Source of the DNA: Psychrobacter glacincola
GTDB taxonomy: Bacteria > Pseudomonadota > Gammaproteobacteria > Pseudomonadales > Moraxellaceae
Assembly: GCA_001411745.2 (NCBI GenBank)
Contig: LIQB01000002.1
Span: 63,892-127,891, forward strand
Direction of reading: 5' to 3'
DNA: 64,000 nucleotides
Made by a program: the position numbers and the translations under genes. Position 1 is the first letter of the stretch; every line of letters begins with the position of its first letter. Under the pieces are notes generated by a model, which was not told where the DNA came from, searched no databases, and was given only the letters and a program-made list of their open reading frames with translations. Shown here one piece after another: positions 1-64,000 of this stretch.

Positions 1-1835
1 ACTTCAGCCTCGTCTATGTCACTCAGCATTCTAATACGCTGTTGCCTTGGTATTATAAGCTGTCGGCAACTTGGGGTGGTCATGAGGGTTCATTGCTGCT
101 TTGGATGACCATCATGGCTACTTGGTGTGCGCTGGTCTCTTACTTTAGCCGTGGTTTGCCACTGTCTATGCGTGCGCGAGTGTTAGTAATTTTGGCCGGC
201 GTGCAGATGATGATGCTAGCGATGCTGATTTTTACCTCGTCGCCATTTGATCGTACATTGCCAAACTTACCTGTTGATGGTGCGGATCTAAATCCTGTGC
301 TACAAGATTTCGGTTTGATTATTCATCCACCGATGCTGTATATGGGCTATGTGGGTTTGGTCGTGCCGTTTGCCTTTTGTATGGCGGCATTGTGGGAAGG
401 TCGTTTAGATGCAGTGTGGACACGCTGGTCGCGTCCGTGGGCATTGGCGGCTTGGGGCTTTTTGACCGTTGGTATCGCGCTTGGCTCATGGTGGGCCTAT
501 TACGAGCTTGGCTGGGGTGGTTGGTGGTTCTGGGATCCAGTAGAGAACGCTTCATTGATGCCATGGCTGGCTGGTACCGCGCTGTTACATTCGCTTGCCG
601 TCACAGAAAAACGTGGTGTCTTTAAAGCATGGACGATTATGCTGGCGATTTTTGCTTTCGCACTCAGTCTATTGGGCACCTTTCTTGTGCGTTCTGGCGT
701 TATTACCTCGGTGCATTCGTTTGCCGCTGACCCAACGCGTGGTCTGGTCATTCTAGTCATTCTCGGTGTGATCATCGGCGGTGGCTTGTTGATGTTTGCG
801 GTACGTGGTTGGCGTTTAACGGTCGAAAGTCAGTATCAACTGATCTCACGCGAGTCATTTTTAGTCATTAACAACGTTATTATTTTGATTTCGACTTTGG
901 TCGTATTACTCGGCACGCTGTATCCTATCATTGCTGACTCCTTTAATTTAGGTCAGGTGTCTGTCGGCCCTCCTTACTTTAATGCGCTATTTGTACCGCT
1001 AACGTGGCTGATATTAGTGGCAATGGGTATGGGCTCGAACATTCGCTGGAAAAAAGACAGCCGTCCGCTATTGGGCGCTGGTATGGTAATTGCCGCCAGT
1101 AGTTTAGTGCTTGCGGCAGTTATCACGTATTTTGTGAGCCCGTCTGCGATGCTTAATATTGGCGTTACCTTGGCGGTCAGTTTTTGGGTACTGCTATGGA
1201 TGGTGGTTGATTTCAAAGACAAAACCAAAAACGCACCCAATTTTGTTAAAGGGTTACGCCAGTTACGTCTGAGCTATTGGGGTCAACAGACCGCTCATAT
1301 TGGTGTCATTATTGCCGTCATCGGCGTCGCATTTACCAGTACGTTAAGTATTGAACGTGATGTCGCGCTTGGACCAAACGATAGCGTTCATGTCCAAGGC
1401 TATGACTTTACCGTTAAAGGCTTTCGTGAAGTCAAAGGCAGTAATTTTGATGCCACCCAAGCTGAGGTTGAAATCAGCAAAGATGGCCGTGCTGTGACCA
1501 CTCTGTATCCTGAAAAACGTAATTATATCATTAGTATGATGCCAGTCACAGAAGCCGCGATTGATGCTAGCCTCATGCGTGATGTTTATGTGGCACTGGG
1601 CGAACCTATCGCCGAAGATAGCAACGAATGGGCAGTACGTATTTATGTGAAACCGCTTATCCGCTGGATATGGCTAGGCGCTCTGATTATGGCGTTTGGT
1701 GCAGTACTGAGTATTCTTGATCATCGGTATCGTATTAAGAAAACCAAGACACCTGCACAAATTGCGGCGAATAAAGCAGGCTTTACCACCGTCGCCGATT
1801 TGGATGCGTCAGCATTAAAGACAGGGGATAATTAA
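1..1835 (+). CDS. ccmF: Cytochrome c-type biogenesis protein CcmF (5' end outside window)
   Basis: CcmF is the large inner-membrane haem lyase subunit that, with CcmH/CcmI, attaches haem to apocytochrome c in the periplasm. The reading frame is open from base 3 to the left edge (residues F-S-L-V-Y-V precede the first in-window TTG), so the start lies outside. About 610 codons are visible against a usual length near 650 residues. The tryptophan-rich haem-handling motif WWFWDPVENASLMPWL is present near visible residue 165, with many hydrophobic membrane segments before and after it and a soluble periplasmic stretch before the final segment. The stop is one base before the ccmG start, so the genes form an operon. 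Identity is very secure. Confidence 0.97.
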   Translation, partial: FSLVYVTQHSNTLLPWYYKLSATWGGHEGSLLLWMTIMATWCALVSYFSRGLPLSMRARVLVILAGVQMMMLAMLIFTSSPFDRTLPNLPVDGADLNPVLQDFGLIIHPPMLYMGYVGLVVPFAFCMAALWEGRLDAVWTRWSRPWALAAWGFLTVGIALGSWWAYYELGWGGWWFWDPVENASLMPWLAGTALLHSLAVTEKRGVFKAWTIMLAIFAFALSLLGTFLVRSGVITSVHSFAADPTRGLVILVILGVIIGGGLLMFAVRGWRLTVESQYQLISRESFLVINNVIILISTLVVLLGTLYPIIADSFNLGQVSVGPPYFNALFVPLTWLILVAMGMGSNIRWKKDSRPLLGAGMVIAASSLVLAAVITYFVSPSAMLNIGVTLAVSFWVLLWMVVDFKDKTKNAPNFVKGLRQLRLSYWGQQTAHIGVIIAVIGVAFTSTLSIERDVALGPNDSVHVQGYDFTVKGFREVKGSNFDATQAEVEISKDGRAVTTLYPEKRNYIISMMPVTEAAIDASLMRDVYVALGEPIAEDSNEWAVRIYVKPLIRWIWLGALIMAFGAVLSILDHRYRIKKTKTPAQIAANKAGFTTVADLDASALKTGDN

Positions 1836-1836
1836 T

Positions 1837-2496
1837 ATGAGCACATCAAAGCAATCCCCTGATCAAAATGCAAAGCAAGATAAGGTAGGTGGCACGAAAA
1901 CCATGAACAAAAAGCAACTTAAGCTATGGTTTTTGATTCCACTGATCGTTTTCATTGGTTTAATTATCATGCTATATCTGCGTTTGGGTAAACCAACGGA
2001 TATCGTTACCAATACGGCACTTGAGCGCCCAGTGCCCGCTTTTGAGCTGCCGTTATTATCAGATACCAGTCGCATCATGACCAATGAGAATCTGCCTGAT
2101 AAGCCATTTTTGATGAACATTTGGGGCTCTTGGTGCCCAACTTGTATTATTGAGCATCCTTTTCTTATGCAACTAGAGGAGCGCGGTGTCAATCTGGTCG
2201 GGGTCAACTATAAAGATGACATTGGCGATGCACTAGGCTACTTAAACCGAGGTGGCGATCCGTTCTCGATGTCTATTCAGGATTTATCTGGTCAGTTTGC
2301 TTTGGACTTAGGTTTGACGGGTGCGCCTGAGACCTTCGTAGTCGATGGTAATGGTATTATTCGTCAGCACATCATTGGTGAAATTAATGAAAGCAACTGG
2401 CAAAGCCGTATTACGCCTTGCTTGATGGTGCTCAATGAAGCCAATAATAACAACGTCAGTCCAGATCCGACTCAGGTTGCGGAGGCGTGTAAATGA
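1837..2496 (+). CDS. ccmG: Thiol:disulfide interchange protein CcmG/DsbE
   Basis: This is a membrane-tethered periplasmic thioredoxin that reduces the haem-binding cysteines of apocytochrome c. Over 219 residues it shows a charged N-terminal extension, one membrane anchor at about residues 29-47 (LWFLIPLIVFIGLIIMLYL) and a thioredoxin fold with the active site WCPTC near residue 105, followed by the CcmG-type region around GAPETFVVDGNGIIR. The start at 1837 follows the ccmF stop by one base and has AGGGGA upstream. An internal ATG at 1903 (MNKKQLK) would remove a hydrophilic extension of 22 residues and is an alternative. The stop overlaps the ccmH start (ATGA). Confidence 0.95.
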   Translation: MSTSKQSPDQNAKQDKVGGTKTMNKKQLKLWFLIPLIVFIGLIIMLYLRLGKPTDIVTNTALERPVPAFELPLLSDTSRIMTNENLPDKPFLMNIWGSWCPTCIIEHPFLMQLEERGVNLVGVNYKDDIGDALGYLNRGGDPFSMSIQDLSGQFALDLGLTGAPETFVVDGNGIIRQHIIGEINESNWQSRITPCLMVLNEANNNNVSPDPTQVAEACK

Positions 2497-3056
2497 TAGC
2501 CAATAAAATAACAACCGTTACGTTAAAATTAGCGAGCTTATTAATAGCTTGTCTAATAAGTATGGCAAGCTATGCTGCTATTGAGGTTTATGACTTTGAT
2601 TCTGTGCAGCAAGAAGCCCAATATCGTGGTCTCATCGAAGAGCTGCGTTGCCCAAAATGTCAAAACCAAAATCTTGCAGGATCGGATGCGCCCATTGCTC
2701 AAGATCTAAAGCAAAAAACGTATGATTTGATAAAAGACGGTCGTAGTGATGGCGAGATTCGTGCTTATATGCAGGAACGTTATGGCGATTTCATCACTTA
2801 TAAGCCGCCTGTCCGTCCATCAACGTGGATTTTGTGGTTTTTTCCGCCACTATTACTCATCAGTTTACTCATAGGCTGGTTCTGGCAAAGCAAACGACGT
2901 CAGCTTGTCGCTAGTGGTGAAAGCGGGGTGACGGTCAATAGTACGGCTGCTGCTCTGTCTGCTGCTGAAAAAGCCGAGATTGATCGTCTGTTATCACGTG
3001 CTTCGAGCGATGACAAAAACGACCATGATATTACAAGCCTCAAGGACAAAAAATGA
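2493..3056 (+). CDS. ccmH: Cytochrome c-type biogenesis protein CcmH
   Basis: CcmH is the thioredoxin-like subunit that presents the reduced apocytochrome CxxCH motif to CcmF. The 187-residue product has a signal peptide (LLIACLISMASYA), the diagnostic redox motif LRCPKCQNQNLAGS at about residues 51-64, and a C-terminal membrane segment (WILWFFPPLLLISLLIGWFW). It is the short N-terminal half of the E. coli CcmH; the TPR half is the separate downstream ccmI, as in Pseudomonas-type operons. GGAGG precedes the start. It overlaps ccmG and ccmI by 4 bases on each side, indicating translational coupling. Confidence 0.96.
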   Translation: MIANKITTVTLKLASLLIACLISMASYAAIEVYDFDSVQQEAQYRGLIEELRCPKCQNQNLAGSDAPIAQDLKQKTYDLIKDGRSDGEIRAYMQERYGDFITYKPPVRPSTWILWFFPPLLLISLLIGWFWQSKRRQLVASGESGVTVNSTAAALSAAEKAEIDRLLSRASSDDKNDHDITSLKDKK

Positions 3057-4333
3057 CCATATTCTCTACTGTGGGCTTATTTATTGCTCTAAGCTTACTT
3101 ATCGCCTTAATACTCGCTGTTATTACCATCATGCCTTGGCTGCGAGCGTCACGCTCGCCAGAAAAGCCTCTGGACAATCAGCTGTTGGATATCAACGTTG
3201 CTGTGTTCCGTGAGCGTTTAGCGGAACTAAAAACAGATAAAGACAATGGCACTATCGATGACAGCCATTACCAGAACCAAAAACTGGAGCTTGAACGCCA
3301 GTTATTGGATGCTCAGCGTGAAGTCACACCGATGGTCGCGCCTGGTATCAAAAGCCGATTGATCATTACTGTCTGGGTGCCTGTCTTAGCAGCGATGGCG
3401 TATTTGATGGTCGGCGATCGTACGCCTGTGTTCGAGCTTTGGGCAGCTGAAGACAAAGTGGGTCAAGTGGCTGATGATTTATTAACGGGTAAGATTGATC
3501 AGCCGCCTGCTTGGGCGATTGAAGATGGTCAACAGCTGATTAGTGCCATGCAAACCAATGTCTATCGTCACGCTGATGATCCAGATCGCTGGATGCGTTT
3601 ATCAGAATTATTCTTATCATTAGAAGCAACGGATTCCGCAATTGAAGCCTTATCGCGTGCTTATCGTTTGTCACCAGACAATGAAGAGATTGCAACCACT
3701 TATGCACAGATTAGCTTCTTTGCCAATAAAGGCCAATTAGACGCTAATAGTCGCCGAGTGCTACAAGACGTGTTGGCTAAAAATCCAGAGCATGAGGGCG
3801 CGCAAATGCTCATGGCAATGGGTGAGGCACGGAGTAGTAATTTTGATCAAGCACAAGGCTGGATTAAGCGTCTACGTGACAGTATTGCGGCTAAACCTGG
3901 TGATCATACCAAAGCATTGGCGAGTTTAGATGAGCTAAGTGCTAATGTCACCGCTCAGCAACAGCAAGCCTCTGAAGGTGTTGAAGTGACTGTTAAAATT
4001 AATGCTAGCCTGCTGCCGTTAGTCAAAGCCGACGATGTGTTGTTTGTCGCCATACGTGATGTCAATGGTGGCCCACCATTTGCTGCCAAACGTTTGCCTA
4101 TCAGTGTCATCAAGCAAGGTGAAGCCAGCATTAGCCTAAGCGATTTGGATGCCATGATGCCTGAACGTACTTTGAAATCGGCGCGAGCGGATAAAGTTCA
4201 GTTGGCTGTCATCGCTCGTATCAGCCATAGTGGTACTGCCAGTGCAGAGTCAGGGGATTTGTCAGGTAATCCTGTGGTGATTAGTGCGGAACAAAATCAG
4301 GTCAATGTTGAAATTAATCAACAAATTCCATAG
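3053..4333 (+). CDS. ccmI: Cytochrome c-type biogenesis protein CcmI (TPR)
   Basis: This is the apocytochrome c chaperone of the Ccm System I. The 426-residue protein has a first membrane segment (residues about 6-28), a short cytoplasmic loop with the CcmI-type stretch VFRERLAELKTDKDNGTID, a second membrane segment near residue 105-120 (LIITVWVPVLAAMAYLMV), TPR-like helical repeats (about residues 160-290) and a C-terminal periplasmic domain that begins near VEVTVKINASLLPLV. The start overlaps the ccmH stop. It is the last gene of the operon: a GC-rich hairpin without a T-run lies at about 4371-4401, and adk follows 220 bases later with its own leader. Confidence 0.93.
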   Translation: MTIFSTVGLFIALSLLIALILAVITIMPWLRASRSPEKPLDNQLLDINVAVFRERLAELKTDKDNGTIDDSHYQNQKLELERQLLDAQREVTPMVAPGIKSRLIITVWVPVLAAMAYLMVGDRTPVFELWAAEDKVGQVADDLLTGKIDQPPAWAIEDGQQLISAMQTNVYRHADDPDRWMRLSELFLSLEATDSAIEALSRAYRLSPDNEEIATTYAQISFFANKGQLDANSRRVLQDVLAKNPEHEGAQMLMAMGEARSSNFDQAQGWIKRLRDSIAAKPGDHTKALASLDELSANVTAQQQQASEGVEVTVKINASLLPLVKADDVLFVAIRDVNGGPPFAAKRLPISVIKQGEASISLSDLDAMMPERTLKSARADKVQLAVIARISHSGTASAESGDLSGNPVVISAEQNQVNVEINQQIP

Positions 4334-4481
4334 TATTTATATCTGTTGTTGTCAGCACCTCTGACGTAAGCGCTGTTGTCCGATACAGCAGCGCGCAACA
4401 GCATTATATGAACAGATAAGTCATGACAACTTATCACTGCAAATAATGAAAATACTTGAGCTTTGCCAAGCCACAAGGTAA

Positions 4482-5210
<729 letters not shown>

Positions 5211-5245
5211 TCATCGATTTTGAATAATTGATGACGCGATTGAAG

Positions 5246-5271
5246 ACCCTGTTTATTAGCAGGGTTTTTTT
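5246..5271 (+). terminator. Rho-independent terminator after adk
   Basis: Arms ACCCTG (5246-5251) and CAGGGT (5260-5265) with an 8-base loop are followed by a run of T at 5265-5271. It lies 36 bases after the adk stop. Confidence 0.8.
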
Positions 5272-5368
5272 ATGTCTGATGGTTTTAACTGTCTGTCTTA
5301 CAATATTACTAAGCAGAACTCTCATTGCTCAACGATTCTTTTGAGTAAGCGCTTAAATAGCATTCACA

Positions 5369-5406
5369 AAAAAACCGCTCACTCGTAATGAGTAAACGGC
5401 TTTTTT
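5369..5406. terminator. Bidirectional terminator between adk and secB
   Basis: An imperfect inverted repeat of about 9 bp with some G-T pairs lies around the loop GTAAT, flanked by A7 on the left and T6 on the right. In the minus direction it follows secB (stop at 5452). Confidence 0.75.
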
Positions 5407-5451
5407 ATCAAAATATACTGCGAATAAAGCTAGCACATTTTTGCTTAAAAC

Positions 5452-5904
5452 TTATGCATTACCTTCAGCATCAACTTGTGCTTGTTGCTGGCTTTGCGCA
5501 TAAGCTTGGTCAAAGTTCACAGGGGCTAGCAATAACTGCGGGAAGCTACCACGCGTTACGATGTCGCTGATGACTTCACGAGCGTATGGGAACAAAACGT
5601 TCGGGCAGTATGCACCTAATATTTGACCGATTTGGTCTTCTGGGATGTCTTTTAATAAGAAGATACCCGCTTGATGCACTTCAGCGATAAATGCCGCTTC
5701 TTCCGCATTTTTTGCTGTAACGCTCACCGTTAAGATGACTTGATAATGATCATCATCCAGTTTTTCAGCGTTGCTAGACAAATTGATATCAAGCTCAGGG
5801 TTCCACTCTTTGGTGAACACACTAGCGCCTGGGACTTCAAGTGACATGTCTTTTACGTAGATACGCTCTAGTGCCAATTGTGGTTGTGCTTGTTCTTCAG
5901 CCAT
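5452..5904 (-). CDS. secB: Protein-export chaperone SecB
   Basis: SecB is a cytosolic homotetrameric chaperone that keeps preproteins unfolded and delivers them to SecA. The 150-residue product shows the family signature around [20 protein letters not shown], then [20 protein letters not shown], and the conserved C-terminal part with [20 protein letters not shown] and [14 protein letters not shown]. Length is normal. AGAGGA lies just before the ATG on the minus strand. It lies 168 bases downstream of grxC on the same strand, the same order (rhodanese, grxC, secB) as E. coli yibN-grxC-secB. Confidence 0.97.
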
Positions 5905-6072
5905 GATAAATCCTCTAAAAGTTGATCAAGTAGTTGGACAAACTGTCATTTTAATAAAAGTTCATTGTAATATAAATCGAGACAAAATCTGGATGTTTTT
6001 ATTACTCTCTTTTATCTTTGCCGCTGTCTATCATTGCACAGGCAAAGACAGACAGCAACGAAAAGTAGCAGA

Positions 6073-6336
6073 TTAACCTGCTAATAGCTCGTCAAGTTTG
6101 CCTTGTTGGTTCATTTGATTGAGCTCATCAAAACCACCGACAAAGGTCTCACCGACGAAAATTTGCGGCACAGTGCGATAGTTATTGGTTTTTTTCATTA
6201 ATTCTTGACGCTCTTCGCGGCTCATATCGTGCATGCCAATTTCTTCATAGTCGACGCCTTTAGTTTTTAAGAGTTGTTTGGCGTTTGAGCAATATGGGCA
6301 GATAGGCGTCGTATAAACTTTAACAGCGACAGTCAT
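6073..6336 (-). CDS. grxC: Glutaredoxin 3 (GrxC)
   Basis: This is a small dithiol glutaredoxin of 87 residues that reduces disulfides with glutathione. It has the active site CPYC at residues 13-16, the TVPQIF cis-proline motif near residue 56 and the GG-D glutathione-contact motif (VGGFDEL) near residue 67. AAGGAT lies upstream of the ATG. A hairpin terminator upstream at 6548-6578 separates it from the rhodanese gene, so grxC probably has its own promoter in the AT-rich stretch 6340-6540. Confidence 0.96.
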   Translation of the reverse strand: MTVAVKVYTTPICPYCSNAKQLLKTKGVDYEEIGMHDMSREERQELMKKTNNYRTVPQIFVGETFVGGFDELNQMNQQGKLDELLAG

Positions 6337-6547
6337 GGTAAATCCTTATTTATAAGTTTAGAAGGTAATCGTTTTATTATAAAAAGTATTATAAATAATT
6401 ATTTGATAAAAATTTTTATAATCTGTTACCAGCAAGTAAATTGAAGATAGATTCGGTAATGCTCGTTATTAAAGTGGGGATGAGCAGAGCAAATTCAAGA
6501 TGTTTGAGTATAAAAGCGCTGACAGTAGCACAAATGCCACAAACAAA

Positions 6548-6578
6548 AAAACACCTATCGATAAGGTGTTTTTTTTAT
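6548..6578. terminator. Bidirectional terminator between rhodanese gene and grxC
   Basis: AAAACACCT and AGGTGTTTT arms (about 6550-6558 and 6566-6574) flank a short loop and are bordered by A-rich and T-rich runs. In the minus direction it lies about 80 bases after the rhodanese stop. The rest of the gap 6337-6654 is AT-rich and shows nothing else. Confidence 0.75.
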
Positions 6579-6654
6579 TTGTGAATATTCAACGCGCCTC
6601 AATCATATGTCAATTGATATGGGCTAAATATTTTTTAAACAGCAGTATAGCGGA

Positions 6655-7110
6655 CTACTTATGTAGACTTGGTTTGGCTTTGCCTTTATTTTTAGGCTTT
6701 GCGTCTTTTAACCCAACCAATGGCATGCCCGCTGCTTGCCAGCCGCCGATACCACCTTCTAAGCGATAGACACTGTCCTTGCCGATCATCTGAATCGCCG
6801 CGCCTGCTTGCACACCCATATCACAAATGATAATCACTGGCTGCTCAATGGCGCGGATTTCTTCTAAGCGGTCTTTAAGCTCGGTGAACGGTATGTTACG
6901 GCTGCCTTGGATGTAACCAGTCTCAAACTTCTTTTTGGCACGAATATCGATTAGCTGCGCGTTTTGCGAGTTAACCATCATACCTAAGGTATTGGGCGAT
7001 ATTTTTCTGCCACTACGTTTGTTTTCAATCGTAAAAAATAGCACGGCAAGTACGGCTAATATACCAAATAAAAACGGGTGGTTGCCCACAAATTCCAGCG
7101 CACGATCCAA
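6655..7110 (-). CDS. Rhodanese-like domain membrane protein (YibN-like)
   Basis: One N-terminal membrane segment (FLFGILAVLAVLFFTI) is followed by a single rhodanese domain with the active-site loop CDMGVQAG, whose Cys would carry a persulfide, and the C-terminal motif GGIGGWQAAGMPLVG. The TTG at 7110 is chosen as start because GGAGG lies 6 bases before it and the resulting 151-residue product (starting near DRALEFVGNHP) matches the size and layout of YibN (143 residues). The frame stays open to a TTG at 7281, which would add 57 residues. Context (rsgA upstream, grxC and secB downstream) supports the YibN-like assignment. The sulfur acceptor is unknown. Confidence 0.85.
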   Translation of the reverse strand: MDRALEFVGNHPFLFGILAVLAVLFFTIENKRSGRKISPNTLGMMVNSQNAQLIDIRAKKKFETGYIQGSRNIPFTELKDRLEEIRAIEQPVIIICDMGVQAGAAIQMIGKDSVYRLEGGIGGWQAAGMPLVGLKDAKPKNKGKAKPSLHK

Positions 7111-7283
7111 ACCATACCTCCAAAAAAATAAGTGTTCGGTTAAGCTGAGGAGACAGCCTAACGATACTGAACAAGGCGCTATTATACCGATTAGACCATC
7201 CATAGTAAACGGGCGATGGTCAACCAAGCGATTAACGACCCACAAGGCAGCGATTAATAAGGCGGATACTAATAATGCCAATA

Positions 7284-8387
7284 CTAATAGGGCTTAGTAT
7301 CTGCCTCTTCTCTTAGGGTAACGAGGTTTTCCACACGGCGCTGCAATACCACGCCGTCAGCAACCGCTTGCCATAGTGCGCAGCCTTTGCTGTTGTGAGT
7401 ATGACGACAATCGCGGAACTGACAGTTGCCAGACAACGGTGCAAGCTCCACAAATCCTGAAATGATATCATCGGGTGTGAGATGCCAAATACCGTACTCG
7501 CGGATACCTGGCGTATCGACGATACCGCCTTGGGTCAAGTCGGCTGGATTAAATGGTAATAAGCGACTGGTGGTGGTGGTGTGTTGACCAAGTTTTGAGT
7601 TATCAGAGATGATATTGACGCTTTGTGCCGATTCAGGGAGTAGTGCATTGATTAAACTGCTTTTACCAACGCCAGATTGCCCCGCAAAAATAACCAGTTT
7701 TTTATCGATATAACGTTTTAATTCATCCAGCCCTTCTTGCTCATCACTATCCGCGACGTTTTCAGGACAGTCGACTGAGGTGAGAACGCTCTCATAACCG
7801 AGAGAAGCATATTGTGCGAGTAATTCTTTGGTATCGACGCCGTTTTCTTCTGCCAATAAATCGGCTTTATTAAGCACCAACAGCGGCTTTACGCCAGCAT
7901 GATGACAGACGACCAAATAACGATCGATGAGGGTTGGCGCGGCAGCAGGTAGCGGCGCGAAGACAATGGCTAAAATATCGACATTGGCGGCGACAGGTTT
8001 AAGTTTATGATAACGATCAGGACGCGAGACCAGAGAGGTACGCGGCTTAACCGATTCAATACGTCCAAAGCCCGTGTTAGGATCGGCACTCCAGCGTACT
8101 TGGTCGCCAGCCGCTAGCATCGGTAAGTTAGTACGCACATGACAACGCCAAATATCGCCTAATGCCAGCTCTTGCCAAAACGGCTCAGGATCATCGGGTG
8201 CAATCTCCGGCTGCACAGGTATCACCGCAGGCAAGCTGGTCACTTGTACTTCCAACTGCTTGCCATAATGCGCCATGACCACGCCATCCATCAAACTGTC
8301 ATCGATGCTGTCTTGACTTGCCAGCTGTTGTTTGTCGATGCGACGAATCTGTTGCTTAGTCAGTTTGCGTTGCCGAATTAATGCCAT
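7284..8387 (-). CDS. rsgA: Small ribosomal subunit biogenesis GTPase RsgA
   Basis: RsgA is a circularly permuted GTPase that checks 30S subunit maturation. In order it has an N-terminal OB-fold, G4 motif NKADL, G1/P-loop GQSGVGKSSL, the switch region HTTTTSRL, G3 motif DTPGIREYG, and a C-terminal zinc knuckle with the pattern C-x5-C-x-H-x5-C (CQFRDCRHTHNSKGC). The ATG at 8387 is preferred: it starts MALIRQRKLTKQQ, the usual basic N-terminus, and has AGG upstream. A TTG at 8513 would add 42 residues without family support. The product is 367 residues. It is divergent from orn. Confidence 0.96.
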   Translation of the reverse strand: MALIRQRKLTKQQIRRIDKQQLASQDSIDDSLMDGVVMAHYGKQLEVQVTSLPAVIPVQPEIAPDDPEPFWQELALGDIWRCHVRTNLPMLAAGDQVRWSADPNTGFGRIESVKPRTSLVSRPDRYHKLKPVAANVDILAIVFAPLPAAAPTLIDRYLVVCHHAGVKPLLVLNKADLLAEENGVDTKELLAQYASLGYESVLTSVDCPENVADSDEQEGLDELKRYIDKKLVIFAGQSGVGKSSLINALLPESAQSVNIISDNSKLGQHTTTTSRLLPFNPADLTQGGIVDTPGIREYGIWHLTPDDIISGFVELAPLSGNCQFRDCRHTHNSKGCALWQAVADGVVLQRRVENLVTLREEADTKPY

Positions 8388-8617
8388 GGGTTTTGAACCT
8401 ATTAAAAAAATATTGCTAAGTGTAGCGTGAAAGTTTGATAACATACAGCCTAAAGCGCCTGCTGCAGACAGAGATTTTGTAACGTTTGAAGGGTTATAAA
8501 TCAGTAGATGCAAAGTTTTGCTACAGTTTGCTACTTAGGCATGAACATTGACAGGCGATTTATCTAATTAATATTGCTCCAAAGTTGTTCTAAACTTTAT
8601 TGACCATAGGATATTTT

Positions 8618-9205
8618 ATGAGTACCGGTGACCACCCCAACAAGATTAAAATTAGAAACCAAGGCAAAAAAGGGCTGGTATGGATTGACCTAGAAATGAC
8701 CGGACTGGATACCTTGAATGACGAGATTATCGAGATTGCTACCGTTGTCACTGATGAAGATTTGAATGTCCTTGCCGAAGGGCCAGTGTTCGCTATAAAA
8801 GTATCGGATCAAACGTTAAATAAAATGGATGATTGGAATACCAAGCAGCATGGTCAGTCAGGATTGGTCGACCGTGTCCGCCGTAGTACCGTGACATTGG
8901 CAGAGGCCGAAGCTGAAACCATTAAGTTTCTCAATAAATGGGTCGATAGTGGTAAGTCGCCAATGTGTGGCAACTCCATCTGCCAAGATCGCCGTTTTAT
9001 GGCGCGTCAAATGCCGGAATTAGAAAAATTCTTCCATTATCGTAATCTGGATGTCTCGTCAATTAAAGAGCTTTGCTTCCGCTGGCGTCCTGATATTCTC
9101 AGAAACTTTGAAAAAGGTGGCAGTCACCTAGCGTTAGATGACATCCGTGATTCTATTCGTGAATTGAAGCATTATCGCCAGCATTTCTTTAAATTAATAC
9201 CGTAA
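8618..9205 (+). CDS. orn: Oligoribonuclease
   Basis: A 3'-5' exoribonuclease of the DEDDh family that degrades 2-5 nucleotide RNAs, including pGpG, to mononucleotides. The Exo I motif is [10 protein letters not shown] (catalytic Asp and Glu), Exo II includes [11 protein letters not shown], and Exo III lies in [14 protein letters not shown] near the C-terminus. It has 195 residues from ATG 8618 (AGGA upstream at about 8608); the in-frame TTG at 8600 is not favoured. It is divergent from rsgA, as in many gammaproteobacteria. Confidence 0.97.
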
Positions 9206-9278
9206 AGTAAGAGTTGAGCGATCAATAGTTTGACACTTAAATTCGTGTCAATCATGCAGTGTCATTTATAGTAAAAAA

Positions 9279-9308
9279 GGTCTGTTGATAATTCAACAGA
9301 CCTTTTTT
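9279..9308. terminator. Bidirectional terminator between orn and lpxH
   Basis: Perfect 9-bp arms GGTCTGTTG (9279-9287) and CAACAGACC (9294-9302) with a 6-base loop, flanked by A6 on the left and T6 on the right. It serves the convergent genes orn and lpxH. Confidence 0.92.
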
Positions 9309-9338
9309 ATTGTTCAGAGGCGCTCAAAAAAAATGACA

Positions 9339-10193
9339 TTAAATGAGCGATTTAAACTCAATCAATCTAAATTCAGCAGCATTACTATTAAAACTGTCAT
9401 TTGAATGCTCGTCGCCTGTGACTGCGCCAATCACCGCACTGACTTTTGGCTGGCGAGTATCTTTATCTAATAATCTCCAGTCGCCAAGTACATAGCGAGT
9501 TTTACCCTCATTACTTTGGTGGATTTCAGGACGATGGGTATGACCATGTAGTAATGCATCGCTATCAGCCACTGCTTGTATCACTGCATCTTTATTGACA
9601 TCCATGATATGCGCCGCTTTATTGGCATTATTCTGCTGGCTTTTTTGCCGCATTTTATCGGCGATAGCCAAGCGTTTTTCTAATGATTTATTGAGCAAAT
9701 ACCACTGAGTCAAACGATTACGCATGATTTTACGAAAAAACTGATACTTTTTATCATCAGTACACAAGGCATCACCGTGCTCTAGACGATAATTTTGCTG
9801 ACCGACAGTCAAAGTATACGGCTCGTAAATAAGCTCGCCACCAAATAGATTGCAGAATGGCTGACCTAACAAAAAATCACGGTTGCCATGCATGACCAAA
9901 ATCTCACAACCAGCTACCCGTAGTTTTTTTAATTTAACGATAAGCGGAGTGAGCCAATGACTTTGTCGTTCCTCGTCGGATAAAGACAAATAAAAATCAT
10001 CACCGAGCCAAACTTCAAACCAATCACCTAAGATAAACAAGCGTTTGAGCGCAGGCAGAGCCAGGCAATCATCAAGCAGCGCCAAAAAAGCCTGCACTAA
10101 GGCAGGCTCTTCAGGCGATAAATGCAAATCGCTAATCAAAACTTGCCGTACCTCATGAGGGCGGGTCGTTATTAAATGATTAAAACTTTGCAT
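9339..10193 (-). CDS. lpxH: UDP-2,3-diacylglucosamine diphosphatase LpxH
   Basis: A peripheral-membrane metallophosphoesterase of lipid A synthesis that cleaves UDP-2,3-diacylglucosamine to lipid X and UMP. The metal-binding motifs are seen in order: ISDLHLSPEEP, LGDWFEVWLGDD, HGNRDFLLGQ and HGHTHRPEIH. At 284 residues it is longer than E. coli LpxH (240), with extra residues at the C-terminus (VSAVIGAVTGDEH region). Start: ATG at 10193. It lies 35 bases after ppiB on the same strand, so ppiB-lpxH form an operon. Confidence 0.95.
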   Translation of the reverse strand: MQSFNHLITTRPHEVRQVLISDLHLSPEEPALVQAFLALLDDCLALPALKRLFILGDWFEVWLGDDFYLSLSDEERQSHWLTPLIVKLKKLRVAGCEILVMHGNRDFLLGQPFCNLFGGELIYEPYTLTVGQQNYRLEHGDALCTDDKKYQFFRKIMRNRLTQWYLLNKSLEKRLAIADKMRQKSQQNNANKAAHIMDVNKDAVIQAVADSDALLHGHTHRPEIHQSNEGKTRYVLGDWRLLDKDTRQPKVSAVIGAVTGDEHSNDSFNSNAAEFRLIEFKSLI

Positions 10194-10228
10194 TTATCTT
10201 TATCCTCGTCATTTATAATGAGTAACGA

Positions 10229-10744
10229 TTATTCAGAAATAATAGTCGCTGATTTGATAACCACTGGCTCTTTTGGCACATCAGCATGCATGCCGAAACG
10301 ACCAGTAGGTACGCCGCGCATTTTTTCGATGACATCCATACCGCTGGTTACTTTACCAAATACAGTGTAGCCCCAACCTTGCATGTTTTTGCCAGAATGG
10401 TTTAGGAAATCGTTGTCTTTTACGTTAACGAAAAACTGGCTGGTTGCTGAATGTGGATCTTGCGTACGCGCCATCGCAATCGTACCAGCGTCGTTTTTTA
10501 GACCGTTGTCTGCTTCGTTTTCAACTGGAGCATTGGTCGCTTTTTCATTCATTTCAGCGTCCATTCCGCCGCCTTGAATCATAAAGCCGTCAATAATGCG
10601 ATGGAAAATCGTACCGTCATAATGACCCGATTTTACATAGTTTAAAAAGTTTTCAACGGTTTTTGGTGCTTTTTCTTCATTGAGTTCGATAACGATCGCA
10701 CCCATATTGGTGTCTAGTTCTACTACTGGTGGCATGTCTACCAT
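10229..10744 (-). CDS. Peptidyl-prolyl cis-trans isomerase, cyclophilin type (PpiB-like)
   Basis: A cytoplasmic cyclophilin (171 residues, no signal peptide) that accelerates proline isomerisation. The core shows [33 protein letters not shown] (catalytic Arg), and [20 protein letters not shown], followed by [22 protein letters not shown] lies 7-11 bases before the ATG on the minus strand. It is the first gene of ppiB-lpxH and is divergent from glnS, with 273 bases between them that must hold both promoters. Confidence 0.95.
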
Positions 10745-11017
10745 GTGATATTCCTCTTTGATTGCAGCGCCTAAAATGACGCTGTTCAGTGGTGGCTAAA
10801 AAGTTGGTGATTAAAAAGTTATGGCTAGTCTAACGGCTTTTTTATCTCGTGTCATGTATCAGGCTGTTAATGCCTTTGCAAAAGCTGATAGAATAACGCA
10901 ACTTTAGCTTTTTATTATCATTTTTAATAACTTGTTTTTAATGATTTGGTTTGAATTTTCCATGCTGCGTGATGGCACGCAGCATGAACTGACAATTTGC
11001 GTTAGGAGCAATGCCCG

Positions 11018-12757
11018 ATGAGTGAGCACTCAAGCAACAATGCACAAAAAGACGAACAAAAAAACGACTTTATTCGCAATATCATTCGTGATGATGTCAA
11101 GGCGCAAAAATACCCACAAATCGTGACGCGCTTTCCGCCAGAGCCAAACGGCTACTTGCACTTGGGGCACGTAAAATCTATCTGCCTAAACTTTGGCGTA
11201 GCCGAAGAGTTTGGTGGTGTTTGTAACCTGCGTTTTGATGACACCAACCCAACCGCAGAAAAGCAAGACTTCATCGATAATATCGAAAATGATGTGAAAT
11301 GGCTTGGATTTGAGTGGGCAGGAGAGGCGCACCATGCGTCAGGCTACTTTGACCAGTTGTATGCATGGGCTGTGCAGTTGATTAAACAGGGCGACGCTTA
11401 TGTAGACTTGCAGTCACCTGAGCAAATTAAAGAAAACCGAGGCTCATTCAATGAGGCAGGCACAGCGTCACCACATCGTTCTGCCAGTGTTGAAGAAAAC
11501 TTGACCCTCTTTAACGACATGAAAGAAGGCAAGTTTGCGGAAGGTAAAGCGGTGTTGCGTGCCAAGATTGATATGGCAAGCCCAAACATGAATATGCGTG
11601 ACCCTGTCATCTATCGCGTCATGCATCAAGCGCATCACCAAACGGGTGATAAATGGTGCATTTATCCAATGTATGATTTTGCCCATCCGCTCTCTGATGC
11701 ACTCGAAGGCATTACCCATTCATTATGTACGCTGGAGTTTGAAGATCATCGTCCATTTTATGATTGGGTCATTGACAAAATTGGCTTTGATGTACCACCG
11801 CACCAGTATGAATTTAGCCGCTTAAATGTCGATCATACCTTGACCAGCAAGCGTAAGCTTAAACAGTTGGTTGACGAAAATATCGTTAGTGGTTGGGATG
11901 ATCCGCGTATGCCGACTATCGCTGGCATGCGTCGCCGTGGTTATACACCAGAGGGTTTACGTGATTTCTGTGAGCGTGTTGGTGTAACCAAAGTAGACAG
12001 CGTCGTTGACTTTCGCTTATTAGAATTTAGCATTCGTCAATCATTAGAGACGACCACAGGTCGTGGTATGGCGGTACTTAAGCCATTAAAAGTGACCATT
12101 ACCAACTTTGCTGAAGCGGTCAGCAGTTGGGAGTCGCAAAAGGCTGATAGCGTTAATGCGCGTTGGGACGATGATGCACAGACTTTATGGCTCACGCAGC
12201 CAAATCATCCTAATGTCGATATGGGCGAGCGTGAAATTCCTTTCACTGAGACCATCTATATCGATCAAGGCGATTACGAGATTGAGCCGCCAGCAGGGTA
12301 TAAGCGTCTATCGCCAGAAAAGCCAGAAATCCGCTTGCGTAATACCTATGTATTGGCAGTGACTGAGCACATTACGGATGAAGCGGGCAATGTGGTCGAA
12401 CTAAAAGCGACGATTGATCCGGCGACTTTGGGTCAAAATCCTGAAGGTCGTAAGGTTAAAGGCGTGATTCATTGGGTATCAGCTAGCCAAGGCATCCCAG
12501 CAACGGTGCGCATGTATGAGCAGTTATTTAGTGTCGAAGACCCAAGTGGCGTCGCTGACGTCCATCAAGCATTAAATCCTAACTCGTTGACTGAACTCAA
12601 TGCCGTGGTTGAACCGTCATTGGTGAATGCGGACGCTGGCACACGCTTCCAGTTCGAGCGTGAAGGTTACTTTATCTCTGATAGCGAAGACCATAGCACT
12701 GACAAACCAGTCTTTAACCAAATCGTCAGCTTGCGTGACAGCTATAAGCCAGCTTAA
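11018..12757 (+). CDS. glnS: Glutamine--tRNA ligase
   Basis: A class Ic aminoacyl-tRNA synthetase that charges tRNA-Gln. It has the HIGH-type signature in RFPPEPNGYLHLGHVKSICL (about residues 40-60), the GlnRS/GluRS region LRFDDTNPTAEKQDF, and the KMSKS-type motif LTSKRKLKQLV near residue 277, followed by the anticodon-binding beta-barrel domains. Its 579 residues are slightly longer than the E. coli enzyme (554). Upstream AGGAG (11000-11005) fits ATG 11018. A terminator follows at 12824-12857. Confidence 0.97.
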   Translation: MSEHSSNNAQKDEQKNDFIRNIIRDDVKAQKYPQIVTRFPPEPNGYLHLGHVKSICLNFGVAEEFGGVCNLRFDDTNPTAEKQDFIDNIENDVKWLGFEWAGEAHHASGYFDQLYAWAVQLIKQGDAYVDLQSPEQIKENRGSFNEAGTASPHRSASVEENLTLFNDMKEGKFAEGKAVLRAKIDMASPNMNMRDPVIYRVMHQAHHQTGDKWCIYPMYDFAHPLSDALEGITHSLCTLEFEDHRPFYDWVIDKIGFDVPPHQYEFSRLNVDHTLTSKRKLKQLVDENIVSGWDDPRMPTIAGMRRRGYTPEGLRDFCERVGVTKVDSVVDFRLLEFSIRQSLETTTGRGMAVLKPLKVTITNFAEAVSSWESQKADSVNARWDDDAQTLWLTQPNHPNVDMGEREIPFTETIYIDQGDYEIEPPAGYKRLSPEKPEIRLRNTYVLAVTEHITDEAGNVVELKATIDPATLGQNPEGRKVKGVIHWVSASQGIPATVRMYEQLFSVEDPSGVADVHQALNPNSLTELNAVVEPSLVNADAGTRFQFEREGYFISDSEDHSTDKPVFNQIVSLRDSYKPA

Positions 12758-12823
12758 TTTATCACTATTAGCGGCATTAGCGCTTATTTGAAAAACTACT
12801 GAACAATAGTAGTTTGCAAGCTT

Positions 12824-12857
12824 GCCCATTTCTAGTACGCTAGGGATGGGCTTTTTT
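12824..12857 (+). terminator. Rho-independent terminator after glnS
   Basis: Arms GCCCAT (12824-12829) and ATGGGC (12846-12851), extended by CTAG pairing inside, with T6 after it. Confidence 0.85.
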
Positions 12858-12903
12858 GTGCATGATTATAAAGTGATTGATCGTAAGACTTGAGGAAATA
12901 ATA

Positions 12904-13665
12904 ATGGCAAAATTTTTAAACAGCAGTGGCACGACTTACCATTTAGAAGAATTGATTAAAAATGCGTCTGATAGGTTGATTATCATCAGTCCCTATTTAA
13001 AGCTGAATGAGCGTATTAAAGAGCTATTAGAAGACCGTAATCGCCTAAAAATCGATATTCGTATTGTCTATGGCAAGAATGATTTGCACCCAGAAGAAAT
13101 AAACTGGCTCAAAAATCTGACTTTTATTCGTACCAGCTTTTGCAAAAATTTGCATGCGAAGTGCTACCTCAATGAAAACGAATGCATTATTACCAGTTTG
13201 AACCTTTATGAATTTAGCCAAGTCAATAATAATGAAATGGGCGTGCTGATTTATCGTAATGAAGATAGTAAGCTTTATGCCGATACTTATGAGGAGGCAC
13301 AGCGCATTATTCGTATCAGCGATGAAGTGCGCATGTCGCTTGAAAAAGTGACCGAATCTGATGGTAGGACTGATAATACTGCTACTGCCAGTCATACAAT
13401 ACCCAGCAATAATGCTAATACAACGGTCGCACCTACTGCTACAGAAGCGGCAACGCCTAATTACTCTAAGTTAACGACGGCGAAGCTTGCCAAAGAGCTG
13501 GGTTTTAAGACACAAGAGTTAAATGATAAGTTGCTTGCAGCGGGATATTTACAAGAGCAAGAAGGTGAGCTTACATTAACAGATGCTGGGCGTGCAGCAG
13601 GTGGTACTAGTAAAAAAGGTAAATTCGGTGATTTTTGTTTATGGGATTCTGGAATGGTGATTTGA
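12904..13665 (+). CDS. Phospholipase D-like domain protein with C-terminal winged-helix-like tail
   Basis: A 253-residue protein with one PLD-type half-site: HAKCYLNENECIITSLNLY at about residues 82-100 is the HxK...N/S pattern of the PLD/endonuclease superfamily. The N-terminal region (HLEELIKNASDRLIIISPYL) is typical of single-HKD proteins that work as dimers, such as BfiI/Nuc-like nucleases. A Thr/Ala-rich linker (about 160-190) leads to a C-terminal domain (KLAKELGFKTQELNDKLLAAG, then LTDAGRAAGG...KFGDFCLW) that resembles a DNA-binding tail of phage and antirepressor-type proteins. The ATG at 12904 follows GAGGAA; the in-frame TTG at 12877 is not preferred. No partner gene is adjacent. 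Substrate unknown; nuclease is more likely than lipase. Confidence 0.75.
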   Translation: MAKFLNSSGTTYHLEELIKNASDRLIIISPYLKLNERIKELLEDRNRLKIDIRIVYGKNDLHPEEINWLKNLTFIRTSFCKNLHAKCYLNENECIITSLNLYEFSQVNNNEMGVLIYRNEDSKLYADTYEEAQRIIRISDEVRMSLEKVTESDGRTDNTATASHTIPSNNANTTVAPTATEAATPNYSKLTTAKLAKELGFKTQELNDKLLAAGYLQEQEGELTLTDAGRAAGGTSKKGKFGDFCLWDSGMVI

Positions 13666-13905
13666 TTCATTCGTTAAGTCTATGCTAAATTACTTAGTAA
13701 TAAACAGAATAACCGCATTACAATCCTTCACAAGACAGTCATAACCAGTTTGCTAAGATAAAATAGAATTTTTGCTGACGTGCTTTGAGTTATTGTGTAA
13801 TATCTGACAGGGCACATTGATAATAAGAAGTACGTTGATAATAATAGAGCACGCGAATATCTTTGGATATTAGTGCTCATCACTAACATAGCTAAGGAAT
13901 TAAGC

Positions 13906-14544
13906 ATGGCACATTTACGTTTAGGCGATACCGCACCGAATTTTGACGCTGCAACCACAGAGGGTAATATCAATTTCCACGAGTGGGCAGGCGATAATTG
14001 GGTCGTTTTTTTCTCCCATCCAGCTGATTTTACGCCAGTATGTACTACTGAGCTTGGTCGTGCTGCGGCACTGAATGGCGAATTTCAAAAGCGTGGTGTC
14101 AAGCCAATCTGTATCTCTGTTGATGGTATCGATGACCATCATGCGTGGGCAAAAGACATTGGTGAGACTCAAGGTACTGAGCTAAATTTTCCAATCATTG
14201 CTGATCCGAACAAAGAAGTTGCTGAGCTATACGACATGATGCATCCAAATGCAGATAGCACGCATACGGTACGCAGTGTCTTCATTATTGATCCAAATAA
14301 AAAAATCCGCTTAACGCTGACTTATCCTGCGAGCTGTGGTCGTAATTTTGACGAGATTATCCGTGTCATTGATGCTCTGCAACTGTCTGATGAATATAAT
14401 ATTGCGACGCCAGTTGACTGGAAAGACGGTGATGATGTCATCATTCCACCAAGTGTCAAAAACGAAGATATCGCGGCCAAATACCCTAAAGGTTATACAG
14501 AAATTAAGCCTTATTTACGTACCACGCCTGCACCCAATAAATAA
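13906..14544 (+). CDS. Peroxiredoxin, 1-Cys Prx6 family
   Basis: A thiol peroxidase that reduces H2O2 and alkyl hydroperoxides. The peroxidatic Cys lies in HPADFTPVCTTELG (about residue 47) and the conserved Arg in the region LTLTYPASCGRNFDEI. The extra C-terminal domain (WKDGDDVIIPPSVKNED... YLRTTPAP) is the Prx6/Tpx long type that forms dimers. The product has 212 residues from ATG 13906, which has AAGGAA 6 bases upstream; a GTG at 13873 in the same frame would add 11 residues. It is a single gene ended by a terminator at 14573-14601. Confidence 0.92.
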   Translation: MAHLRLGDTAPNFDAATTEGNINFHEWAGDNWVVFFSHPADFTPVCTTELGRAAALNGEFQKRGVKPICISVDGIDDHHAWAKDIGETQGTELNFPIIADPNKEVAELYDMMHPNADSTHTVRSVFIIDPNKKIRLTLTYPASCGRNFDEIIRVIDALQLSDEYNIATPVDWKDGDDVIIPPSVKNEDIAAKYPKGYTEIKPYLRTTPAPNK

Positions 14545-14572
14545 GTAGCATGATTGGATGAATGAAATGAAG

Positions 14573-14601
14573 CCTCATGACGTAACGTTGTGGGGTTTTT
14601 T
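14573..14601 (+). terminator. Rho-independent terminator after the peroxiredoxin gene
   Basis: A 10-bp stem with several G-T pairs (CCTCATGACG 14573-14582, CGTTGTGGGG 14586-14595), a loop of three bases and T6. Confidence 0.8.
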
Positions 14602-14778
14602 GTTGTTTAGTCTCTGATCAAAAAAGCAAGCCTAATAAGGCTTTGCTATGATGAGCAGAGTAGGATATAACTGTTGTATAGAGTACGGCTATTCTTTATC
14701 TATCATCAACAGCGTAATAACCATAATAAAACCAGATAGCGTTGAATCGCTTTTGTTCAATCTTACAAGGAGTTTGCC

Positions 14779-15441
14779 ATGAAAAAACTATACGTCACCC
14801 GTACTGCACCCAATCCACGTAAAGCCCTTATTTTGTTAGCATCAAAAGGCATCGATGTCGATGATATGGATGATGTGGACGTGATTGACATTGATTTTGC
14901 TGCCAATGAGCAAATGTCAGACGAGTTCACCAAAATAAATCCAATGCAGACCGTGCCAGTTCTCATACTAGGGGATGGCACGGTACTTAATGATTCACAG
15001 GCTGTATGTGAGTATCTCGACCGTGTCTATGGTGAGCGTTCGGTGATGGGTAATGATGTAATACAACGTGCGCAAGTGTGCGCTATGCGCCGCATTGCTG
15101 AGTTTGAGGTATTATATAATTTTATGCTGGCTTTTCAGCACAGCCATCCGTCCAAAGCCCAACGTGTTGAGCAAGTCCCAGAGTTCGTCGCGCCATCTGT
15201 TGCACGAGCTGTTAAAGCCCTTGCTTATTTTGAAAATATTTTAGAAGGTCGTGAGTATTTGGTCGGTGAACAATTAAGCTTTGCTGATATCGTCTTATAT
15301 CTCGGTTTGGATTTTGGTAAAGTCCTTAACGTAAATCCGAATGAGCAGGGCGAAAATCTTGCGCGTTTTTATCAAATGATGAATGAGCGTTTCAGTATTA
15401 AAAATATGGCAAAAGCCAAAATTGCTCATACAAACGAGTAA
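14779..15441 (+). CDS. Glutathione S-transferase family protein
   Basis: A 220-residue protein with an N-terminal thioredoxin-like GST domain (KKLYVTRTAPNPRKALILLA; cis-Pro region PMQTVPVLIL near residue 58; glutathione gamma-Glu contact NDSQAVCEYLDR near residue 75) and an all-helical C-terminal domain containing LVGEQLSFADIVLYLGLDF. AAGGAG lies before the ATG at 14779. Substrate cannot be told. It stands alone between two terminators. An SspA role is unlikely because no sspB follows. Confidence 0.88.
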   Translation: MKKLYVTRTAPNPRKALILLASKGIDVDDMDDVDVIDIDFAANEQMSDEFTKINPMQTVPVLILGDGTVLNDSQAVCEYLDRVYGERSVMGNDVIQRAQVCAMRRIAEFEVLYNFMLAFQHSHPSKAQRVEQVPEFVAPSVARAVKALAYFENILEGREYLVGEQLSFADIVLYLGLDFGKVLNVNPNEQGENLARFYQMMNERFSIKNMAKAKIAHTNE

Positions 15442-15476
15442 GACTAGCGCGAAAAATTAAAAACTTCACATCATTG

Positions 15477-15527
15477 ATGGTCTTGGATAATTGATGCAAT
15501 TTTCAATTATCTGAGACCATTGATTTT
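15477..15527 (+). terminator. Very long-stem terminator after the GST gene
   Basis: A 17-bp stem (15477-15493 with 15504-15520, including two G-T pairs) closes a 10-base loop and is followed by a T-rich tail. Pairing can extend a few bases further outward. Confidence 0.85.
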
Positions 15528-15726
15528 TTATGGTACTTTTAAATATTAAAATAGCAGTTACGATGAATCCATAAAAATAAACACTTTGTTACAACCATGG
15601 TAATCAACGGCGCTATAGTGGTGAATTGTGACGCTTTAATAAAGTGGATATCATCAGCCCCTTATTGTTAAATATTTAACCTGATTTTTTAAATGCTTTG
15701 ACTTAAAAAAGGGATAACCACAAGGT

Positions 15727-16710
15727 ATGACTGCTATGACCTCATCTGTTAAAAAACGGCCAATTCGATTCACTTTACTACCAAGTTTGTTGGCACTAAG
15801 CGTTGTTTTAAGTGCTTGCCAAGATACCTCTTTGCCCAATGAAAGTGATGTACAAGAAGGCACTCAGACAAGCGCTGATGCAATAAATGATGATGGCATA
15901 GATATGAATGCTGATGCAGTAACGGATGAGACTCAGATGGATAAGATGAGCGATGAAGAGAAAATGATTTCCAATCTTTCACGTTATCGTTGGACATTGA
16001 TGTCTGCAATGGACAAAGGCGCACAGCCATTAAATATGCTGACGGATATTAAAGACCAAGTGCGTTTGTCTTTTAATCAATACCAAGGTGAGAATACGTT
16101 AAGTTATAGCGTTGGCTGTAATACTATGAGCGCTGGCTACCAATTGCAAGGTCACACTTTGACTATTGAAGAGGGTATGAGTACGAAAATGTCTTGTGGC
16201 GAGCTTGATAAGGCTGAAAATAGTTTAAATCAGCTGATGCAAGGTGAAAGCCAGTTAACATTAGTGAAAGCTAACAGTGCCAAAGATGGCGACGCTAAAG
16301 ACAACAATTCTCAGGATGATAGTCTCAAGAGTGATAAGCCAATATTAACCCAAGTGACCAGTGTCGGAGCAACGTTGATTTGGGAAGGCAGGCTTACCTC
16401 ACAAGCCAAGTATAATAGTAAAGGTGAGACCGTATTCTGGGCAGTAAGCTCGAAAATGATACCTTGCACCGATGATGGCTCAGAGATGTGTCTACAAGTG
16501 AAGCCCATTACCTATGATGACCAAGGTATTAAAACGAGCGAAGGTAAGTGGGCAGTCTTTACGGGTGAAATCGATGGTTATCAGCATGATGGCATGCACG
16601 ATGAAGTATTACGTCTACAGCGTTACCCATTAGACAGTGACGATAGTACAGAAGGCGAAGAATATGCTTATGTGTTGGATGCAGTGATTGAAAGTGCCGT
16701 CGCAGAGTAG
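15727..16710 (+). CDS. Lipoprotein with META (HslJ-like) and DUF4377-like domains
   Basis: A predicted lipoprotein of 327 residues: a basic N-terminus, a hydrophobic stretch and the lipobox LSAC (Cys near residue 31), then an Asp/Glu/Thr-rich spacer. The first folded part (about residues 80-180; LSRYRWTLMSAMDKG, then SYSVGCNTMSAGYQLQG) looks like a META/HslJ domain. The second (about 215-325; VFWAVSSKMIPC, CLQVKPITYDDQG, GKWAVFTGEIDGYQHD) resembles DUF4377, a domain often fused to META. The function is probably envelope-related. Start is uncertain between ATG 15727 and ATG 15736, which better fits AAGG at 15722. Domain names are from memory. Confidence 0.8.
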   Translation: MTAMTSSVKKRPIRFTLLPSLLALSVVLSACQDTSLPNESDVQEGTQTSADAINDDGIDMNADAVTDETQMDKMSDEEKMISNLSRYRWTLMSAMDKGAQPLNMLTDIKDQVRLSFNQYQGENTLSYSVGCNTMSAGYQLQGHTLTIEEGMSTKMSCGELDKAENSLNQLMQGESQLTLVKANSAKDGDAKDNNSQDDSLKSDKPILTQVTSVGATLIWEGRLTSQAKYNSKGETVFWAVSSKMIPCTDDGSEMCLQVKPITYDDQGIKTSEGKWAVFTGEIDGYQHDGMHDEVLRLQRYPLDSDDSTEGEEYAYVLDAVIESAVAE

Positions 16711-16790
16711 TCGGTTTAAGCCGTTGCATTTTTATAGTAAAGCGATTTTATAGCAAAACGATAGTATAAATAACTTAGACAGTTCGAAAA

Positions 16791-16819
16791 ACACGCGGCA
16801 TTCGAACGCGTGTTTTTTT
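16791..16819. terminator. Terminator between the META lipoprotein gene and ruvC
   Basis: ACACGCG (16791-16797) pairs with CGCGTGT (16807-16813), flanked by A5 and T7. It can serve both convergent genes. Confidence 0.88.
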
Positions 16820-16840
16820 ATGCTTGTTTTATAAGCGTTC

Positions 16841-17425
16841 TTAACGCAAGTTCCCCAGATCTTCTTCTGTTAAACGCCAGCGACCTTTTTTCTTAGACGC
16901 ACCGCGCCCACGCATGGCACTGTTTAATATTAATTTATTCATGGAATGGCTTGAATGCGCATGACAGATGGCGCAGGCAAGACCATCGGCGGCATCTTGC
17001 TGTGGCACGACATCCAAAGATAGTATACGGCAGACCATCTCTTGCACTTGCTCTTTTGCCGCTGCGCCATAACCGCAAACGGCTTGCTTAATCTGGCGAG
17101 CGGTATATTCTGATACTTCTAAGTCTAGAGCAACCATGGCGGCAATAGCAGCACCTCGCGCTTGCCCAAGTTTCAACGCTGAGTCAGGGTTTTCTGCCAT
17201 AAACACTTGCTCAATAGCCGTATAGATAGGCTCATCAGCATATTTCAAATGATGCTGTGTGATGCGCGTTAAGCCATTAAAAATCCGCTTTAGACGTTCA
17301 GGCATCTCTTTGGTGTCGGTACGTATGGTACCTGCATCGATATAGGTGAGTTTGTCGCCTGTTTGCTGCACGATGCCATAACCGGTCATGCGCGAACCAG
17401 GATCAATTCCAATAATAATTGCCAT
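16841..17425 (-). CDS. ruvC: Crossover junction endodeoxyribonuclease RuvC
   Basis: The Holliday-junction resolvase of the RuvABC system. Its RNase H-like active site is visible: [12 protein letters not shown] (first Asp), [21 protein letters not shown] (catalytic Glu), and [16 protein letters not shown] (last acidic cluster). It has 194 residues including a basic C-terminal tail ([19 protein letters not shown]). ruvC is split from ruvA/ruvB, which lie about 16 kb away at 33.6-35.4 kb. It is divergent from fxsA. Confidence 0.96.
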
Positions 17426-17684
17426 AATATCCTATCTTGCTTACATTTTATTTTATATTCAATCCTATATAAATTGGATACGGTGTCAGACTTGCTCAGC
17501 CTACTATTCGTAGTACCTTTACTCATCTTCCTTGTATCCAAATTATATTGTACCGACTATATGGCTTAAAAATCAGCCTTAAGTTTGATAGTATAGCAAT
17601 CAATCCCCATATACATCATATGTTAGCCATCTTAATTTGCATGGCGCTCAATTTATTGGTTTTTATTTTATAGGACGACACTTT

Positions 17685-18305
17685 ATGGGTCAGATAGTTG
17701 GTATTGCCATTGTTTGGTTTATTATCGAAATGCTACTTTGGTATTTGCTTGCTCAGTTTATGAGTGGTTGGTGGGTATTTATGTGGTTTATTATCGCCGC
17801 AGTCATCGGTATCTCCCTCTTGCGTAAAGGGATGGCTGCCCTCAATCCAATGGCGCAGCAAATGAAAGCAGGTGGCATGATGAACCCATCAATGCGTCCG
17901 CAAGAATCAACCATGATGAAAAGTGTGGCCATGGCAGCAGCTGGTATTTTGCTACTCATTCCAGGTGTGCTGAGCGATTTACTCGCATTATTGGTGATAT
18001 TGCCACCCGTGCAAAAGAAGCTCAAAGACTTTGCTAATAATTATGTCATGAATAATCAGCAAAAAATGATGGAAATGATGGCCAAGCAAATGGGTGGACA
18101 GATGGGCGGCGGACAAAATCCGTTTGGTGGCATGGGCGGTCAAAACCCATTCGGCGGCGCAGGTGGTATGAATAATCAAAATCCGTTCGGTCAACAACAA
18201 AACCCATTCGGTGATGGGTTTAAACAGCATACAACGATTGATGGGACAGCAAAAACCATTCCCAAGGATGTGAAAAAAATCACCAAATCTGCTAATGACG
18301 AATAG
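17685..18305 (+). CDS. fxsA: FxsA family membrane protein
   Basis: FxsA homologues are inner-membrane proteins; E. coli FxsA relieves exclusion of phage T7 by the F plasmid. The N-terminal part (residues 1-130) has the typical segments: GIAIVWFIIEMLLWYLLAQF, GWWVFMWFIIAAVIGISLLR, and the signature AAGILLLIPGVLSDLLALLVILPPVQ. The C-terminal third is Met/Gln/Gly-rich with four NPFG repeats, a disordered tail. The start chosen is ATG 17685 with AGGA at 17672; an upstream TTG/ATG region at 17637 would add 16 residues. Product 206 residues. Confidence 0.88.
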   Translation: MGQIVGIAIVWFIIEMLLWYLLAQFMSGWWVFMWFIIAAVIGISLLRKGMAALNPMAQQMKAGGMMNPSMRPQESTMMKSVAMAAAGILLLIPGVLSDLLALLVILPPVQKKLKDFANNYVMNNQQKMMEMMAKQMGGQMGGGQNPFGGMGGQNPFGGAGGMNNQNPFGQQQNPFGDGFKQHTTIDGTAKTIPKDVKKITKSANDE

Positions 18306-18326
18306 TTAAATTAATCGGTAACATAG

Positions 18327-18363
18327 AAAAAGCCCCTTTTATCAATGATAAAAGGGGCTTTTT
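18327..18363. terminator. Terminator between fxsA and the 6S RNA gene
   Basis: A perfect inverted repeat of about 16 bp (core AAGCCCCTTTTATC / GATAAAAGGGGCTT) around the loop AAT, with A4 before and T-run after. It ends fxsA and, in the other direction, lies 70 bases beyond the 6S RNA. Confidence 0.9.
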
Positions 18364-18437
18364 AATGGTTATTACTAAGTCTTTATGAGTTGATAAGTAA
18401 ACCTACCGAATATAAATAAGATAATAATTAACCGAAT

Positions 18438-18632
18438 AGAACAACCGAAGTGCCGCTGTAAGATGGTGACCCATGAACCGTGAAGTTCAGGGCGGATGCG
18501 TCACTGCCTCTGCAGGTTTCCTGATACACCGCAAGCGGTGCAGGCATACACAATGAAGCAATAGGTACCACATCCTGGTAAAGCATTATCGGCTCAGGGA
18601 ATAAACATCTACTAGCCAACACTTCAGAATAT
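18438..18632 (-). ncRNA. ssrS: 6S RNA (ssrS)
   Basis: On the minus strand the sequence CCCTGAGCCGATA (about 18591-18603) and the following ACCAGGATGTGGTACC region closely match the conserved 5' half of E. coli 6S RNA. On the 3' side, TGAACTTCACGGTTCA followed by TGGGTCAC resembles the E. coli segment TTGAACCAAGGGTTCAAGGG. The terminal closing stem is visible as CTGAAGTG (18620-18627) pairing with CACTTCGG (18445-18452). Size of about 190 nt fits. 6S RNA mimics an open promoter and binds sigma70 RNA polymerase in stationary phase. Ends are approximate. Confidence 0.85.
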
Positions 18633-18893
18633 AATTATCTTAACGAATGGTTTGAATGATTGCAAGTATGATTTACAGATTGATACGTAGATTTAGAGAG
18701 TGGCATTATTGCTATTAAGTTTTAACTGCCTTTTCTACTGTATAGATGTGTTTTAAATAAGTATGCTTTAACGCTTAAGAGTAGGCGTAAAATGACGATT
18801 TTTCAGCTATTTTAAGATGTGTGTTAATATAGAGGGCTTTAAACATCCTAATATAGCATTATAGGCGTTCATTCACTTGAGGAGCGGTAATCC

Positions 18894-20552
18894 ATGACCA
18901 ATACCCAGCAACAATCAGCATTTATCGATGATAATCAGGCTCAGCTCAATAGTAAGCAGGATGGCGATCAAAATAAAAAAGTGCCGCATGTCTTAATGAT
19001 ATTAGATGGTTTTGGGCATCGTGAAGACGATAATGATAATGCGATTGCTGCCGCCAATATGCCAAATTTGGATAGGATTTATCAGCAATATCCGCATGGA
19101 TTGATATCTGCTTCTGGAGAAGATGTTGGTTTGCCAGATGGGCAGTTTGGCAATTCAGAAGTTGGGCACATGAACTTGGGCGCGGGTCGCGTTCTGTATC
19201 AAGATTCGACTCGTATCTCAAGTGAAGTGGCCAATCGTGAATTTTATAAAAACGAAGCCTTAGTCAATGCGGTAAAAGTCGCGAACGAGTTGGGTGGTAA
19301 CGTCCATATCATGGGTTTGCTGTCAGATGGTGGTGTACATTCGCATCAAGATCACATCGAAGCAATGTGCCACTCGGCGTTAGTGCACGGCGCCAAAAAT
19401 GTCTTTGTTCATTGTTTTTTAGACGGACGCGACACCCCACCTAAATCGGCGGATAAGTATATTAATCGTCTGCGCGATCATATCAATAAGCTTAATGCTC
19501 ATTATGAAGGCGGCCGCGTACAGATTGCCAGTATCATTGGGCGCTATTATGCAATGGATCGTGACAATCGTTGGGATCGCGTCCAAAAAGCCTATGAGCT
19601 TATCACTGAAGGTAAAGCTGATCGTCTGTCTACGCGTGCAGATGGCGCAGTACAAGCTGCTTATAAGGCACGCGAGACCGATGAGTTTATTAACCCGACC
19701 GTAGTCATTGGCCGTGATGAGGTGCCATATACCGTTGATGACAATGACGCGCTTATCTTTATGAACTTCCGTGCTGACCGTGCCCGTGAGCTGGCGCAAG
19801 CTTTTGTCTTGCCAGATCATGAGTTTTCAGGGTTTGCCCGTAATAAGCAGCCAAAACTTGCGGCATTTGTGATGTTGACCAAATATTCTGATGTTTTAGC
19901 AGACAATCCAAAAACTAGCGTTGCTTATTATCCCACGTCATTGACCAATACGCTTGGCGAATATTTGCAAGACAATGGTAAAACTCAGCTGCGTATCGCT
20001 GAAACTGAAAAATACGCGCATGTGACGTTTTTCTTTAGCGGTGGTCGTGAAGAAGAGTATGAGGGCGAGACACGTATTCTCGTACCCTCTCCAGATGTGG
20101 CGACTTATGATCTGAAACCAGAGATGAGTGCGCCTGAAGTGACCGATAAATTAGTGGCTGCCATTGAATCAGGCAAATATGACGTGTTAATTGTCAACTA
20201 TGCCAATGGTGATATGGTAGGTCATACGGGAATTTTTGATGCGGCCGTAAAAGCAGTAGAGGCACTAGATGTCTGTGTTGGCCGCATCGAGTCAGCGGTA
20301 CGCGCTGCTGGCGGTGATATGCTTATCACGGCAGATCATGGCAACTGTGAGCAGATGCAAGATTACGAAAGTGGTCAAGTACATACTCAACATACCACTG
20401 AACATGTACCGCTCATTTACGTGGGTGAGAAAAAGCTACAAGTACGTAGTCGTGGTAAGTTGAGCGATGTCGCACCGACTATTTTGGCGCTGATGGATAT
20501 TGAGCAGCCTGCTGAAATGACGGGCGAAAGCTTACTGGTTCCAGCGTTGTAA
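18894..20552 (+). CDS. gpmI: 2,3-bisphosphoglycerate-independent phosphoglycerate mutase
   Basis: A Mn-dependent glycolytic enzyme interconverting 3- and 2-phosphoglycerate. Alkaline phosphatase superfamily motifs are seen: [12 protein letters not shown], the catalytic Ser in [53 protein letters not shown], and the metal-binding [10 protein letters not shown] near the end. The 552-residue length includes a 28-residue polar N-terminal extension before [21 protein letters not shown] lies before the ATG. A terminator follows at 20614-20643. Confidence 0.96.
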
Positions 20553-20613
20553 GTCAGGCATTTAATACTATTATATTGACAACTTACTAGCGTTGTTAGA
20601 AGTAATAGAAAGA

Positions 20614-20643
20614 GGAGAGATATTTATTGTCTCTCCTTTTTTT
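20614..20643 (+). terminator. Rho-independent terminator after gpmI
   Basis: GGAGAGA (20614-20620) pairs with TCTCTCC (20630-20636), followed by T7. The rest of the gap to 20903 is AT-rich leader of the protease gene with no other feature seen. Confidence 0.85.
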
Positions 20644-20903
20644 GATCTGTTTTTTAAGAGATATTTGGCTGACTTTATTATCTTTAAATGTTTGGATAGT
20701 GAGAAAAATAAGGGTAAGCATGATATTTCGCCTGCTAAACAAACTTGACACCGCTACTCATCATTTGATGAAATCATATCAGTTATCGTGAATGTTACTT
20801 GCAATACTCTCCTAGTCTTAGACTGGCTCTTGATGCTATCTTATGAGATAAATATTTATCCATATATCTATAAAAATAATTCTATTATTAAACGAGTTCT
20901 CTT

Positions 20904-22406
20904 ATGCGTTCTATTTATTTTATGCGCTTACCAGTGACGAAGCGATTGGGCAAACAAGCAATGAAGGTATTCACTGCGCCGACTATGTTTAAACCTGCAT
21001 TGATGATAGGTCTGCTTGGGCTCAGCACTGCCAGTATGTACGCACAAGCAGCGAAGTCACCAGCTAATGCGACCATCAATAATCCCACCGCCAGTCTACA
21101 ACTGATTAGCTTAAATACCGATGAGATAGCCCCAGAAGATGACACTAATAATTTATCAGATGTCGCAGATATGCTTGAGTCGGCCGACCAAGTTGACGAC
21201 TCGATAGATAGTGTCGCAGATGAGAGTGCCTTGACCGATGACACGAATGAGATCGATGTCAGTATTCCACCTGAGGTTGCGCAAGTATCATTGAATGCCA
21301 TTTCTCCAGAAACGCTCAAGACGTTTGTTGCAGTAGTGGATTTGGTACGCCGTGAATATGTAGATGCGGTCAATGATGAAGAGCTGTTCAATAATGCGTT
21401 GAGTGGTATGTTGACTAAGCTAGATAGTCATGCTGAATTTTTAGATGCTGAGGCTTATGAAAACCTGCGTGCCTTTACCGAAGGTGATGTGGGTGACGTC
21501 GGTATTAAAGTCAATTATCAGCCTACAGATGGCTATTGGGTGATTACAGAGGTTATTGATGCATCGCCTGCAGATAAAAAGGGCATTGCGGTTGGCGATT
21601 ATTTACATCAAGTCGGTGATTTCAAGCTTGATGAAGATAAAGAAAGTAACGATATTGAGCAGCTTTTGACAGGGATTGCGGGGACGCAAGTAGATGTTGT
21701 CACCTCAAAAGCTGGTCGCCGCAAACATACCACGACCTTGCAGCGTAATAACAGCCACCCTCAAACGGTCGAGGCAAGTCTCATTGACGGTATCGCTGTT
21801 ATTAAGTTGCCTGCCTTTCAAAATAATAGTCGTGAAAAACTCTTGGAAGGCTTGATAGATCTAGACGCACCTATTACAGGTATCTTGCTAGATATGCGTG
21901 ATAATCCAGGCGGGGTGCTAACGTCGGCGGTGAGCGTAGCCAGTTTGTTTATGAGCGACACTGATGTGGTACAAGTAAAGGGTCGTCAAAGTGACACGCG
22001 TACGCTATCCACTCAAGGGCTGGCGATACTTGAATCATTGCCAGTGGTGGTGCTACAAAATCGCTATTCGGCGTCAGCGGCAGAGGTGCTGGCCAGTAGC
22101 TTGCAGGCGCAAAAACGTGCCACAATCGTTGGTGAAGTCAGCTATGGTAAAGGGTCGGTACAGTCAGTCATCCCACTGAATGATGAGCAGGCTGTCAAAC
22201 TCACCGTCGCCAACTATATGACAGCGTCAGGCAATAAGATCGATGGAATCGGGGTAGAGCCTGATTTAACCTTATCAGGTAGTGAAAGTACATGGGAGCA
22301 GCAAGCGCTCGCTTTACTAAAAACAAAAGCACTTGATTCGGGCATTCGTTTTGTCCGAAAACCTGCCAAAGTCGATCAAGCGGTGGCAGGCAATAGGGTT
22401 CAGTAA
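20904..22406 (+). CDS. C-terminal processing peptidase, S41 family (Ctp)
   Basis: A periplasmic Ser/Lys protease. The 500-residue protein has a signal peptide (ALMIGLLGLSTASMYAQAA, cleavage near residue 50), an acidic spacer (about 70-115), an N-terminal helical part (FVAVVDLVRREYVDAVNDEE), a PDZ domain (about 195-270; VGIKVNYQPTDGYWVITEV) and the S41 catalytic core with DMRDNPGGVL, the Ser in NRYSASAAEVLA and the Lys in VSYGKGSVQSV. It lies downstream of gpmI, a pairing seen in relatives, but separated by a terminator. The specific target protein is unknown. Confidence 0.93.
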   Translation: MRSIYFMRLPVTKRLGKQAMKVFTAPTMFKPALMIGLLGLSTASMYAQAAKSPANATINNPTASLQLISLNTDEIAPEDDTNNLSDVADMLESADQVDDSIDSVADESALTDDTNEIDVSIPPEVAQVSLNAISPETLKTFVAVVDLVRREYVDAVNDEELFNNALSGMLTKLDSHAEFLDAEAYENLRAFTEGDVGDVGIKVNYQPTDGYWVITEVIDASPADKKGIAVGDYLHQVGDFKLDEDKESNDIEQLLTGIAGTQVDVVTSKAGRRKHTTTLQRNNSHPQTVEASLIDGIAVIKLPAFQNNSREKLLEGLIDLDAPITGILLDMRDNPGGVLTSAVSVASLFMSDTDVVQVKGRQSDTRTLSTQGLAILESLPVVVLQNRYSASAAEVLASSLQAQKRATIVGEVSYGKGSVQSVIPLNDEQAVKLTVANYMTASGNKIDGIGVEPDLTLSGSESTWEQQALALLKTKALDSGIRFVRKPAKVDQAVAGNRVQ

Positions 22407-22484
22407 GGCTCACTTAAAGACAGGCTATCGCGATGTATTAACTTTAAAATATCATCATTTAACGTTATTCAAAAATGGCGAATG

Positions 22485-24200
22485 CTATGGCTCGAATTGA
22501 TCCTCAGCTATCTCTAGTTTTTTCATGCGATAGCGTAACGAGCGAAAAGTGGTGCCTAATAGTTCAGCTGCTTGCGTTTTATTCCAAGCCGTTTGTTTTA
22601 GCGCGGTAATAATCAACTGTTTTTCTTGTTCTTGTAGGTAGTGTTCTAACCCTTGAGAGGGTAACTGACCATCCTTTAATTTGCTTAGAATTGCTTTTTC
22701 ATCACTTTCTTGCAGAATAGATCGATTAGTGACAGATTCTTCGTGATTGTGACGGGCTGTATGGTTGGAGTTTTCTGCATGATGGCTTTCTGAACGCTGT
22801 ATCATAGAAGGGTAGTGCTGAGCGTTAGTACGATAAGGGTGCAAGTTGGTCGTCACTTGCTTGACCTGTGGCGCTATAGTCTCATCCATAGATTGAATGA
22901 CTTTTTCTCTATTTTCTATCGATTGAGCGACCATTTGGTTGTTTGTTTGACGCTCAGAATGTTGAATATTATTGACAACCGCTGGCTCACTCTTCTGATC
23001 TTGAGAGACTGCGCGGTGATGGGTTATATCAATATCAGGCAAACCCAAGTGGCTGATGTCAATGTGCGGTGTCTCTGCTAGGGTTACTGCACGTTCAAGG
23101 ACGTTACGCAGTTCACGAACGTTGCCCGCAAAGTTATGATCTTGCAAACGTTCGCATGCCTCAACAGTGAGTATCGGTGGGTTCTCTAACTGCCATTCAT
23201 CAGCAATTAATGCTAAAAAGTGCTTGGCTAATACAGGGATATCATCACGACGTGCATTGAGCGTCGGCAGTTTTAACTCAATCACATTGATACGGTAGTA
23301 CAAATCTTGTCGAAACGCACCGTCTTGTACCAATTGGTTTAAGTTTTTGTGGGTGGCGGACAAGATACGAATATCTACGGGAACCTCTTTGGTATCACCA
23401 ATGGCTCTCACCGTTTTTTCTTGAATGGCGCGCAGTAGTTTTACCTGCATGGCTAAAGGCAAATCAGCCACTTCGTCTAAAAATAACGTGCCGCCATTGG
23501 CTTGCTGAAACAGCCCTTGTTTGTCAGCGACAGCTCCCGTAAAGCTGCCTTTTTTATGACCAAAGAACTCTGATTCCATCAGCTCTGATGGTATTGCTCC
23601 ACAGTTTACTGGTACAAAGCTACCATCACGGCGTGGACTTAAATCATGAATCAATCGGGCAACCACTTCTTTACCAGTACCCGAAGCGCCTGACAAAAAT
23701 ACAGGTGCTTGTGAGCGTGCTAATTTTAAAATAGTATTTTTCAGTGGGTGCATCACCGCAGAATCACCAATGAGTCTACTGTCCAGCAGTTTTTGTTCGG
23801 GTGAGCATTCGGCTGTGGCTTTTGCTTCATTATCTTGATGAATAACTTTTAAAGCATTTTCCACCAGTTGACGTAGGCGCGGTAACTCAAGAGGTTTATT
23901 CACAAAGTCGAAAGCACCAAGTTTCAAGGCTTCAATGGCAAGATCCATACTGCCGTGAGCAGTAATCACGGCAATGGGCGTACTAGAGCTATTACTGATT
24001 TCTTTTACCAACTCTAGTCCTGACCCATCAGGCAGCTTTAAATCGGTCAGGCAAAAATCGTAATCATTGTCTTGCCAGTATGATCTTGCTTGTGACAGAG
24101 TATATGCTACATCACTTTTAATACCCATTTTGGTCAAAGTAATTTGCATCAATCGGCACAGATCCACTTCGTCATCAACGACTAGCGCGGTTGTTGTCAT
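22485..24200 (-). CDS. pilR: Sigma-54-dependent response regulator PilR
   Basis: An NtrC-family activator that in pseudomonads turns on pilA for type IV pili. The receiver domain (phospho-acceptor Asp in DYDFCLTDLKLPDGSGL) is followed by an AAA+ domain with P-loop GASGTGKE, the sigma54-contact loop GSFTGA (variant of GAFTGA) and the Arg-rich region NVRELRNVLERA, and a C-terminal Fis-type helix-turn-helix (LKQTAWNKTQAAELLGTTFR). At 571 residues it is over 100 longer than typical PilR (about 445), because of a His/Gln/Asn-rich linker at about residues 395-510. pilS lies upstream on the same strand, 100 bases away. Confidence 0.9.
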   Translation of the reverse strand: MTTTALVVDDEVDLCRLMQITLTKMGIKSDVAYTLSQARSYWQDNDYDFCLTDLKLPDGSGLELVKEISNSSSTPIAVITAHGSMDLAIEALKLGAFDFVNKPLELPRLRQLVENALKVIHQDNEAKATAECSPEQKLLDSRLIGDSAVMHPLKNTILKLARSQAPVFLSGASGTGKEVVARLIHDLSPRRDGSFVPVNCGAIPSELMESEFFGHKKGSFTGAVADKQGLFQQANGGTLFLDEVADLPLAMQVKLLRAIQEKTVRAIGDTKEVPVDIRILSATHKNLNQLVQDGAFRQDLYYRINVIELKLPTLNARRDDIPVLAKHFLALIADEWQLENPPILTVEACERLQDHNFAGNVRELRNVLERAVTLAETPHIDISHLGLPDIDITHHRAVSQDQKSEPAVVNNIQHSERQTNNQMVAQSIENREKVIQSMDETIAPQVKQVTTNLHPYRTNAQHYPSMIQRSESHHAENSNHTARHNHEESVTNRSILQESDEKAILSKLKDGQLPSQGLEHYLQEQEKQLIITALKQTAWNKTQAAELLGTTFRSLRYRMKKLEIAEDQFEP

Positions 24201-24300
24201 ACATCATCTCATCGTATTCAATAGCTATAAAATGGTAAAAACCAAGAGGCCTTAATGGCAAAGTATTCGATATAACGTTAATACTTGGTAACGTTAATAT

Positions 24301-26094
24301 TTATAAAATAGTGGTATTAACATTATGTTCAGTTTTATTTACATAAGTATCAGAGCCAATAGCAGGTGCTATCAAGCGAAAACAGGTTTTTTCATGTTCA
24401 GGAATATAAAGCAAGCGAGTTTGGTTGGCCTCACAAAAAGCTTGTGATAAATACAGTCCTAAGCCTGTCCCTGCTTGGTCTGTCGTAAAAAATGGATTAA
24501 ATAAATGTTCTAAGTCTTTGGTGCTAACCCCACGACCAGCATCCAAGATATCAATTATAACATCGTTATCCGCACAATAAATCTCGATTTCCACATAGGC
24601 ATGAGGGTGGGCGTAGCTACTGTAGCGCAAGCCATTGTTAATTAAATTGATTAAGACTTGTTCTAGTTGATGTGTGTCGAATGATATGGTCGGTTGTGTT
24701 TTTACGTGTAGAAAAACATCGTGTCCTTGAAAGTAATTCTCTAAAAATGTTGGCATCCAGTCTGCCAATATAATCGCTTGCTGGTTTGCAGTTTGCTGGC
24801 GAGACAATTTTAGTACATCTTCGATAATGCGATTCACGCGTTTTGTTTGTGAAAATATTATTTGATAAAGCTCATGATTCGCTGCCATATCATCACTTGA
24901 AATAGTCGGCGTTATCGTATTATCTGCTGTATCGACTTCTAGATTGGCTTCTATAACATCTTCCATTAATAATTGGCTGGCTTGTGATATCGCTGCCAAA
25001 GGATTCCTTATTTCATGGGCGATGCTCGCCGTCAATTGCCCTAAAGAAGCCAGTTTCAATTGTTGGGCGCTGGCTTGCTCGCGGCGTAAATCCTCTAACA
25101 TTATCAATTTACTGTCATCTTTCAATGGAATGATTTGTACGCGCAGTTTACCGAATATGGAAGCGTTTGCGACTGCAGGCAAATCATAAATAAAGGTGCG
25201 TGATTGGCCTACCGCTACTGACAAACAGGCTTTAAATAGCTGAGTATGTTGTTGGCCAAGCTGCTGCTGAAAGTTAGATAAGAGTGCACTGCGAGTATTG
25301 TTTCGAGTATCTTTTGTATCAATAGAGGTGCTGTGCAATGATGCGGAAGGGCTGTGTGAAAGGCTAAGTAATTGGTGAGCGGCAAGGTTTGCTAAAACGA
25401 TATGCTGTTTATCGATGACGATGACACCATTAACCATTTGCGTGATGACTTCTTGGTTGATAACGTTTAATCGTTCAACTTCTTTAGCGTGACTCGCTGC
25501 TACTTTTTCAAGTTGTACCAAACGCTGTGAGATGGACCAGCTCAAACCACCAACCGCCAAAAAGCTGGCTGACATGAGCAATGCGTCCCCTAAATTTGCT
25601 AAGCTCATGCTATTGGCAATGGCATAAAAGAATTGCTGATAAATGACAAAAATAATAGCGAGTAAGGTAATAATTAAGGCTTGTGAGCCGTGTAGCAACA
25701 TAAAACTCGCTGCGACGACCACCATATATAGCATGGTCAACTGTAAATCAGGCGCACCCGCTGTATATAGTAATAAGCTTAATATAATGACGTCTAATAC
25801 TAAACCAAAGGCTAGCTGTCGCCGCATTTGCTGATTAACGACATAAAATAAGCCAAGTAAAATAAGGCTAAGCAGGAAATAAAAGCTAAGCGTTGTTTGT
25901 TGTAAAAAGCTTGGTAGAGAGAGGCTGTTGTCAGAGTGAGCGGTGATATACACCATCAGTAGAGAAAACAGACTAACAGCAAAGCGGTAACTGCTATAAA
26001 TAAGCCCCAACCTGCGCAATTGAGGTAGAGATAGCGTGTCATCACGATGCAAATAGTGAGTAACAGCAGAGACGATATTAGTAGCAGGCTTCAT
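24301..26094 (-). CDS. pilS: Sensor histidine kinase PilS
   Basis: A membrane sensor kinase for PilR. The N-terminal ~190 residues carry about six membrane segments (for example FAVSLFSLLMVYITAH, LILLGLFYVV, LVLDVIILSLLLYTAG, ALIITLLAIIFVIYQQFFYAI), followed by a PAS-like region, the HisKA box SIAHEIRNPLAAISQASQLL, N-box NLINNGLRYS, and G-boxes DILDAGRGVS and GTGLGLYLSQAF. It has 597 residues, a little longer than PilS of Pseudomonas (530). The start codon lies only 28 bases from a repeat element (26123-26281), so its promoter must lie in or beyond that element. Confidence 0.88.
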   Translation of the reverse strand: MKPATNIVSAVTHYLHRDDTLSLPQLRRLGLIYSSYRFAVSLFSLLMVYITAHSDNSLSLPSFLQQTTLSFYFLLSLILLGLFYVVNQQMRRQLAFGLVLDVIILSLLLYTAGAPDLQLTMLYMVVVAASFMLLHGSQALIITLLAIIFVIYQQFFYAIANSMSLANLGDALLMSASFLAVGGLSWSISQRLVQLEKVAASHAKEVERLNVINQEVITQMVNGVIVIDKQHIVLANLAAHQLLSLSHSPSASLHSTSIDTKDTRNNTRSALLSNFQQQLGQQHTQLFKACLSVAVGQSRTFIYDLPAVANASIFGKLRVQIIPLKDDSKLIMLEDLRREQASAQQLKLASLGQLTASIAHEIRNPLAAISQASQLLMEDVIEANLEVDTADNTITPTISSDDMAANHELYQIIFSQTKRVNRIIEDVLKLSRQQTANQQAIILADWMPTFLENYFQGHDVFLHVKTQPTISFDTHQLEQVLINLINNGLRYSSYAHPHAYVEIEIYCADNDVIIDILDAGRGVSTKDLEHLFNPFFTTDQAGTGLGLYLSQAFCEANQTRLLYIPEHEKTCFRLIAPAIGSDTYVNKTEHNVNTTIL

Positions 26095-26122
26095 AGATTG
26101 ACCGCAATAAGGGAACAGTTGC

Positions 26123-26281
26123 TAGGGTGTATCTTCATTTTAAAATAGAGATAAAATGAGATAAATTACAATCAAACAAGGAAAATATCGTCATTAATAT
26201 CAGGATATTTGACGATACTTGATAAAATTTAGCCATTTTCAGCCCATGTAGGTCCATCAATTGAATTGAGGACACGCCCTA
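26123..26281 (+). repeat. MITE-like dispersed repeat, copy between gacA and pilS
   Basis: 159 bases with ends TAGGGTGTATCTTCATTTT (left) and GAATTGAGGACACGCCCTA (right), roughly inverted to each other. The interior aligns along its whole length with the copy at 47730-47904 (shared stretches GAGATAAATT, AAACAAGGAAA, AAAATTTAGCCATTTT, AGCCCAT). It has no coding capacity. It ends 5 bases after the gacA stop and begins 28 bases upstream of pilS. Confidence 0.8.
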
Positions 26282-26286
26282 ATGAG

Positions 26287-26922
26287 TTAGGGCTGAATTA
26301 GACCATGACGAATGGCCAAATGTGTTAACTTCACATCGCTATCAACCCCAACTTTCTCATAAATACGATAGCGGTAAGTGTTGATGGTTTTGACACTCAC
26401 AAATAGTTGGTCAGCGATTTGCTGCGGGCTTTGACAGTTAACGACCATCATTGCCACCTGTTTTTCGCGATCACTCAGTAAGTCAAAAGGTGAGTTGGCA
26501 TTATCTGACAGCAAAACATCAGCCAGTTGCTCAGCGACATCTTGGCTAAAATAACGACCACCCTGATAGATTTTTTTGACAGCGCGAATCATCTCATCGA
26601 GCGGCGTGCCCTTCGTAATATAGCCATTGACCCCCGCTTTGATAAGCATCGAAGGATACGGCTGCGCTGACATACTACTGACGGCCAATATTTTGATACC
26701 CATATCCAGCTGAATTAAGCGTTTGGTTGCTTCAAGCCCACCAATATTAGGCATATTGACATCAAGCAAAACCACATCAGGGCGCAATTGTTTGGCCAAT
26801 TTGATGGCCATGTCACCGCTGTCCGCTTCGCCGATTACTTCGATATCGATACTATCTGACAACATGCGGCTAATACCCATTCTCACCAAATCATGATCAT
26901 CTACTACCAGTACTTTAATCAT
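26287..26922 (-). CDS. gacA: Response regulator, GacA/UvrY-like (NarL/LuxR family)
   Basis: A 211-residue regulator with a receiver domain (DD at residues 8-9, phospho-acceptor Asp in VVLLDVNMPNIGG near residue 54, Lys in GYITKGTPLDEM) and a LuxR-type helix-turn-helix (LSDREKQVAMMVV, then QIADQLFVSVKTINTYRYR). The close match to GacA points to control of Csr/Rsm small RNAs under a GacS-type hybrid kinase, which is not in this window. It has its own upstream region and is not in an operon with pilSR, which lie beyond the repeat element. Confidence 0.85.
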   Translation of the reverse strand: MIKVLVVDDHDLVRMGISRMLSDSIDIEVIGEADSGDMAIKLAKQLRPDVVLLDVNMPNIGGLEATKRLIQLDMGIKILAVSSMSAQPYPSMLIKAGVNGYITKGTPLDEMIRAVKKIYQGGRYFSQDVAEQLADVLLSDNANSPFDLLSDREKQVAMMVVNCQSPQQIADQLFVSVKTINTYRYRIYEKVGVDSDVKLTHLAIRHGLIQP

Positions 26923-27348
26923 AACGATACTCTTTGTTGTTTGTCAGAATGAAGGCTTTTATTGACGCTAAATGACAAAAAATAAAATCATTAGAGTCGT
27001 TTTTTTAGTTTTTGAAAAAATAAAATATTACTAATCTTTTAGATCGATACCATTGTTTAAAATAACAAAAAACGAATAATTACAGTGTTCAAAGTTAAGA
27101 TATATTGCTGCAATGTGAGTAAATGTTTCTGTAATATAAAGTGGTTGTAGTAAAATTTGAATTACACCAAAATAAATTATTAAATCAGCTTGATACATTA
27201 AACTTAAATGCAAACCATGATACACTAAAAATACAAAAACTCTATACGAGTACTTATAAACCCATTCATAAACGCTACGTACGTTGTTGCTATTGGTTAG
27301 TATGTAACTGATTCTCTAATTAACAGCATCGTGACAGCAGGAGGCATA
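26923..27348. other. Intergenic region between gacA and the PBP7-like gene
   Basis: A gap of about 425 AT-rich bases between two divergent genes, expected to hold both promoters. An open frame of 64 codons on the minus strand (27031-27225) has no ribosome site or recognisable features and is not called. AGGAGG at 27339-27344 serves the downstream ATG at 27349. Confidence 0.5.
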
Positions 27349-28437
27349 ATGAAGCAACTACCATTAACCAAACAGCAATTAATCGCTGCTATGATTTCAT
27401 TGAGTTTGGGCAGTGTTGCACAAGCGGCACTTACTATTAATGGTAGCGCCGACACTAGCTCTAGTGCTCGCATGAGTTGGGGCGGTGCCGATAGTTTGTC
27501 TGAAGCACGCAATATCATGTACAAATCCAAAGGCTCAGCTATCAAGAAAGTTGATAGTGGCAATGGTACGACCAGTATCACCAACGCCAATAGCTTCGGT
27601 AGTAGTAATAACAGTTACAATAGCAGTAATAGCTACAATACAACGTATCGTGGCTCATTTGGTAGCAGTAACATGATACCGATCAGCACTGATTCGCGTA
27701 GTGTCGCGGTCATCGATGCTGAAACGGGCGAATCTATTTATGAAAAAGATGCTGACATTGCGCGTCCAATGGCCAGTATCTCTAAAGTGATGACGGCCAT
27801 GGTCGTCTTGGACGCCGGTCTCGATATGCGTGAAGAGCTCACACTCGACCCAGAAGATTTCGTCGGCCCTAAGCGTGCCAGCTCTAACCTTAAATCAGGC
27901 GATCGTTTAAATCGTGCTGAGATGTTGCTGATGGCATTGATGAAATCAGAAAATCCAGCAGCAAAGAGTTTAGCGCGTAATTATCCAGGTGGCTATACTG
28001 CCTTTATACGTGCCATGAATCGCAAAGCTCAAGATCTGGGTATGACCACGGCTTTCTTTGGTGATCCAACGGGTCTTGATAAGCGCAACGTCGCTTCATC
28101 AAACGACTTGGTTAAAATGGTTCGCGCGGCGGGTAACTATGACGTGATTCGTCGTTTCTCGACTACCAAGAGCTATGACTTTTATGTTTCTAACTACTCA
28201 AGTGGTAACCGTACTTATAAAGCCAATAACACCAGTAGCTTGGTTCGTGCCGGTGATTATCCAATTGGTATCTCAAAAACAGGTTTTATCAATGAAGCTG
28301 GTCGTTGTGTGGTCATGGAAACGCGTGTGAATAACCGCCCAGCAATTATTGTCATCTTAGGAGCGAACAGCTCAGCCACACGTTGGGGTGATGCCAAAAA
28401 TATTCTAAACAGTCTAGCGACACGCCGCACGGTATAA
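27349..28437 (+). CDS. D-alanyl-D-alanine endopeptidase, PBP7-like (peptidase S11)
   Basis: A periplasmic penicillin-binding protein acting on peptidoglycan cross-links. It has a signal peptide (LIAAMISLSLGSVAQA), then a Ser/Asn/Tyr-rich low-complexity stretch (about residues 60-105), then the S11 catalytic core: SxxK in MASISKVMTAMV, SxN in KSENPAAKSLAR, and KTG in SKTGFINEAGRC. The product has 362 residues from ATG 27349 (AGGAGG 5-10 bases upstream); an upstream GTG at 27331 is not favoured. It is closer to PbpG than to DacA because it lacks the long C-terminal domain and anchor. A terminator follows at 28464-28491. Confidence 0.88.
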   Translation: MKQLPLTKQQLIAAMISLSLGSVAQAALTINGSADTSSSARMSWGGADSLSEARNIMYKSKGSAIKKVDSGNGTTSITNANSFGSSNNSYNSSNSYNTTYRGSFGSSNMIPISTDSRSVAVIDAETGESIYEKDADIARPMASISKVMTAMVVLDAGLDMREELTLDPEDFVGPKRASSNLKSGDRLNRAEMLLMALMKSENPAAKSLARNYPGGYTAFIRAMNRKAQDLGMTTAFFGDPTGLDKRNVASSNDLVKMVRAAGNYDVIRRFSTTKSYDFYVSNYSSGNRTYKANNTSSLVRAGDYPIGISKTGFINEAGRCVVMETRVNNRPAIIVILGANSSATRWGDAKNILNSLATRRTV

Positions 28438-28463
28438 CTTTACTGTTTTAGCATTTATAAAAA

Positions 28464-28491
28464 GGCTGTTATTCGATATAACAGCCTTTTT
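28464..28491 (+). terminator. Rho-independent terminator after the PBP7-like gene
   Basis: GGCTGTTAT (28464-28472) and ATAACAGCC (28478-28486) with a 5-base loop, A-run before and T5 after. Confidence 0.9.
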
Positions 28492-28504
28492 ATTGTGTTG
28501 AATT

Positions 28505-28597
28505 TAAGGTGTGTCTTTAATTTAATCAATGGACTTCTACATGGGCTAAAAAATTATCTCATTTTTATCTCCATTTTTAAAATGAGGACACACTCTA
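28505..28597 (-). repeat. MITE-like dispersed repeat, short inverted copy in the thiE leader
   Basis: 93 bases. In the minus orientation it begins TAGAGTGTGTCCTCATTTTA, contains AAATGGAGATAAAAATGAGATAA and TTTTTAGCCCATGTAG, and ends with AAGACACACCTTA, matching the copies at 26123 and 47730 with an internal deletion. Its plus-strand right end runs into the AGGA that precedes the thiE ATG. Confidence 0.75.
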
Positions 28598-28608
28598 GGA
28601 AAAATAAT

Positions 28609-29277
28609 ATGACCCAAACACCGACTGTTATATCAGCGCCAAAATTATATTTACTGACCAATGACGATGAGTTTGCGCTGCTGTATCGCAAATTAGAAGC
28701 AGCACTAGCAACAGGATTCATCGCGCTATTACAAATTCGTCGCAAGCAGATATTGGCGCTACCTGATGGTGAGTCTCGTCTATACGAAGAGGCTAGACAA
28801 ATAGTTGAGTTGGCGAAAGCGTACAACGTACCAGTCGTCATCAATGACAATATTAAATTGGCTGCCAAGTTCGGCGTTGGTGTGCATTTGGGTCAACAAG
28901 ATGGCGAAGTCACTGATGCTAAGCACGAACTCCAACCAAACCAAGTGATCGGACGCACTTGTCATGGCAATGTGGAATTGGTTGAAGAAGCAAAAAATGA
29001 GGGCGTAAGCTATGCCGCTATGGGTGCGATTTTTACCTCAAATACAAAACCTAACGCCAATATTATCTCGCGCCAGCAGCTCATAGATGGCTGTCAGCAA
29101 AATATAGCGATATGTGTCATCGGTGGCTTGACGGCAGAAAATGTCACCGAGCTGGCAGGTTTGCCGATTACTTACGTGGCGGTCGTTGGGGATATTATGG
29201 ATTTGCTTGTGGATCAAATCGCTGCGCGCTGTCAACAATGGCAGCAGGCATTCTCTCAATGGAAAACGCCTGCTTGA
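28609..29277 (+). CDS. thiE: Thiamine phosphate synthase (ThiE)
   Basis: It joins HMP-diphosphate and thiazole phosphate to thiamine phosphate. The TIM-barrel motifs are LLQIRRKQI, VVINDNIKLAAKFGVGVHLGQ, GRTCHGNVELVEEAKNEG, YAAMGAIFTSNTKPNA (phosphate site region) and VIGGLTAENVTEL. It has 222 residues from ATG 28609; an in-frame start at 28495 would run through a repeat element and is rejected. Shine-Dalgarno AGGA at 28597-28600 lies exactly at the end of that element. The active-site Lys/Arg set is somewhat divergent (IRRK for the usual LREK), so a TenI-like role cannot be excluded. Confidence 0.82.
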   Translation: MTQTPTVISAPKLYLLTNDDEFALLYRKLEAALATGFIALLQIRRKQILALPDGESRLYEEARQIVELAKAYNVPVVINDNIKLAAKFGVGVHLGQQDGEVTDAKHELQPNQVIGRTCHGNVELVEEAKNEGVSYAAMGAIFTSNTKPNANIISRQQLIDGCQQNIAICVIGGLTAENVTELAGLPITYVAVVGDIMDLLVDQIAARCQQWQQAFSQWKTPA

Positions 29278-29326
29278 TTACTGGAACTTTGGTTTAGAAT
29301 GGATGTTTTAGAGTAAAAATGAGTCG

Positions 29327-29656
29327 TTATTCAGCATGTTCCATACATAGGGTAGCGTAAGGCAGTGCTTGTAAGCGTTGCTCCTCAATTTGCTCACCGC
29401 AGACTTCACATTTACCATAAGTCCCGTTTTCAATACGACTTAGCGCATTTTCGACATAGATCAAACTTTGACGGGCTTCAACCATCAAATTTGTACGCAT
29501 GTCGTTTTGACGATAAGAGATGGCTTGGTCTTCCCAATGCTCATTGAGGTCGTCTTGCGGGTTTTGGATATGATCTTCGATTTTATCGATACGAGTCTCA
29601 TATTCTTCTTTAAGTGTCAGTAGGTTTTGTTTGGCAGCTTGAAGGTTGATACTCAT
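29327..29656 (-). CDS. DksA/TraR-like zinc-finger protein
   Basis: 109 residues: a helical coiled-coil-like N-terminal part (LQAAKQNLLTLKEEYETRID) followed by a conserved zinc-finger segment ENGTYGKCEVCGEQIEEQRL and YATLCMEHAE. The fourth zinc ligand of the Cys4 finger is replaced by His (CxxC...CxEH), which could still bind metal. It is shorter than DksA (151) and lacks the DxxDxA acidic tip in its usual form, so an RNA-polymerase secondary-channel role is possible but not established. GGAG lies before the ATG. Confidence 0.85.
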   Translation of the reverse strand: MSINLQAAKQNLLTLKEEYETRIDKIEDHIQNPQDDLNEHWEDQAISYRQNDMRTNLMVEARQSLIYVENALSRIENGTYGKCEVCGEQIEEQRLQALPYATLCMEHAE

Positions 29657-29754
29657 TGGGTTCTCCTAATGGATTATTTTTATTGTGGGTATTATTTATT
29701 ATCAGTGCTAATAGCATCTTAAACAGCCTTATTACTAAGTGCCACCACGAAATG

Positions 29755-29828
29755 TTACTGATTTTTATTAAAATTTGGCCATTTGTCTTATTTTTATCCC
29801 TATTTTTAAAATAAGAATACGCCCGAGT
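29755..29828 (-). repeat. Partial MITE-like repeat upstream of pgk
   Basis: In the minus orientation it reads TCGGGCGTATTCTTATTTTA followed by AAATAGGGATAAAAATAAGA and TGGCCAAATTTTA, resembling the left half of the copies at 47730 and 26123. The other end is not seen. It fills part of the 355-base gap 29657-30011 between the DksA-like gene and pgk. Confidence 0.55.
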
Positions 29829-30011
29829 AAAATTTAATAGTGCGTTCTTTATGAGCACTTGCTAGAAAACTGCTAGAATACACCGCCTCAAATTCTTGCT
29901 TGGTTACTTTTATAAAGCCACAGACAAGAGCAGCCGATTTGATAAATATTTTCAGTAATGAGTAAAAAGCCAACCGATAGATTAACAAGAGATGATGCAT
30001 AGGAGCAGGTA

Positions 30012-31226
30012 ATGAATTTTTTGCGTATGAGTGAGCTGAGCTTAACGGATAAAATGGTGTTGATTCGTGAAGATCTCAATGTGCCTATTAAAAACGGTAA
30101 AGTCGCCAGTGATGCACGCCTGCAAGCCAGTTTGCCTACGATTAAGATGGCGTTAGAAAAAGGCGCGGCCGTTATTGTTTGTTCACACTTAGGTCGTCCA
30201 GCTGAAGGCAGTCCTGAGTCGATATATTCGCTAGCACCAGTTGCTGAGTATTTAAGCGATAAATTAGCCACACAACTTTCAAAGCCCGTTAGCTTAAACA
30301 ATGACTACCTTACAAAGGGCGTGGCAATTAAAGCAGGCGAGGTCGTGCTATTAGAAAACGTACGCTTTAATCAGGGCGAAAAGAAAAACGATGCGGATTT
30401 AGCACAGAAATACGCTGATTTATGCGATGTATTCGTGATGGATGCATTTGGCACCGCACATCGCGCACAGGCCTCAACAGAAGGCGTTACCCAAGCTATG
30501 CATCGAGCAGGAAAAACAGCTTGTGCAGGACCTTTATTGGCGGCTGAGCTTGATGCGTTAAGCTTGGCACTTGAGACCCCAGCACAGCCAATGTTGGCAA
30601 TCGTTGGTGGTTCAAAAGTATCGACAAAGCTAGAAGTGCTGCACAGTTTGTCTGAATTATGCTCGCAGATTATCGTTGGTGGCGGTATTGCAAATACCTT
30701 CCTAGCCGCGCAAGGTCATAGCGTTGGTGCATCACTTTATGAAGCGGACTTGGTTGAGACAGCTCGTGACATTATGACTAAGACTGAGATTTTATTACCT
30801 GAATATGTTGTCGTTGCTGATAAAAATGAGATTGATTTTGCTGACTTCACGGGCTCATTACAACAAGCTACTGCGACCATCAAATCTGTCGATACGATTG
30901 GCGAAAATGACATGATATTGGACATCGCTCCAGAAAGTGCTAAGCAATTAGCGGATGCTATTATCAACGCAAAAACCATTTTATGGAATGGTCCGGTCGG
31001 TGTTTTTGAAGTCGATGCTTTTGGTCAGGGCACACAAATCATAGCAAATGCCGTTAAAAACAGCGAAGGATTTTCGATCGCTGGTGGTGGTGATACGCTT
31101 GCTGCAATTGATAAATATCAAGTGTCAGATGGCGTTAGCTACATGTCAACAGGTGGTGGCGCATTTTTAGAGTTTGTAGAAGGCAAAGTATTGCCTGCGG
31201 TTGCTGCTCTACAGATTGATGCGTAA
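30012..31226 (+). CDS. pgk: Phosphoglycerate kinase
   Basis: The glycolytic enzyme converting 1,3-bisphosphoglycerate + ADP to 3-phosphoglycerate + ATP. It starts in the usual way ([20 protein letters not shown], then [10 protein letters not shown]), followed by [34 protein letters not shown], the hinge/nucleotide region [22 protein letters not shown], and the C-terminal [13 protein letters not shown] and [10 protein letters not shown]. It has 404 residues, a normal length. AGGAGCAGGT precedes the ATG. fba follows about 1.2 kb downstream, after a small lipoprotein gene. Confidence 0.97.
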
Positions 31227-31485
31227 CGCTTTAACGATATTTAGCAGATGAGTAACATTAGCCGTACAATTTAGCCTCACCATCTCATGTACGCTGTATC
31301 AATAATATTTTGGCTGCTATTCTTATCTTATTGTTTTAAGAGAAATAAGAGTCAGTGGCCACTCATTATTATTAAGTAGTAATTATTTGTTTCTATACTG
31401 AAAATTATGATTGCATGTCTAATTTGCACTCTATAAAATAGCGCAAATCATGTATTTGACATGCTTTATTTATGAGGGATTTATT

Positions 31486-31872
31486 ATGTTAAAACGCCAT
31501 TTATTACTTGCTAGCGTACTTGCTGGTACTTTTGCAATCACTGCATGTAGTCAACAAACAGAAGAGAACGCCGAAGCTGCTGTTGAGTCTGCTGGTGATG
31601 ATGTTGCTGCTAACGCTGATACTGCCGCTGCTGAAACAGAAGCCGCTGCTGCTGAAGCTGAAGTTGCTGCAAAAGATGCTGGTACTGAAGTTGCCGAAGG
31701 CGCTGAAACTGCCGGTGTTGCTGCTACAGATGCACTAAAAAACACTGGTGAAGCAGTTGTGGTAGGCGCAAATGAAGCCGTTGCCAAAACTGCTGAAGTG
31801 GTTGCCGATGGCGCATCTGCTGTTGAGAATAAAGCCAGTGAAAACGCAGTAGAAGCAGAACAACAGTACTAA
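31486..31872 (+). CDS. Small Ala/Glu-rich lipoprotein
   Basis: 128 residues. MLKRHLLLASVLAGTFAITAC ends in a lipobox (ITAC), so the mature protein is an anchored lipoprotein starting at Cys21. The mature part is almost only Ala, Glu, Val, Asp, Gly and Thr with heptad-like spacing and no other Cys or aromatic residue until the C-terminal Tyr; it looks like an extended helix or coiled coil, as in Lpp-like or late-embryogenesis-like proteins. ATG 31486 follows GAGG; the frame start at 31450 is rejected because it would bury the signal peptide. Function unknown; periplasmic spacer or stress protein is only a guess. Confidence 0.75.
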   Translation: MLKRHLLLASVLAGTFAITACSQQTEENAEAAVESAGDDVAANADTAAAETEAAAAEAEVAAKDAGTEVAEGAETAGVAATDALKNTGEAVVVGANEAVAKTAEVVADGASAVENKASENAVEAEQQY

Positions 31873-31991
31873 TCATCAATACATAAGAAACTGAACCTAA
31901 GCTATTGATCTACTAATTTATCGATTGATGAATAGCTTATTAAGCTGTTGGTTGCAGGTATTGATTGCTGTATAAGCCCTCAAAATATTTA

Positions 31992-32022
31992 AAAAGCTTT
32001 GGTGATAGCCAAGGCTTTTTTG
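31992..32022 (+). terminator. Rho-independent terminator after the Ala-rich lipoprotein gene
   Basis: An 11-bp stem (31992-32002 with 32009-32019) around loop TGATAG, followed by T-run. It lies 120 bases after the stop. Confidence 0.85.
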
Positions 32023-32046
32023 TATTTAAAATCATAATCTAGAGGT

Positions 32047-32109
32047 TAGGGTGTGTCCTCATTTTTAGCCCATTTGAATATCCATTGATTGAATTGAGGG
32101 TAGGCCTTA
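32047..32109 (+). repeat. MITE-like dispersed repeat, minimal copy upstream of fba
   Basis: 63 bases from TAGGGTGTGTCCTCA to GAATTGAGGGTAGGCCTTA, with TTTTTAGCCCATTTG between. Compared with the copy at 47730 it lacks most of the interior. Confidence 0.7.
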
Positions 32110-32274
32110 GTCAGTCAAAAATATGGTGCACAAGGTTTATCCGTTTTTTCAATTAGCTGCGTATCATATGGAACTTATCAAGTTCCTTTATAAAACTCGC
32201 TATCATTCTGTTTGTTGAATCAAGCAAAGAAAGAAATAGTCGGTTAACCGCTACGAAGCGCTGGCAATTTTTGC

Positions 32275-32280
32275 TATAAT
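32275..32280 (+). promoter_or_regulatory. Probable -10 box of fba
   Basis: TGCTATAAT (extended -10) lies 148 bases upstream of the fba ATG. No good -35 is seen at 17 bp. The leader after it contains a small hairpin CAAAAAAC-ACTG-GTTTTTTG (about 32301-32321). Apart from this, the terminator and the repeat, the gap 31873-32427 shows nothing. Confidence 0.5.
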
Positions 32281-32427
32281 CACGGCGTAATAATTACGAT
32301 CAAAAAACACTGGTTTTTTGCTGGTCTGACTATTATCAGGCTAGGGTTTTAGGGCAATTGTTGCAACATCGTATTTTTAAGAATGATTTCTTAATATCAT
32401 ATTCAAAATTTAATCAGAGAGCGTCTT

Positions 32428-33465
32428 ATGGCTTTAATATCGTTACGTCAACTTCTAGATCATGCCGCCGAAAATAACTACGGTGTCCCTGCTTACAATG
32501 TTAATAATTTAGAGCAGATGCGTGCAATCATGATGGCAGCCGACGCCTGTGATTCTCCTGTTATCGTACAGGCTAGTGCTGGTGCACGCAGTTATGCAGG
32601 CTCTGCATTTTTGCGTCATCTAATTATTGCTGCTATCGAAGAGTGGCCACATATTCCAGTCGTTATGCATCAAGATCACGGTATGTCACCAGCGATTTGC
32701 CAACGCTCAATTCAGCTTGGCTTCTCATCAGTGATGATGGACGGCTCGCTCGGTGAAGACGGTAAAACGCCAATGGATTATGATTACAATGCCAGCGTGA
32801 CTCGCGAAGTTGTCAAGATGGCACACGCGTGCGGTGTTTCGGTAGAAGGTGAAATTGGTTGCTTAGGTAGTCTTGAGACTGGTATGGCCGGTGAAGAAGA
32901 CGGCTCTGGCGCAGAAGGCGTATTGGATCACGAGCAGCTATTGACCAGTGCTGATGAAGCAGAGCAGTTCGTTAAAGACACCAACGTCGATGCGTTAGCG
33001 ATTGCGATTGGTACCAGTCATGGTGCTTATAAATTCACCCGTCCACCGACAGGCGACATTCTATCGATTGAGCGCGTAAAAGAGATTCATGCGCGTATTC
33101 CTAACACGCATTTGGTCATGCATGGCTCGTCATCAGTGCCGCAAGAGTGGCTAAAAGTTATCAATGAAAATGGTGGCAACATCGGTGAGACTTATGGTGT
33201 ACCGGTTGAGCAAATCGTTGAAGCGATTAAGCATGGTGTGCGTAAGGTAAATATCGATACCGATTTGCGTTTAGCATCAACGGGCGCTATTCGTAAATTC
33301 CTTGCAGAAAACCCTAGCGAATTTGACCCACGTAAATACTTCAAAGCCTCTATGGTTGCAATGTCAGATATCTGTACCAATCGTTTCGAAGCCTTTGGCT
33401 CAGCTGGGCAAGCGCATAAAATTCGTCCAATCAGCCTTGAAGGTATGGTCGATTTTTATAAATAA
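32428..33465 (+). CDS. fba: Class II fructose-bisphosphate aldolase
   Basis: A zinc-dependent aldolase of glycolysis and gluconeogenesis. It shows [16 protein letters not shown], the zinc/catalytic region [84 protein letters not shown] and [14 protein letters not shown]. The 345-residue length and inserted loop are those of the class IIB (Calvin-cycle type, CbbA-like) enzymes. A hairpin AATAAGCAT/ATGCTTATT overlaps the stop codon (33461-33489) and may act as a weak terminator. Confidence 0.96.
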
Positions 33466-33558
33466 GCATGTCTGTGAGATATGCTTATTTAATAGCATTT
33501 ATCATTAAATAGCAGCTCAGTTCATTTTTTATATCAGCTCTAATAAAGGTAGTGGATT

Positions 33559-34179
33559 ATGATTGGATTGATTAGTGGTCAAGTGCAGTATTTGATGGCA
33601 CCGACTGCCTGTGTCATGACTACCTCTGGTGTCGGCTACGATATAGAGCTGCCGCTACCGTCATTTTGCCAGTTGCGTCTCAATGAACAGGCGAGTATTT
33701 GGACGCATTTTCATGTGCGTGAAGATGCGCAGCTGCTTTATGGTTTTATCGATCGCAAAGAGCGTGATGTCTTTCGGCAATTGATCAAGATCAATGGCGT
33801 TGGCGCAAAAATGGCGTTAGCAATGCTATCTGCGATGTCAGCTGCTGAGCTAAAGATGCATGTCGAGCAAGAGTCAGAGACGGCATTAACCCGTATTCCG
33901 GGTATCGGTAAAAAAACAGCGCAGCGCTTATTGATTGAGCTAAAAGATAAGCTGAAAAATATCGAAGTCGATAGCAGTCATTTAGAGTTTGCCATGCAAC
34001 CTGCTGAGGTGTCTCACGAGGGCAGCATCATCGCTGAGGTAGAAGGCGCGTTGATTAGTTTGGGCTATAAAGAAAGAGAGGCACAGCAGGCGATTAAAGC
34101 CGCTAAGAGTAATGGTAATACCTTTGCTGATACGCAAGGTTTACTAAAAGCCACATTGCAACAGTTGTCAGGATTCTGA
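33559..34179 (+). CDS. ruvA: Holliday junction branch migration protein RuvA
   Basis: It binds four-way junctions as a tetramer and loads RuvB. The 206-residue product shows the N-terminal OB fold (MIGLISGQVQYLMAPTACVM), the two helix-hairpin-helix motifs (LIKINGVGAKMALAML and LTRIPGIGKKTAQRLLIELK) and the C-terminal RuvB-binding domain (EGALISLGYKEREAQQAIKA). The terminator-like hairpin at 34227-34258 and a 187-base gap separate it from ruvB, so the two genes may not be strictly co-transcribed. Confidence 0.96.
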   Translation: MIGLISGQVQYLMAPTACVMTTSGVGYDIELPLPSFCQLRLNEQASIWTHFHVREDAQLLYGFIDRKERDVFRQLIKINGVGAKMALAMLSAMSAAELKMHVEQESETALTRIPGIGKKTAQRLLIELKDKLKNIEVDSSHLEFAMQPAEVSHEGSIIAEVEGALISLGYKEREAQQAIKAAKSNGNTFADTQGLLKATLQQLSGF

Positions 34180-34226
34180 TTCATTCAGCTCACTACTATT
34201 AATAAGTATCAATAACTCTTAAACAG

Positions 34227-34258
34227 ATAAGCGACATTCATTGTCGCTTATTTTCGTT
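34227..34258 (+). terminator. Hairpin terminator between ruvA and ruvB
   Basis: Perfect 10-bp arms ATAAGCGACA (34227-34236) and TGTCGCTTAT (34242-34251), loop TTCAT, then TTTCGTTTT. Confidence 0.75.
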
Positions 34259-34366
34259 TTAGGCTGTGCTTTATTTAGTAGCTGCTTTATGATGTTTTGC
34301 ATGACTTATACGTAGCGTTTGGTTATGCTATTTATACCTATTCTTTAAAAATAATGATTTAATATA

Positions 34367-35362
34367 ATGATGAAACCTATGATGCAAGATCGTTTGATTA
34401 ATCCATTCGAAGGGGCAGGCGATGCACCTGATTCTAATATTCGACCGGCATTATTGGCTGAATATATTGGTCAGCCAGTGGTACGTGAGCAAATGGAAGT
34501 ATTTATTGGCGCGGCGCGTGGTCGGGGTGAGGCATTAGATCATACTTTGATTTTTGGTCCGCCGGGTCTTGGAAAAACGACGCTTGCCAATATTATTGCT
34601 CGTGAAATGGGTGGTAACTTGCGTTCTACCTCAGGACCTGTGCTTGAACGCCCCGGTGATTTGGCAGCCATGCTAACCAATCTAGAAGAGGGTGATGTGC
34701 TATTTATCGACGAAATTCATCGATTGAGTTCCGTTATTGAAGAGATACTGTATCCCGCCATGGAAGACTTTCAGCTGGATATTATGATTGGTGAAGGGCC
34801 TGCGGCACGCTCTATCAAGCTGGATTTACCACCGTTTACTTTAGTTGCGGCAACCACGCGAGCAGGATTATTGACCTCACCACTGCGTGACCGTTTCGGC
34901 ATTGTGCAGCGGCTCGAATTTTATAATATTGCTGATTTGACCACGATTGTGAGTCGTGCCGCCCGTTTGATGCGTGTACCGATGAGTGAAGATGGCGCGG
35001 TGGAGATTGCTCGTCGCGCGCGTGGTACGCCAAGGATTGCCAATCGTTTATTACGCCGTGTACGTGATTATGCTGAAGTGAGAGGCGACGGTAGCATCAA
35101 TGGCGCGATTGCGGGCAGTGCGCTCGATATGCTGGCAGTTGATAGACGTGGTCTTGATCATTTGGACAGACGTTATATTGAGATATTGCACGAACGTTTT
35201 GATGGTGGTCCAGCTGGCGTTGAAGCGGTAGCAGCAGCAATGGCTGAAGATCGCGGTACGCTTGAGGATGTGATTGAGCCATACCTTATTCAGCAAGGCT
35301 ATGTATTACGCACCGCTCGTGGACGCGTACTGACCCAGATGGCGATTGACCAGATGTTATGA
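34367..35362 (+). CDS. ruvB: Holliday junction branch migration ATPase RuvB
   Basis: A hexameric AAA+ motor of branch migration. It has Walker [13 protein letters not shown], Walker [12 protein letters not shown], sensor 1 [19 protein letters not shown], and the C-terminal winged helix ([15 protein letters not shown], and [11 protein letters not shown] near the end). 331 residues, normal length. ATG 34367 or ATG 34382 ([11 protein letters not shown]) may be the start; neither has a strong ribosome site. A long terminator follows directly. Confidence 0.96.
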
Positions 35363-35367
35363 AATTA

Positions 35368-35425
35368 GCCTAAAAAATGCGCCTACGTTTAATACTCTAG
35401 TTAAGCGTAGGCGCATTTTTTAGGC
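35368..35425. terminator. Long bidirectional terminator between ruvB and the GlcD-like gene
   Basis: A perfect 20-bp inverted repeat (35368-35387 with 35406-35425; core AATGCGCCTACG / CGTAGGCGCATT), with further pairing in the loop. Runs of A and T are inside the arms. Confidence 0.9.
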
Positions 35426-35446
35426 TTTGATCTCTTATAAGCACCA

Positions 35447-36862
35447 TTAAACAGTGGGTAAAGGCTCAGGCCATATTTTACCTGGGTTTAAGATATTTTT
35501 AGGGTCAAGGGCTGATTTAATCGCTTGCATCAGCACTAAGGCGTTACCGTGCTCTTGCTGCATATATTTTTGTTTGCCTTGCCCGATGCCATGCTCACCT
35601 GTACAAGTGCCATCCATCTCAATAGCGCGGGTAGCTAAGCGGCTAATAATGCCGTCAGCGGTAGCAACTTCTTCAGGGTTATCGGTATCGACCAATAACA
35701 AAACATGAAAATTACCATCGCCGACGTGACCGACGATAGGCCCAATCATGCCCGACGCTTCGATGTCTTTTGCTGTCTCACTGACACATTCTGCTAAGCG
35801 TGAAATGGGCACACAAGCATCCGTCGATAAGGCGCTGGCTTCAGGACGTAGAGCAGAGCTGGCATGATAAGCGTTATGCCGTGCTTGCCACAGACGCTTG
35901 CGCTCGGCTTCATTAGTATCCCAAGCGAAGTCACGACCGCCGAATTCTTCGATAATATCCGTAAACATTTGAGCTTGTTCAGAGACGCTGGCATCTGTGC
36001 CATGAAACTCTACAAATAGGGTAGGCGTCTCATCCAGATCAAGATTGGCATATTGATTACAGGCTTTAATTTGCATGGCATCAAGTAGCTCAATGCGCGC
36101 AATCGGCAAGCACATTTGAATAGTCAGCATCACTGCCTGACAGGCATCCTCAATCGTTGGGAAATGGCAAATACCGCTACCTATACACTCGCTGATGCCG
36201 AATAGTTTAAGTGTCACTTCGGTAACAATACCAAGTGTCCCTTCTGAGCCGATCATTAATCTCGTCAAGTCATAACCCGCCGCAGATTTTTTGGCACGGG
36301 TACCAGTGCGGACAATCTCTCCACTAGCGGTGACTATCTCAAGCGCGAGTACCACATCTTTCATCGTGCCATAACGTACCGCATTGGTGCCTGAAGCGCG
36401 AGTGGCGACCATACCGCCGATACTGGCATTGGCACCCGGATCTATGGAAAAAAATAGTCCAGTATCACGTAAGTAGTGATTGAGCTGCTCACGTGTGACG
36501 CCTGGTTGTACGGTCACCGTCAGATCTTCATTATGTACCTGCAATATTGCATCCATCGCATGCATATCGATGCATAATCCACCATATGGGGCATTTAATT
36601 GACCTTCTAAGGATGAGCCAATACCAAATGCAATCACTGGCATTTGATACTGATTGCAAATCTCCACCGCAGCTGCTACCTCGTGCTTATCTTGTACTGT
36701 CAAGACGGCATCGGGTGGCTGATTGGCAAGCCACGTCATCGTATGCCCATGCTGCTCACGTACCGTTATATTGGTAGTAAGTTGTTTGCCGAAACGGGTT
36801 TGTAAGGCAGCAATAGCCTCGCTATGGTCTTTTTTAGCAATTGATATTTTAGCGGTAGACAT
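35447..36862 (-). CDS. FAD-linked oxidoreductase, D-lactate dehydrogenase/GlcD-like
   Basis: A 471-residue flavoprotein of the FAD_binding_4 / FAD-oxidase_C family. The N-terminal FAD domain shows AFGIGSSLEGQLNAPYGGLC, DPGANASIGGMVATRASGTN and the signature LMIGSEGTLGIVTEVTLKL; the C-terminal substrate domain has VGHVGDGNFHVLLL and the metal/substrate motif GTCTGEHGIGQGKQKY. The pattern is that of cytochrome-linked D-lactate dehydrogenases (DLD1 type) and glycolate oxidase subunit GlcD. As there are no glcE/glcF genes beside it, a single-subunit D-lactate dehydrogenase is more likely. Confidence 0.85.
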   Translation of the reverse strand: MSTAKISIAKKDHSEAIAALQTRFGKQLTTNITVREQHGHTMTWLANQPPDAVLTVQDKHEVAAAVEICNQYQMPVIAFGIGSSLEGQLNAPYGGLCIDMHAMDAILQVHNEDLTVTVQPGVTREQLNHYLRDTGLFFSIDPGANASIGGMVATRASGTNAVRYGTMKDVVLALEIVTASGEIVRTGTRAKKSAAGYDLTRLMIGSEGTLGIVTEVTLKLFGISECIGSGICHFPTIEDACQAVMLTIQMCLPIARIELLDAMQIKACNQYANLDLDETPTLFVEFHGTDASVSEQAQMFTDIIEEFGGRDFAWDTNEAERKRLWQARHNAYHASSALRPEASALSTDACVPISRLAECVSETAKDIEASGMIGPIVGHVGDGNFHVLLLVDTDNPEEVATADGIISRLATRAIEMDGTCTGEHGIGQGKQKYMQQEHGNALVLMQAIKSALDPKNILNPGKIWPEPLPTV

Positions 36863-36925
36863 GGGTGACTCCTATACATGGTGTCTTTTTTACCGAGCCA
36901 ATGAGAAATGAGGCAATGTAAAAAC

Positions 36926-36982
36926 TAAGCTCTCACTCACTTTAAATGTCACTAAAAAGTAATGAAAGTGAGTGAGAGCTTA
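36926..36982 (-). terminator. Long-stem terminator after ubiB
   Basis: A perfect 18-bp inverted repeat (36926-36943 with 36965-36982; core CTCTCACTCACTTT / AAAGTGAGTGAGAG). On the minus strand it is followed by GTTTTTAC, and it lies 66 bases after the ubiB stop and 64 bases before the GlcD-like start. Confidence 0.85.
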
Positions 36983-37047
36983 TTGAATAAAAATTAGATA
37001 GTAATGGCTATTAACCAATACTTATTTTTATTAAAAATAACAGAGCG

Positions 37048-38709
37048 TTAGGCTAAAATACGCCAAACGACAACCAAAATAGCCAATATATAAAAGATAG
37101 GCGAGAGCCAGCCAACAACCTGTGTTGCAATGGCAATGAAAATAGCAAAGCCAGCAAGCGCCAGCCAATCTCGGCGTCGATCATTAAGCATATCCGCACG
37201 AATTTGTTGTATTTCTCGCAGTTGACTGTCTTGGCGTGATCCTTGTGAGGCAAGGCTTTGTAAGCCTTGATCCAGTAGCTTTGGAATATCAGTCGTAGAT
37301 AATAAAATCTCTGGCAACTGTTGGCGTAAATGTTGTAAATTACGCATCGGATCGAGCTGCTCTTTAATCCAACTGCTTAAAATCGGCTTGGCAAGTGACC
37401 AGATATCAAGGTCAGGATACAAGTCGCGACCGAGCCCTTCAACATGTACCAAGGTTTTTAGCAGTAGCATGAGTTGCGGCGGGATACTCATATGGTGACG
37501 ACGGGCGATATCTAAAATTTGCATTAAGACACCAGCAAAGTCGATATCATTAATAGATTTTTGTAGCATAGGTCCAACCGTGCGTTTCATATCGCGCATT
37601 AGGGCATGCTTGTCTGTATTTGGTGGAATCCAGCCAGCTCTACTGACGATATCAACCATCGCCGTAAAGTTGTTATTCATCACCGCCAACAGCATGCGCG
37701 CCACAATGAGCTGATCGTCTTTTGATAGCGTACCCATGATGGCGCAATCAAGCCCGATATAGCGCGGCTCGTGCCCTAAGTCAACCGCTGCCATATCGGC
37801 AGTGAGCGTTTTAACCGGCGGCGTCTCTACAAACACATTGCCCGGATGCATATCGGCATGAAAAAAGTTATCGCGGAATACTTGGGTAAAAAATATCGTT
37901 AAGCCTTTTTCTGCTAGTGCTGCTCGGTCATAACCTAGCTTATCAAACACTGCAACTTGCGAGATAGGAACGCCTTGGATACGCTCCATGACCATCACAT
38001 TTTTGGCAGAATCATAGACTTCTGGTACATACATCAATGCGGAACCCAAGAAGTTGTTGCGCATCTGAGTGGTATTGTCTGCCTCTAAGGTCAAATCCAG
38101 CTCGTTTAACATCACTTGGCGATAGTCTTCGACAATATCGACGATATGGATCGCACGTGCCGCTTCAATACGCGCTGATGCCCAATCGGCCAGCTCGCGT
38201 AGTAGCTCAAAATCAGCAATGATGGTGGTACGAATATCAGGACGCACCACTTTTACCACCACTTCACGACCATCATGCAGCGCAGCAGTATGTACTTGGG
38301 CAATAGAAGCCGCCGCTAGAGGTTTGACATCAAAGCGTGCGAACAAGGTGCCAATCGATTGACCAAGACCGTGTTTAGGGTCTTGGATTTGGGTAATGGC
38401 CACATCAGAATTGAAAGGTTTGACTTTGTCTTGTAGCTGAACCAATTGTTCGATAATCTCAGGCGGCACTAAATCGCGACGCGTTGACAGCAGTTGGCCA
38501 AGCTTTAAAAACAGCGTGCCCATGTCTTCAAGCGCATATTTAATCGCATTGGGTTGGTGTTTTTTACCCCACGCCGCTGGATGTAGGCGAATCAAACGCG
38601 CCAAAGGTTGCAGCTGTGGCGCGTCTTCGATAGAAAGATGAGTATCGATGCGATAAGTTGCGGCGATACGCCAAAGCTCAAGTAAACGGGCGCGATGAGA
38701 TAATAGCAT
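37048..38709 (-). CDS. ubiB: Ubiquinone biosynthesis protein UbiB (ABC1/UbiB atypical kinase)
   Basis: A membrane-bound atypical kinase/ATPase required for ubiquinone synthesis. It has the family-defining KxGQ motif in LFLKLGQLLSTR, the Ala-rich nucleotide loop AAASIAQVHTAAL, the catalytic Lys region VVVKVVRPDI, the metal-binding FHADMHPGNVF and two C-terminal membrane segments (WLALAGFAIFIAIATQVVGW and IFYILAILVVVWRIL). Its 553 residues match E. coli UbiB (546). It is the last gene of ubiE-ubiJ-ubiB, as in E. coli. Confidence 0.96.
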   Translation of the reverse strand: MLLSHRARLLELWRIAATYRIDTHLSIEDAPQLQPLARLIRLHPAAWGKKHQPNAIKYALEDMGTLFLKLGQLLSTRRDLVPPEIIEQLVQLQDKVKPFNSDVAITQIQDPKHGLGQSIGTLFARFDVKPLAAASIAQVHTAALHDGREVVVKVVRPDIRTTIIADFELLRELADWASARIEAARAIHIVDIVEDYRQVMLNELDLTLEADNTTQMRNNFLGSALMYVPEVYDSAKNVMVMERIQGVPISQVAVFDKLGYDRAALAEKGLTIFFTQVFRDNFFHADMHPGNVFVETPPVKTLTADMAAVDLGHEPRYIGLDCAIMGTLSKDDQLIVARMLLAVMNNNFTAMVDIVSRAGWIPPNTDKHALMRDMKRTVGPMLQKSINDIDFAGVLMQILDIARRHHMSIPPQLMLLLKTLVHVEGLGRDLYPDLDIWSLAKPILSSWIKEQLDPMRNLQHLRQQLPEILLSTTDIPKLLDQGLQSLASQGSRQDSQLREIQQIRADMLNDRRRDWLALAGFAIFIAIATQVVGWLSPIFYILAILVVVWRILA

Positions 38710-38846
38710 GAAGTATGGGTACTCTAAAAAAAGTCGAAAATAGGGTGGGCACTGCGCTTATTTATAAACTGTGCTTGTCTATAAATTGCACTTATCTATA
38801 AAAAGCGCTGTTGATAATAGGATTTAGCGATCATCGACGACAACAG

Positions 38847-39551
38847 TTATTGATGAAACGAGTTATTGAGAAAGCGTGCCTGTTCATCTTTGATAGCAGC
38901 AAGTTTGGCCTCTTCACGTTCGACATCAGCCCGCAGCTTTAATAGTTGCTGCTTAAGATCGTTTATTTCTGCTGCCTCGATAGGATCAGGAGCACTATTG
39001 CCAGCCACCTCATTAGCCCAGTCGCTGACGTCATCAAAAGCGCGTTTGGCACTATGACGCCAGCTGCCTTTAAGCTGCGATATAAGCAGATGCAACTGAC
39101 TGGCCATCGGCTTACCAATAAATGGCTCAAGCTGTCCTGCAACATCTGGATCGAAACCTGCGACCAGTTGTTTGAGCTGCATTAGTACCTTGTAATCACC
39201 CGCGATAGGCAGGTTGCCCTCAGTGCCACGCATCAGATTCAGCAGTTGCGCTGGGTTATCTACAGTAATGGTACAGTCTGGGCGACTATGACCAATCCGT
39301 GCGCGCTCCATAGTGGCTTGTTGGTGCTCGTTCATCGCGCCACTTTGCTCAAACACACTCTCGGTTGTCACCGGCTCAAAACGTAAACGCTCATGAGTGA
39401 ATAAGATATCCAAACGAATCTCAGGCATGGCCATATTGAGTCGCAACACTTTACCAGCAAGCGGTGCCAATCCTGATTTGGTAATTTCATCACTAGCAAT
39501 AGCAAGGTTAATCAGCTTTTCGGCACCCGCCAAAAGTAGAACAGTCAGCAT
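38847..39551 (-). CDS. ubiJ: Ubiquinone biosynthesis accessory factor UbiJ
   Basis: A lipid-binding SCP2-domain protein that organises the soluble Ubi complex. 234 residues: SCP2-like N-terminal part (LAPLAGKVLRLNMAMPEIRL, later GDYKVLMQLKQLV) and a C-terminal coiled coil (INDLKQQLLKLRADVEREEA). It is flanked by ubiE and ubiB in the conserved order, which makes the assignment secure despite low sequence conservation in this family. Start at ATG 39551, with the ubiE stop about 110 bases upstream. Confidence 0.9.
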   Translation of the reverse strand: MLTVLLLAGAEKLINLAIASDEITKSGLAPLAGKVLRLNMAMPEIRLDILFTHERLRFEPVTTESVFEQSGAMNEHQQATMERARIGHSRPDCTITVDNPAQLLNLMRGTEGNLPIAGDYKVLMQLKQLVAGFDPDVAGQLEPFIGKPMASQLHLLISQLKGSWRHSAKRAFDDVSDWANEVAGNSAPDPIEAAEINDLKQQLLKLRADVEREEAKLAAIKDEQARFLNNSFHQ

Positions 39552-39662
39552 AAGGCTCTCGCATAGTCAGTTGAGCGCCTTAAAAAAGCGCATTATTTGT
39601 AAAGGTCAGTTGTCACCACTTTACGTGATGGCATATCTATTACGATGGTTTTTAACTTAATC

Positions 39663-40799
39663 TTACGCTTTAAAGCCGCGATGGACAGCGACAATACCAG
39701 CCGTCAAGTTATGATAATCACAATTTTCAAAGCCCGCTTGCTGCATCATTTGTTTCAACGTCTGTTGATCAGGATGCATACGAATCGATTCGGCCAAGTA
39801 TTGATAACTCTCAGAATCATTGGCAATCAGCTTGCCCATAATAGGTAAGGCGGTAAATGAGTATAAATCATAGGCTTTAGACAATGGCTCAAATACTGGC
39901 TTGGAGAACTCCAAAATTAATAAACGTCCACCTGGCTTCAGCACGCGATACATCGATTTGAGCGCTGCGTCTTTGTCCGTGACATTACGTAGACCAAAGC
40001 TGATAGTGACCAAATCAAAGCTATTGTCATCGAATGGCGCGAGTGTTTCTGCATTGGCAAGTACAAAATCGACGTTGTTGCAGCCAGCATTGATTAAGCG
40101 TTCACGACCGACTTCTAGCATGGCTGCATTGATATCTGATAACACTACATGGCCATTTCTACCGACTTCACGGCTAAATACTTTGGCCAAATCACCCGTA
40201 CCGCCAGCGATATCAAGCACATGTTGACCCGCACGTACGCCTGATAAGCTAATGGCATAACGCTTCCATAGGCGATGAATACCAAATGACATTAAGTCGT
40301 TCATGATGTCGTATTTTTTGGCAACTGAGGTAAAAACATCGGCGACCCGTGCTTGCTTTTCAGCCTTATTGACGGTCTTATAGCCAAAATGCGTTTCTTC
40401 ATTACCGTCAGTATCAGGCGTATGTGGATTATTGATGTCATCACGCTGATTAAAAAGTGTTTGTTTGGCGGTTTGTATTTGTGCAGATGTATTGTCTACA
40501 GTGTCGATATTGGCGTTGTTGCTGGTAGTATGGTTTGGCATAGTGGTTTGTTGGCCTTGTGGTGTTCCCGTTGGTAGATCTTGGACTTGTGTAAAGTCAT
40601 TTCTCTTACTGTTTTCGATGCCAGCATCAATACCCATATTAAGCGTGGTATTAGTTTCATAGCTTTGACGTGCTTGCACCTGTGCTGTAATATTTTGATT
40701 GTGGGTGATGCTATCTCTGACCAATTTATCTTGTAAATGACCATTGATCGTAGGTTTTTGATCGAGATGAGCGTTGTTATTATGGGTGTTATCGGTCAT
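39663..40799 (-). CDS. ubiE: Ubiquinone/menaquinone methyltransferase UbiE with long N-terminal extension
   Basis: A SAM-dependent C-methyltransferase for ubiquinone (and menaquinone) synthesis. The enzyme part starts at [20 protein letters not shown] (about residue 136) and contains motif [76 protein letters not shown] and the C-terminal [10 protein letters not shown]. That part is about 243 residues, the normal UbiE length. Before it is a polar extension of about 135 residues rich in Asn, Gln, Thr and His with no predicted fold. ATG 40799 is chosen as it has AGGA 7 bases upstream; a TTG at 40841 would add 14 residues. First gene of ubiE-ubiJ-ubiB. Confidence 0.92.
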
Positions 40800-40880
40800 A
40801 GCATTATCCTGTGATTCACTTTTATGATTATTGGTTTGCAAGGTATAAAATAGCAGCTAACCAAGCAAATGATGCGTCTA

Positions 40881-41591
40881 TCATACACCAAACGTCATTG
40901 GCTTACCGCCATTATCCGTCTCATGAACACGGTCAATAATCTCAAGCTCACGCTCACAAAACGGTTCAATAAAGCCGCTGACACTTTTTAGTGGTTTCAT
41001 CGCTTTAAAGCCTGAATCGATAAATTCATACAAAGGCTGATAGTTGTAACGGTAGGCGGTGCCTTTTGCTAAGGCAAAGGCTTTTTGCAACATAAAAGAG
41101 TTTATATATTTATCAGTACGATAGCACACCTCTTTTAAATGACCAATTTGGATACGTCTGGTGTCGGCTTCGTTGACTACGCGATAGGCGGTCAGCATGT
41201 TGTCTTCATTAATAGCCAAATCTTGAGCCAATAGCCATTCTGCTAGATGTAAATCTAGCTCTATCGCTAAGATAGCTGCTTGTATCGCCATGCTGCCAGT
41301 CTCTAAAGCCGCTGCTGGCGCAAAACGTTCAACTTTTTGCGCTTTAGGCACAATACGTTCTAACTGTCTGGCCAACAATTTAAACTCATCGCCGCCATAC
41401 AATTGGGTCAAAAAATAATCTGCCATCAGCTGATTTTGAGGTTGCTCAAACAAGGTTTTATGAGTGTTTTGAATACGATCTCGTTGCCAAGCTTGCACTT
41501 CACTAAGTTTATCGTTTAATGCCAAATTTTCATGATAAGGCAGTGCCCAAAAACGGTTCAAATGTTGTTGTAAGTCGGCTAAAGAGGCCAT
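40881..41591 (-). CDS. Conserved hypothetical protein (FFLEELY-motif-like)
   Basis: A helical protein of 236 residues without signal or membrane segments. The stretch MADYFLTQLYGGDEF resembles the FFLEELY motif that gives its name to a family of uncharacterised gammaproteobacterial proteins. Other notable parts are LERIVPKAQKVERFAPAA and the C-terminal EPFCERELEIIDRVH. The start at ATG 41591 (MASLADLQQHLNRFW) has AGG upstream; an in-frame TTG at 41636 is not preferred. It lies 81 bases before ubiE on the same strand, so it may be co-transcribed with the ubi genes. Function unknown. Confidence 0.7.
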   Translation of the reverse strand: MASLADLQQHLNRFWALPYHENLALNDKLSEVQAWQRDRIQNTHKTLFEQPQNQLMADYFLTQLYGGDEFKLLARQLERIVPKAQKVERFAPAAALETGSMAIQAAILAIELDLHLAEWLLAQDLAINEDNMLTAYRVVNEADTRRIQIGHLKEVCYRTDKYINSFMLQKAFALAKGTAYRYNYQPLYEFIDSGFKAMKPLKSVSGFIEPFCERELEIIDRVHETDNGGKPMTFGV

Positions 41592-41832
41592 GGTCAGTAA
41601 ACCTGCATAAAAGTAAAGAGGGTTAAAAGGTTGCAAATAAAAGGCTCAGGATAAACCATGTTTTATACTTTTGGTTTTTGTATTTATAGAGCGTGATTAC
41701 AGCATGTGTCTGAGATTGTGTTCACCTTAAAAGAAAATAAAGCAGAATACAAATGTCAAACTGTTACATAGCAGCGTTATTTACCGAATTGCTGCAATGC
41801 TATGATGACGCTAACACGCTTTCAATCATAGG

Positions 41833-43542
41833 ATGATGACAGTTATGAGCAAAAATAATAAGACGACTGAATCCACCGCACCACAAGCGCTAAGTGCACG
41901 ATTTAGTGAGCAGATTGTCGATGAACGCTTAACCCCCAATCCCCTGAGCCAGTTTTCTATGGACAAAGATGCACTGAGATTGGCACTGGTCACCGCCCAA
42001 TATGCTCTACGAGCAACGCGGCAACAGACGCCGCCAATCCTCAATAAACCAACAGGGCTATTGGTATTGATCAATGGTATGGAGCAGGCAGGCAAGGGCA
42101 CTGCTGTTAAGCAATTGCGCCAATGGGTAGATCCTCGACTACTTAAGGTTGAGGCAACCGTTGGTGATTGTCCCTTAGCGTATCAGCCGATTTGGCAGGC
42201 ACATACCAAGGCATTACCCCGTCATGGCGATGTGATGGTTTATTTTGGCAACTGGTATGCTGACTTGCTTTATAACGTCATGCGTATGGCAACGTCAGAC
42301 AATGACAATGACAATGACAATAATAAGGAACAGTCAAAAAATCCAAAATCAAAAGGCACAAAGTCTGACAACGACAAGACGTTGCCGATTGCGAAATGGC
42401 AAGCCTATTTACAACAGCAGCTTATTAAGCTACAAGCATTCGAACAAGACCTAGCTGCCAATCAAACCCGACTGCTTAAATGCTGGTTCCATGTCGATAT
42501 CGAAACGTTGCAAGCGCGACTGAATGACGATGAAGCCGATCCGCAGTTTTTATACCAAATTGACTGGAATAGTAAAAAAGTTATAGAAACCTTTAATCAA
42601 GTGGCTACCGTTCTGCTACGCCAGCAAGATGATTGGATCATCATTGATGGTGATAACAAGTCAGATGCGGCTGACCATTTTTGCCATGAAGTGCTACAAG
42701 CGATGCAAACCGCGCTAATGAGCAGTAAAAGAAATACAGTAAAAACCTCTGATAAATCAAAGGCTAAGAAGCAAGTTCAGCAAGCACTCAAATCAGCAAA
42801 GTTTGAACCTGTAAAAATTCCTAAATGTTTAAAAGATATCAATGATGCAGAGATTGATAAGTCGGACTACCGTGATGCGTTAGTAGAAAAACAAGTTCGC
42901 CTTGCTCAGTTGCTGCGTGCGCGCAAAGGACGTCATATCGTTTTTGCCTTTGAAGGAATGGACGCTGCTGGCAAAGGTGGCGCGATCAAAAGATTGGTGG
43001 CGCCGCTCGACCCACGCGAGTATCAAATTTATAATGTCAGTGCGCCAATGCTGTATGAGCTGCAACATCCTTATCTATGGCGTTTTTGGACCAAATTACC
43101 GAACGAGCAAACCGACCGTATTAGCCGTATTGCCATTTTTGATCGGACTTGGTATGGGCGCGTTTTGGTTGAGCGCATTGAGGGTTTTGCCACGGATGAG
43201 GAATGGCAGCGTGCTTACGATGAAATCAATCGCTTTGAGGCGGATTTAGCCGCGGCGGGGACAATCGTTATCAAATACTGGTTGGCTATCGATAAAAAAG
43301 AACAGCTTAAACGTTTTGAGGCACGTCAAAAGACACCGCACAAGCAGTTTAAGCTGACGGACGATGACTGGCGCAACCGTGATAAATGGTCGGATTATGT
43401 GCAGTCTGCGGCGGATATGCTGGCACGTACCGATACAGAGTACGCACCGTGGTGCGTCATCGCGACCAATGAGAAGCGTCAAGCACGTTTGGATGTTTTA
43501 GATCATGCGATTAAGCAACTATCAGCGGTGTGTGGCAGCTGA
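41833..43542 (+). CDS. pap: Polyphosphate:AMP phosphotransferase (two-domain PPK2)
   Basis: A class II PPK2 enzyme that makes ADP from AMP and polyphosphate. Two PPK2 domains are visible: the first with P-loop LINGMEQAGKGTAVKQLRQW (about residue 77), the second with FEGMDAAGKGGAIKRLVAPL (about residue 375), followed by the lid motifs IAIFDRTWYGRVLVERIEGF. The 569 residues and duplicated domains match Acinetobacter johnsonii Pap. A hydrophilic insertion in domain 1 contains a Asp-Asn repeat encoded by four GACAAT units (42298-42321). The start may be ATG 41833, 41836 or 41845; AGG at 41830 fits the last best. A phosphate transporter gene follows. Confidence 0.93.
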   Translation: MMTVMSKNNKTTESTAPQALSARFSEQIVDERLTPNPLSQFSMDKDALRLALVTAQYALRATRQQTPPILNKPTGLLVLINGMEQAGKGTAVKQLRQWVDPRLLKVEATVGDCPLAYQPIWQAHTKALPRHGDVMVYFGNWYADLLYNVMRMATSDNDNDNDNNKEQSKNPKSKGTKSDNDKTLPIAKWQAYLQQQLIKLQAFEQDLAANQTRLLKCWFHVDIETLQARLNDDEADPQFLYQIDWNSKKVIETFNQVATVLLRQQDDWIIIDGDNKSDAADHFCHEVLQAMQTALMSSKRNTVKTSDKSKAKKQVQQALKSAKFEPVKIPKCLKDINDAEIDKSDYRDALVEKQVRLAQLLRARKGRHIVFAFEGMDAAGKGGAIKRLVAPLDPREYQIYNVSAPMLYELQHPYLWRFWTKLPNEQTDRISRIAIFDRTWYGRVLVERIEGFATDEEWQRAYDEINRFEADLAAAGTIVIKYWLAIDKKEQLKRFEARQKTPHKQFKLTDDDWRNRDKWSDYVQSAADMLARTDTEYAPWCVIATNEKRQARLDVLDHAIKQLSAVCGS

Positions 43543-44181
43543 TATGTGATTGGTCATTCAATTAGGTAGTTGGTTACAAAGCGCCATAATTATATATTTA
43601 ACGTTAAATAAATTCAGGGAAAGAGAGTATAATGCGGCGTTACAGCAGGATGTTTTCTAACACATCTGCTGGCAGTTACAAATCTTGCAATATCATCATG
43701 CATTATGCGCTTATATTTAATATAATAGGCGCGTAATAGCTCCTGCTGTGCACGAAACTCACTGAGTGAGTAGCGTGTTTTTACCCTTTGACACAGACAT
43801 TTTAATCACTCTGGTTAATAAGTTTGGCAAAGGTTCTTACAATAGCAGTTATTAGCACCAAGATTATTACTACGACATCTCTAAGCCGCAAGCTGCTGTA
43901 ATCAGACGATTTGGCAATATTCCTTGCGGCTTTGTGACATATTGAGTGATGTGTTTTACCTTATTTACTGCCTTTACGTAAAATAAAATACGAGTAAATA
44001 AAAGGTAAGCGCTAGGGTAGAGCACCAAGATAGCAGTAAGAAAAACCGTTTTTTAGCAAGCATATTGCGCGTTTCATATACGTTATATTAATGTCAGAAG
44101 CTATCATGAGCATTATTAATAGCCGCGCAATGTCATCAACCGCCTATAATTTCAATCAGCTTACGCAGGACGTATCAACGT
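43543..44181 (+). other. Structured intergenic region between pap and the Pit transporter gene
   Basis: 639 bases with no convincing gene. Visible structure: TATAAT at 43628-43633; a bulged stem CAGCAG-G-ATGT with ACAT-CTGCTG (43643-43653, 43662-43671); a palindrome ACTCACT-G-AGTGAGT (43757-43771); and GCCGCAAG (43885-43892) with CTTGCGGC (43923-43930) followed by TTTGTG. This could be a long untranslated leader of the transporter gene or an unrecognised small RNA. No clear Pho box was found. Confidence 0.4.
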
Positions 44182-45789
44182 ATGGGTATTAGCAACAGTT
44201 CTACAGAGCCAGCCAAATCAGTCGGTTCTATGAGAATAAATCTATTTTTTGCCATTTTACTGATTGCGATGACCGCCTACTTTTTGTGGTGGGGTCTAGA
44301 TTACACGATGCGTCAACAGACGACGCTATTTATTGTGGCCACTGCTTTTGGTGTCTTTATGGCATTCAATATTGGTGGTAACGATGTCGCCAACTCCTTT
44401 GGTACCTCAGTAGGTGCAGGGACGTTGACTATCCCGCAGGCGCTAGGTATCGCAGCGATATTTGAAGTGTCCGGAGCCGTACTGGCAGGTGGTGAAGTCA
44501 CCGATACCATTCGAAGCGGCATTGTCGATTTAGATGGCCTTTCAGTAACGCCCAACCAATTCATTTATGTCATGCTGTCAGCGCTCATCGCTGCCGCATT
44601 TTGGCTGTTATTTGCCACCAAAAAGGGTCTGCCCGTTTCGACCACGCACGCTATTATTGGCGGCGTTGTTGGTAGCTCTATTGTATTAGGTATCACGTTA
44701 GGTGGTACTGAAATGGCATTATCAACGGTGAATTGGAGTACGATTGGCACCATCGCGATTTCTTGGGTATTATCACCGCTATTGGGCGGCGTTTTGTCCT
44801 ATGTATTATATGGACAGATTAAGAAAAACATCATTGAGTATAATGATAGAACAGAGGCGCACATTGCGACTTTGAAAGGCGACAAAAAAACCTTAAAACA
44901 AAACCACAAAGAATTTTTGGACGGTTTAACAGAATCAGAACAACTTGCCTATACGTCAGCGATGTTGCGTGATCAAGAAATCTACAAAGATGATGATTGC
45001 GATGTTGAAGATTTAGAGACTGACTACTATAAACAGCTTTATGAGATTGAAAATGAACGCAGCAACCTTGATACGCTAAAAGCGTTGAAGCAATGGGTTC
45101 CTATCATTGCGGCTGCAGGCGGCGCGGTCATGGCCTCTTTGGTCATCTTTAAGGGGCTAAAGAATGTCAATAATGGCATGACGACGCTGCAAGGCTTTTT
45201 AATCATGGGTATGATCGCAGCGCTAGTGTGGCTTGCGACCTTTATCTATACCAAGAGTATCCGCGGTAAACATAAAGAGGATTTGACCAAAGCGACGTTT
45301 ATTATGTTTAGCTGGATGCAAGTCTTTACCGCCTCCGCTTTTGCCTTTAGCCATGGCTCAAACGATATTGCCAATGCAGTCGGTCCTTTTGCTGCGATTA
45401 TGGATGTTATCCGTACCAATAGCATTGCAACTGAAGCCGCTGTACCGCCTGCGGTTATGCTGACCTTTGGTGTTGCGCTTATCGTTGGTCTTTGGTTCAT
45501 TGGTAAAGAAGTCATTCAAACGGTTGGTACAAATTTGGCAAAAATGCATCCCGCTTCTGGTTTTTCAGCTGAACTGGCTGCGGCTGCAGTGGTTATGGGC
45601 GCGTCTACTATGGGGCTGCCTGTCTCAAGCACGCATACCTTGGTCGGTGCAGTACTGGGTATCGGTATCGTCAATAGAGACACCAATTGGGCGTTGATGA
45701 AACCTATCGGTTTGGCATGGATCATTACTCTTCCTGCAGCAGCGGCAATGTCTGCAATCAGTTATATCATTTTGGTCAATATTTTTTAA
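44182..45789 (+). CDS. Inorganic phosphate transporter, Pit family
   Basis: A 535-residue inner-membrane phosphate transporter (probably metal-phosphate:H+ symport). It carries the duplicated Pit signature: FMAFNIGGNDVANSFGTSVG in the first half and FAFSHGSNDIANAVGPFAAI in the second, plus the paired GLPVSTTHAIIGGVVG and GLPVSSTHTLVGAVLG. About ten membrane segments flank a hydrophilic central loop (about residues 220-300, KGDKKTLKQNHKEFLDGL). It follows pap, which joins phosphate uptake with polyphosphate use. Whether it is PitA or PitB type cannot be told. Confidence 0.93.
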   Translation: MGISNSSTEPAKSVGSMRINLFFAILLIAMTAYFLWWGLDYTMRQQTTLFIVATAFGVFMAFNIGGNDVANSFGTSVGAGTLTIPQALGIAAIFEVSGAVLAGGEVTDTIRSGIVDLDGLSVTPNQFIYVMLSALIAAAFWLLFATKKGLPVSTTHAIIGGVVGSSIVLGITLGGTEMALSTVNWSTIGTIAISWVLSPLLGGVLSYVLYGQIKKNIIEYNDRTEAHIATLKGDKKTLKQNHKEFLDGLTESEQLAYTSAMLRDQEIYKDDDCDVEDLETDYYKQLYEIENERSNLDTLKALKQWVPIIAAAGGAVMASLVIFKGLKNVNNGMTTLQGFLIMGMIAALVWLATFIYTKSIRGKHKEDLTKATFIMFSWMQVFTASAFAFSHGSNDIANAVGPFAAIMDVIRTNSIATEAAVPPAVMLTFGVALIVGLWFIGKEVIQTVGTNLAKMHPASGFSAELAAAAVVMGASTMGLPVSSTHTLVGAVLGIGIVNRDTNWALMKPIGLAWIITLPAAAAMSAISYIILVNIF

Positions 45790-45842
45790 AACGTACGCTT
45801 ATTAAGTCTTATTTAACGTTATTTATAAGCACGTTTCCAAAT

Positions 45843-45883
45843 AAAAAACGCTTATCAGCATCATGCCGATAAGCGTTTTTTTT
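45843..45883. terminator. Bidirectional terminator between the Pit gene and the HTH-aminotransferase gene
   Basis: Perfect arms AAAAAACGCTTATC (45843-45856) and GATAAGCGTTTTTT (45868-45881) with an 11-base loop, T-run after. It serves both convergent genes. Confidence 0.93.
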
Positions 45884-45898
45884 ATGTCAAGTTAAGGT

Positions 45899-47545
45899 TT
45901 ATTCGGTACCAAATTGTTTGCGCTTTTTGGCAAAGAAGCGATCCAAGCGGTCCATGGCATCTTCTAAATCATGTAAGTTTGGCAAAAATACCAAGCGGAA
46001 ATGATCGGGCTTATCCCAGTTAAAGCCTGTTCCTTGCACCATTAAGACATTTTCTTCAACAAGCAAATCCATCATAAATGCCATATCATCTTCGATAGGG
46101 TAAACATTAGGGTCCATCTTTGGAAAGCAATAAAACGCGCCTTGTGGCATGGTACAAGAGATACCTTTGATCGCATTAAGCCGTGACACAGCCATTTCAC
46201 GCTGCTTATATAAGCGCCCACGCTCTGACGTGAGCTCTTTCATGCTTTGATAGCCGCCCATTGCCGTTTGAATGGCATACTGACCTTGGACATTGGAACA
46301 CAAGCGCATAGACGCTAACATGTCCAAACCTTCGATAAAGTCAGTGGCATGGTGCTTTTTGCCAGACACCATCATCCAACCTGCGCGGAATCCCGCGATA
46401 CGATGCGATTTAGATAAGCCGTTGTATGAGAGCACCAGCACATCATCAGTCAAGGTGCTCATTGGGGTGTGTACCATATCATCATAAAGAATACGATCAT
46501 AAATTTCATCGGCCATGATGATTAAATCATGCGCTTTAGCGACCTCAATAATTTGTTTCAGCAATTCATCACTATAAAGTGAACCCGTTGGATTATTAGG
46601 GTTAATCACCACGATACCTTTGGTTTTAGAGGTGATTTTAGATTTAATATCTTCGATATCAGGATGCCAATTATCGTCTTCATTACAGCGATAATGTACC
46701 GCTGTGCCGCCAGCTAGGTTCGCCGCTGCCGTCCAAAGCGGGTAGTCTGGCATTGGGATAAGCACTTCGTCACCATCATTCATTAAAGCCTGCATGGTCA
46801 TTACAATCAGCTCAGAAACTCCGTTGCCCAAATAGACGTCACGGACATCAACTGCCGATAGCAACCCCTTTGATTGATAGTACTGTAGGACAGCTTTACG
46901 CGCTGAAAAAATCCCTTGCGAGTCGGAATAACCGGTCGCGTCTGGTAGGTTCATCGCCACATCGCGCAAAATCTCATGCGGGGCTTCTAGACCAAAGGGG
47001 GCTGGGTTACCGACGTTCAGCTTTAATATACGTTTGCCTTCGGCTTCCATCTTATTGGCTGTTTGTAGTAGCGGACCGCGAATGTCATAGCAAACATTTT
47101 GTAATTTATCCGATTTTTTTATTGTGTTCATAGTGTGACCACTCATAGGGTTATTTTGTGAGTTTGTATCTATAGTAGGAGTTGTAGTTGTTTGATTGGC
47201 TTGGGAGTCATGTATCTCGTCAGTTTGAGCAGATGACGTATTTTGACTATTCTTATTATGAGAATGAGCGCTCTTACTCACCTCTTTATTATTACTGTCG
47301 TTTTTTAGTTCACCGCGTAACAGATAGCCTTCGCTGCAGCCTAAAATGTGTGCGAGCGTTGGCAGCTTAGATGACACAATGCCATTGGTGCCACGCTCCC
47401 AATTTGAGATAGCCCCGCGACTGACTTTTGCGCCTGCTGCGGTCATGGCTTGCGCTAATTGTTCAGCAGTCAGCCCTTTATCACGACGTAGCTGTACCAG
47501 TCTTTCGGCTTGTGAGCCTTTATTCTTGTCATCAGCCATAGTCAT
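45899..47545 (-). CDS. XRE-type helix-turn-helix / AlaA-like aminotransferase fusion
   Basis: A 548-residue fusion. Residues about 13-78 are an XRE/Cro-type helix-turn-helix (RLVQLRRDKGLTAEQLAQAM, then VSRGAISNWERGTNG and LAHILGCSEGYLLRGE). Residues 80-138 are a polar, Asn/Ser/Thr-rich linker. From residue 139 (MNTIKKSDKLQNVCYDIRGP) the protein matches AlaA, the fold-type I alanine aminotransferase: KLNVGNPAPFGLEAP, VINPNNPTGSLYS, DEIYDRILYDD, the PLP-binding Lys in YNGLSKSHRIAGFRAG, and the C-terminal FRLVFLPNLHDLEDAMDRL. The enzyme part is complete. An internal ATG (47131) has no ribosome site, so the fusion is likely the main product. Inverted repeats at 47611-47700 upstream suggest autoregulation. 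Confidence 0.9.
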   Translation of the reverse strand: MTMADDKNKGSQAERLVQLRRDKGLTAEQLAQAMTAAGAKVSRGAISNWERGTNGIVSSKLPTLAHILGCSEGYLLRGELKNDSNNKEVSKSAHSHNKNSQNTSSAQTDEIHDSQANQTTTTPTIDTNSQNNPMSGHTMNTIKKSDKLQNVCYDIRGPLLQTANKMEAEGKRILKLNVGNPAPFGLEAPHEILRDVAMNLPDATGYSDSQGIFSARKAVLQYYQSKGLLSAVDVRDVYLGNGVSELIVMTMQALMNDGDEVLIPMPDYPLWTAAANLAGGTAVHYRCNEDDNWHPDIEDIKSKITSKTKGIVVINPNNPTGSLYSDELLKQIIEVAKAHDLIIMADEIYDRILYDDMVHTPMSTLTDDVLVLSYNGLSKSHRIAGFRAGWMMVSGKKHHATDFIEGLDMLASMRLCSNVQGQYAIQTAMGGYQSMKELTSERGRLYKQREMAVSRLNAIKGISCTMPQGAFYCFPKMDPNVYPIEDDMAFMMDLLVEENVLMVQGTGFNWDKPDHFRLVFLPNLHDLEDAMDRLDRFFAKKRKQFGTE

Positions 47546-47610
47546 TCAAGCCTTTATTCAGTAGTTGGTAATCGAGAGAAGGAAAGCAGGCATTTGTTTT
47601 AATTAAGCCT

Positions 47611-47700
47611 TAATGCAAGATATTATTGCATTATCAGTATCAATGCAAGCTGTTTTTAAGGGTAGTGTATTTGCCAATGCAAGAATAACTTGCATTGGCA
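47611..47700 (-). promoter_or_regulatory. Palindromic candidate operators upstream of the HTH-aminotransferase gene
   Basis: Three related sites: TAATGCAA (47611-47618) with TTGCATTA (47626-47633), spacer 7; a half-site CAATGCAAG (47641-47649); and TGCCAATGCAAG (47672-47683) with CTTGCATTGGCA (47689-47700), perfect 12-base arms with spacer 5. They lie 66-155 bases upstream of the start codon at 47545. There is no T-run, so they are unlikely to be terminators. The natural candidate ligand is the XRE domain of the adjacent fusion protein (inference). Confidence 0.7.
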
Positions 47701-47729
47701 GTATTATCGCTGCCTCATTGCTGCTCTAC

Positions 47730-47904
47730 TAGGCCGTGTCCTTATTTTAAAAATGGTAATAAAACTGAGATAAATTGTCGTTAAACAAGGAAAGTAGTGC
47801 AAATAATATCGAGATATTGATAAGCTATTTGACGATGTTTGGCAAAATTTAGCCATTTTTAGCCCATTTAGAAGATAATCGATTGAATTGAGGACACGCC
47901 CTAG
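47730..47904 (+). repeat. MITE-like dispersed repeat, longest copy
   Basis: 175 bases with ends TAGGCCGTGTCCTTATTTTA (left) and GAATTGAGGACACGCCCTA (right), the outer 10-12 bases roughly inverted. It is homologous along its length to the copy at 26123-26281. It carries no gene. It starts 30 bases beyond the palindromic operators. The remaining 281 bases to msrB (47905-48185) are AT-rich; a 19-codon frame at 47936-47995 is not supported. Confidence 0.8.
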
Positions 47905-48185
47905 ATATCAAACTTCTTTCAGAGAGTTATTATCATGGCTACATCTGTATTCATTGATATGTTAAGAAAATTTGCTGTATTTTATTTATCATAGCTTTTT
48001 CAATACCTTACGCTATCACTTGCTTATGATGGTTTTCTTGTAATGTATGCCTTGAATATTGAGTGGATAAACAATAGATAAGACCCATCGTTTTTATAAA
48101 AATATGGCGATAAAGTGTTAGTTAATAGCAGATAAAAGCTAATGCTAATGGATGAGATAATACATACCCAAATTAAGGATACATT

Positions 48186-48611
48186 ATGCAAGACAATCAA
48201 CTTAGCCAAGAAGAGATCAGCCAATTAACAGAAGCTGATTGGAAAGAGCGTTTGAGTGCTGATGAATATCACGTGATGCGTGAAAAGGGTACAGAACGCC
48301 CATTTACGGGCGTATATAACGATGCGACTGATGACGGTATTTATCGCTGCAAAGGCTGCGGTGCGAGCTTATTTGACTCAAGCAATAAATTTGATGCCAG
48401 CTGTGGTTGGCCAAGTTTTGACCAAGGAGTTGATAACAGAGCTATTGAGGAGCATGTGGATAATTCGCTTGGCATGACGCGGACAGAAGTAACCTGTAGT
48501 AACTGCGGCGCACATTTAGGTCATGTCTTCCCTGACGGCCCAAGCGAGACGACGGGGATGCGCTATTGCATCAATTCTGTGTCTATTGATTTAGATAAAT
48601 CTGAAAAGTAA
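48186..48611 (+). CDS. msrB: Peptide-methionine (R)-S-oxide reductase MsrB
   Basis: It reduces the R form of methionine sulfoxide in proteins. 141 residues with two zinc CxxC pairs (CKGCGASLF and [12 protein letters not shown]), CGWPSFDQ, and the catalytic Cys in [15 protein letters not shown] lies 7 bases before the ATG. No signal peptide, so it is cytosolic. A glutathione peroxidase gene follows on the same strand 157 bases later; the pair suggests an oxidative repair cluster, though a common transcript is not proven. Confidence 0.97.
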
Positions 48612-48768
48612 TTGTTAAAAAAATTGCTTAGAGTATTTTAGAGTCATGGCAGGGAAGCGCGAGATGCTGCCTTGCCAGTTATTAGTATTATTAACGTTTT
48701 CAATGTTATTGAAAAATGAGCATGGCTTAAAAGACTATCAAAATAATAACTAATCGATTTAAGGACAA

Positions 48769-49257
48769 ATGATGAGCACGATTTACGATTTTACTGCTGA
48801 GCGTATGGACGGTACTGCAAAAGCCTTTGCTGATTATCAAGGTAAGGTGTTATTAATCGTCAATACCGCGAGCAAATGTGGATTTACGCCGCAATTTGAA
48901 GGCCTAGAAGCAATATATCAGCAATATAAAAATCAAGGATTGGTCGTTATTGGTTTCCCTTGTAATCAATTTGGCGGGCAAGATCCAGGCAGTAATGAGG
49001 AGATTGGCGAATTTTGTCAAAAGAACTATGGTGTCAGTTTCCCAATGATGGCGAAGGTTGATGTCAATGGCAAAGACGCTCATCCTATTTTTGATTGGCT
49101 CAAAGAGCAAAAGGGTGGCGTATTAACAGAGGGTATCAAATGGAATTTTACTAAGTTTTTAATTGGTAAAGATGGACAGGTCATTGACCGCTATGCGCCA
49201 ACCACCAAACCAGAAGCCATGAAAATGGATATCGAACAAGCATTAGCCAGTAAATAG
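48769..49257 (+). CDS. Glutathione peroxidase
   Basis: A thiol peroxidase of the GPx family (in bacteria usually fed by thioredoxin or glutathione). 162 residues with the catalytic tetrad visible: Cys in NTASKCGFTPQFEGL, Gln in FPCNQFGGQDPGSNEE, Trp in IKWNFTKFLIGKDG, and Asn next to it. It uses Cys rather than selenocysteine. AAGGA at 48761-48765 fits ATG 48769, and ATG 48772 directly after it is equally possible. No signal peptide. Confidence 0.95.
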   Translation: MMSTIYDFTAERMDGTAKAFADYQGKVLLIVNTASKCGFTPQFEGLEAIYQQYKNQGLVVIGFPCNQFGGQDPGSNEEIGEFCQKNYGVSFPMMAKVDVNGKDAHPIFDWLKEQKGGVLTEGIKWNFTKFLIGKDGQVIDRYAPTTKPEAMKMDIEQALASK

Positions 49258-49373
49258 GGTCATGCTTGAAAATTTATTGGTTTTTTATAAAAATATAAAT
49301 CCAATGAAAACATAGGCTTGTCAGATTAATAAATAAAAACCTATAAAATAGGTTAAAAAACTGAAAATACTGT

Positions 49374-49401
49374 TTGACAGCCATGTGTAAATCTATATAA
49401 T
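49374..49401 (+). promoter_or_regulatory. Sigma-70 promoter of the tRNA-Val/tRNA-Asp transcript
   Basis: TTGACA at 49374-49379 and TATAAT at 49396-49401, both perfect consensus, with a 16-base spacer. A leader of about 160 bases with a hairpin AAAATTGC-AGT-GCAATTTT (about 49531-49550) follows before tRNA-Val. Confidence 0.88.
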
Positions 49402-49561
49402 ACACACCCACAGCAAGGGGACTTAATTAAGTTCAATGTTGTTAGAATTTTTACTGACTTAAAGCGTGACAACTTTAAAGATTAGACTTTCTATAAAATT
49501 CCTTTTAAGGAGTTTTAAATTGCGAAGCTAAAATTGCAGTGCAATTTTTTAACGCTTTTCA

Positions 49562-49637
49562 GGGTGATTAGCTCAGTTGGTAGAGCGTCTGCCTTACACG
49601 CAGAATGTCGGCGGTTCGAATCCGTCATCACCCACCA
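49562..49637 (+). tRNA. tRNA-Val (anticodon TAC)
   Basis: 76 bases including the encoded CCA. Acceptor GGGTGAT pairs with ATCACCC; D-arm GCTCAGTTGGTAGAGC; anticodon stem CTGCC/ (loop TTACACG) with anticodon TAC; T-arm GGTTCGAATCC. The UAC anticodon reads GUA and GUG, probably also GUU when modified. Confidence 0.97.
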
Positions 49638-49688
49638 CTCTTTTTAGCGAGTGTCTCTGTAATACGAGAAGATGCTAAGACGACCTAA

Positions 49689-49765
49689 GCAGCGGTAGTT
49701 CAGTTGGTTAGAATACCGGCCTGTCACGCCGGGGGTCGCGGGTTCGAGTCCCGTCCGCTGCGCCA
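49689..49765 (+). tRNA. tRNA-Asp (anticodon GTC)
   Basis: 77 bases including CCA. Acceptor GCAGCGG pairs with CCGCTGC; D-arm GTTCAGTTGGTTAGAAT; anticodon arm CCGGC-CTGTCAC-GCCGG with anticodon GTC; T-arm GCGGGTTCGAGTCCCGT. It follows tRNA-Val by 51 bases on the same transcript. Confidence 0.97.
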
Positions 49766-49818
49766 TATTTAGTAAAAAGCTAAAACAAATTTAAACTCTC
49801 GAGTTTAAGCAAGTTTCG

Positions 49819-49849
49819 CCTCAAACATAATTTTGTTTGGGGTTTTTTT
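49819..49849 (+). terminator. Rho-independent terminator after the tRNA pair
   Basis: CCTCAAACA (49819-49827) pairs with TGTTTGGGG (49834-49842), with one T-G pair, followed by T7. Confidence 0.88.
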
Positions 49850-50013
49850 GTGTTTAAAATTCCTCTTACAACCTTTATCTATAAAAGTTGGCTATTTTTC
49901 TTTATCAACTCTTAGGGAATAGTCTATCTTCAATAAAGTATTCTCTATAAGTTTGGTTGCATAAATTCTACCTTTTGAAAATAGCTGACCACCTGCTCGG
50001 TGACCAAACGGTG

Positions 50014-50039
50014 ACCATTTCTCGATTAAACACGCCCTA
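50014..50039. repeat. Repeat end overlapping the cusS-like stop codon
   Basis: TCGATTAAACACGCCCTA matches the right terminus of the dispersed repeat (TCGATT...CACGCCCTA) with a 7-base deletion. Read on the minus strand it begins TAGGGCGTG, and its TAG is the stop codon of the histidine kinase gene. Only one end of the element can be seen; upstream, TGACCA/GTGACC repeats lie at about 49986-50016. Confidence 0.5.
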
Positions 50040-51518
50040 TGATTCTTTTAATAACTGTACGTTAACTTGAAAGTAATACTCATCCTTAATGGTAATACTG
50101 ACTTTGCCGTTATGGGCATTGACGATTGCTTGTACGATGGCCAATCCCAATCCTGTGCCCGAATGCTGATTATTGGATTTGCGATGACGATAAAAGCGTT
50201 CAAACAGTCTATCTGCTTCCGCTTGAGTTAGAGGCGTCTGCAAGCGATTAGTGATGGTGATGTTTAGCGATGGCTGCTGAGCCGTTTCTCTAAGGGCGTG
50301 AGCGTTATGTTTTATGAGCCTAGCAGTCTTAGAAACGGCGGTAATAGTAATGATACTGTCGCTGGCGGCGTAGTAAATCGCATTGGATATCAAGTTGGCA
50401 AATAGCCTTTGTAATAAGCTCTCATCCCCTAATACCACATCAAACTCACCTTTTTTCTCAAAAGAGATACCGCGCTCTTCGGCTATCAGCTCAAAATAAT
50501 CGATGAGCTTAATTATCAGTGAGTCGGTATCGACAAGATGACGTTGTGAGTCGTAAAGACCTTTTTGAGTTTTTGCCAGCAATAGCATATTGTTAATTAG
50601 TAGGGATAGTTGCTTGAGCGTGTCGTGTTGATGATGTAGCTGCTCGACATATTCTTGATGGTCTCTAGGTTTACTGAGCATCACTTGAGTTTGGGTGCTT
50701 AATGTTGCCAGTGGTGTGCGCAGTTCGTGAGCAATGTCATCTGAAAACTGTGATAATGAGGCAAAGTTGTGTTCGAGTTTATCCATCATGGCATTATAAG
50801 CGTCAGCCAAGGGTCGCAGCTCGCTTGGCATTTCAGAGACGATGATTCTATCGTCTAACTGCTCGGCGTTAATACGTGCCATTTTTTGACTGATGGTCGC
50901 TAAGGGGGCGAATCCTAGATAGACACTAAAAGCTGCGACTGATACCAAGATAAAAGTGATCGCAATAAGTATCAGAATAAGATGGTGATTAAACTGGGCA
51001 AGGTATTGATGGTGCACATCAATCGGTAGCGCGATTAATGCCAAGCGATTAGAGTGCTCAATGACTAGCGCGCGATAATGACGATGATTAAGCTGCAAGT
51101 CAAAGGGTTGATCGCGGTGCTGCTGCCATAGTTTTTCGACCAATTGGGAGTCATTGAGTTTATCAATAAAATCCTTTGGCTGACTATTAATGACTTGTCC
51201 ATTATGGTCAGTGATAATTGTTTTGACTTCATAATCTGGTCGAAAAATATCTACCACAGATGATGCTGTATTAGCGAGATGAGCAGGGTCGGAAAGGTTG
51301 TCAGAGCGCTGATCATCCGATGTCACCTCTGTCATATACTGTCGTAAATTAAACGCAGCATGAGTCAGGATCTCTGAGTCCATTTGTTCAAAATGATCAT
51401 TAACCGAACGCTGTATCCATATGTACAAAAAAGCTTGAGATATCAGCACGCATACCGTTAATACTAGGGTAGTGCGCCACAGTAATGACAAGCGTCGATG
51501 CTCTGATTTATATGCCAT
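50037..51518 (-). CDS. Sensor histidine kinase, CusS/CopS-like
   Basis: A 493-residue heavy-metal-type sensor kinase: first membrane segment LVLTVCVLISQAFLYIW, a periplasmic domain of about 140 residues, second segment HLILILIAITFILVSVAAFS, HAMP (MARINAEQLDDRIIVSEMPS), HisKA with DIAHELRTPLATLSTQ, N-box NLISNAIYYA and G2 box HSGTGLGLAIVQAI. It starts one base after the response regulator stop and is co-transcribed with it. The CusR-type box upstream of the pair and the copper-linked neighbours suggest copper or silver as the signal. Its stop codon lies in the end of a repeat. Confidence 0.88.
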   Translation of the reverse strand: MAYKSEHRRLSLLWRTTLVLTVCVLISQAFLYIWIQRSVNDHFEQMDSEILTHAAFNLRQYMTEVTSDDQRSDNLSDPAHLANTASSVVDIFRPDYEVKTIITDHNGQVINSQPKDFIDKLNDSQLVEKLWQQHRDQPFDLQLNHRHYRALVIEHSNRLALIALPIDVHHQYLAQFNHHLILILIAITFILVSVAAFSVYLGFAPLATISQKMARINAEQLDDRIIVSEMPSELRPLADAYNAMMDKLEHNFASLSQFSDDIAHELRTPLATLSTQTQVMLSKPRDHQEYVEQLHHQHDTLKQLSLLINNMLLLAKTQKGLYDSQRHLVDTDSLIIKLIDYFELIAEERGISFEKKGEFDVVLGDESLLQRLFANLISNAIYYAASDSIITITAVSKTARLIKHNAHALRETAQQPSLNITITNRLQTPLTQAEADRLFERFYRHRKSNNQHSGTGLGLAIVQAIVNAHNGKVSITIKDEYYFQVNVQLLKES

Positions 51519-51519
51519 G

Positions 51520-52287
51520 CTATTTCACTTCAACATGATTGAGTTTAGAAATCGTATTAGCCTCATTACTCATATCAATGCTAGTTTCACTATTGACTAT
51601 AACGGCGCTATTGTCCGCTTCTAGTTTATAGCCCATACCGCGTACGGTATGAATGAGCTTATTTTCAAAGCCATCGTCGATTTTACTTCGTAAGCGTCTT
51701 ATTGCCACATCAATCACATTGGTATCGCTATCAAAATTCATATCCCATACTTGTGAAGCGATGACAGAGCGGGGCAATACTTCGCCCTGATGCTCAAGTA
51801 AAAACTGCAATAGCGCAAATTCTTTGGCCGTCAATTTGATAGAACCCTTATCTCGATGCACGCTACGTTTGGCGATATCCAGTTTTAAATCAGCCATTTG
51901 AAGCACTGTGCTGGCGTAATCTGCTTGATTGGCACGGCGTAGTAAGCTTTTGATTCTGACCAACAGCTCAGCGAAGGCAAAAGGTTTGGTAAGATAGTCG
52001 TCACCGCCAATCTCAAAGCCTTTTATGCGGTCGCTAAGGTCATCTTTTGCGGTCAAAAATAATACAGGGGTGGTGTTACCAGCAGCGCGATAATTACTGA
52101 CTAATTCAAAACCACTGACATCAGGCAGCATCACATCCATCACCACGACAGTGAAGTCCTCAGTCATCAATGCATGATACCCATCTAAACCTGTGGTTTT
52201 ATGCTCAACGATAAAACCTGCCTCGCTTAAACCTTTTTTGATGTAGTCGCCAAGCGATAACTCATCTTCGACTAACAATACTTTCAT
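51520..52287 (-). CDS. Response regulator, CusR/CopR-like (OmpR family)
   Basis: A 255-residue OmpR/PhoB-type activator. The receiver domain has acidic residues in LLVEDELSLGDYIKKGL, the phospho-acceptor Asp in VVVMDVMLPDVSGFEL and Lys in DDYLTKPFAFAELL. The winged helix (LTAKEFALLQFLLEHQGEVL, DTNVIDVAIRRLRSKIDDGF, TVRGMGYKLE) is of the CusR/CopR/PcoR class. It has an extra C-terminal tail of about 30 residues. Start ATG 52287; an in-frame start at 52347 lacks support. A palindrome TGACAA-AA-TTGTCA at 52389-52408 lies 102 bases upstream and fits the CusR box. Confidence 0.9.
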   Translation of the reverse strand: MKVLLVEDELSLGDYIKKGLSEAGFIVEHKTTGLDGYHALMTEDFTVVVMDVMLPDVSGFELVSNYRAAGNTTPVLFLTAKDDLSDRIKGFEIGGDDYLTKPFAFAELLVRIKSLLRRANQADYASTVLQMADLKLDIAKRSVHRDKGSIKLTAKEFALLQFLLEHQGEVLPRSVIASQVWDMNFDSDTNVIDVAIRRLRSKIDDGFENKLIHTVRGMGYKLEADNSAVIVNSETSIDMSNEANTISKLNHVEVK

Positions 52288-52388
52288 AGCATACTCGTGC
52301 CAATTATTTAGGATGAGATCAATATAAAATATCTCTATTATTATCAATCATAGAGGAATACTGGTAATAAACCTATGCTCAGTCTAGA

Positions 52389-52408
52389 AGATGACAAAAT
52401 TGTCATCT
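52389..52408. promoter_or_regulatory. CusR-type operator between the divergent copper genes
   Basis: AGATGACAA (52389-52397) and TTGTCATCT (52400-52408) form a perfect 9-base inverted repeat with a 2-base spacer. The core TGACAA-NN-TTGTCA equals the known core of the E. coli CusR box. A second partial TGACTGTCA-like sequence follows at about 52419-52427. Position between the divergent regulator and DUF411 genes supports the call. Confidence 0.85.
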
Positions 52409-52510
52409 TGGCGTCATCTGACTGTCAGAGTGGCTATGCTAGTTTGGCTTCAGTACATCCTAATTTTAATATTCAATACCATGAAATATTCAACACTATG
52501 AGAAGCCTCT

Positions 52511-53113
52511 ATGATTCCTTTTACCGTTAAGTTTGTTCGAGGGTCAGCGGTCTTATTAACCGCTGTCATATTATCAGCGTGTGGGCAATCTGACAGCAAT
52601 GCTTCTAATGCTAGCCCTTCTACTGCCAATGCGGCTAACGCCAGCAGTGGTGAGGCAAACGCTATACAGAGTAAGCAAACAGTGACACCAGCCAACAACC
52701 CAGACCTGCTCAAGAACGTGTCAGCCACTGTCTATAAAGATGCCAATTGTGGCTGTTGTAAAGAATGGATAGGGCACGCAGAAGATAATGGGTTAACGAC
52801 AACTGCCCATGATGTTGCAGACTTGTCATTATTTAAAGAGCGTTACGGTGTGCCTGCTGAGATGCGTTCTTGCCATACCGCCGTTACCAGTGATGGTTAT
52901 GTCATCGAAGGTCACGTTCCTGCCAAGTATGTGGCTGAGTTTTTGCAAAATCCACCAAAGCAAGCCATCGGGTTGGCGGTACCGGGTATGCCCGTCGGTA
53001 GCCCTGGTATGGAATATCAAGATAAGTTTATGCCATACCAAATTATGCAAATCAATAAAGATGGCACAAACCAAGTATACGCTGAGATTGAGTCCGCAGA
53101 GCAGCAGCTATAA
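52511..53113 (+). CDS. DUF411 lipoprotein, putative metal-binding (copper)
   Basis: A 200-residue lipoprotein with lipobox ILSAC (Cys near residue 24) and an Ala/Ser/Asn-rich spacer. The C-terminal 140 residues are a DUF411 domain: ATVYKDANCGCCKEWIGHAE (CGCC metal-binding motif), YGVPAEMRSCHTAVTSDGYV (Cys-His), EGHVPAKYV and LAVPGMPVGSPGMEYQD. DUF411 proteins are often found in copper and silver resistance clusters and probably bind the metal in the periplasm. The CusR box lies 102 bases upstream, so copper induction is expected. Confidence 0.87.
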   Translation: MIPFTVKFVRGSAVLLTAVILSACGQSDSNASNASPSTANAANASSGEANAIQSKQTVTPANNPDLLKNVSATVYKDANCGCCKEWIGHAEDNGLTTTAHDVADLSLFKERYGVPAEMRSCHTAVTSDGYVIEGHVPAKYVAEFLQNPPKQAIGLAVPGMPVGSPGMEYQDKFMPYQIMQINKDGTNQVYAEIESAEQQL

Positions 53114-53189
53114 GTTAATACTTTAGATAGTTTTTTAAATTTCAGCTACTTATTGTAGTACTGATTGCAGCATTGATGGAGACTGACTG

Positions 53190-53657
53190 ATGAATCATGC
53201 AGAGCAAAAACAGATGAACCCTTATGTAAAGTTCACCCTCATGATTCTGACGTCTACCGTGGTGATGTATATCATGATGTACTTCAATGCTTATGAGTGG
53301 GATCATATTTATTTTAGTGAGACCAGAGCCTATATGGCGCTATATATGGGCGCAGGCATGGCAGTGATTATGCTCGCCTTTATGAGCAATATGTACAAGA
53401 AAACTAAGGTCAACTTAATGATTTATGGTCTTAGTGTGCTGATGTTTGCCGTGGGTATCTGGGGCGTCAGATCTCAAGCAACCGTCGATCAAGTGGATTG
53501 GATGCAGGCTATGATACCGCATCATTCAATTGCGATCTTAACCAGCTCAAGAGCCGATATAGAAGATCCTAGAGTACAGCAGCTTGCTGACGACATCATC
53601 GAAGCACAAAAACGTGAAATTAAAGAGATGCAGGCACTGATCGAAGCATTAGAATAA
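53190..53657 (+). CDS. DUF305-family membrane protein
   Basis: 155 residues: three hydrophobic segments (KFTLMILTSTVVMYIMMYF, YMALYMGAGMAVIMLAFM, LMIYGLSVLMFAVGIWGV) followed by a short DUF305-type helical domain with the motif WMQAMIPHHSIAILTS and the helix QQLADDIIEAQKREIKEM. The His pair followed by Met/Asp/Glu-rich helices is the typical DUF305 metal-binding pattern. It is 76 bases after the DUF411 gene and likely in the same operon. The product probably holds copper at the membrane face (inference). Confidence 0.85.
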   Translation: MNHAEQKQMNPYVKFTLMILTSTVVMYIMMYFNAYEWDHIYFSETRAYMALYMGAGMAVIMLAFMSNMYKKTKVNLMIYGLSVLMFAVGIWGVRSQATVDQVDWMQAMIPHHSIAILTSSRADIEDPRVQQLADDIIEAQKREIKEMQALIEALE

Positions 53658-53782
53658 ATAGCCTTAAAACGCACTCCTCTTAGTACATAAATTAAATGAT
53701 TTTTCCAACTGGTGGATCTTAGCTGATTTGCCAGTTTTTATATGAACCATAACTACCAAATGATCGTAATGAAGGATCTACC

Positions 53783-54517
53783 ATGAAAATGATAAGAAAT
53801 TCACGTCTTGCCATGCTTGCAGTTAGTGTCAGTGCCGTGATGCTGCTTGGCGCTTGTCAGCCGACGAATGATGTAACAGAGGCTACTGTCAAAGACGAGG
53901 CGGCTCCCGTTAATAATGCTACAACAGACACTAGCGCGATGGATGCTCATGCAGGTCATGATATGTCAGGCGATACGATGACAGGCATGCATGGAGAGTA
54001 TAATGACTCTATGACTAAGATGCATGATGAAATGATAGCAGGCATGGCATACAACGATCCCGATGCTGCCTTTGCCCAAGGAATGCTCGGTCATCATATA
54101 GGTGCTGTTGATATGGCAGAGATTCAGCTAAAGTATGGTACAGATGCAGAAATGCGTCAGTTGGCACAAGAGATTATTGACGCTCAGAAAGCTGAAATTG
54201 AGCAAATGCAGAACTGGCTTGCCAACTATCCTGATGCTGCTGAGCCAACGTCTGATACTGAAGCTATGCAGAAAGCTTATGCTAAAGGTATGGATACGAT
54301 GCATAGTGAAATGATGGCAGGTATCGCTGACCCTAACCCAGATATGGCATTTGCTCGTGGTATGTTGCCGCATCATATTGGCGCAGTAGATATGGCAAAG
54401 ATACAGCTAAAGTATGGCAAAAATGAAGAAATGCGTCAATTGGCACAACAAGTAATTGACGCGCAGCAGCCTGAAATTGAGCAAATGAAAAACTGGATAG
54501 CCAAGCATAATAGTTAA
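53783..54517 (+). CDS. Lipoprotein with two DUF305 domains
   Basis: 244 residues with a signal ending in the lipobox LLGAC, a short His/Met-rich stretch (HAGHDMSGDTMTGMHGEY), and two DUF305 units in tandem: FAQGMLGHHIGAVDMAEIQL (about residue 92) and FARGMLPHHIGAVDMAKIQL (about residue 192), each followed by a helix with REMRQLAQ-type and AEIEQM motifs. The units are nearly identical, so they look like a recent internal duplication. The His/Met-rich composition supports copper binding. Last gene of the cluster; only a weak hairpin follows. Confidence 0.87.
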   Translation: MKMIRNSRLAMLAVSVSAVMLLGACQPTNDVTEATVKDEAAPVNNATTDTSAMDAHAGHDMSGDTMTGMHGEYNDSMTKMHDEMIAGMAYNDPDAAFAQGMLGHHIGAVDMAEIQLKYGTDAEMRQLAQEIIDAQKAEIEQMQNWLANYPDAAEPTSDTEAMQKAYAKGMDTMHSEMMAGIADPNPDMAFARGMLPHHIGAVDMAKIQLKYGKNEEMRQLAQQVIDAQQPEIEQMKNWIAKHNS

Positions 54518-54573
54518 ATAACGAGTGCTTAAGAATGGATGTATTTTAGATAAAAAGCAGTGTCTTATATTTC

Positions 54574-54732
54574 TTAAGGTACTGCTTCTTCTAATTTACA
54601 TTTTTTAATCTTTTCTAAAATTCCGCCATTGCCTGTATCAAGATTCGCGTTGCCACCTTTGTCTACCATAAGCCTTAAAAGGTTGAGTCTCTTAGGTACG
54701 CCATTGATATGAGTAAGACTTGCTAAGATAGT
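54574..54732 (-). pseudogene. Remnant of an ankyrin-like protein gene
   Basis: On the minus strand an open stretch of 52 codons runs from just after a stop (TAA at 54733-54735) to a TAA at 54574. It reads THINGVPKRLNLLRLMVDKG, then GNANLDTGNGGILEKIKKC, a pattern typical of a C-terminal ankyrin-type repeat (helix, then VDKGGNANLD loop). There is no start codon with a ribosome site. It lies directly behind the immunity gene, so it is probably a leftover 3' end of an older immunity or effector-associated gene. Confidence 0.6.
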
Positions 54733-54743
54733 TTATCTGTGTT

Positions 54744-54763
54744 TAAACCACCCGAAGGTGGCT
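54744..54763 (-). terminator. Hairpin terminator after the T6SS immunity gene
   Basis: On the minus strand CCACC-TTCG-GGTGG is a five-pair stem (54748-54752 with 54757-54761) with a stable TTCG loop, followed by TTTAAAC. It lies 17 bases after the stop. Confidence 0.65.
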
Positions 54764-54777
54764 TATGTCATTATGAA

Positions 54778-55491
54778 TCATTTCAAATTATCTAAATCAG
54801 GCAAAGTTGAAGTATCTTCAACGCCAAATGCCATTTGTCCCAACTTCTTAAAGTCTATGTATTGGATTTCAATCAAGTCGGGTAAAAGATTGAGATGTAC
54901 AAAGATATTCATCTTATCTATATTTTTGATAGAAGCATTGTCACTAATCGCAAGGGCAGGGACAAATCCAAACATTTCATCGTATTCAAGTGCTCCAAAC
55001 TTCTTGATACAGCGTTTGAATAGTGGTTTGTCGTTGTTGTCATATATATCTGTATAATCTAGCTTACTAAAACCAAAAAATAGCTCTAACTTTTTATCTG
55101 CGTACCCTTCTGCAATATCTTTTTTGTCTCCTTCTTCTTGATATACCCAACCACGAGTCGGAGTGATTGTATAGGCATGACCTGTTTTTTCTCCCCAAAC
55201 GTAGAGCTTGCCAAAGCCACTACGAGCGATCACATAATAGTTATCTTTCCGCGTGATTTCTTCATCTAGCCAGATAGCTAATTCATCTTCATAATCAGCA
55301 GGATTAACCATCCAAAACAGCCCTTGTTTAAAGCGACAAAAACCAAAATGCTGCCAATAGAAAAGAAGTCTATTAGGTAATTTACCACGATAATAATCTA
55401 AGGTAGCTTGATCAACAGGTTGTTGCCAATCAGGTTGACCGAATTTTTCTAAAAAATAATCAAATCCTTCATCTATTACATATTCACTCAT
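54778..55491 (-). CDS. T6SS immunity protein, GAD-like/DUF1851 (Tdi1-like)
   Basis: 237 residues, no signal. The first half (YVIDEGFDYFLEKFGQP, LPNRLLFYWQHFGFCRFKQG, FWMVNPADYEDELAIWLD) is the GAD-like domain; the second half (ELFFGFSKLDYTDIYDNNDK, LFKRCIKKFGALEYDEMFGF, VPALAI) is DUF1851, the pattern of Tdi1, which neutralises the Agrobacterium DNase effector Tde1. It follows the effector gene by 18 bases, as expected for a cognate pair. It should be cytoplasmic, where the DNase acts. Domain names are from memory. Confidence 0.85.
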   Translation of the reverse strand: MSEYVIDEGFDYFLEKFGQPDWQQPVDQATLDYYRGKLPNRLLFYWQHFGFCRFKQGLFWMVNPADYEDELAIWLDEEITRKDNYYVIARSGFGKLYVWGEKTGHAYTITPTRGWVYQEEGDKKDIAEGYADKKLELFFGFSKLDYTDIYDNNDKPLFKRCIKKFGALEYDEMFGFVPALAISDNASIKNIDKMNIFVHLNLLPDLIEIQYIDFKKLGQMAFGVEDTSTLPDLDNLK

Positions 55492-55509
55492 TACAACTTC
55501 CTATTTTAA

Positions 55510-56814
55510 TTATTTACAACGGTTTAATTCTACCTTCATTTTGGTTTGCCCGCCTTGGGCTTTTTGTGCTTCTTTAGCCGCTTTGTCCATCTCTGCCACT
55601 CTATGTTTCCACTGCGAACCAATGGAGGAATTGACATCGCCACGACCTAGTCGATTAATTTTATCTTGCCCACCTGCTACCATGTCAGGGTCATGTAGAG
55701 CATGCAAATCGGATACAATCACTTTGGTACGGGATTTAGCTAATTTTTCAGACTCTGCTAATGACTTACCCTGCCTTTGATAGCTTTTTTCCAATGATTT
55801 TTGAATATTATTTTCATATTCTCTTCTAGCATCTGCCTGCGCCCCATTACTTTTCGGTCTGCCATGCGTTTTAAAGGCATCACGACCTGTCAAATACTCA
55901 TCGACAGTAAGGTTGTTCAGTCCAGCTTCTTGGTCTTTTAATTGACGATAATATTCTTTTTCTATATTTGCTTTATCCTTAGGACTTTTATTTATTTTCT
56001 TTTTTAAGCTATCCCCTGGCTTAAAGCACTTCGGCTTATGCTGTTTCATAACTCCTTTTCTAGCAGGTCTCGACGTGATACTACTATTATGATTAACCGT
56101 TTCACCAGAAGCGTTCCTGTTGGTTGAAGCTAAGGCTGTGCTGGGTTTTGTGCCAGCAGCTTTACCAACGCCTGCATGATTAACACTCGCTGTAGCCGGT
56201 GTCATTTTCGACCAGCCATTTATCTCATTAATAATTTGCTGAGCGAAACGATCAAAGTCTTTTTGAATTTGAATTAACTTTTGCTTATTAGACTTACTTA
56301 AACTATTGAGAAACTTAGGGGTCAAGATACTGTTAAGTAAGCCTTTTAGTTTACTGACATCTAACGCTTTCTTTAGCGCTTGCTCTGCATTACCTTTACC
56401 AAATTTTCTGATAAAGGCAAATAGATCAGCAGGGTTTTTACCGCCAATCTTGATAGCTTTAATAGCACTTTTAACTGCATCACCAAAGACTGGTATCAGC
56501 CCTATTAATGCTGCTATGAGTAAGAACCATAATGTAATATCGGAGGGTTTATCTTTAAGGCTCATGACGGATTTAATAATGTCTCTAGCATCAATAAGCT
56601 GTCCTGCAATAGGAACTGCACCGATCACAATTTCAGCAAATAGTGCCCAAGACGAGGTGTTTTCACCTGCTAAAAAAGAACCGGCTTCTTTTTTTAATTC
56701 ATCAAACCAGCCCGTTGGCTTTTCTTTTTGATTTTTTTTATACTTTTGAGGAGTGTAATCATGTCCTATGTTACTAATCCCTAGTGCGCCGCCGCCAAAG
56801 CCATTACTACTCAT
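55510..56814 (-). CDS. T6SS DNase effector, Tde/Ntox15-like
   Basis: 434 residues. The N-terminal half has hydrophobic, glycine-containing helices (WALFAEIVIGAVPIAGQLID; LWFLLIAALIGLIPVFGDAV) that may help the protein pass the target membrane, as the glycine zipper of Tde1 does. A linker (Thr/Ser/Ala-rich, about 205-265) leads to the toxin part: KCFKPGDSLKKK, LTVDEYLTGRDAF, DLHALHDPDMVAGGQDKI and GRGDVNSSIGSQWKHRV. The last two blocks match the polymorphic toxin type 15 (Toxin_43) pattern with the catalytic HxxD (here HDPD). It overlaps the vgrG stop by 4 bases, so VgrG is the likely carrier. Confidence 0.87.
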   Translation of the reverse strand: MSSNGFGGGALGISNIGHDYTPQKYKKNQKEKPTGWFDELKKEAGSFLAGENTSSWALFAEIVIGAVPIAGQLIDARDIIKSVMSLKDKPSDITLWFLLIAALIGLIPVFGDAVKSAIKAIKIGGKNPADLFAFIRKFGKGNAEQALKKALDVSKLKGLLNSILTPKFLNSLSKSNKQKLIQIQKDFDRFAQQIINEINGWSKMTPATASVNHAGVGKAAGTKPSTALASTNRNASGETVNHNSSITSRPARKGVMKQHKPKCFKPGDSLKKKINKSPKDKANIEKEYYRQLKDQEAGLNNLTVDEYLTGRDAFKTHGRPKSNGAQADARREYENNIQKSLEKSYQRQGKSLAESEKLAKSRTKVIVSDLHALHDPDMVAGGQDKINRLGRGDVNSSIGSQWKHRVAEMDKAAKEAQKAQGGQTKMKVELNRCK

Positions 56815-59489
56815 ATATCATCCTCCATATCTATATCAGGCTTGAAGTCAGCAGGATCTTCACCGTAATAGACATGAGCTTGACCCTTAGGCACACCTTC
56901 TAAACGAGCAAAGCCATGCTCGTCTAAAATTCCTTCTCTGACGGAACCATCAGCGAACTCAACTCTATAAGGCGCACCGTTTACTGGAGTATCGTCGTCG
57001 TATAGATAGTTAAGCTCAATAAAGGTTGGCGGTTCATCCAAAATATTAGAAGGCAAGCCTGATACAAATTGACTATCCATCCCCCCACCAGCCTTACTAT
57101 GCTTACCACCTTTCTCCGTAAACGATTTTGCACTGATGGTAATATCAGTACCATCAAGCGTGATACTCGCACCACCAGCCGTTAGCGTAATCTTATTCGT
57201 CGCTACTATCTCAACCTCTTTGGTCGAGGAGGCGATATTGACATCTTGCTTAGCCGTGGCTTCAAGCTTACCCGTATGGGCGGAGAGGGTGATATTCTCT
57301 TTGGCATTGGTCATGCTAAATTGACCATCGGCTATGATATTTAGAGACTCGCTACTGACTTGATTATGACTATCGCCACTACTAATACTCATATCTTGCT
57401 GAGTAGTGCTAATCATCTCGCCCATAGTTCTATGAATAATGGTATCGTCGCTCACATAGCTTATGTCTGCTGCGCTATCGATCAGCGCGAATGGCATTGT
57501 TTGATGAGTTTTGGTTTGCTGTTCCTCTGCGATAGTTTCAAGTTGCGTCTTAATCGCTTTGTGGTCATTGATATGACGTCCAAGCCCTGTCGCCAATTGT
57601 GTTAAACGTTCGGCTAAGTGCTGACCGCCAAGACCAGTTTGGGTGAGAGTCGGGGTGTGCTGCTGGTAGTTATGCTGTCCAGATTGCGTATGAGTTTGCG
57701 GTTGAGTGGAGAGAACGAGGGCTTCGCCTGATTTGATATTGATTTGGGCATTGGTAGCTGCATTGATGCCTTCGCGTTTGGCGGTGTCTGATGGATTGAT
57801 GACCCCCATCTTTAGACTGGCAGATATCCCAGCACTGTCTACTTTTAGCTGAGAGTAAGCTTGTTCTGTACGATGATCAGTAATCCATTCTGATAAACCA
57901 TTGCCCGTGTTACGATAACCGCTTTCGACCGCTTGTTCGTTGTCCGTGGCAAATAAGCTAGGGCGAGTCAATGATAATAAGCTACCCGTGTTAATTAGAT
58001 GCTCGCTATCGCCGATAGACTGCATGAGGGTTTGGTCGTCCGCTCTATGGGTGAAGTGGGTGCCGTAGTTCGCGCCAGCTTGCGCCTCCAATCGGTTGAT
58101 AGGCTGAGCTGGACTATCCAGTAAATAGTTGCGCGTGGGCGTCATATGGTTACGGCTATCCATCTCATTTTGCATTTCAGTGATCCCCGTCATCGGCGGT
58201 AGGGCATGTCTGCTATATAGATGACCGACCCACGGGGTATCAGCGGTAATGAGGCGCAGCTGAGTCAAATGAATGCCAGCTGTTAATGTTGACGCATGAC
58301 GCTGTTGGTGGCGTGAGCTTTGGGTCAGCCCTGTGACATGCGCTAGACTATTGCGAGCCAGATGCACGATATGGGTAGCACGGTAGTGCTGATTGAGCGC
58401 ACTGTGATCGACAAGCATAAAGGTATCAGCAACATTCAAATCCGTAGCATGGGCTAGAGCATGATAGATGCTATATTGACTTTGATGACTGTTTGCCACG
58501 ATGGTTGCTGCGTCTATGGTTTCAGTATCGGTTACTGGCGCAAAAGCAGCTGGCGTGTCTAACGTGAGTGTGTGGTCATTCGAATGGCTTACGTCATCAG
58601 GATTACGGCTCATCGCAACGTCAGCGGATTGCCTTGGGTGTGCAACACTGCTGCTATTAAAGCGTTGCATCGTTACTGAATTTGGTTGGGTGATGACCTG
58701 TTCACTCAGTGCTAATACTGGTGCATGGACACGGTCATGTAACACTTGCTGGTAACGCAGCGCGCCAATATTTAAGCTAATTCCATCGCTATCACTTGGA
58801 CTATGCGATGTAGTAACGAGCTTTGGTGGACTATGCTCGTCCGTTTGCTCATGGCGTAGATAGGCTGTCAGCCCTTGACGCGCGAGCCGCTCGCAAATAT
58901 GTGTCCAGTCGCTTATTTGCCACTGGGTCATGCGTGCTGGTGACCAGTTAGCATCTTCACCATTGTTGCTGTCATCGATTATTTCTATATCCAGCGTAGC
59001 CGTGCGCTCTGCTACCATCGCTTGTACGGTCAAATGAGTATCAATATGACTGCGTATATGCTGATGCAGGCGATAAGTGATGGGCTGTACAAGCAGGCGA
59101 TAATAGCCGTAGCTGCCATCATGATCTAGTTGATGCACAGCCGTTATATACAGATGACGAAAGCTTAGGCCACTTGGAATATCAAAGCTCAAGGTCAGAG
59201 GGCTACCGATGAGATTGGTTAATGGCGTAAAGGGAGGGTGATGCCGCTCATGGATATAAACGTGTAGCACATAAGTGTCGATACCATGCTGCTGGTATTG
59301 GCAATTACCATTGGGGTTTAGTTGAGCAATGATATCGGCTTCATCAGCGCTATGCATGAGCTTATCTTGCCACGCACGATGAGCATTGATGTCTTGGCGA
59401 GCGCTCGGATAGGGCGCTTGAGTGCTGCCTTCACTGGCATAGAGCCGATCAGGGTGCATAGGCAGCACGGTATTGGTCAAGCGTAGCAT
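56811..59489 (-). CDS. vgrG: T6SS spike protein VgrG (divergent, extended C-terminus)
   Basis: 892 residues forming the puncturing tip of the T6SS tube. The N-terminal gp27/gp44-like part includes THLTVQAMVAERTATLDIEI and ICERLARQGLTAYLRHEQTD (about residues 140-210). The C-terminal part has a DUF2345-like beta region (VNIASSTKEVEIVATNKITL, then TAGGASITLDGTDITISAKS) and ends in a small domain (FIELNYLYDDDTPVNGAPYR, FADGSVREGILDEHGFARLE) resembling a transthyretin/carboxypeptidase-regulatory fold. I do not see the canonical gp5 OB-fold motif between them, so this is a divergent, Moraxellaceae-type VgrG. The effector gene follows with a 4-base overlap. Confidence 0.85.
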   Translation of the reverse strand: MLRLTNTVLPMHPDRLYASEGSTQAPYPSARQDINAHRAWQDKLMHSADEADIIAQLNPNGNCQYQQHGIDTYVLHVYIHERHHPPFTPLTNLIGSPLTLSFDIPSGLSFRHLYITAVHQLDHDGSYGYYRLLVQPITYRLHQHIRSHIDTHLTVQAMVAERTATLDIEIIDDSNNGEDANWSPARMTQWQISDWTHICERLARQGLTAYLRHEQTDEHSPPKLVTTSHSPSDSDGISLNIGALRYQQVLHDRVHAPVLALSEQVITQPNSVTMQRFNSSSVAHPRQSADVAMSRNPDDVSHSNDHTLTLDTPAAFAPVTDTETIDAATIVANSHQSQYSIYHALAHATDLNVADTFMLVDHSALNQHYRATHIVHLARNSLAHVTGLTQSSRHQQRHASTLTAGIHLTQLRLITADTPWVGHLYSRHALPPMTGITEMQNEMDSRNHMTPTRNYLLDSPAQPINRLEAQAGANYGTHFTHRADDQTLMQSIGDSEHLINTGSLLSLTRPSLFATDNEQAVESGYRNTGNGLSEWITDHRTEQAYSQLKVDSAGISASLKMGVINPSDTAKREGINAATNAQINIKSGEALVLSTQPQTHTQSGQHNYQQHTPTLTQTGLGGQHLAERLTQLATGLGRHINDHKAIKTQLETIAEEQQTKTHQTMPFALIDSAADISYVSDDTIIHRTMGEMISTTQQDMSISSGDSHNQVSSESLNIIADGQFSMTNAKENITLSAHTGKLEATAKQDVNIASSTKEVEIVATNKITLTAGGASITLDGTDITISAKSFTEKGGKHSKAGGGMDSQFVSGLPSNILDEPPTFIELNYLYDDDTPVNGAPYRVEFADGSVREGILDEHGFARLEGVPKGQAHVYYGEDPADFKPDIDMEDDI

Positions 59490-59661
59490 AGTTATGTCCC
59501 TATTTTTTTAGCAGTGGCTCTCTTTTGGCATTGGCATTTTTTGTAGCATCGATATCTCTAGTAGCAATGACAGCATATTTTTCAGCATTATCAAACCAGC
59601 TATCAGCACTTAACCGTCATTGTTTAGTTGCCGTTATCGTCATACGTTCTACATAGCGATG

Positions 59662-60498
59662 TTATTCATTAAGGGTAAATTCGATACGGCGATTGCGAGT
59701 GCGACCTTCTTCGTTGTCGTTACTAGCGATAGGGTCTGAGTCTCCTTTACCAGTAGTACTGAGACGAGTCGCATTTATATTTCGACCGATCAAGTATTGT
59801 TTGACGGCTTCTGCACGCTTATTTGATAGGGCAAGATTGGCAGTAGAGTTGCCGACATTATCGGTATGACCGGTGATAAGAACAGGCTTATCACCGACCC
59901 GCTGTAACACCCCTGCCATATCGTCTAAGATACCAAGACCCATAGGCGTTAGATTGGTGCTACCAGACTCGAACTCGACGATACGGTTGCCCAAAGTCTC
60001 GTCTATGAGGCGTTGTTCACCTTCTACCACGACCAGCTGATTTTCTAATTGATAGAGATCAGTTAGGCGCGAGTGAATACGGTTTTGAATGGCTTGCTTT
60101 TGTTCAAGGCTGCTTACCTTGCCATGTAAGCTAATGGTCGTTCCATGAATGTCGATACGCCCTTGACGAATGTTAGAAATGTCGCTATCAATGATAGTCG
60201 TGGCTATCTGTTGCCAGTTGGTTGGTATACTGATGTTCGAACGTACTTCGATTTCATCTCTGACAGGTTTATCAGGATACTGTGCTTTTAGCTTGTCGAG
60301 CAGTTGCTGTTTGTCTGAGCTGGTAGCGACCACACCCTTGATGACCACTGGCACATTTTGTGAATTATTTGTCACATGAGTGTCGTTATGTTCTGCAAAT
60401 ACAACGGCGCTCATAGGCAGGGTGATAGCGGCGGCTAATAGCAGGTTTTTCGTGTGATTTGTTCGCTTGGATTTTGTTATTCTAGAGAGGACTTTCAT
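59662..60498 (-). CDS. BON/OmpA-domain protein, TagN-like
   Basis: 278 residues with a signal peptide (LLLAAAITLPMSAVVFA). The middle (about 60-150) looks like BON-type domain(s) (IDIHGTTISLHGKVSSLEQK), and the C-terminal 110 residues are an OmpA-type peptidoglycan-binding domain (VEFESGSTNLTPMGLGILDD, ITGHTDNVGNSTANLALSNK, RAEAVKQYL, NRRIEFTLNE). In Acinetobacter T6SS clusters an OmpA-like protein, TagN, follows tssM and tagF in this order, so a cell-wall anchoring role in the T6SS is likely. It is separated from vgrG by 172 bases. Confidence 0.82.
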   Translation of the reverse strand: MKVLSRITKSKRTNHTKNLLLAAAITLPMSAVVFAEHNDTHVTNNSQNVPVVIKGVVATSSDKQQLLDKLKAQYPDKPVRDEIEVRSNISIPTNWQQIATTIIDSDISNIRQGRIDIHGTTISLHGKVSSLEQKQAIQNRIHSRLTDLYQLENQLVVVEGEQRLIDETLGNRIVEFESGSTNLTPMGLGILDDMAGVLQRVGDKPVLITGHTDNVGNSTANLALSNKRAEAVKQYLIGRNINATRLSTTGKGDSDPIASNDNEEGRTRNRRIEFTLNE

Positions 60499-60608
60499 TC
60501 AAGTACCTTTTTAATCTGTCTATTATTGAGCAGTGACTAATTGCAGGGGTATGATGCATGGCGGCTACTATCAGCTGTTACGAATCAGCAGTTATCGTGA
60601 GCCATTAT

Positions 60609-61589
60609 TTATTGTGCTAAAAAAGTTTTTTTAAACAATTGCCTAGTATCATACAGATATAAATTGTCTTGTAACAATACTTTATTAAACCGTGTCAATC
60701 CAATGTCTTCATCGATATAGCCTTGAGTCCAGTCGCTATGAGCGATGACCACCCAACCTTCAGGATAAGTTTTTTCACTTTCTGATATTTGCTTGAGTAT
60801 ACGTCCATCTGGTTTAGTAAAACTCATGAGCAGGCGATAGCAATTAGCGACACGATATAAGTAGGTATTCAAGTAGAGCTGGTGTGGCTGATAAAAACCA
60901 TTGATGAGATCGTGCCAAAAAGTGGCCATGTGTATCGAGTTTTCTCTATCAGAGGTAAGTGACCAGCAGATGGCTTTATTTAAGCCATGGAAACCCTTAG
61001 TAAAAGTAGGTAAAAATAACAGGCCAGTGGCAATGATTTGCTGTATCAGCTGCGCTTTATCAATGTTCATTAAGATCGCTATATCATGCAACGTAGTGGT
61101 ATTGATAAAATCATAGTAGTAAGTACTGGCATTGTTATCGATGCTGAGTTGGCTATGGTTGAGGTGCTCCATAAGATCGCTATTGTCAGTTTTGGATTTG
61201 GCCATACTCAAAACCTCATAAGTGTCATTCCAAAGCGCTGATGACTTGACGGGCAGATAGTTCATCCAGTTTTTCGGTTTATCGAGATGAAGCACGCCAA
61301 AACCTATCAATGGGTAATTTCTATAGCTACTATCGTGACTAGGGATCAAAACACCGGTGATAATCTCATTAGCTCTAGTATCGATATGACTGAAATTTAA
61401 AAAGGCAAAGTTATGATTACTGACATTGTCTATCGGAATTCCGCTAAATACACTTTCCGACACGGCTAGCGCTTCGCTGACCCATTCATCAATGGCATTG
61501 GTCTCAGAGATATGAGCGCGCGCCCGGACAAAGTCCCCGCGAGCAGGCAATTTTCCAAAATATACTAAAGGCAAGGAGTCTGGAGTCAT
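60609..61589 (-). CDS. tagF: T6SS-associated protein TagF
   Basis: 326 residues. The N-terminal region is characteristic of TagF: LVYFGKLPARGDFVRARAH, then IDEWVSEALAVSESVF and FLNFSHIDTRANEIITGVLI. In other systems TagF is a post-translational repressor of T6SS firing that binds Fha/PpkA-linked components. Here no PppA domain is fused to it. Start ATG overlaps the tssM stop by 4 bases (ATGA), so it is translated from the same message. Members of this family are poorly conserved; the context makes it secure. Confidence 0.87.
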   Translation of the reverse strand: MTPDSLPLVYFGKLPARGDFVRARAHISETNAIDEWVSEALAVSESVFSGIPIDNVSNHNFAFLNFSHIDTRANEIITGVLIPSHDSSYRNYPLIGFGVLHLDKPKNWMNYLPVKSSALWNDTYEVLSMAKSKTDNSDLMEHLNHSQLSIDNNASTYYYDFINTTTLHDIAILMNIDKAQLIQQIIATGLLFLPTFTKGFHGLNKAICWSLTSDRENSIHMATFWHDLINGFYQPHQLYLNTYLYRVANCYRLLMSFTKPDGRILKQISESEKTYPEGWVVIAHSDWTQGYIDEDIGLTRFNKVLLQDNLYLYDTRQLFKKTFLAQ

Positions 61590-64000
61590 GGCGTTTGCTC
61601 CTGCTGTTCAGTCACGGCTGAACGATCATCAGTAGCCGTCGTGCTATCAGTAGGCGGTTGCACTGGTGGACTGTTTTCACTATTAGTATTAGGGACTACA
61701 GTAGATACGCGGGCGGGCGGCGTGACATTGCTTGTATTTTGCTCGCCAGTCGGTACTGGCTGATTGGTGCCAGAACCTGTATTAGGAGTATCGCCATCAA
61801 CAGCATTATTATCAGAAATTGGCCTTGCTGTACGTGTGACACCAAGGGCAATAATCTCCTCTGGTAGTTTCATGCCGGTAAAGGGATTGGTAGAGCGACC
61901 TTGACCGGTAGTGGTACTACTGCCGCTGCCGCTGATGATTCTAAAGCGTACAGAGATAGTGATACCGTCACCAGACCATGCCATCTCAAAGATATCATTG
62001 CCAAGTTCAGTACGGCGTGCACTGTTAATGAGCCTTTCTACCCCAAAGCTACCTGCTTCTTCAAATACAGTAAAGTCTCTGCCATCATAGTCCTTGGCTC
62101 GAATACTGGCACCAGGTTGGCTACTTGGGTTCGGCCATACAAACGTTGTCCACGCTTGAGTCCCCATGCGATAACGCAACTGCTGACCATCGACCACAAT
62201 GGTATATTCAGTCAAACCGCTGACGGGTAATGGCATGATTTGAAAAGTGGTTTGATTGGCAGCGCCACCAGTATTATTCGCACCAGCAGCACCTGGGCTA
62301 TTACTACCCGTATAATTGGTAAAGTAACGGCCAAAATCAGCGACAAACTGCGGGTTGAGACCCAAACCTGCACCATTCCAGATTTTACTGGAGATTTGAT
62401 CGCCGCGGCGAATGATAAAGGGCGATAACGTTTCATTGACGAATCGCGCCACATAGCCATCTTCGCCGAAGAATTGACCGATCTCTGCAGGCGTCGCTTC
62501 TAAGTTTGCATTGGCGGTAAAGGGATACTTACTGCCTAAATTATCGAGGAAAGGCTTATAGACCTGCGCTTTCCAAACTTTATTAATCTCTGCCTTGGTG
62601 GGCGTCAGCAGCATATTAAATGAACGAGTCAGTGGCTCACTCAACAACGGACGAACCAGCTGTTTTATTTCAGAGTTGGCTTGACTTAGGATCTGCTCAT
62701 CTAATATTTGTAGAGATTTGGTTAACTCTGAGCCTTCAGGGCTGAGGGTTTGTGAGGCAAACAACAAGGCATCAGGGCCGATGTCATCACTACGAGCGAT
62801 ATTGTTAAAACGGGTTCTGATATCGCCTAAACTGACTAAATAGCTGTCTAATAATGACAGATCCTGATTTTCTTCTCTTGGCGTTACTAGCGCATGTATA
62901 GAGGAGAATTCTTGAGCAATCACACCTGAGCTTGCTTGTGCTACAGGCGCGGCGTTACTAGAGCTTCCACCATTATTCATCGCAGCTTCTGCTTGCCGCA
63001 GCTCAGCAGGGCTTTGACGCAGGATAGTTTGCTTAAACCAATTGACAAATGAGCGACGAGATTCGCCACCATTGCCAGCTGCTTGATTAGCCGCTTTATT
63101 GTCCCATTGAGTTTGGCGATCTACTGTCTCAAACAGGGTTTTTAACGGTGACTCTGCGGCATTGGACAGCTGATTTAATAAGACCGCATGATCATCGAAG
63201 CCTGTGCTATCCCGAACATACACTTGAGATAAAAAACGTTTCCATTCACTGATATATTCTTGCTTATAGCGATTGACCAGATATTGTCGTATCTGTTCAG
63301 GACTGCCCGTCAAGGTAAGGTCATCTTGGCTGCTGGTGGCCAACACCCAATCATCGGCGACCACTCTCGTAGTGGCAGCTTTATCAATCTCATCACTGAC
63401 GAAAGTATCCCATGCCTCTTTAGTAAAAGTGCCTGAAATGACATAGCTACCAAGCAGTGCTTCATTAGCATTGTTTTGCGTAATCTGCGCAACCGTGACC
63501 GATGGGAAGCGGGCAGATGCGCGCATTTTAATCTCAGAGTAAACCCGCTCACGAGCAGGTTGACCTTTGCTAACCTTGGATAAATTGCTACGGGTTTTGT
63601 CTATCAGCCCTAAGTCATTTTGAATCAATGGAAAGGCGGGGTCGTCGACATGAGCCAAGGTAAAACTCAAGATACGCTCAGCTTGGCGAATCATCTTGTC
63701 ACGCGGCATGTCAGCGCGATTGGCTTCGAGCCAGTTGCGCCAAAAACGGGTCATCTGATCACTCAAATGACTGGCCTCTAAATTGTCATGATTGCCAAGC
63801 ATGAGATAAGCTTTAAGCGCGTTATAAGCATCTTCAACGTCTGTGGGGTCCGACTGGATATAAGCATCATTAACGGCAGCATCAGAGGTGTCATCAGTGC
63901 TTGAGTCTTCTGTACGGACTTCTAATTGATCGGCATTGGTATTTACTTCGGTCAAAAACGTTTCGATATTTTGTTTGGTTGGCGCTAAGACGATGATGCT
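61586..64000 (-). CDS. tssM: T6SS membrane complex protein TssM/IcmF (5' end outside window)
   Basis: The inner-membrane core protein of the T6SS trans-envelope complex. The frame is open to the right edge (codons for S-I-I-V-L-A-P-T-K-Q precede the first in-window TTG), so only the C-terminal ~800 residues are present. The visible part contains the periplasmic IcmF-related and DUF1215/1305 regions (LLGSYVISGTFTKEAWDTFV, KRFLSQVYVRDS, VRPLLSEPLTRSFNMLLTP, VWKAQVYKPFLDNLGSKYPF) and a C-terminal beta domain (FEMAWSGDGITISVRFRIIS). The tail of about 90 residues is Pro/Thr/Asn-rich and disordered. tagF follows with a 4-base overlap. Confidence 0.92.
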   Translation of the reverse strand, partial: SIIVLAPTKQNIETFLTEVNTNADQLEVRTEDSSTDDTSDAAVNDAYIQSDPTDVEDAYNALKAYLMLGNHDNLEASHLSDQMTRFWRNWLEANRADMPRDKMIRQAERILSFTLAHVDDPAFPLIQNDLGLIDKTRSNLSKVSKGQPARERVYSEIKMRASARFPSVTVAQITQNNANEALLGSYVISGTFTKEAWDTFVSDEIDKAATTRVVADDWVLATSSQDDLTLTGSPEQIRQYLVNRYKQEYISEWKRFLSQVYVRDSTGFDDHAVLLNQLSNAAESPLKTLFETVDRQTQWDNKAANQAAGNGGESRRSFVNWFKQTILRQSPAELRQAEAAMNNGGSSSNAAPVAQASSGVIAQEFSSIHALVTPREENQDLSLLDSYLVSLGDIRTRFNNIARSDDIGPDALLFASQTLSPEGSELTKSLQILDEQILSQANSEIKQLVRPLLSEPLTRSFNMLLTPTKAEINKVWKAQVYKPFLDNLGSKYPFTANANLEATPAEIGQFFGEDGYVARFVNETLSPFIIRRGDQISSKIWNGAGLGLNPQFVADFGRYFTNYTGSNSPGAAGANNTGGAANQTTFQIMPLPVSGLTEYTIVVDGQQLRYRMGTQAWTTFVWPNPSSQPGASIRAKDYDGRDFTVFEEAGSFGVERLINSARRTELGNDIFEMAWSGDGITISVRFRIISGSGSSTTTGQGRSTNPFTGMKLPEEIIALGVTRTARPISDNNAVDGDTPNTGSGTNQPVPTGEQNTSNVTPPARVSTVVPNTNSENSPPVQPPTDSTTATDDRSAVTEQQEQTP

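Follow-up and report, generated by a model that had tools for sequence, protein, structure and literature searches.

Candidate operators ahead of an XRE–AlaA-type aminotransferase fusion gene of Psychrobacter glacincola track its DNA-binding domain across a bacterial family

The window, which is the whole 64,000-nucleotide stretch of Psychrobacter glacincola DNA that was analysed, contains a gene for a fusion protein. According to the ORF list and Pfam, this protein comprises, from the N-terminus to the C-terminus, an XRE helix-turn-helix domain, a linker, and an AlaA-type aminotransferase (Table 1). The N-terminal domain matches HTH_19 with 31.3 bits (cut-off 30.2) and HTH_3 with 25.6 bits (cut-off 23), and the enzyme portion matches Aminotran_1_2 (PF00155) with 203.1 bits. 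The nearest solved chain is E. coli AlaA (4cvq; E 4.2e-168, residues 137-539), and this closest solved relative lacks the N-terminal DNA-binding domain. The best NCBIfam model, NF006230 (alanine aminotransferase PRK08363), gives 343.1 bits, which is below its cut-off of 534; the enzyme is therefore named 'AlaA-type' despite its closeness to the characterised AlaA. The AF2 model of the fusion protein has a mean pLDDT of 62.6, a low to medium confidence. It places the XRE helices at residues 6-23, 27-36, 43-50, and 61-67, and residues 69-156 have a pLDDT below 50. K379, D346, Y349, and R517 are among the aminotransferase residues that do not vary across 22 aligned proteins, and the motif suggests that K379 is the PLP lysine. 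NCBI CDD has an entry, PRK13355, for an HTH/aminotransferase fusion.

Table 1. Features of the fusion gene, its candidate control region, and the divergent neighbour, in window coordinates
Feature	Position	Strand	Basis
XRE–AlaA-type fusion gene, 548 aa	45899..47545	-	ORF list; Pfam
Aminotransferase domain, residues 173-532 of Pfam match	45950..47029	-	Pfam PF00155; nearest solved chain 4cvq
XRE helix-turn-helix domain, residues 14-79	47309..47506	-	Pfam HTH_19; structure model helices
Proximal operator (candidate), TAATGCAA-N7-TTGCATTA	47611..47633, core 47612-47632	.	inverted repeat; conservation
Inferred -10 box TAATAT, within proximal operator spacer	47620..47625	-	spacer conservation
Inferred -35 box TTGCAT (half-site of the sequence-only reading)	47643..47648	-	TTG at fixed distance
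Distal operator (candidate), TGCCAATGCAAG-N5-CTTGCATTGGCA	47672..47700, core 47676-47696	.	inverted repeat; conservation
Repeat element, 176 bp, terminal inverted repeats, between operators and msrB	47729-47904		
msrB, peptide-methionine (R)-S-oxide reductase, divergent neighbour	48186..48611	+	TIGR00357 169 bits, cut-off 113

A divergent msrB lies upstream of alaA in 101/106 loci of the same genus and in 70/84 other loci of the family, whatever the N-terminal domain, and alaA is therefore largely found at the same genomic place. The distal site is about 485 bp from msrB in the window, including the repeat element. This element has 42 matching pieces in its own genome, some of them partial, and a relative with 72.6% identity occurs on a Moraxella osloensis plasmid. 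By reading, the related locus L018 has the palindromes and lacks the element at the same place.

Two perfect palindromes and one more copy of AATGCAA, free of any T-run, had been described upstream of the gene from sequence alone. All of them are seen, and a terminator scan of 47500-48200 found no terminator. Both palindromes are built on a single core, AATGCAA-N7-TTGCATT, which occurs exactly twice in the 64-kb window against a mean of 0.00 in 100 dinucleotide shuffles. In the distal palindrome, pairing extends by one base on the inside (G...C) and by several on the outside (TGCC...GGCA). Two dyad geometries, possibly with different affinities, had been read from spacers of 7 and 5 bases; this is not supported, since the core is shared and the palindromes differ only in that inner G and in their outer arms. 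Their centres are 64 bp apart in the window. The third AATGCAA copy, at 47642, had been read as a half-site. The motif is indeed there, but on the gene strand it carries TTGCAT (47648 down to 47643), and it behaves like a -35 box, which is the better reading.

The two inferred boxes are 17 bp apart, and their positions are conserved in the 103 same-genus copies that have the proximal site. The proximal spacer reads TAATATC on the gene strand, with one variable position (T in 96 copies, A in 7, the latter giving TAAAAT). The hexamer located 17 bp ahead of the -10 box and 11 bp ahead of the proximal palindrome starts with TTG in 101/103 copies. Its commonest forms are TTGCAT (51) and TTGCAA (28), others include TTGAAA, TTGCGT, TTGATA, and TTGTAA, and the base ahead of it is C in 73/102. 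The combined pattern TTGCAW-N17-TAnnWT is present in 75/103 of these loci, against a shuffle expectation of 0.18. A sigma-70 consensus scan did not report this pair, and both hexamers match that consensus poorly. The conservation nevertheless points to a putative promoter of the fusion gene that is interlocked with the proximal palindrome, and the -35 hexamer may double as a half-site. Such a pair would account for the asymmetry of the proximal spacer, while the distal one has the form G-N5-C.

The fusion gene was found in 105/105 same-genus genomes searched, in 106 copies, all with the XRE domain. The proximal site, allowing up to 4 mismatches, is present in 103/106 copies, 77 of which have exactly ATGCAATAATATCTTGCAT. 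It is missing from L022, which lies at a contig end, and from L118 and L119. The distal site was searched up to 125 bp upstream and scores 11 or 12 of 12 in all 101 copies with enough sequence for the test (83 score 12). The sites are thus conserved upstream of orthologues, as the sequence-only reading had expected of an autoregulated gene. Spacing between the proximal and distal sites ranges from 44 to 92 bp across the genus and is 64 bp in 34/101 copies. Helical phasing or looping was considered and set aside, as the 21 distinct centre distances are unphased at 10.5 bp (p ~0.60). Among six periods tried, 9.5 bp gave p ~0.03, and the much smaller p values obtained over all 101 copies stem from related sequences. 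L118 and L119 are two fusion copies on different contigs of genome G176, which is listed with 5% contamination; each has a distal-type site.

In its own genome, the exact palindrome occurs only as the two sites upstream of the fusion gene. One mismatch adds a single place, inside an open frame. Up to two mismatches give 19 places (2 exact), compared with 14 for the reversed pattern, which holds CG pairs and is a poor control; no claim is built on this difference. Nine off-target places, six of them from the own genome, were inspected by ORF listing. Open frames of at least 100 codons contain L286, L288, L003, L004, and L009, L287 overlaps the listed start of an open frame, and L005, L006, and L289 are outside listed frames. 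The looser pattern WTGCAAN7TTGCAW has 1-7 matches per genome in the 105 same-genus genomes, and 40 matches in total in eight g10 genomes. By reading, 6 of those 40 have the stricter form WTGCAAG-N5-CTTGCAW, and 5/6 of these are at alaA.

The relation between site and domain was examined in 190 alaA loci fetched from the family, which is Moraxellaceae judging by its named members. With a site defined as a score of 11 or more, 126/134 loci with the XRE domain have it, compared with 0/56 loci that lack the domain, one of which scores 10. Outside the genus, the counts are 21/28 and 0/56. The sequences are related, so Fisher values for this link overstate the evidence. The XRE loci that have no site at this score are L022 (contig end), L045, L136, L146, L147, and the sole loci of g8, g14, and g16. 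L145 is a g10 alaA copy that has no XRE domain; the palindrome is absent from it, and the pair TTGCAA-N17-TAAAAT is kept. The pattern TTGCAW-N17-TAnnWT is found in 15/19 g10 loci with the XRE domain, against a shuffle expectation of 0.03 loci. These comparisons, namely conservation, the link with the XRE domain, and the exactness in the own genome, give good support to the proposal that the fusion protein regulates its own gene. In the g7 loci L042-L044, a second palindrome lies ahead of the fusion gene; its half-sites are TTTGTCAG and CTGACAAA, and it shares the inner G-N5-C frame. It could, speculatively, be a diverged operator.

Other alaA genes of the family carry other N-terminal portions. 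An extension starting with MSQKKS is present in 4 g9 loci and in 14/25 g15 (Acinetobacter) loci. The seven g13 loci (L159-L165) have another N-terminal domain containing FR[KR]DPNFVGELKKGRSPR, and the four g11 loci (L150-L153) have an extension that starts with MYFVNKK. No N-terminal extension is found in 15 loci of g2-g6 and g12, or in 11 g15 loci. On a tree of the enzyme part, a well supported branch sets apart the g13 form, and another the g11 form, whereas at least 3 changes on starred branches are required for the MSQKKS label. Two rows of that tree labelled 'none', L112 and L122, actually have the XRE domain.

The MSQKKS domain resembles StbA of plasmid R388 (7pc1), as a profile of 13 sequences matches it at E 4.1e-6 over residues 10-57. 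A fold search with a model of the domain (mean pLDDT 72.4) gave no match with E below 1. TALE chains that outscored StbA were set aside because their scores sum many sub-threshold repeats. The loci with this StbA-like domain (L154-L157, L168-L171, L173-L181, L187, and L206-L218, from Acinetobacter and a related genus) have AGCAAA direct repeats upstream, two of them 11 bp apart and further copies nearer the gene at other distances. The short word AAGCAA also occurs in 4/6 g7 and 5/19 g10 loci, so only the longer tandem pattern was counted. AGCAAAWAGWAAGCAW is present once per genome, at alaA, in 17/18 genomes with the StbA-like domain (G110 is off by one base) and in 0/11 g15 genomes that lack the domain; because it was drawn from the same loci, finding it at alaA is in part built in, which does not apply to its absence elsewhere and from genomes that lack the domain. 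Among named Acinetobacter loci, the strict AGCAAA pattern is found in 9/13 with the domain, the other four having 1 or 2 bases changed, and in 0/3 that lack it.

The g13 and g11 forms also have repeats upstream. In 7/7 g13 genomes with an intact locus, the palindrome TAGGRAATANCCTA is found a single time, ahead of alaA; it is absent from two further g13 genomes in which alaA has only partial or weak matches. In the g11 loci, GACAGA is found upstream of alaA in 4/4, twice in 2 of them, which is a weak signal. Neither domain has a Pfam match above cut-off (best E 0.018 for g13 and 0.091 for g11) or a match in the PDB, and the search of PHROGs gave none for g13 and a best E of 0.023 for g11. Their position and the upstream repeats suggest that both domains bind DNA. 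An order-wide search of 293 genomes supports no firm claim on fusions beyond the family among the matches listed, as an alignment that starts within the enzyme part can hide a diverged N-terminus. No fused domain was recognised in the N-termini listed for 61 loci outside the family (L225-L285).

The explanation preferred here, with a probability of roughly 0.8, is that the fusion protein uses the palindromes as its own operators, which would make it a self-targeted trigger enzyme of the AlaA type. We infer binding by the fusion protein, in dimeric form, followed by repression and subject to a metabolite signal. The XRE domain would be held on a flexible linker, and a dimer of the fusion would bind AATGCAA-N7-TTGCATT at the proximal and the distal site. 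On the proximal site, it would cover the -10 box and keep RNA polymerase off, and the amount of enzyme would be limited. As in trigger enzymes, binding probably depends on the active site and on whether its PLP is accompanied by alanine, pyruvate, or glutamate. Since the enzyme part keeps residues that do not vary across the 22 aligned proteins, the natural signal would be the state of the cofactor and substrate, much as PutA responds to proline (PMC8249747). When the relatives are included, the simplest account would be that every fused domain recognises the repeats ahead of its own gene; in these relatives the arrangement seems to have been built anew with other domains and operators.

The sites might instead be bound by a separate transcription factor, of the Lrp type or another XRE protein, with the XRE domain of the enzyme doing something else. 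E. coli alaA is under Lrp control, and this speaks for such a factor, as do the looser matches elsewhere in the genomes; the binder cannot be named from comparison. Sites of a separate factor would not, however, be expected to appear and disappear together with the enzyme's XRE domain, as they do across the family loci given above, including L145, where domain and site are both lost. Also against it are the restriction of the exact sites to the fusion gene in the own genome and the pairing of two other N-terminal domains each with another repeat. An independent binder is accordingly judged unlikely.

Somewhat less improbable, though still doubtful, is that the operators serve the whole divergent region, with msrB being controlled by the fusion protein to an equal or greater extent than its own gene. 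The divergent msrB in most loci is in line with this, yet the promoter-like pair that the proximal site overlaps is that of the fusion gene, and the distal site is separated from msrB by the interval that includes the repeat element. Control of msrB is compatible with self-control by the fusion protein, to which it would add a target. Least probable by far is the idea that the palindromes are RNA hairpins or the remains of a mobile element, suggested by the perfection of the inverted repeats and by the multi-copy element that adjoins them. The control region has no terminator-like site, and the distal site, being located ahead of the putative promoter, would be outside the transcript of the gene. 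The adjoining element has about 40 copies in the genome, whereas the palindromes are exact at one locus, and in L018 they are present in the absence of the element.

Self-control of the fusion gene would resemble the known trigger enzymes. One account includes PutA, BirA, and NadR among them, counts five in E. coli, and states that PutA binds only the spacer between the divergent putA and putP and represses when its substrate is absent (PMC8249747). PutA-like trigger enzymes share with the fusion protein an enzyme, a DNA-binding domain, and candidate sites at the own promoter beside a divergent gene. They differ in that the enzyme here is an AlaA-type aminotransferase, the DNA-binding domain is of the XRE type, and this domain differs among relatives together with the operator. 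The fusion protein has an enzyme domain with conserved residues and a fused DNA-binding domain, and it may act at its own promoter through the operator-like sites that follow the XRE domain.

MocR regulators are composed of a GntR domain and an aminotransferase-like domain (PMC5320631). The fusion protein is similar in having a DNA-binding domain ahead of an aminotransferase fold, and could likewise sense PLP and amino acids. In contrast, it has an XRE and not a GntR domain, and its core is near a genuine aminotransferase, E. coli AlaA. Membership in the MocR subfamily was rejected, as no GntR model is among the 6 Pfam families on the protein, although an aminotransferase-like C-terminal domain is present.

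StbA of plasmid R388 binds 9-bp direct repeats, 2 nt apart, around its own promoter (PMC3098194). The domain of the Acinetobacter alaA form is related to StbA, and the 11-bp period of StbA sites compares with the 11 bp between two of the AGCAAA copies. Unlike that form, StbA serves plasmid stability and has no enzyme fusion, and it is not the domain found in the window. A literature search covering mostly papers outside subscription found no description of an AlaA-type fusion or its operators.

Taken across the family, the comparison suggests that self-control of an AlaA-type enzyme has been set up repeatedly. It is fairly probable, with less assurance than for the operators themselves, that at least three unrelated domains (XRE, StbA-like, and g13, with g11 perhaps a fourth) have been swapped together with operators of essentially one target at the msrB-alaA locus, that loss of the domain goes with loss of the operator, and that the family has a domain slot there. 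The joint exchange of DNA-binding domain and operator at one enzyme gene seems to be the new part. If this is true, alanine synthesis would have come under self-sensing control more than once, with the reader and its site exchanged and the enzyme kept. The fusion would be a trigger enzyme with seemingly one target, in an enzyme of central metabolism found throughout a bacterial family, and comparison and simple reporters could address the joint origin of a fused regulator and its site. The question of why alanine synthesis in Moraxellaceae would need control by the enzyme itself also becomes approachable.
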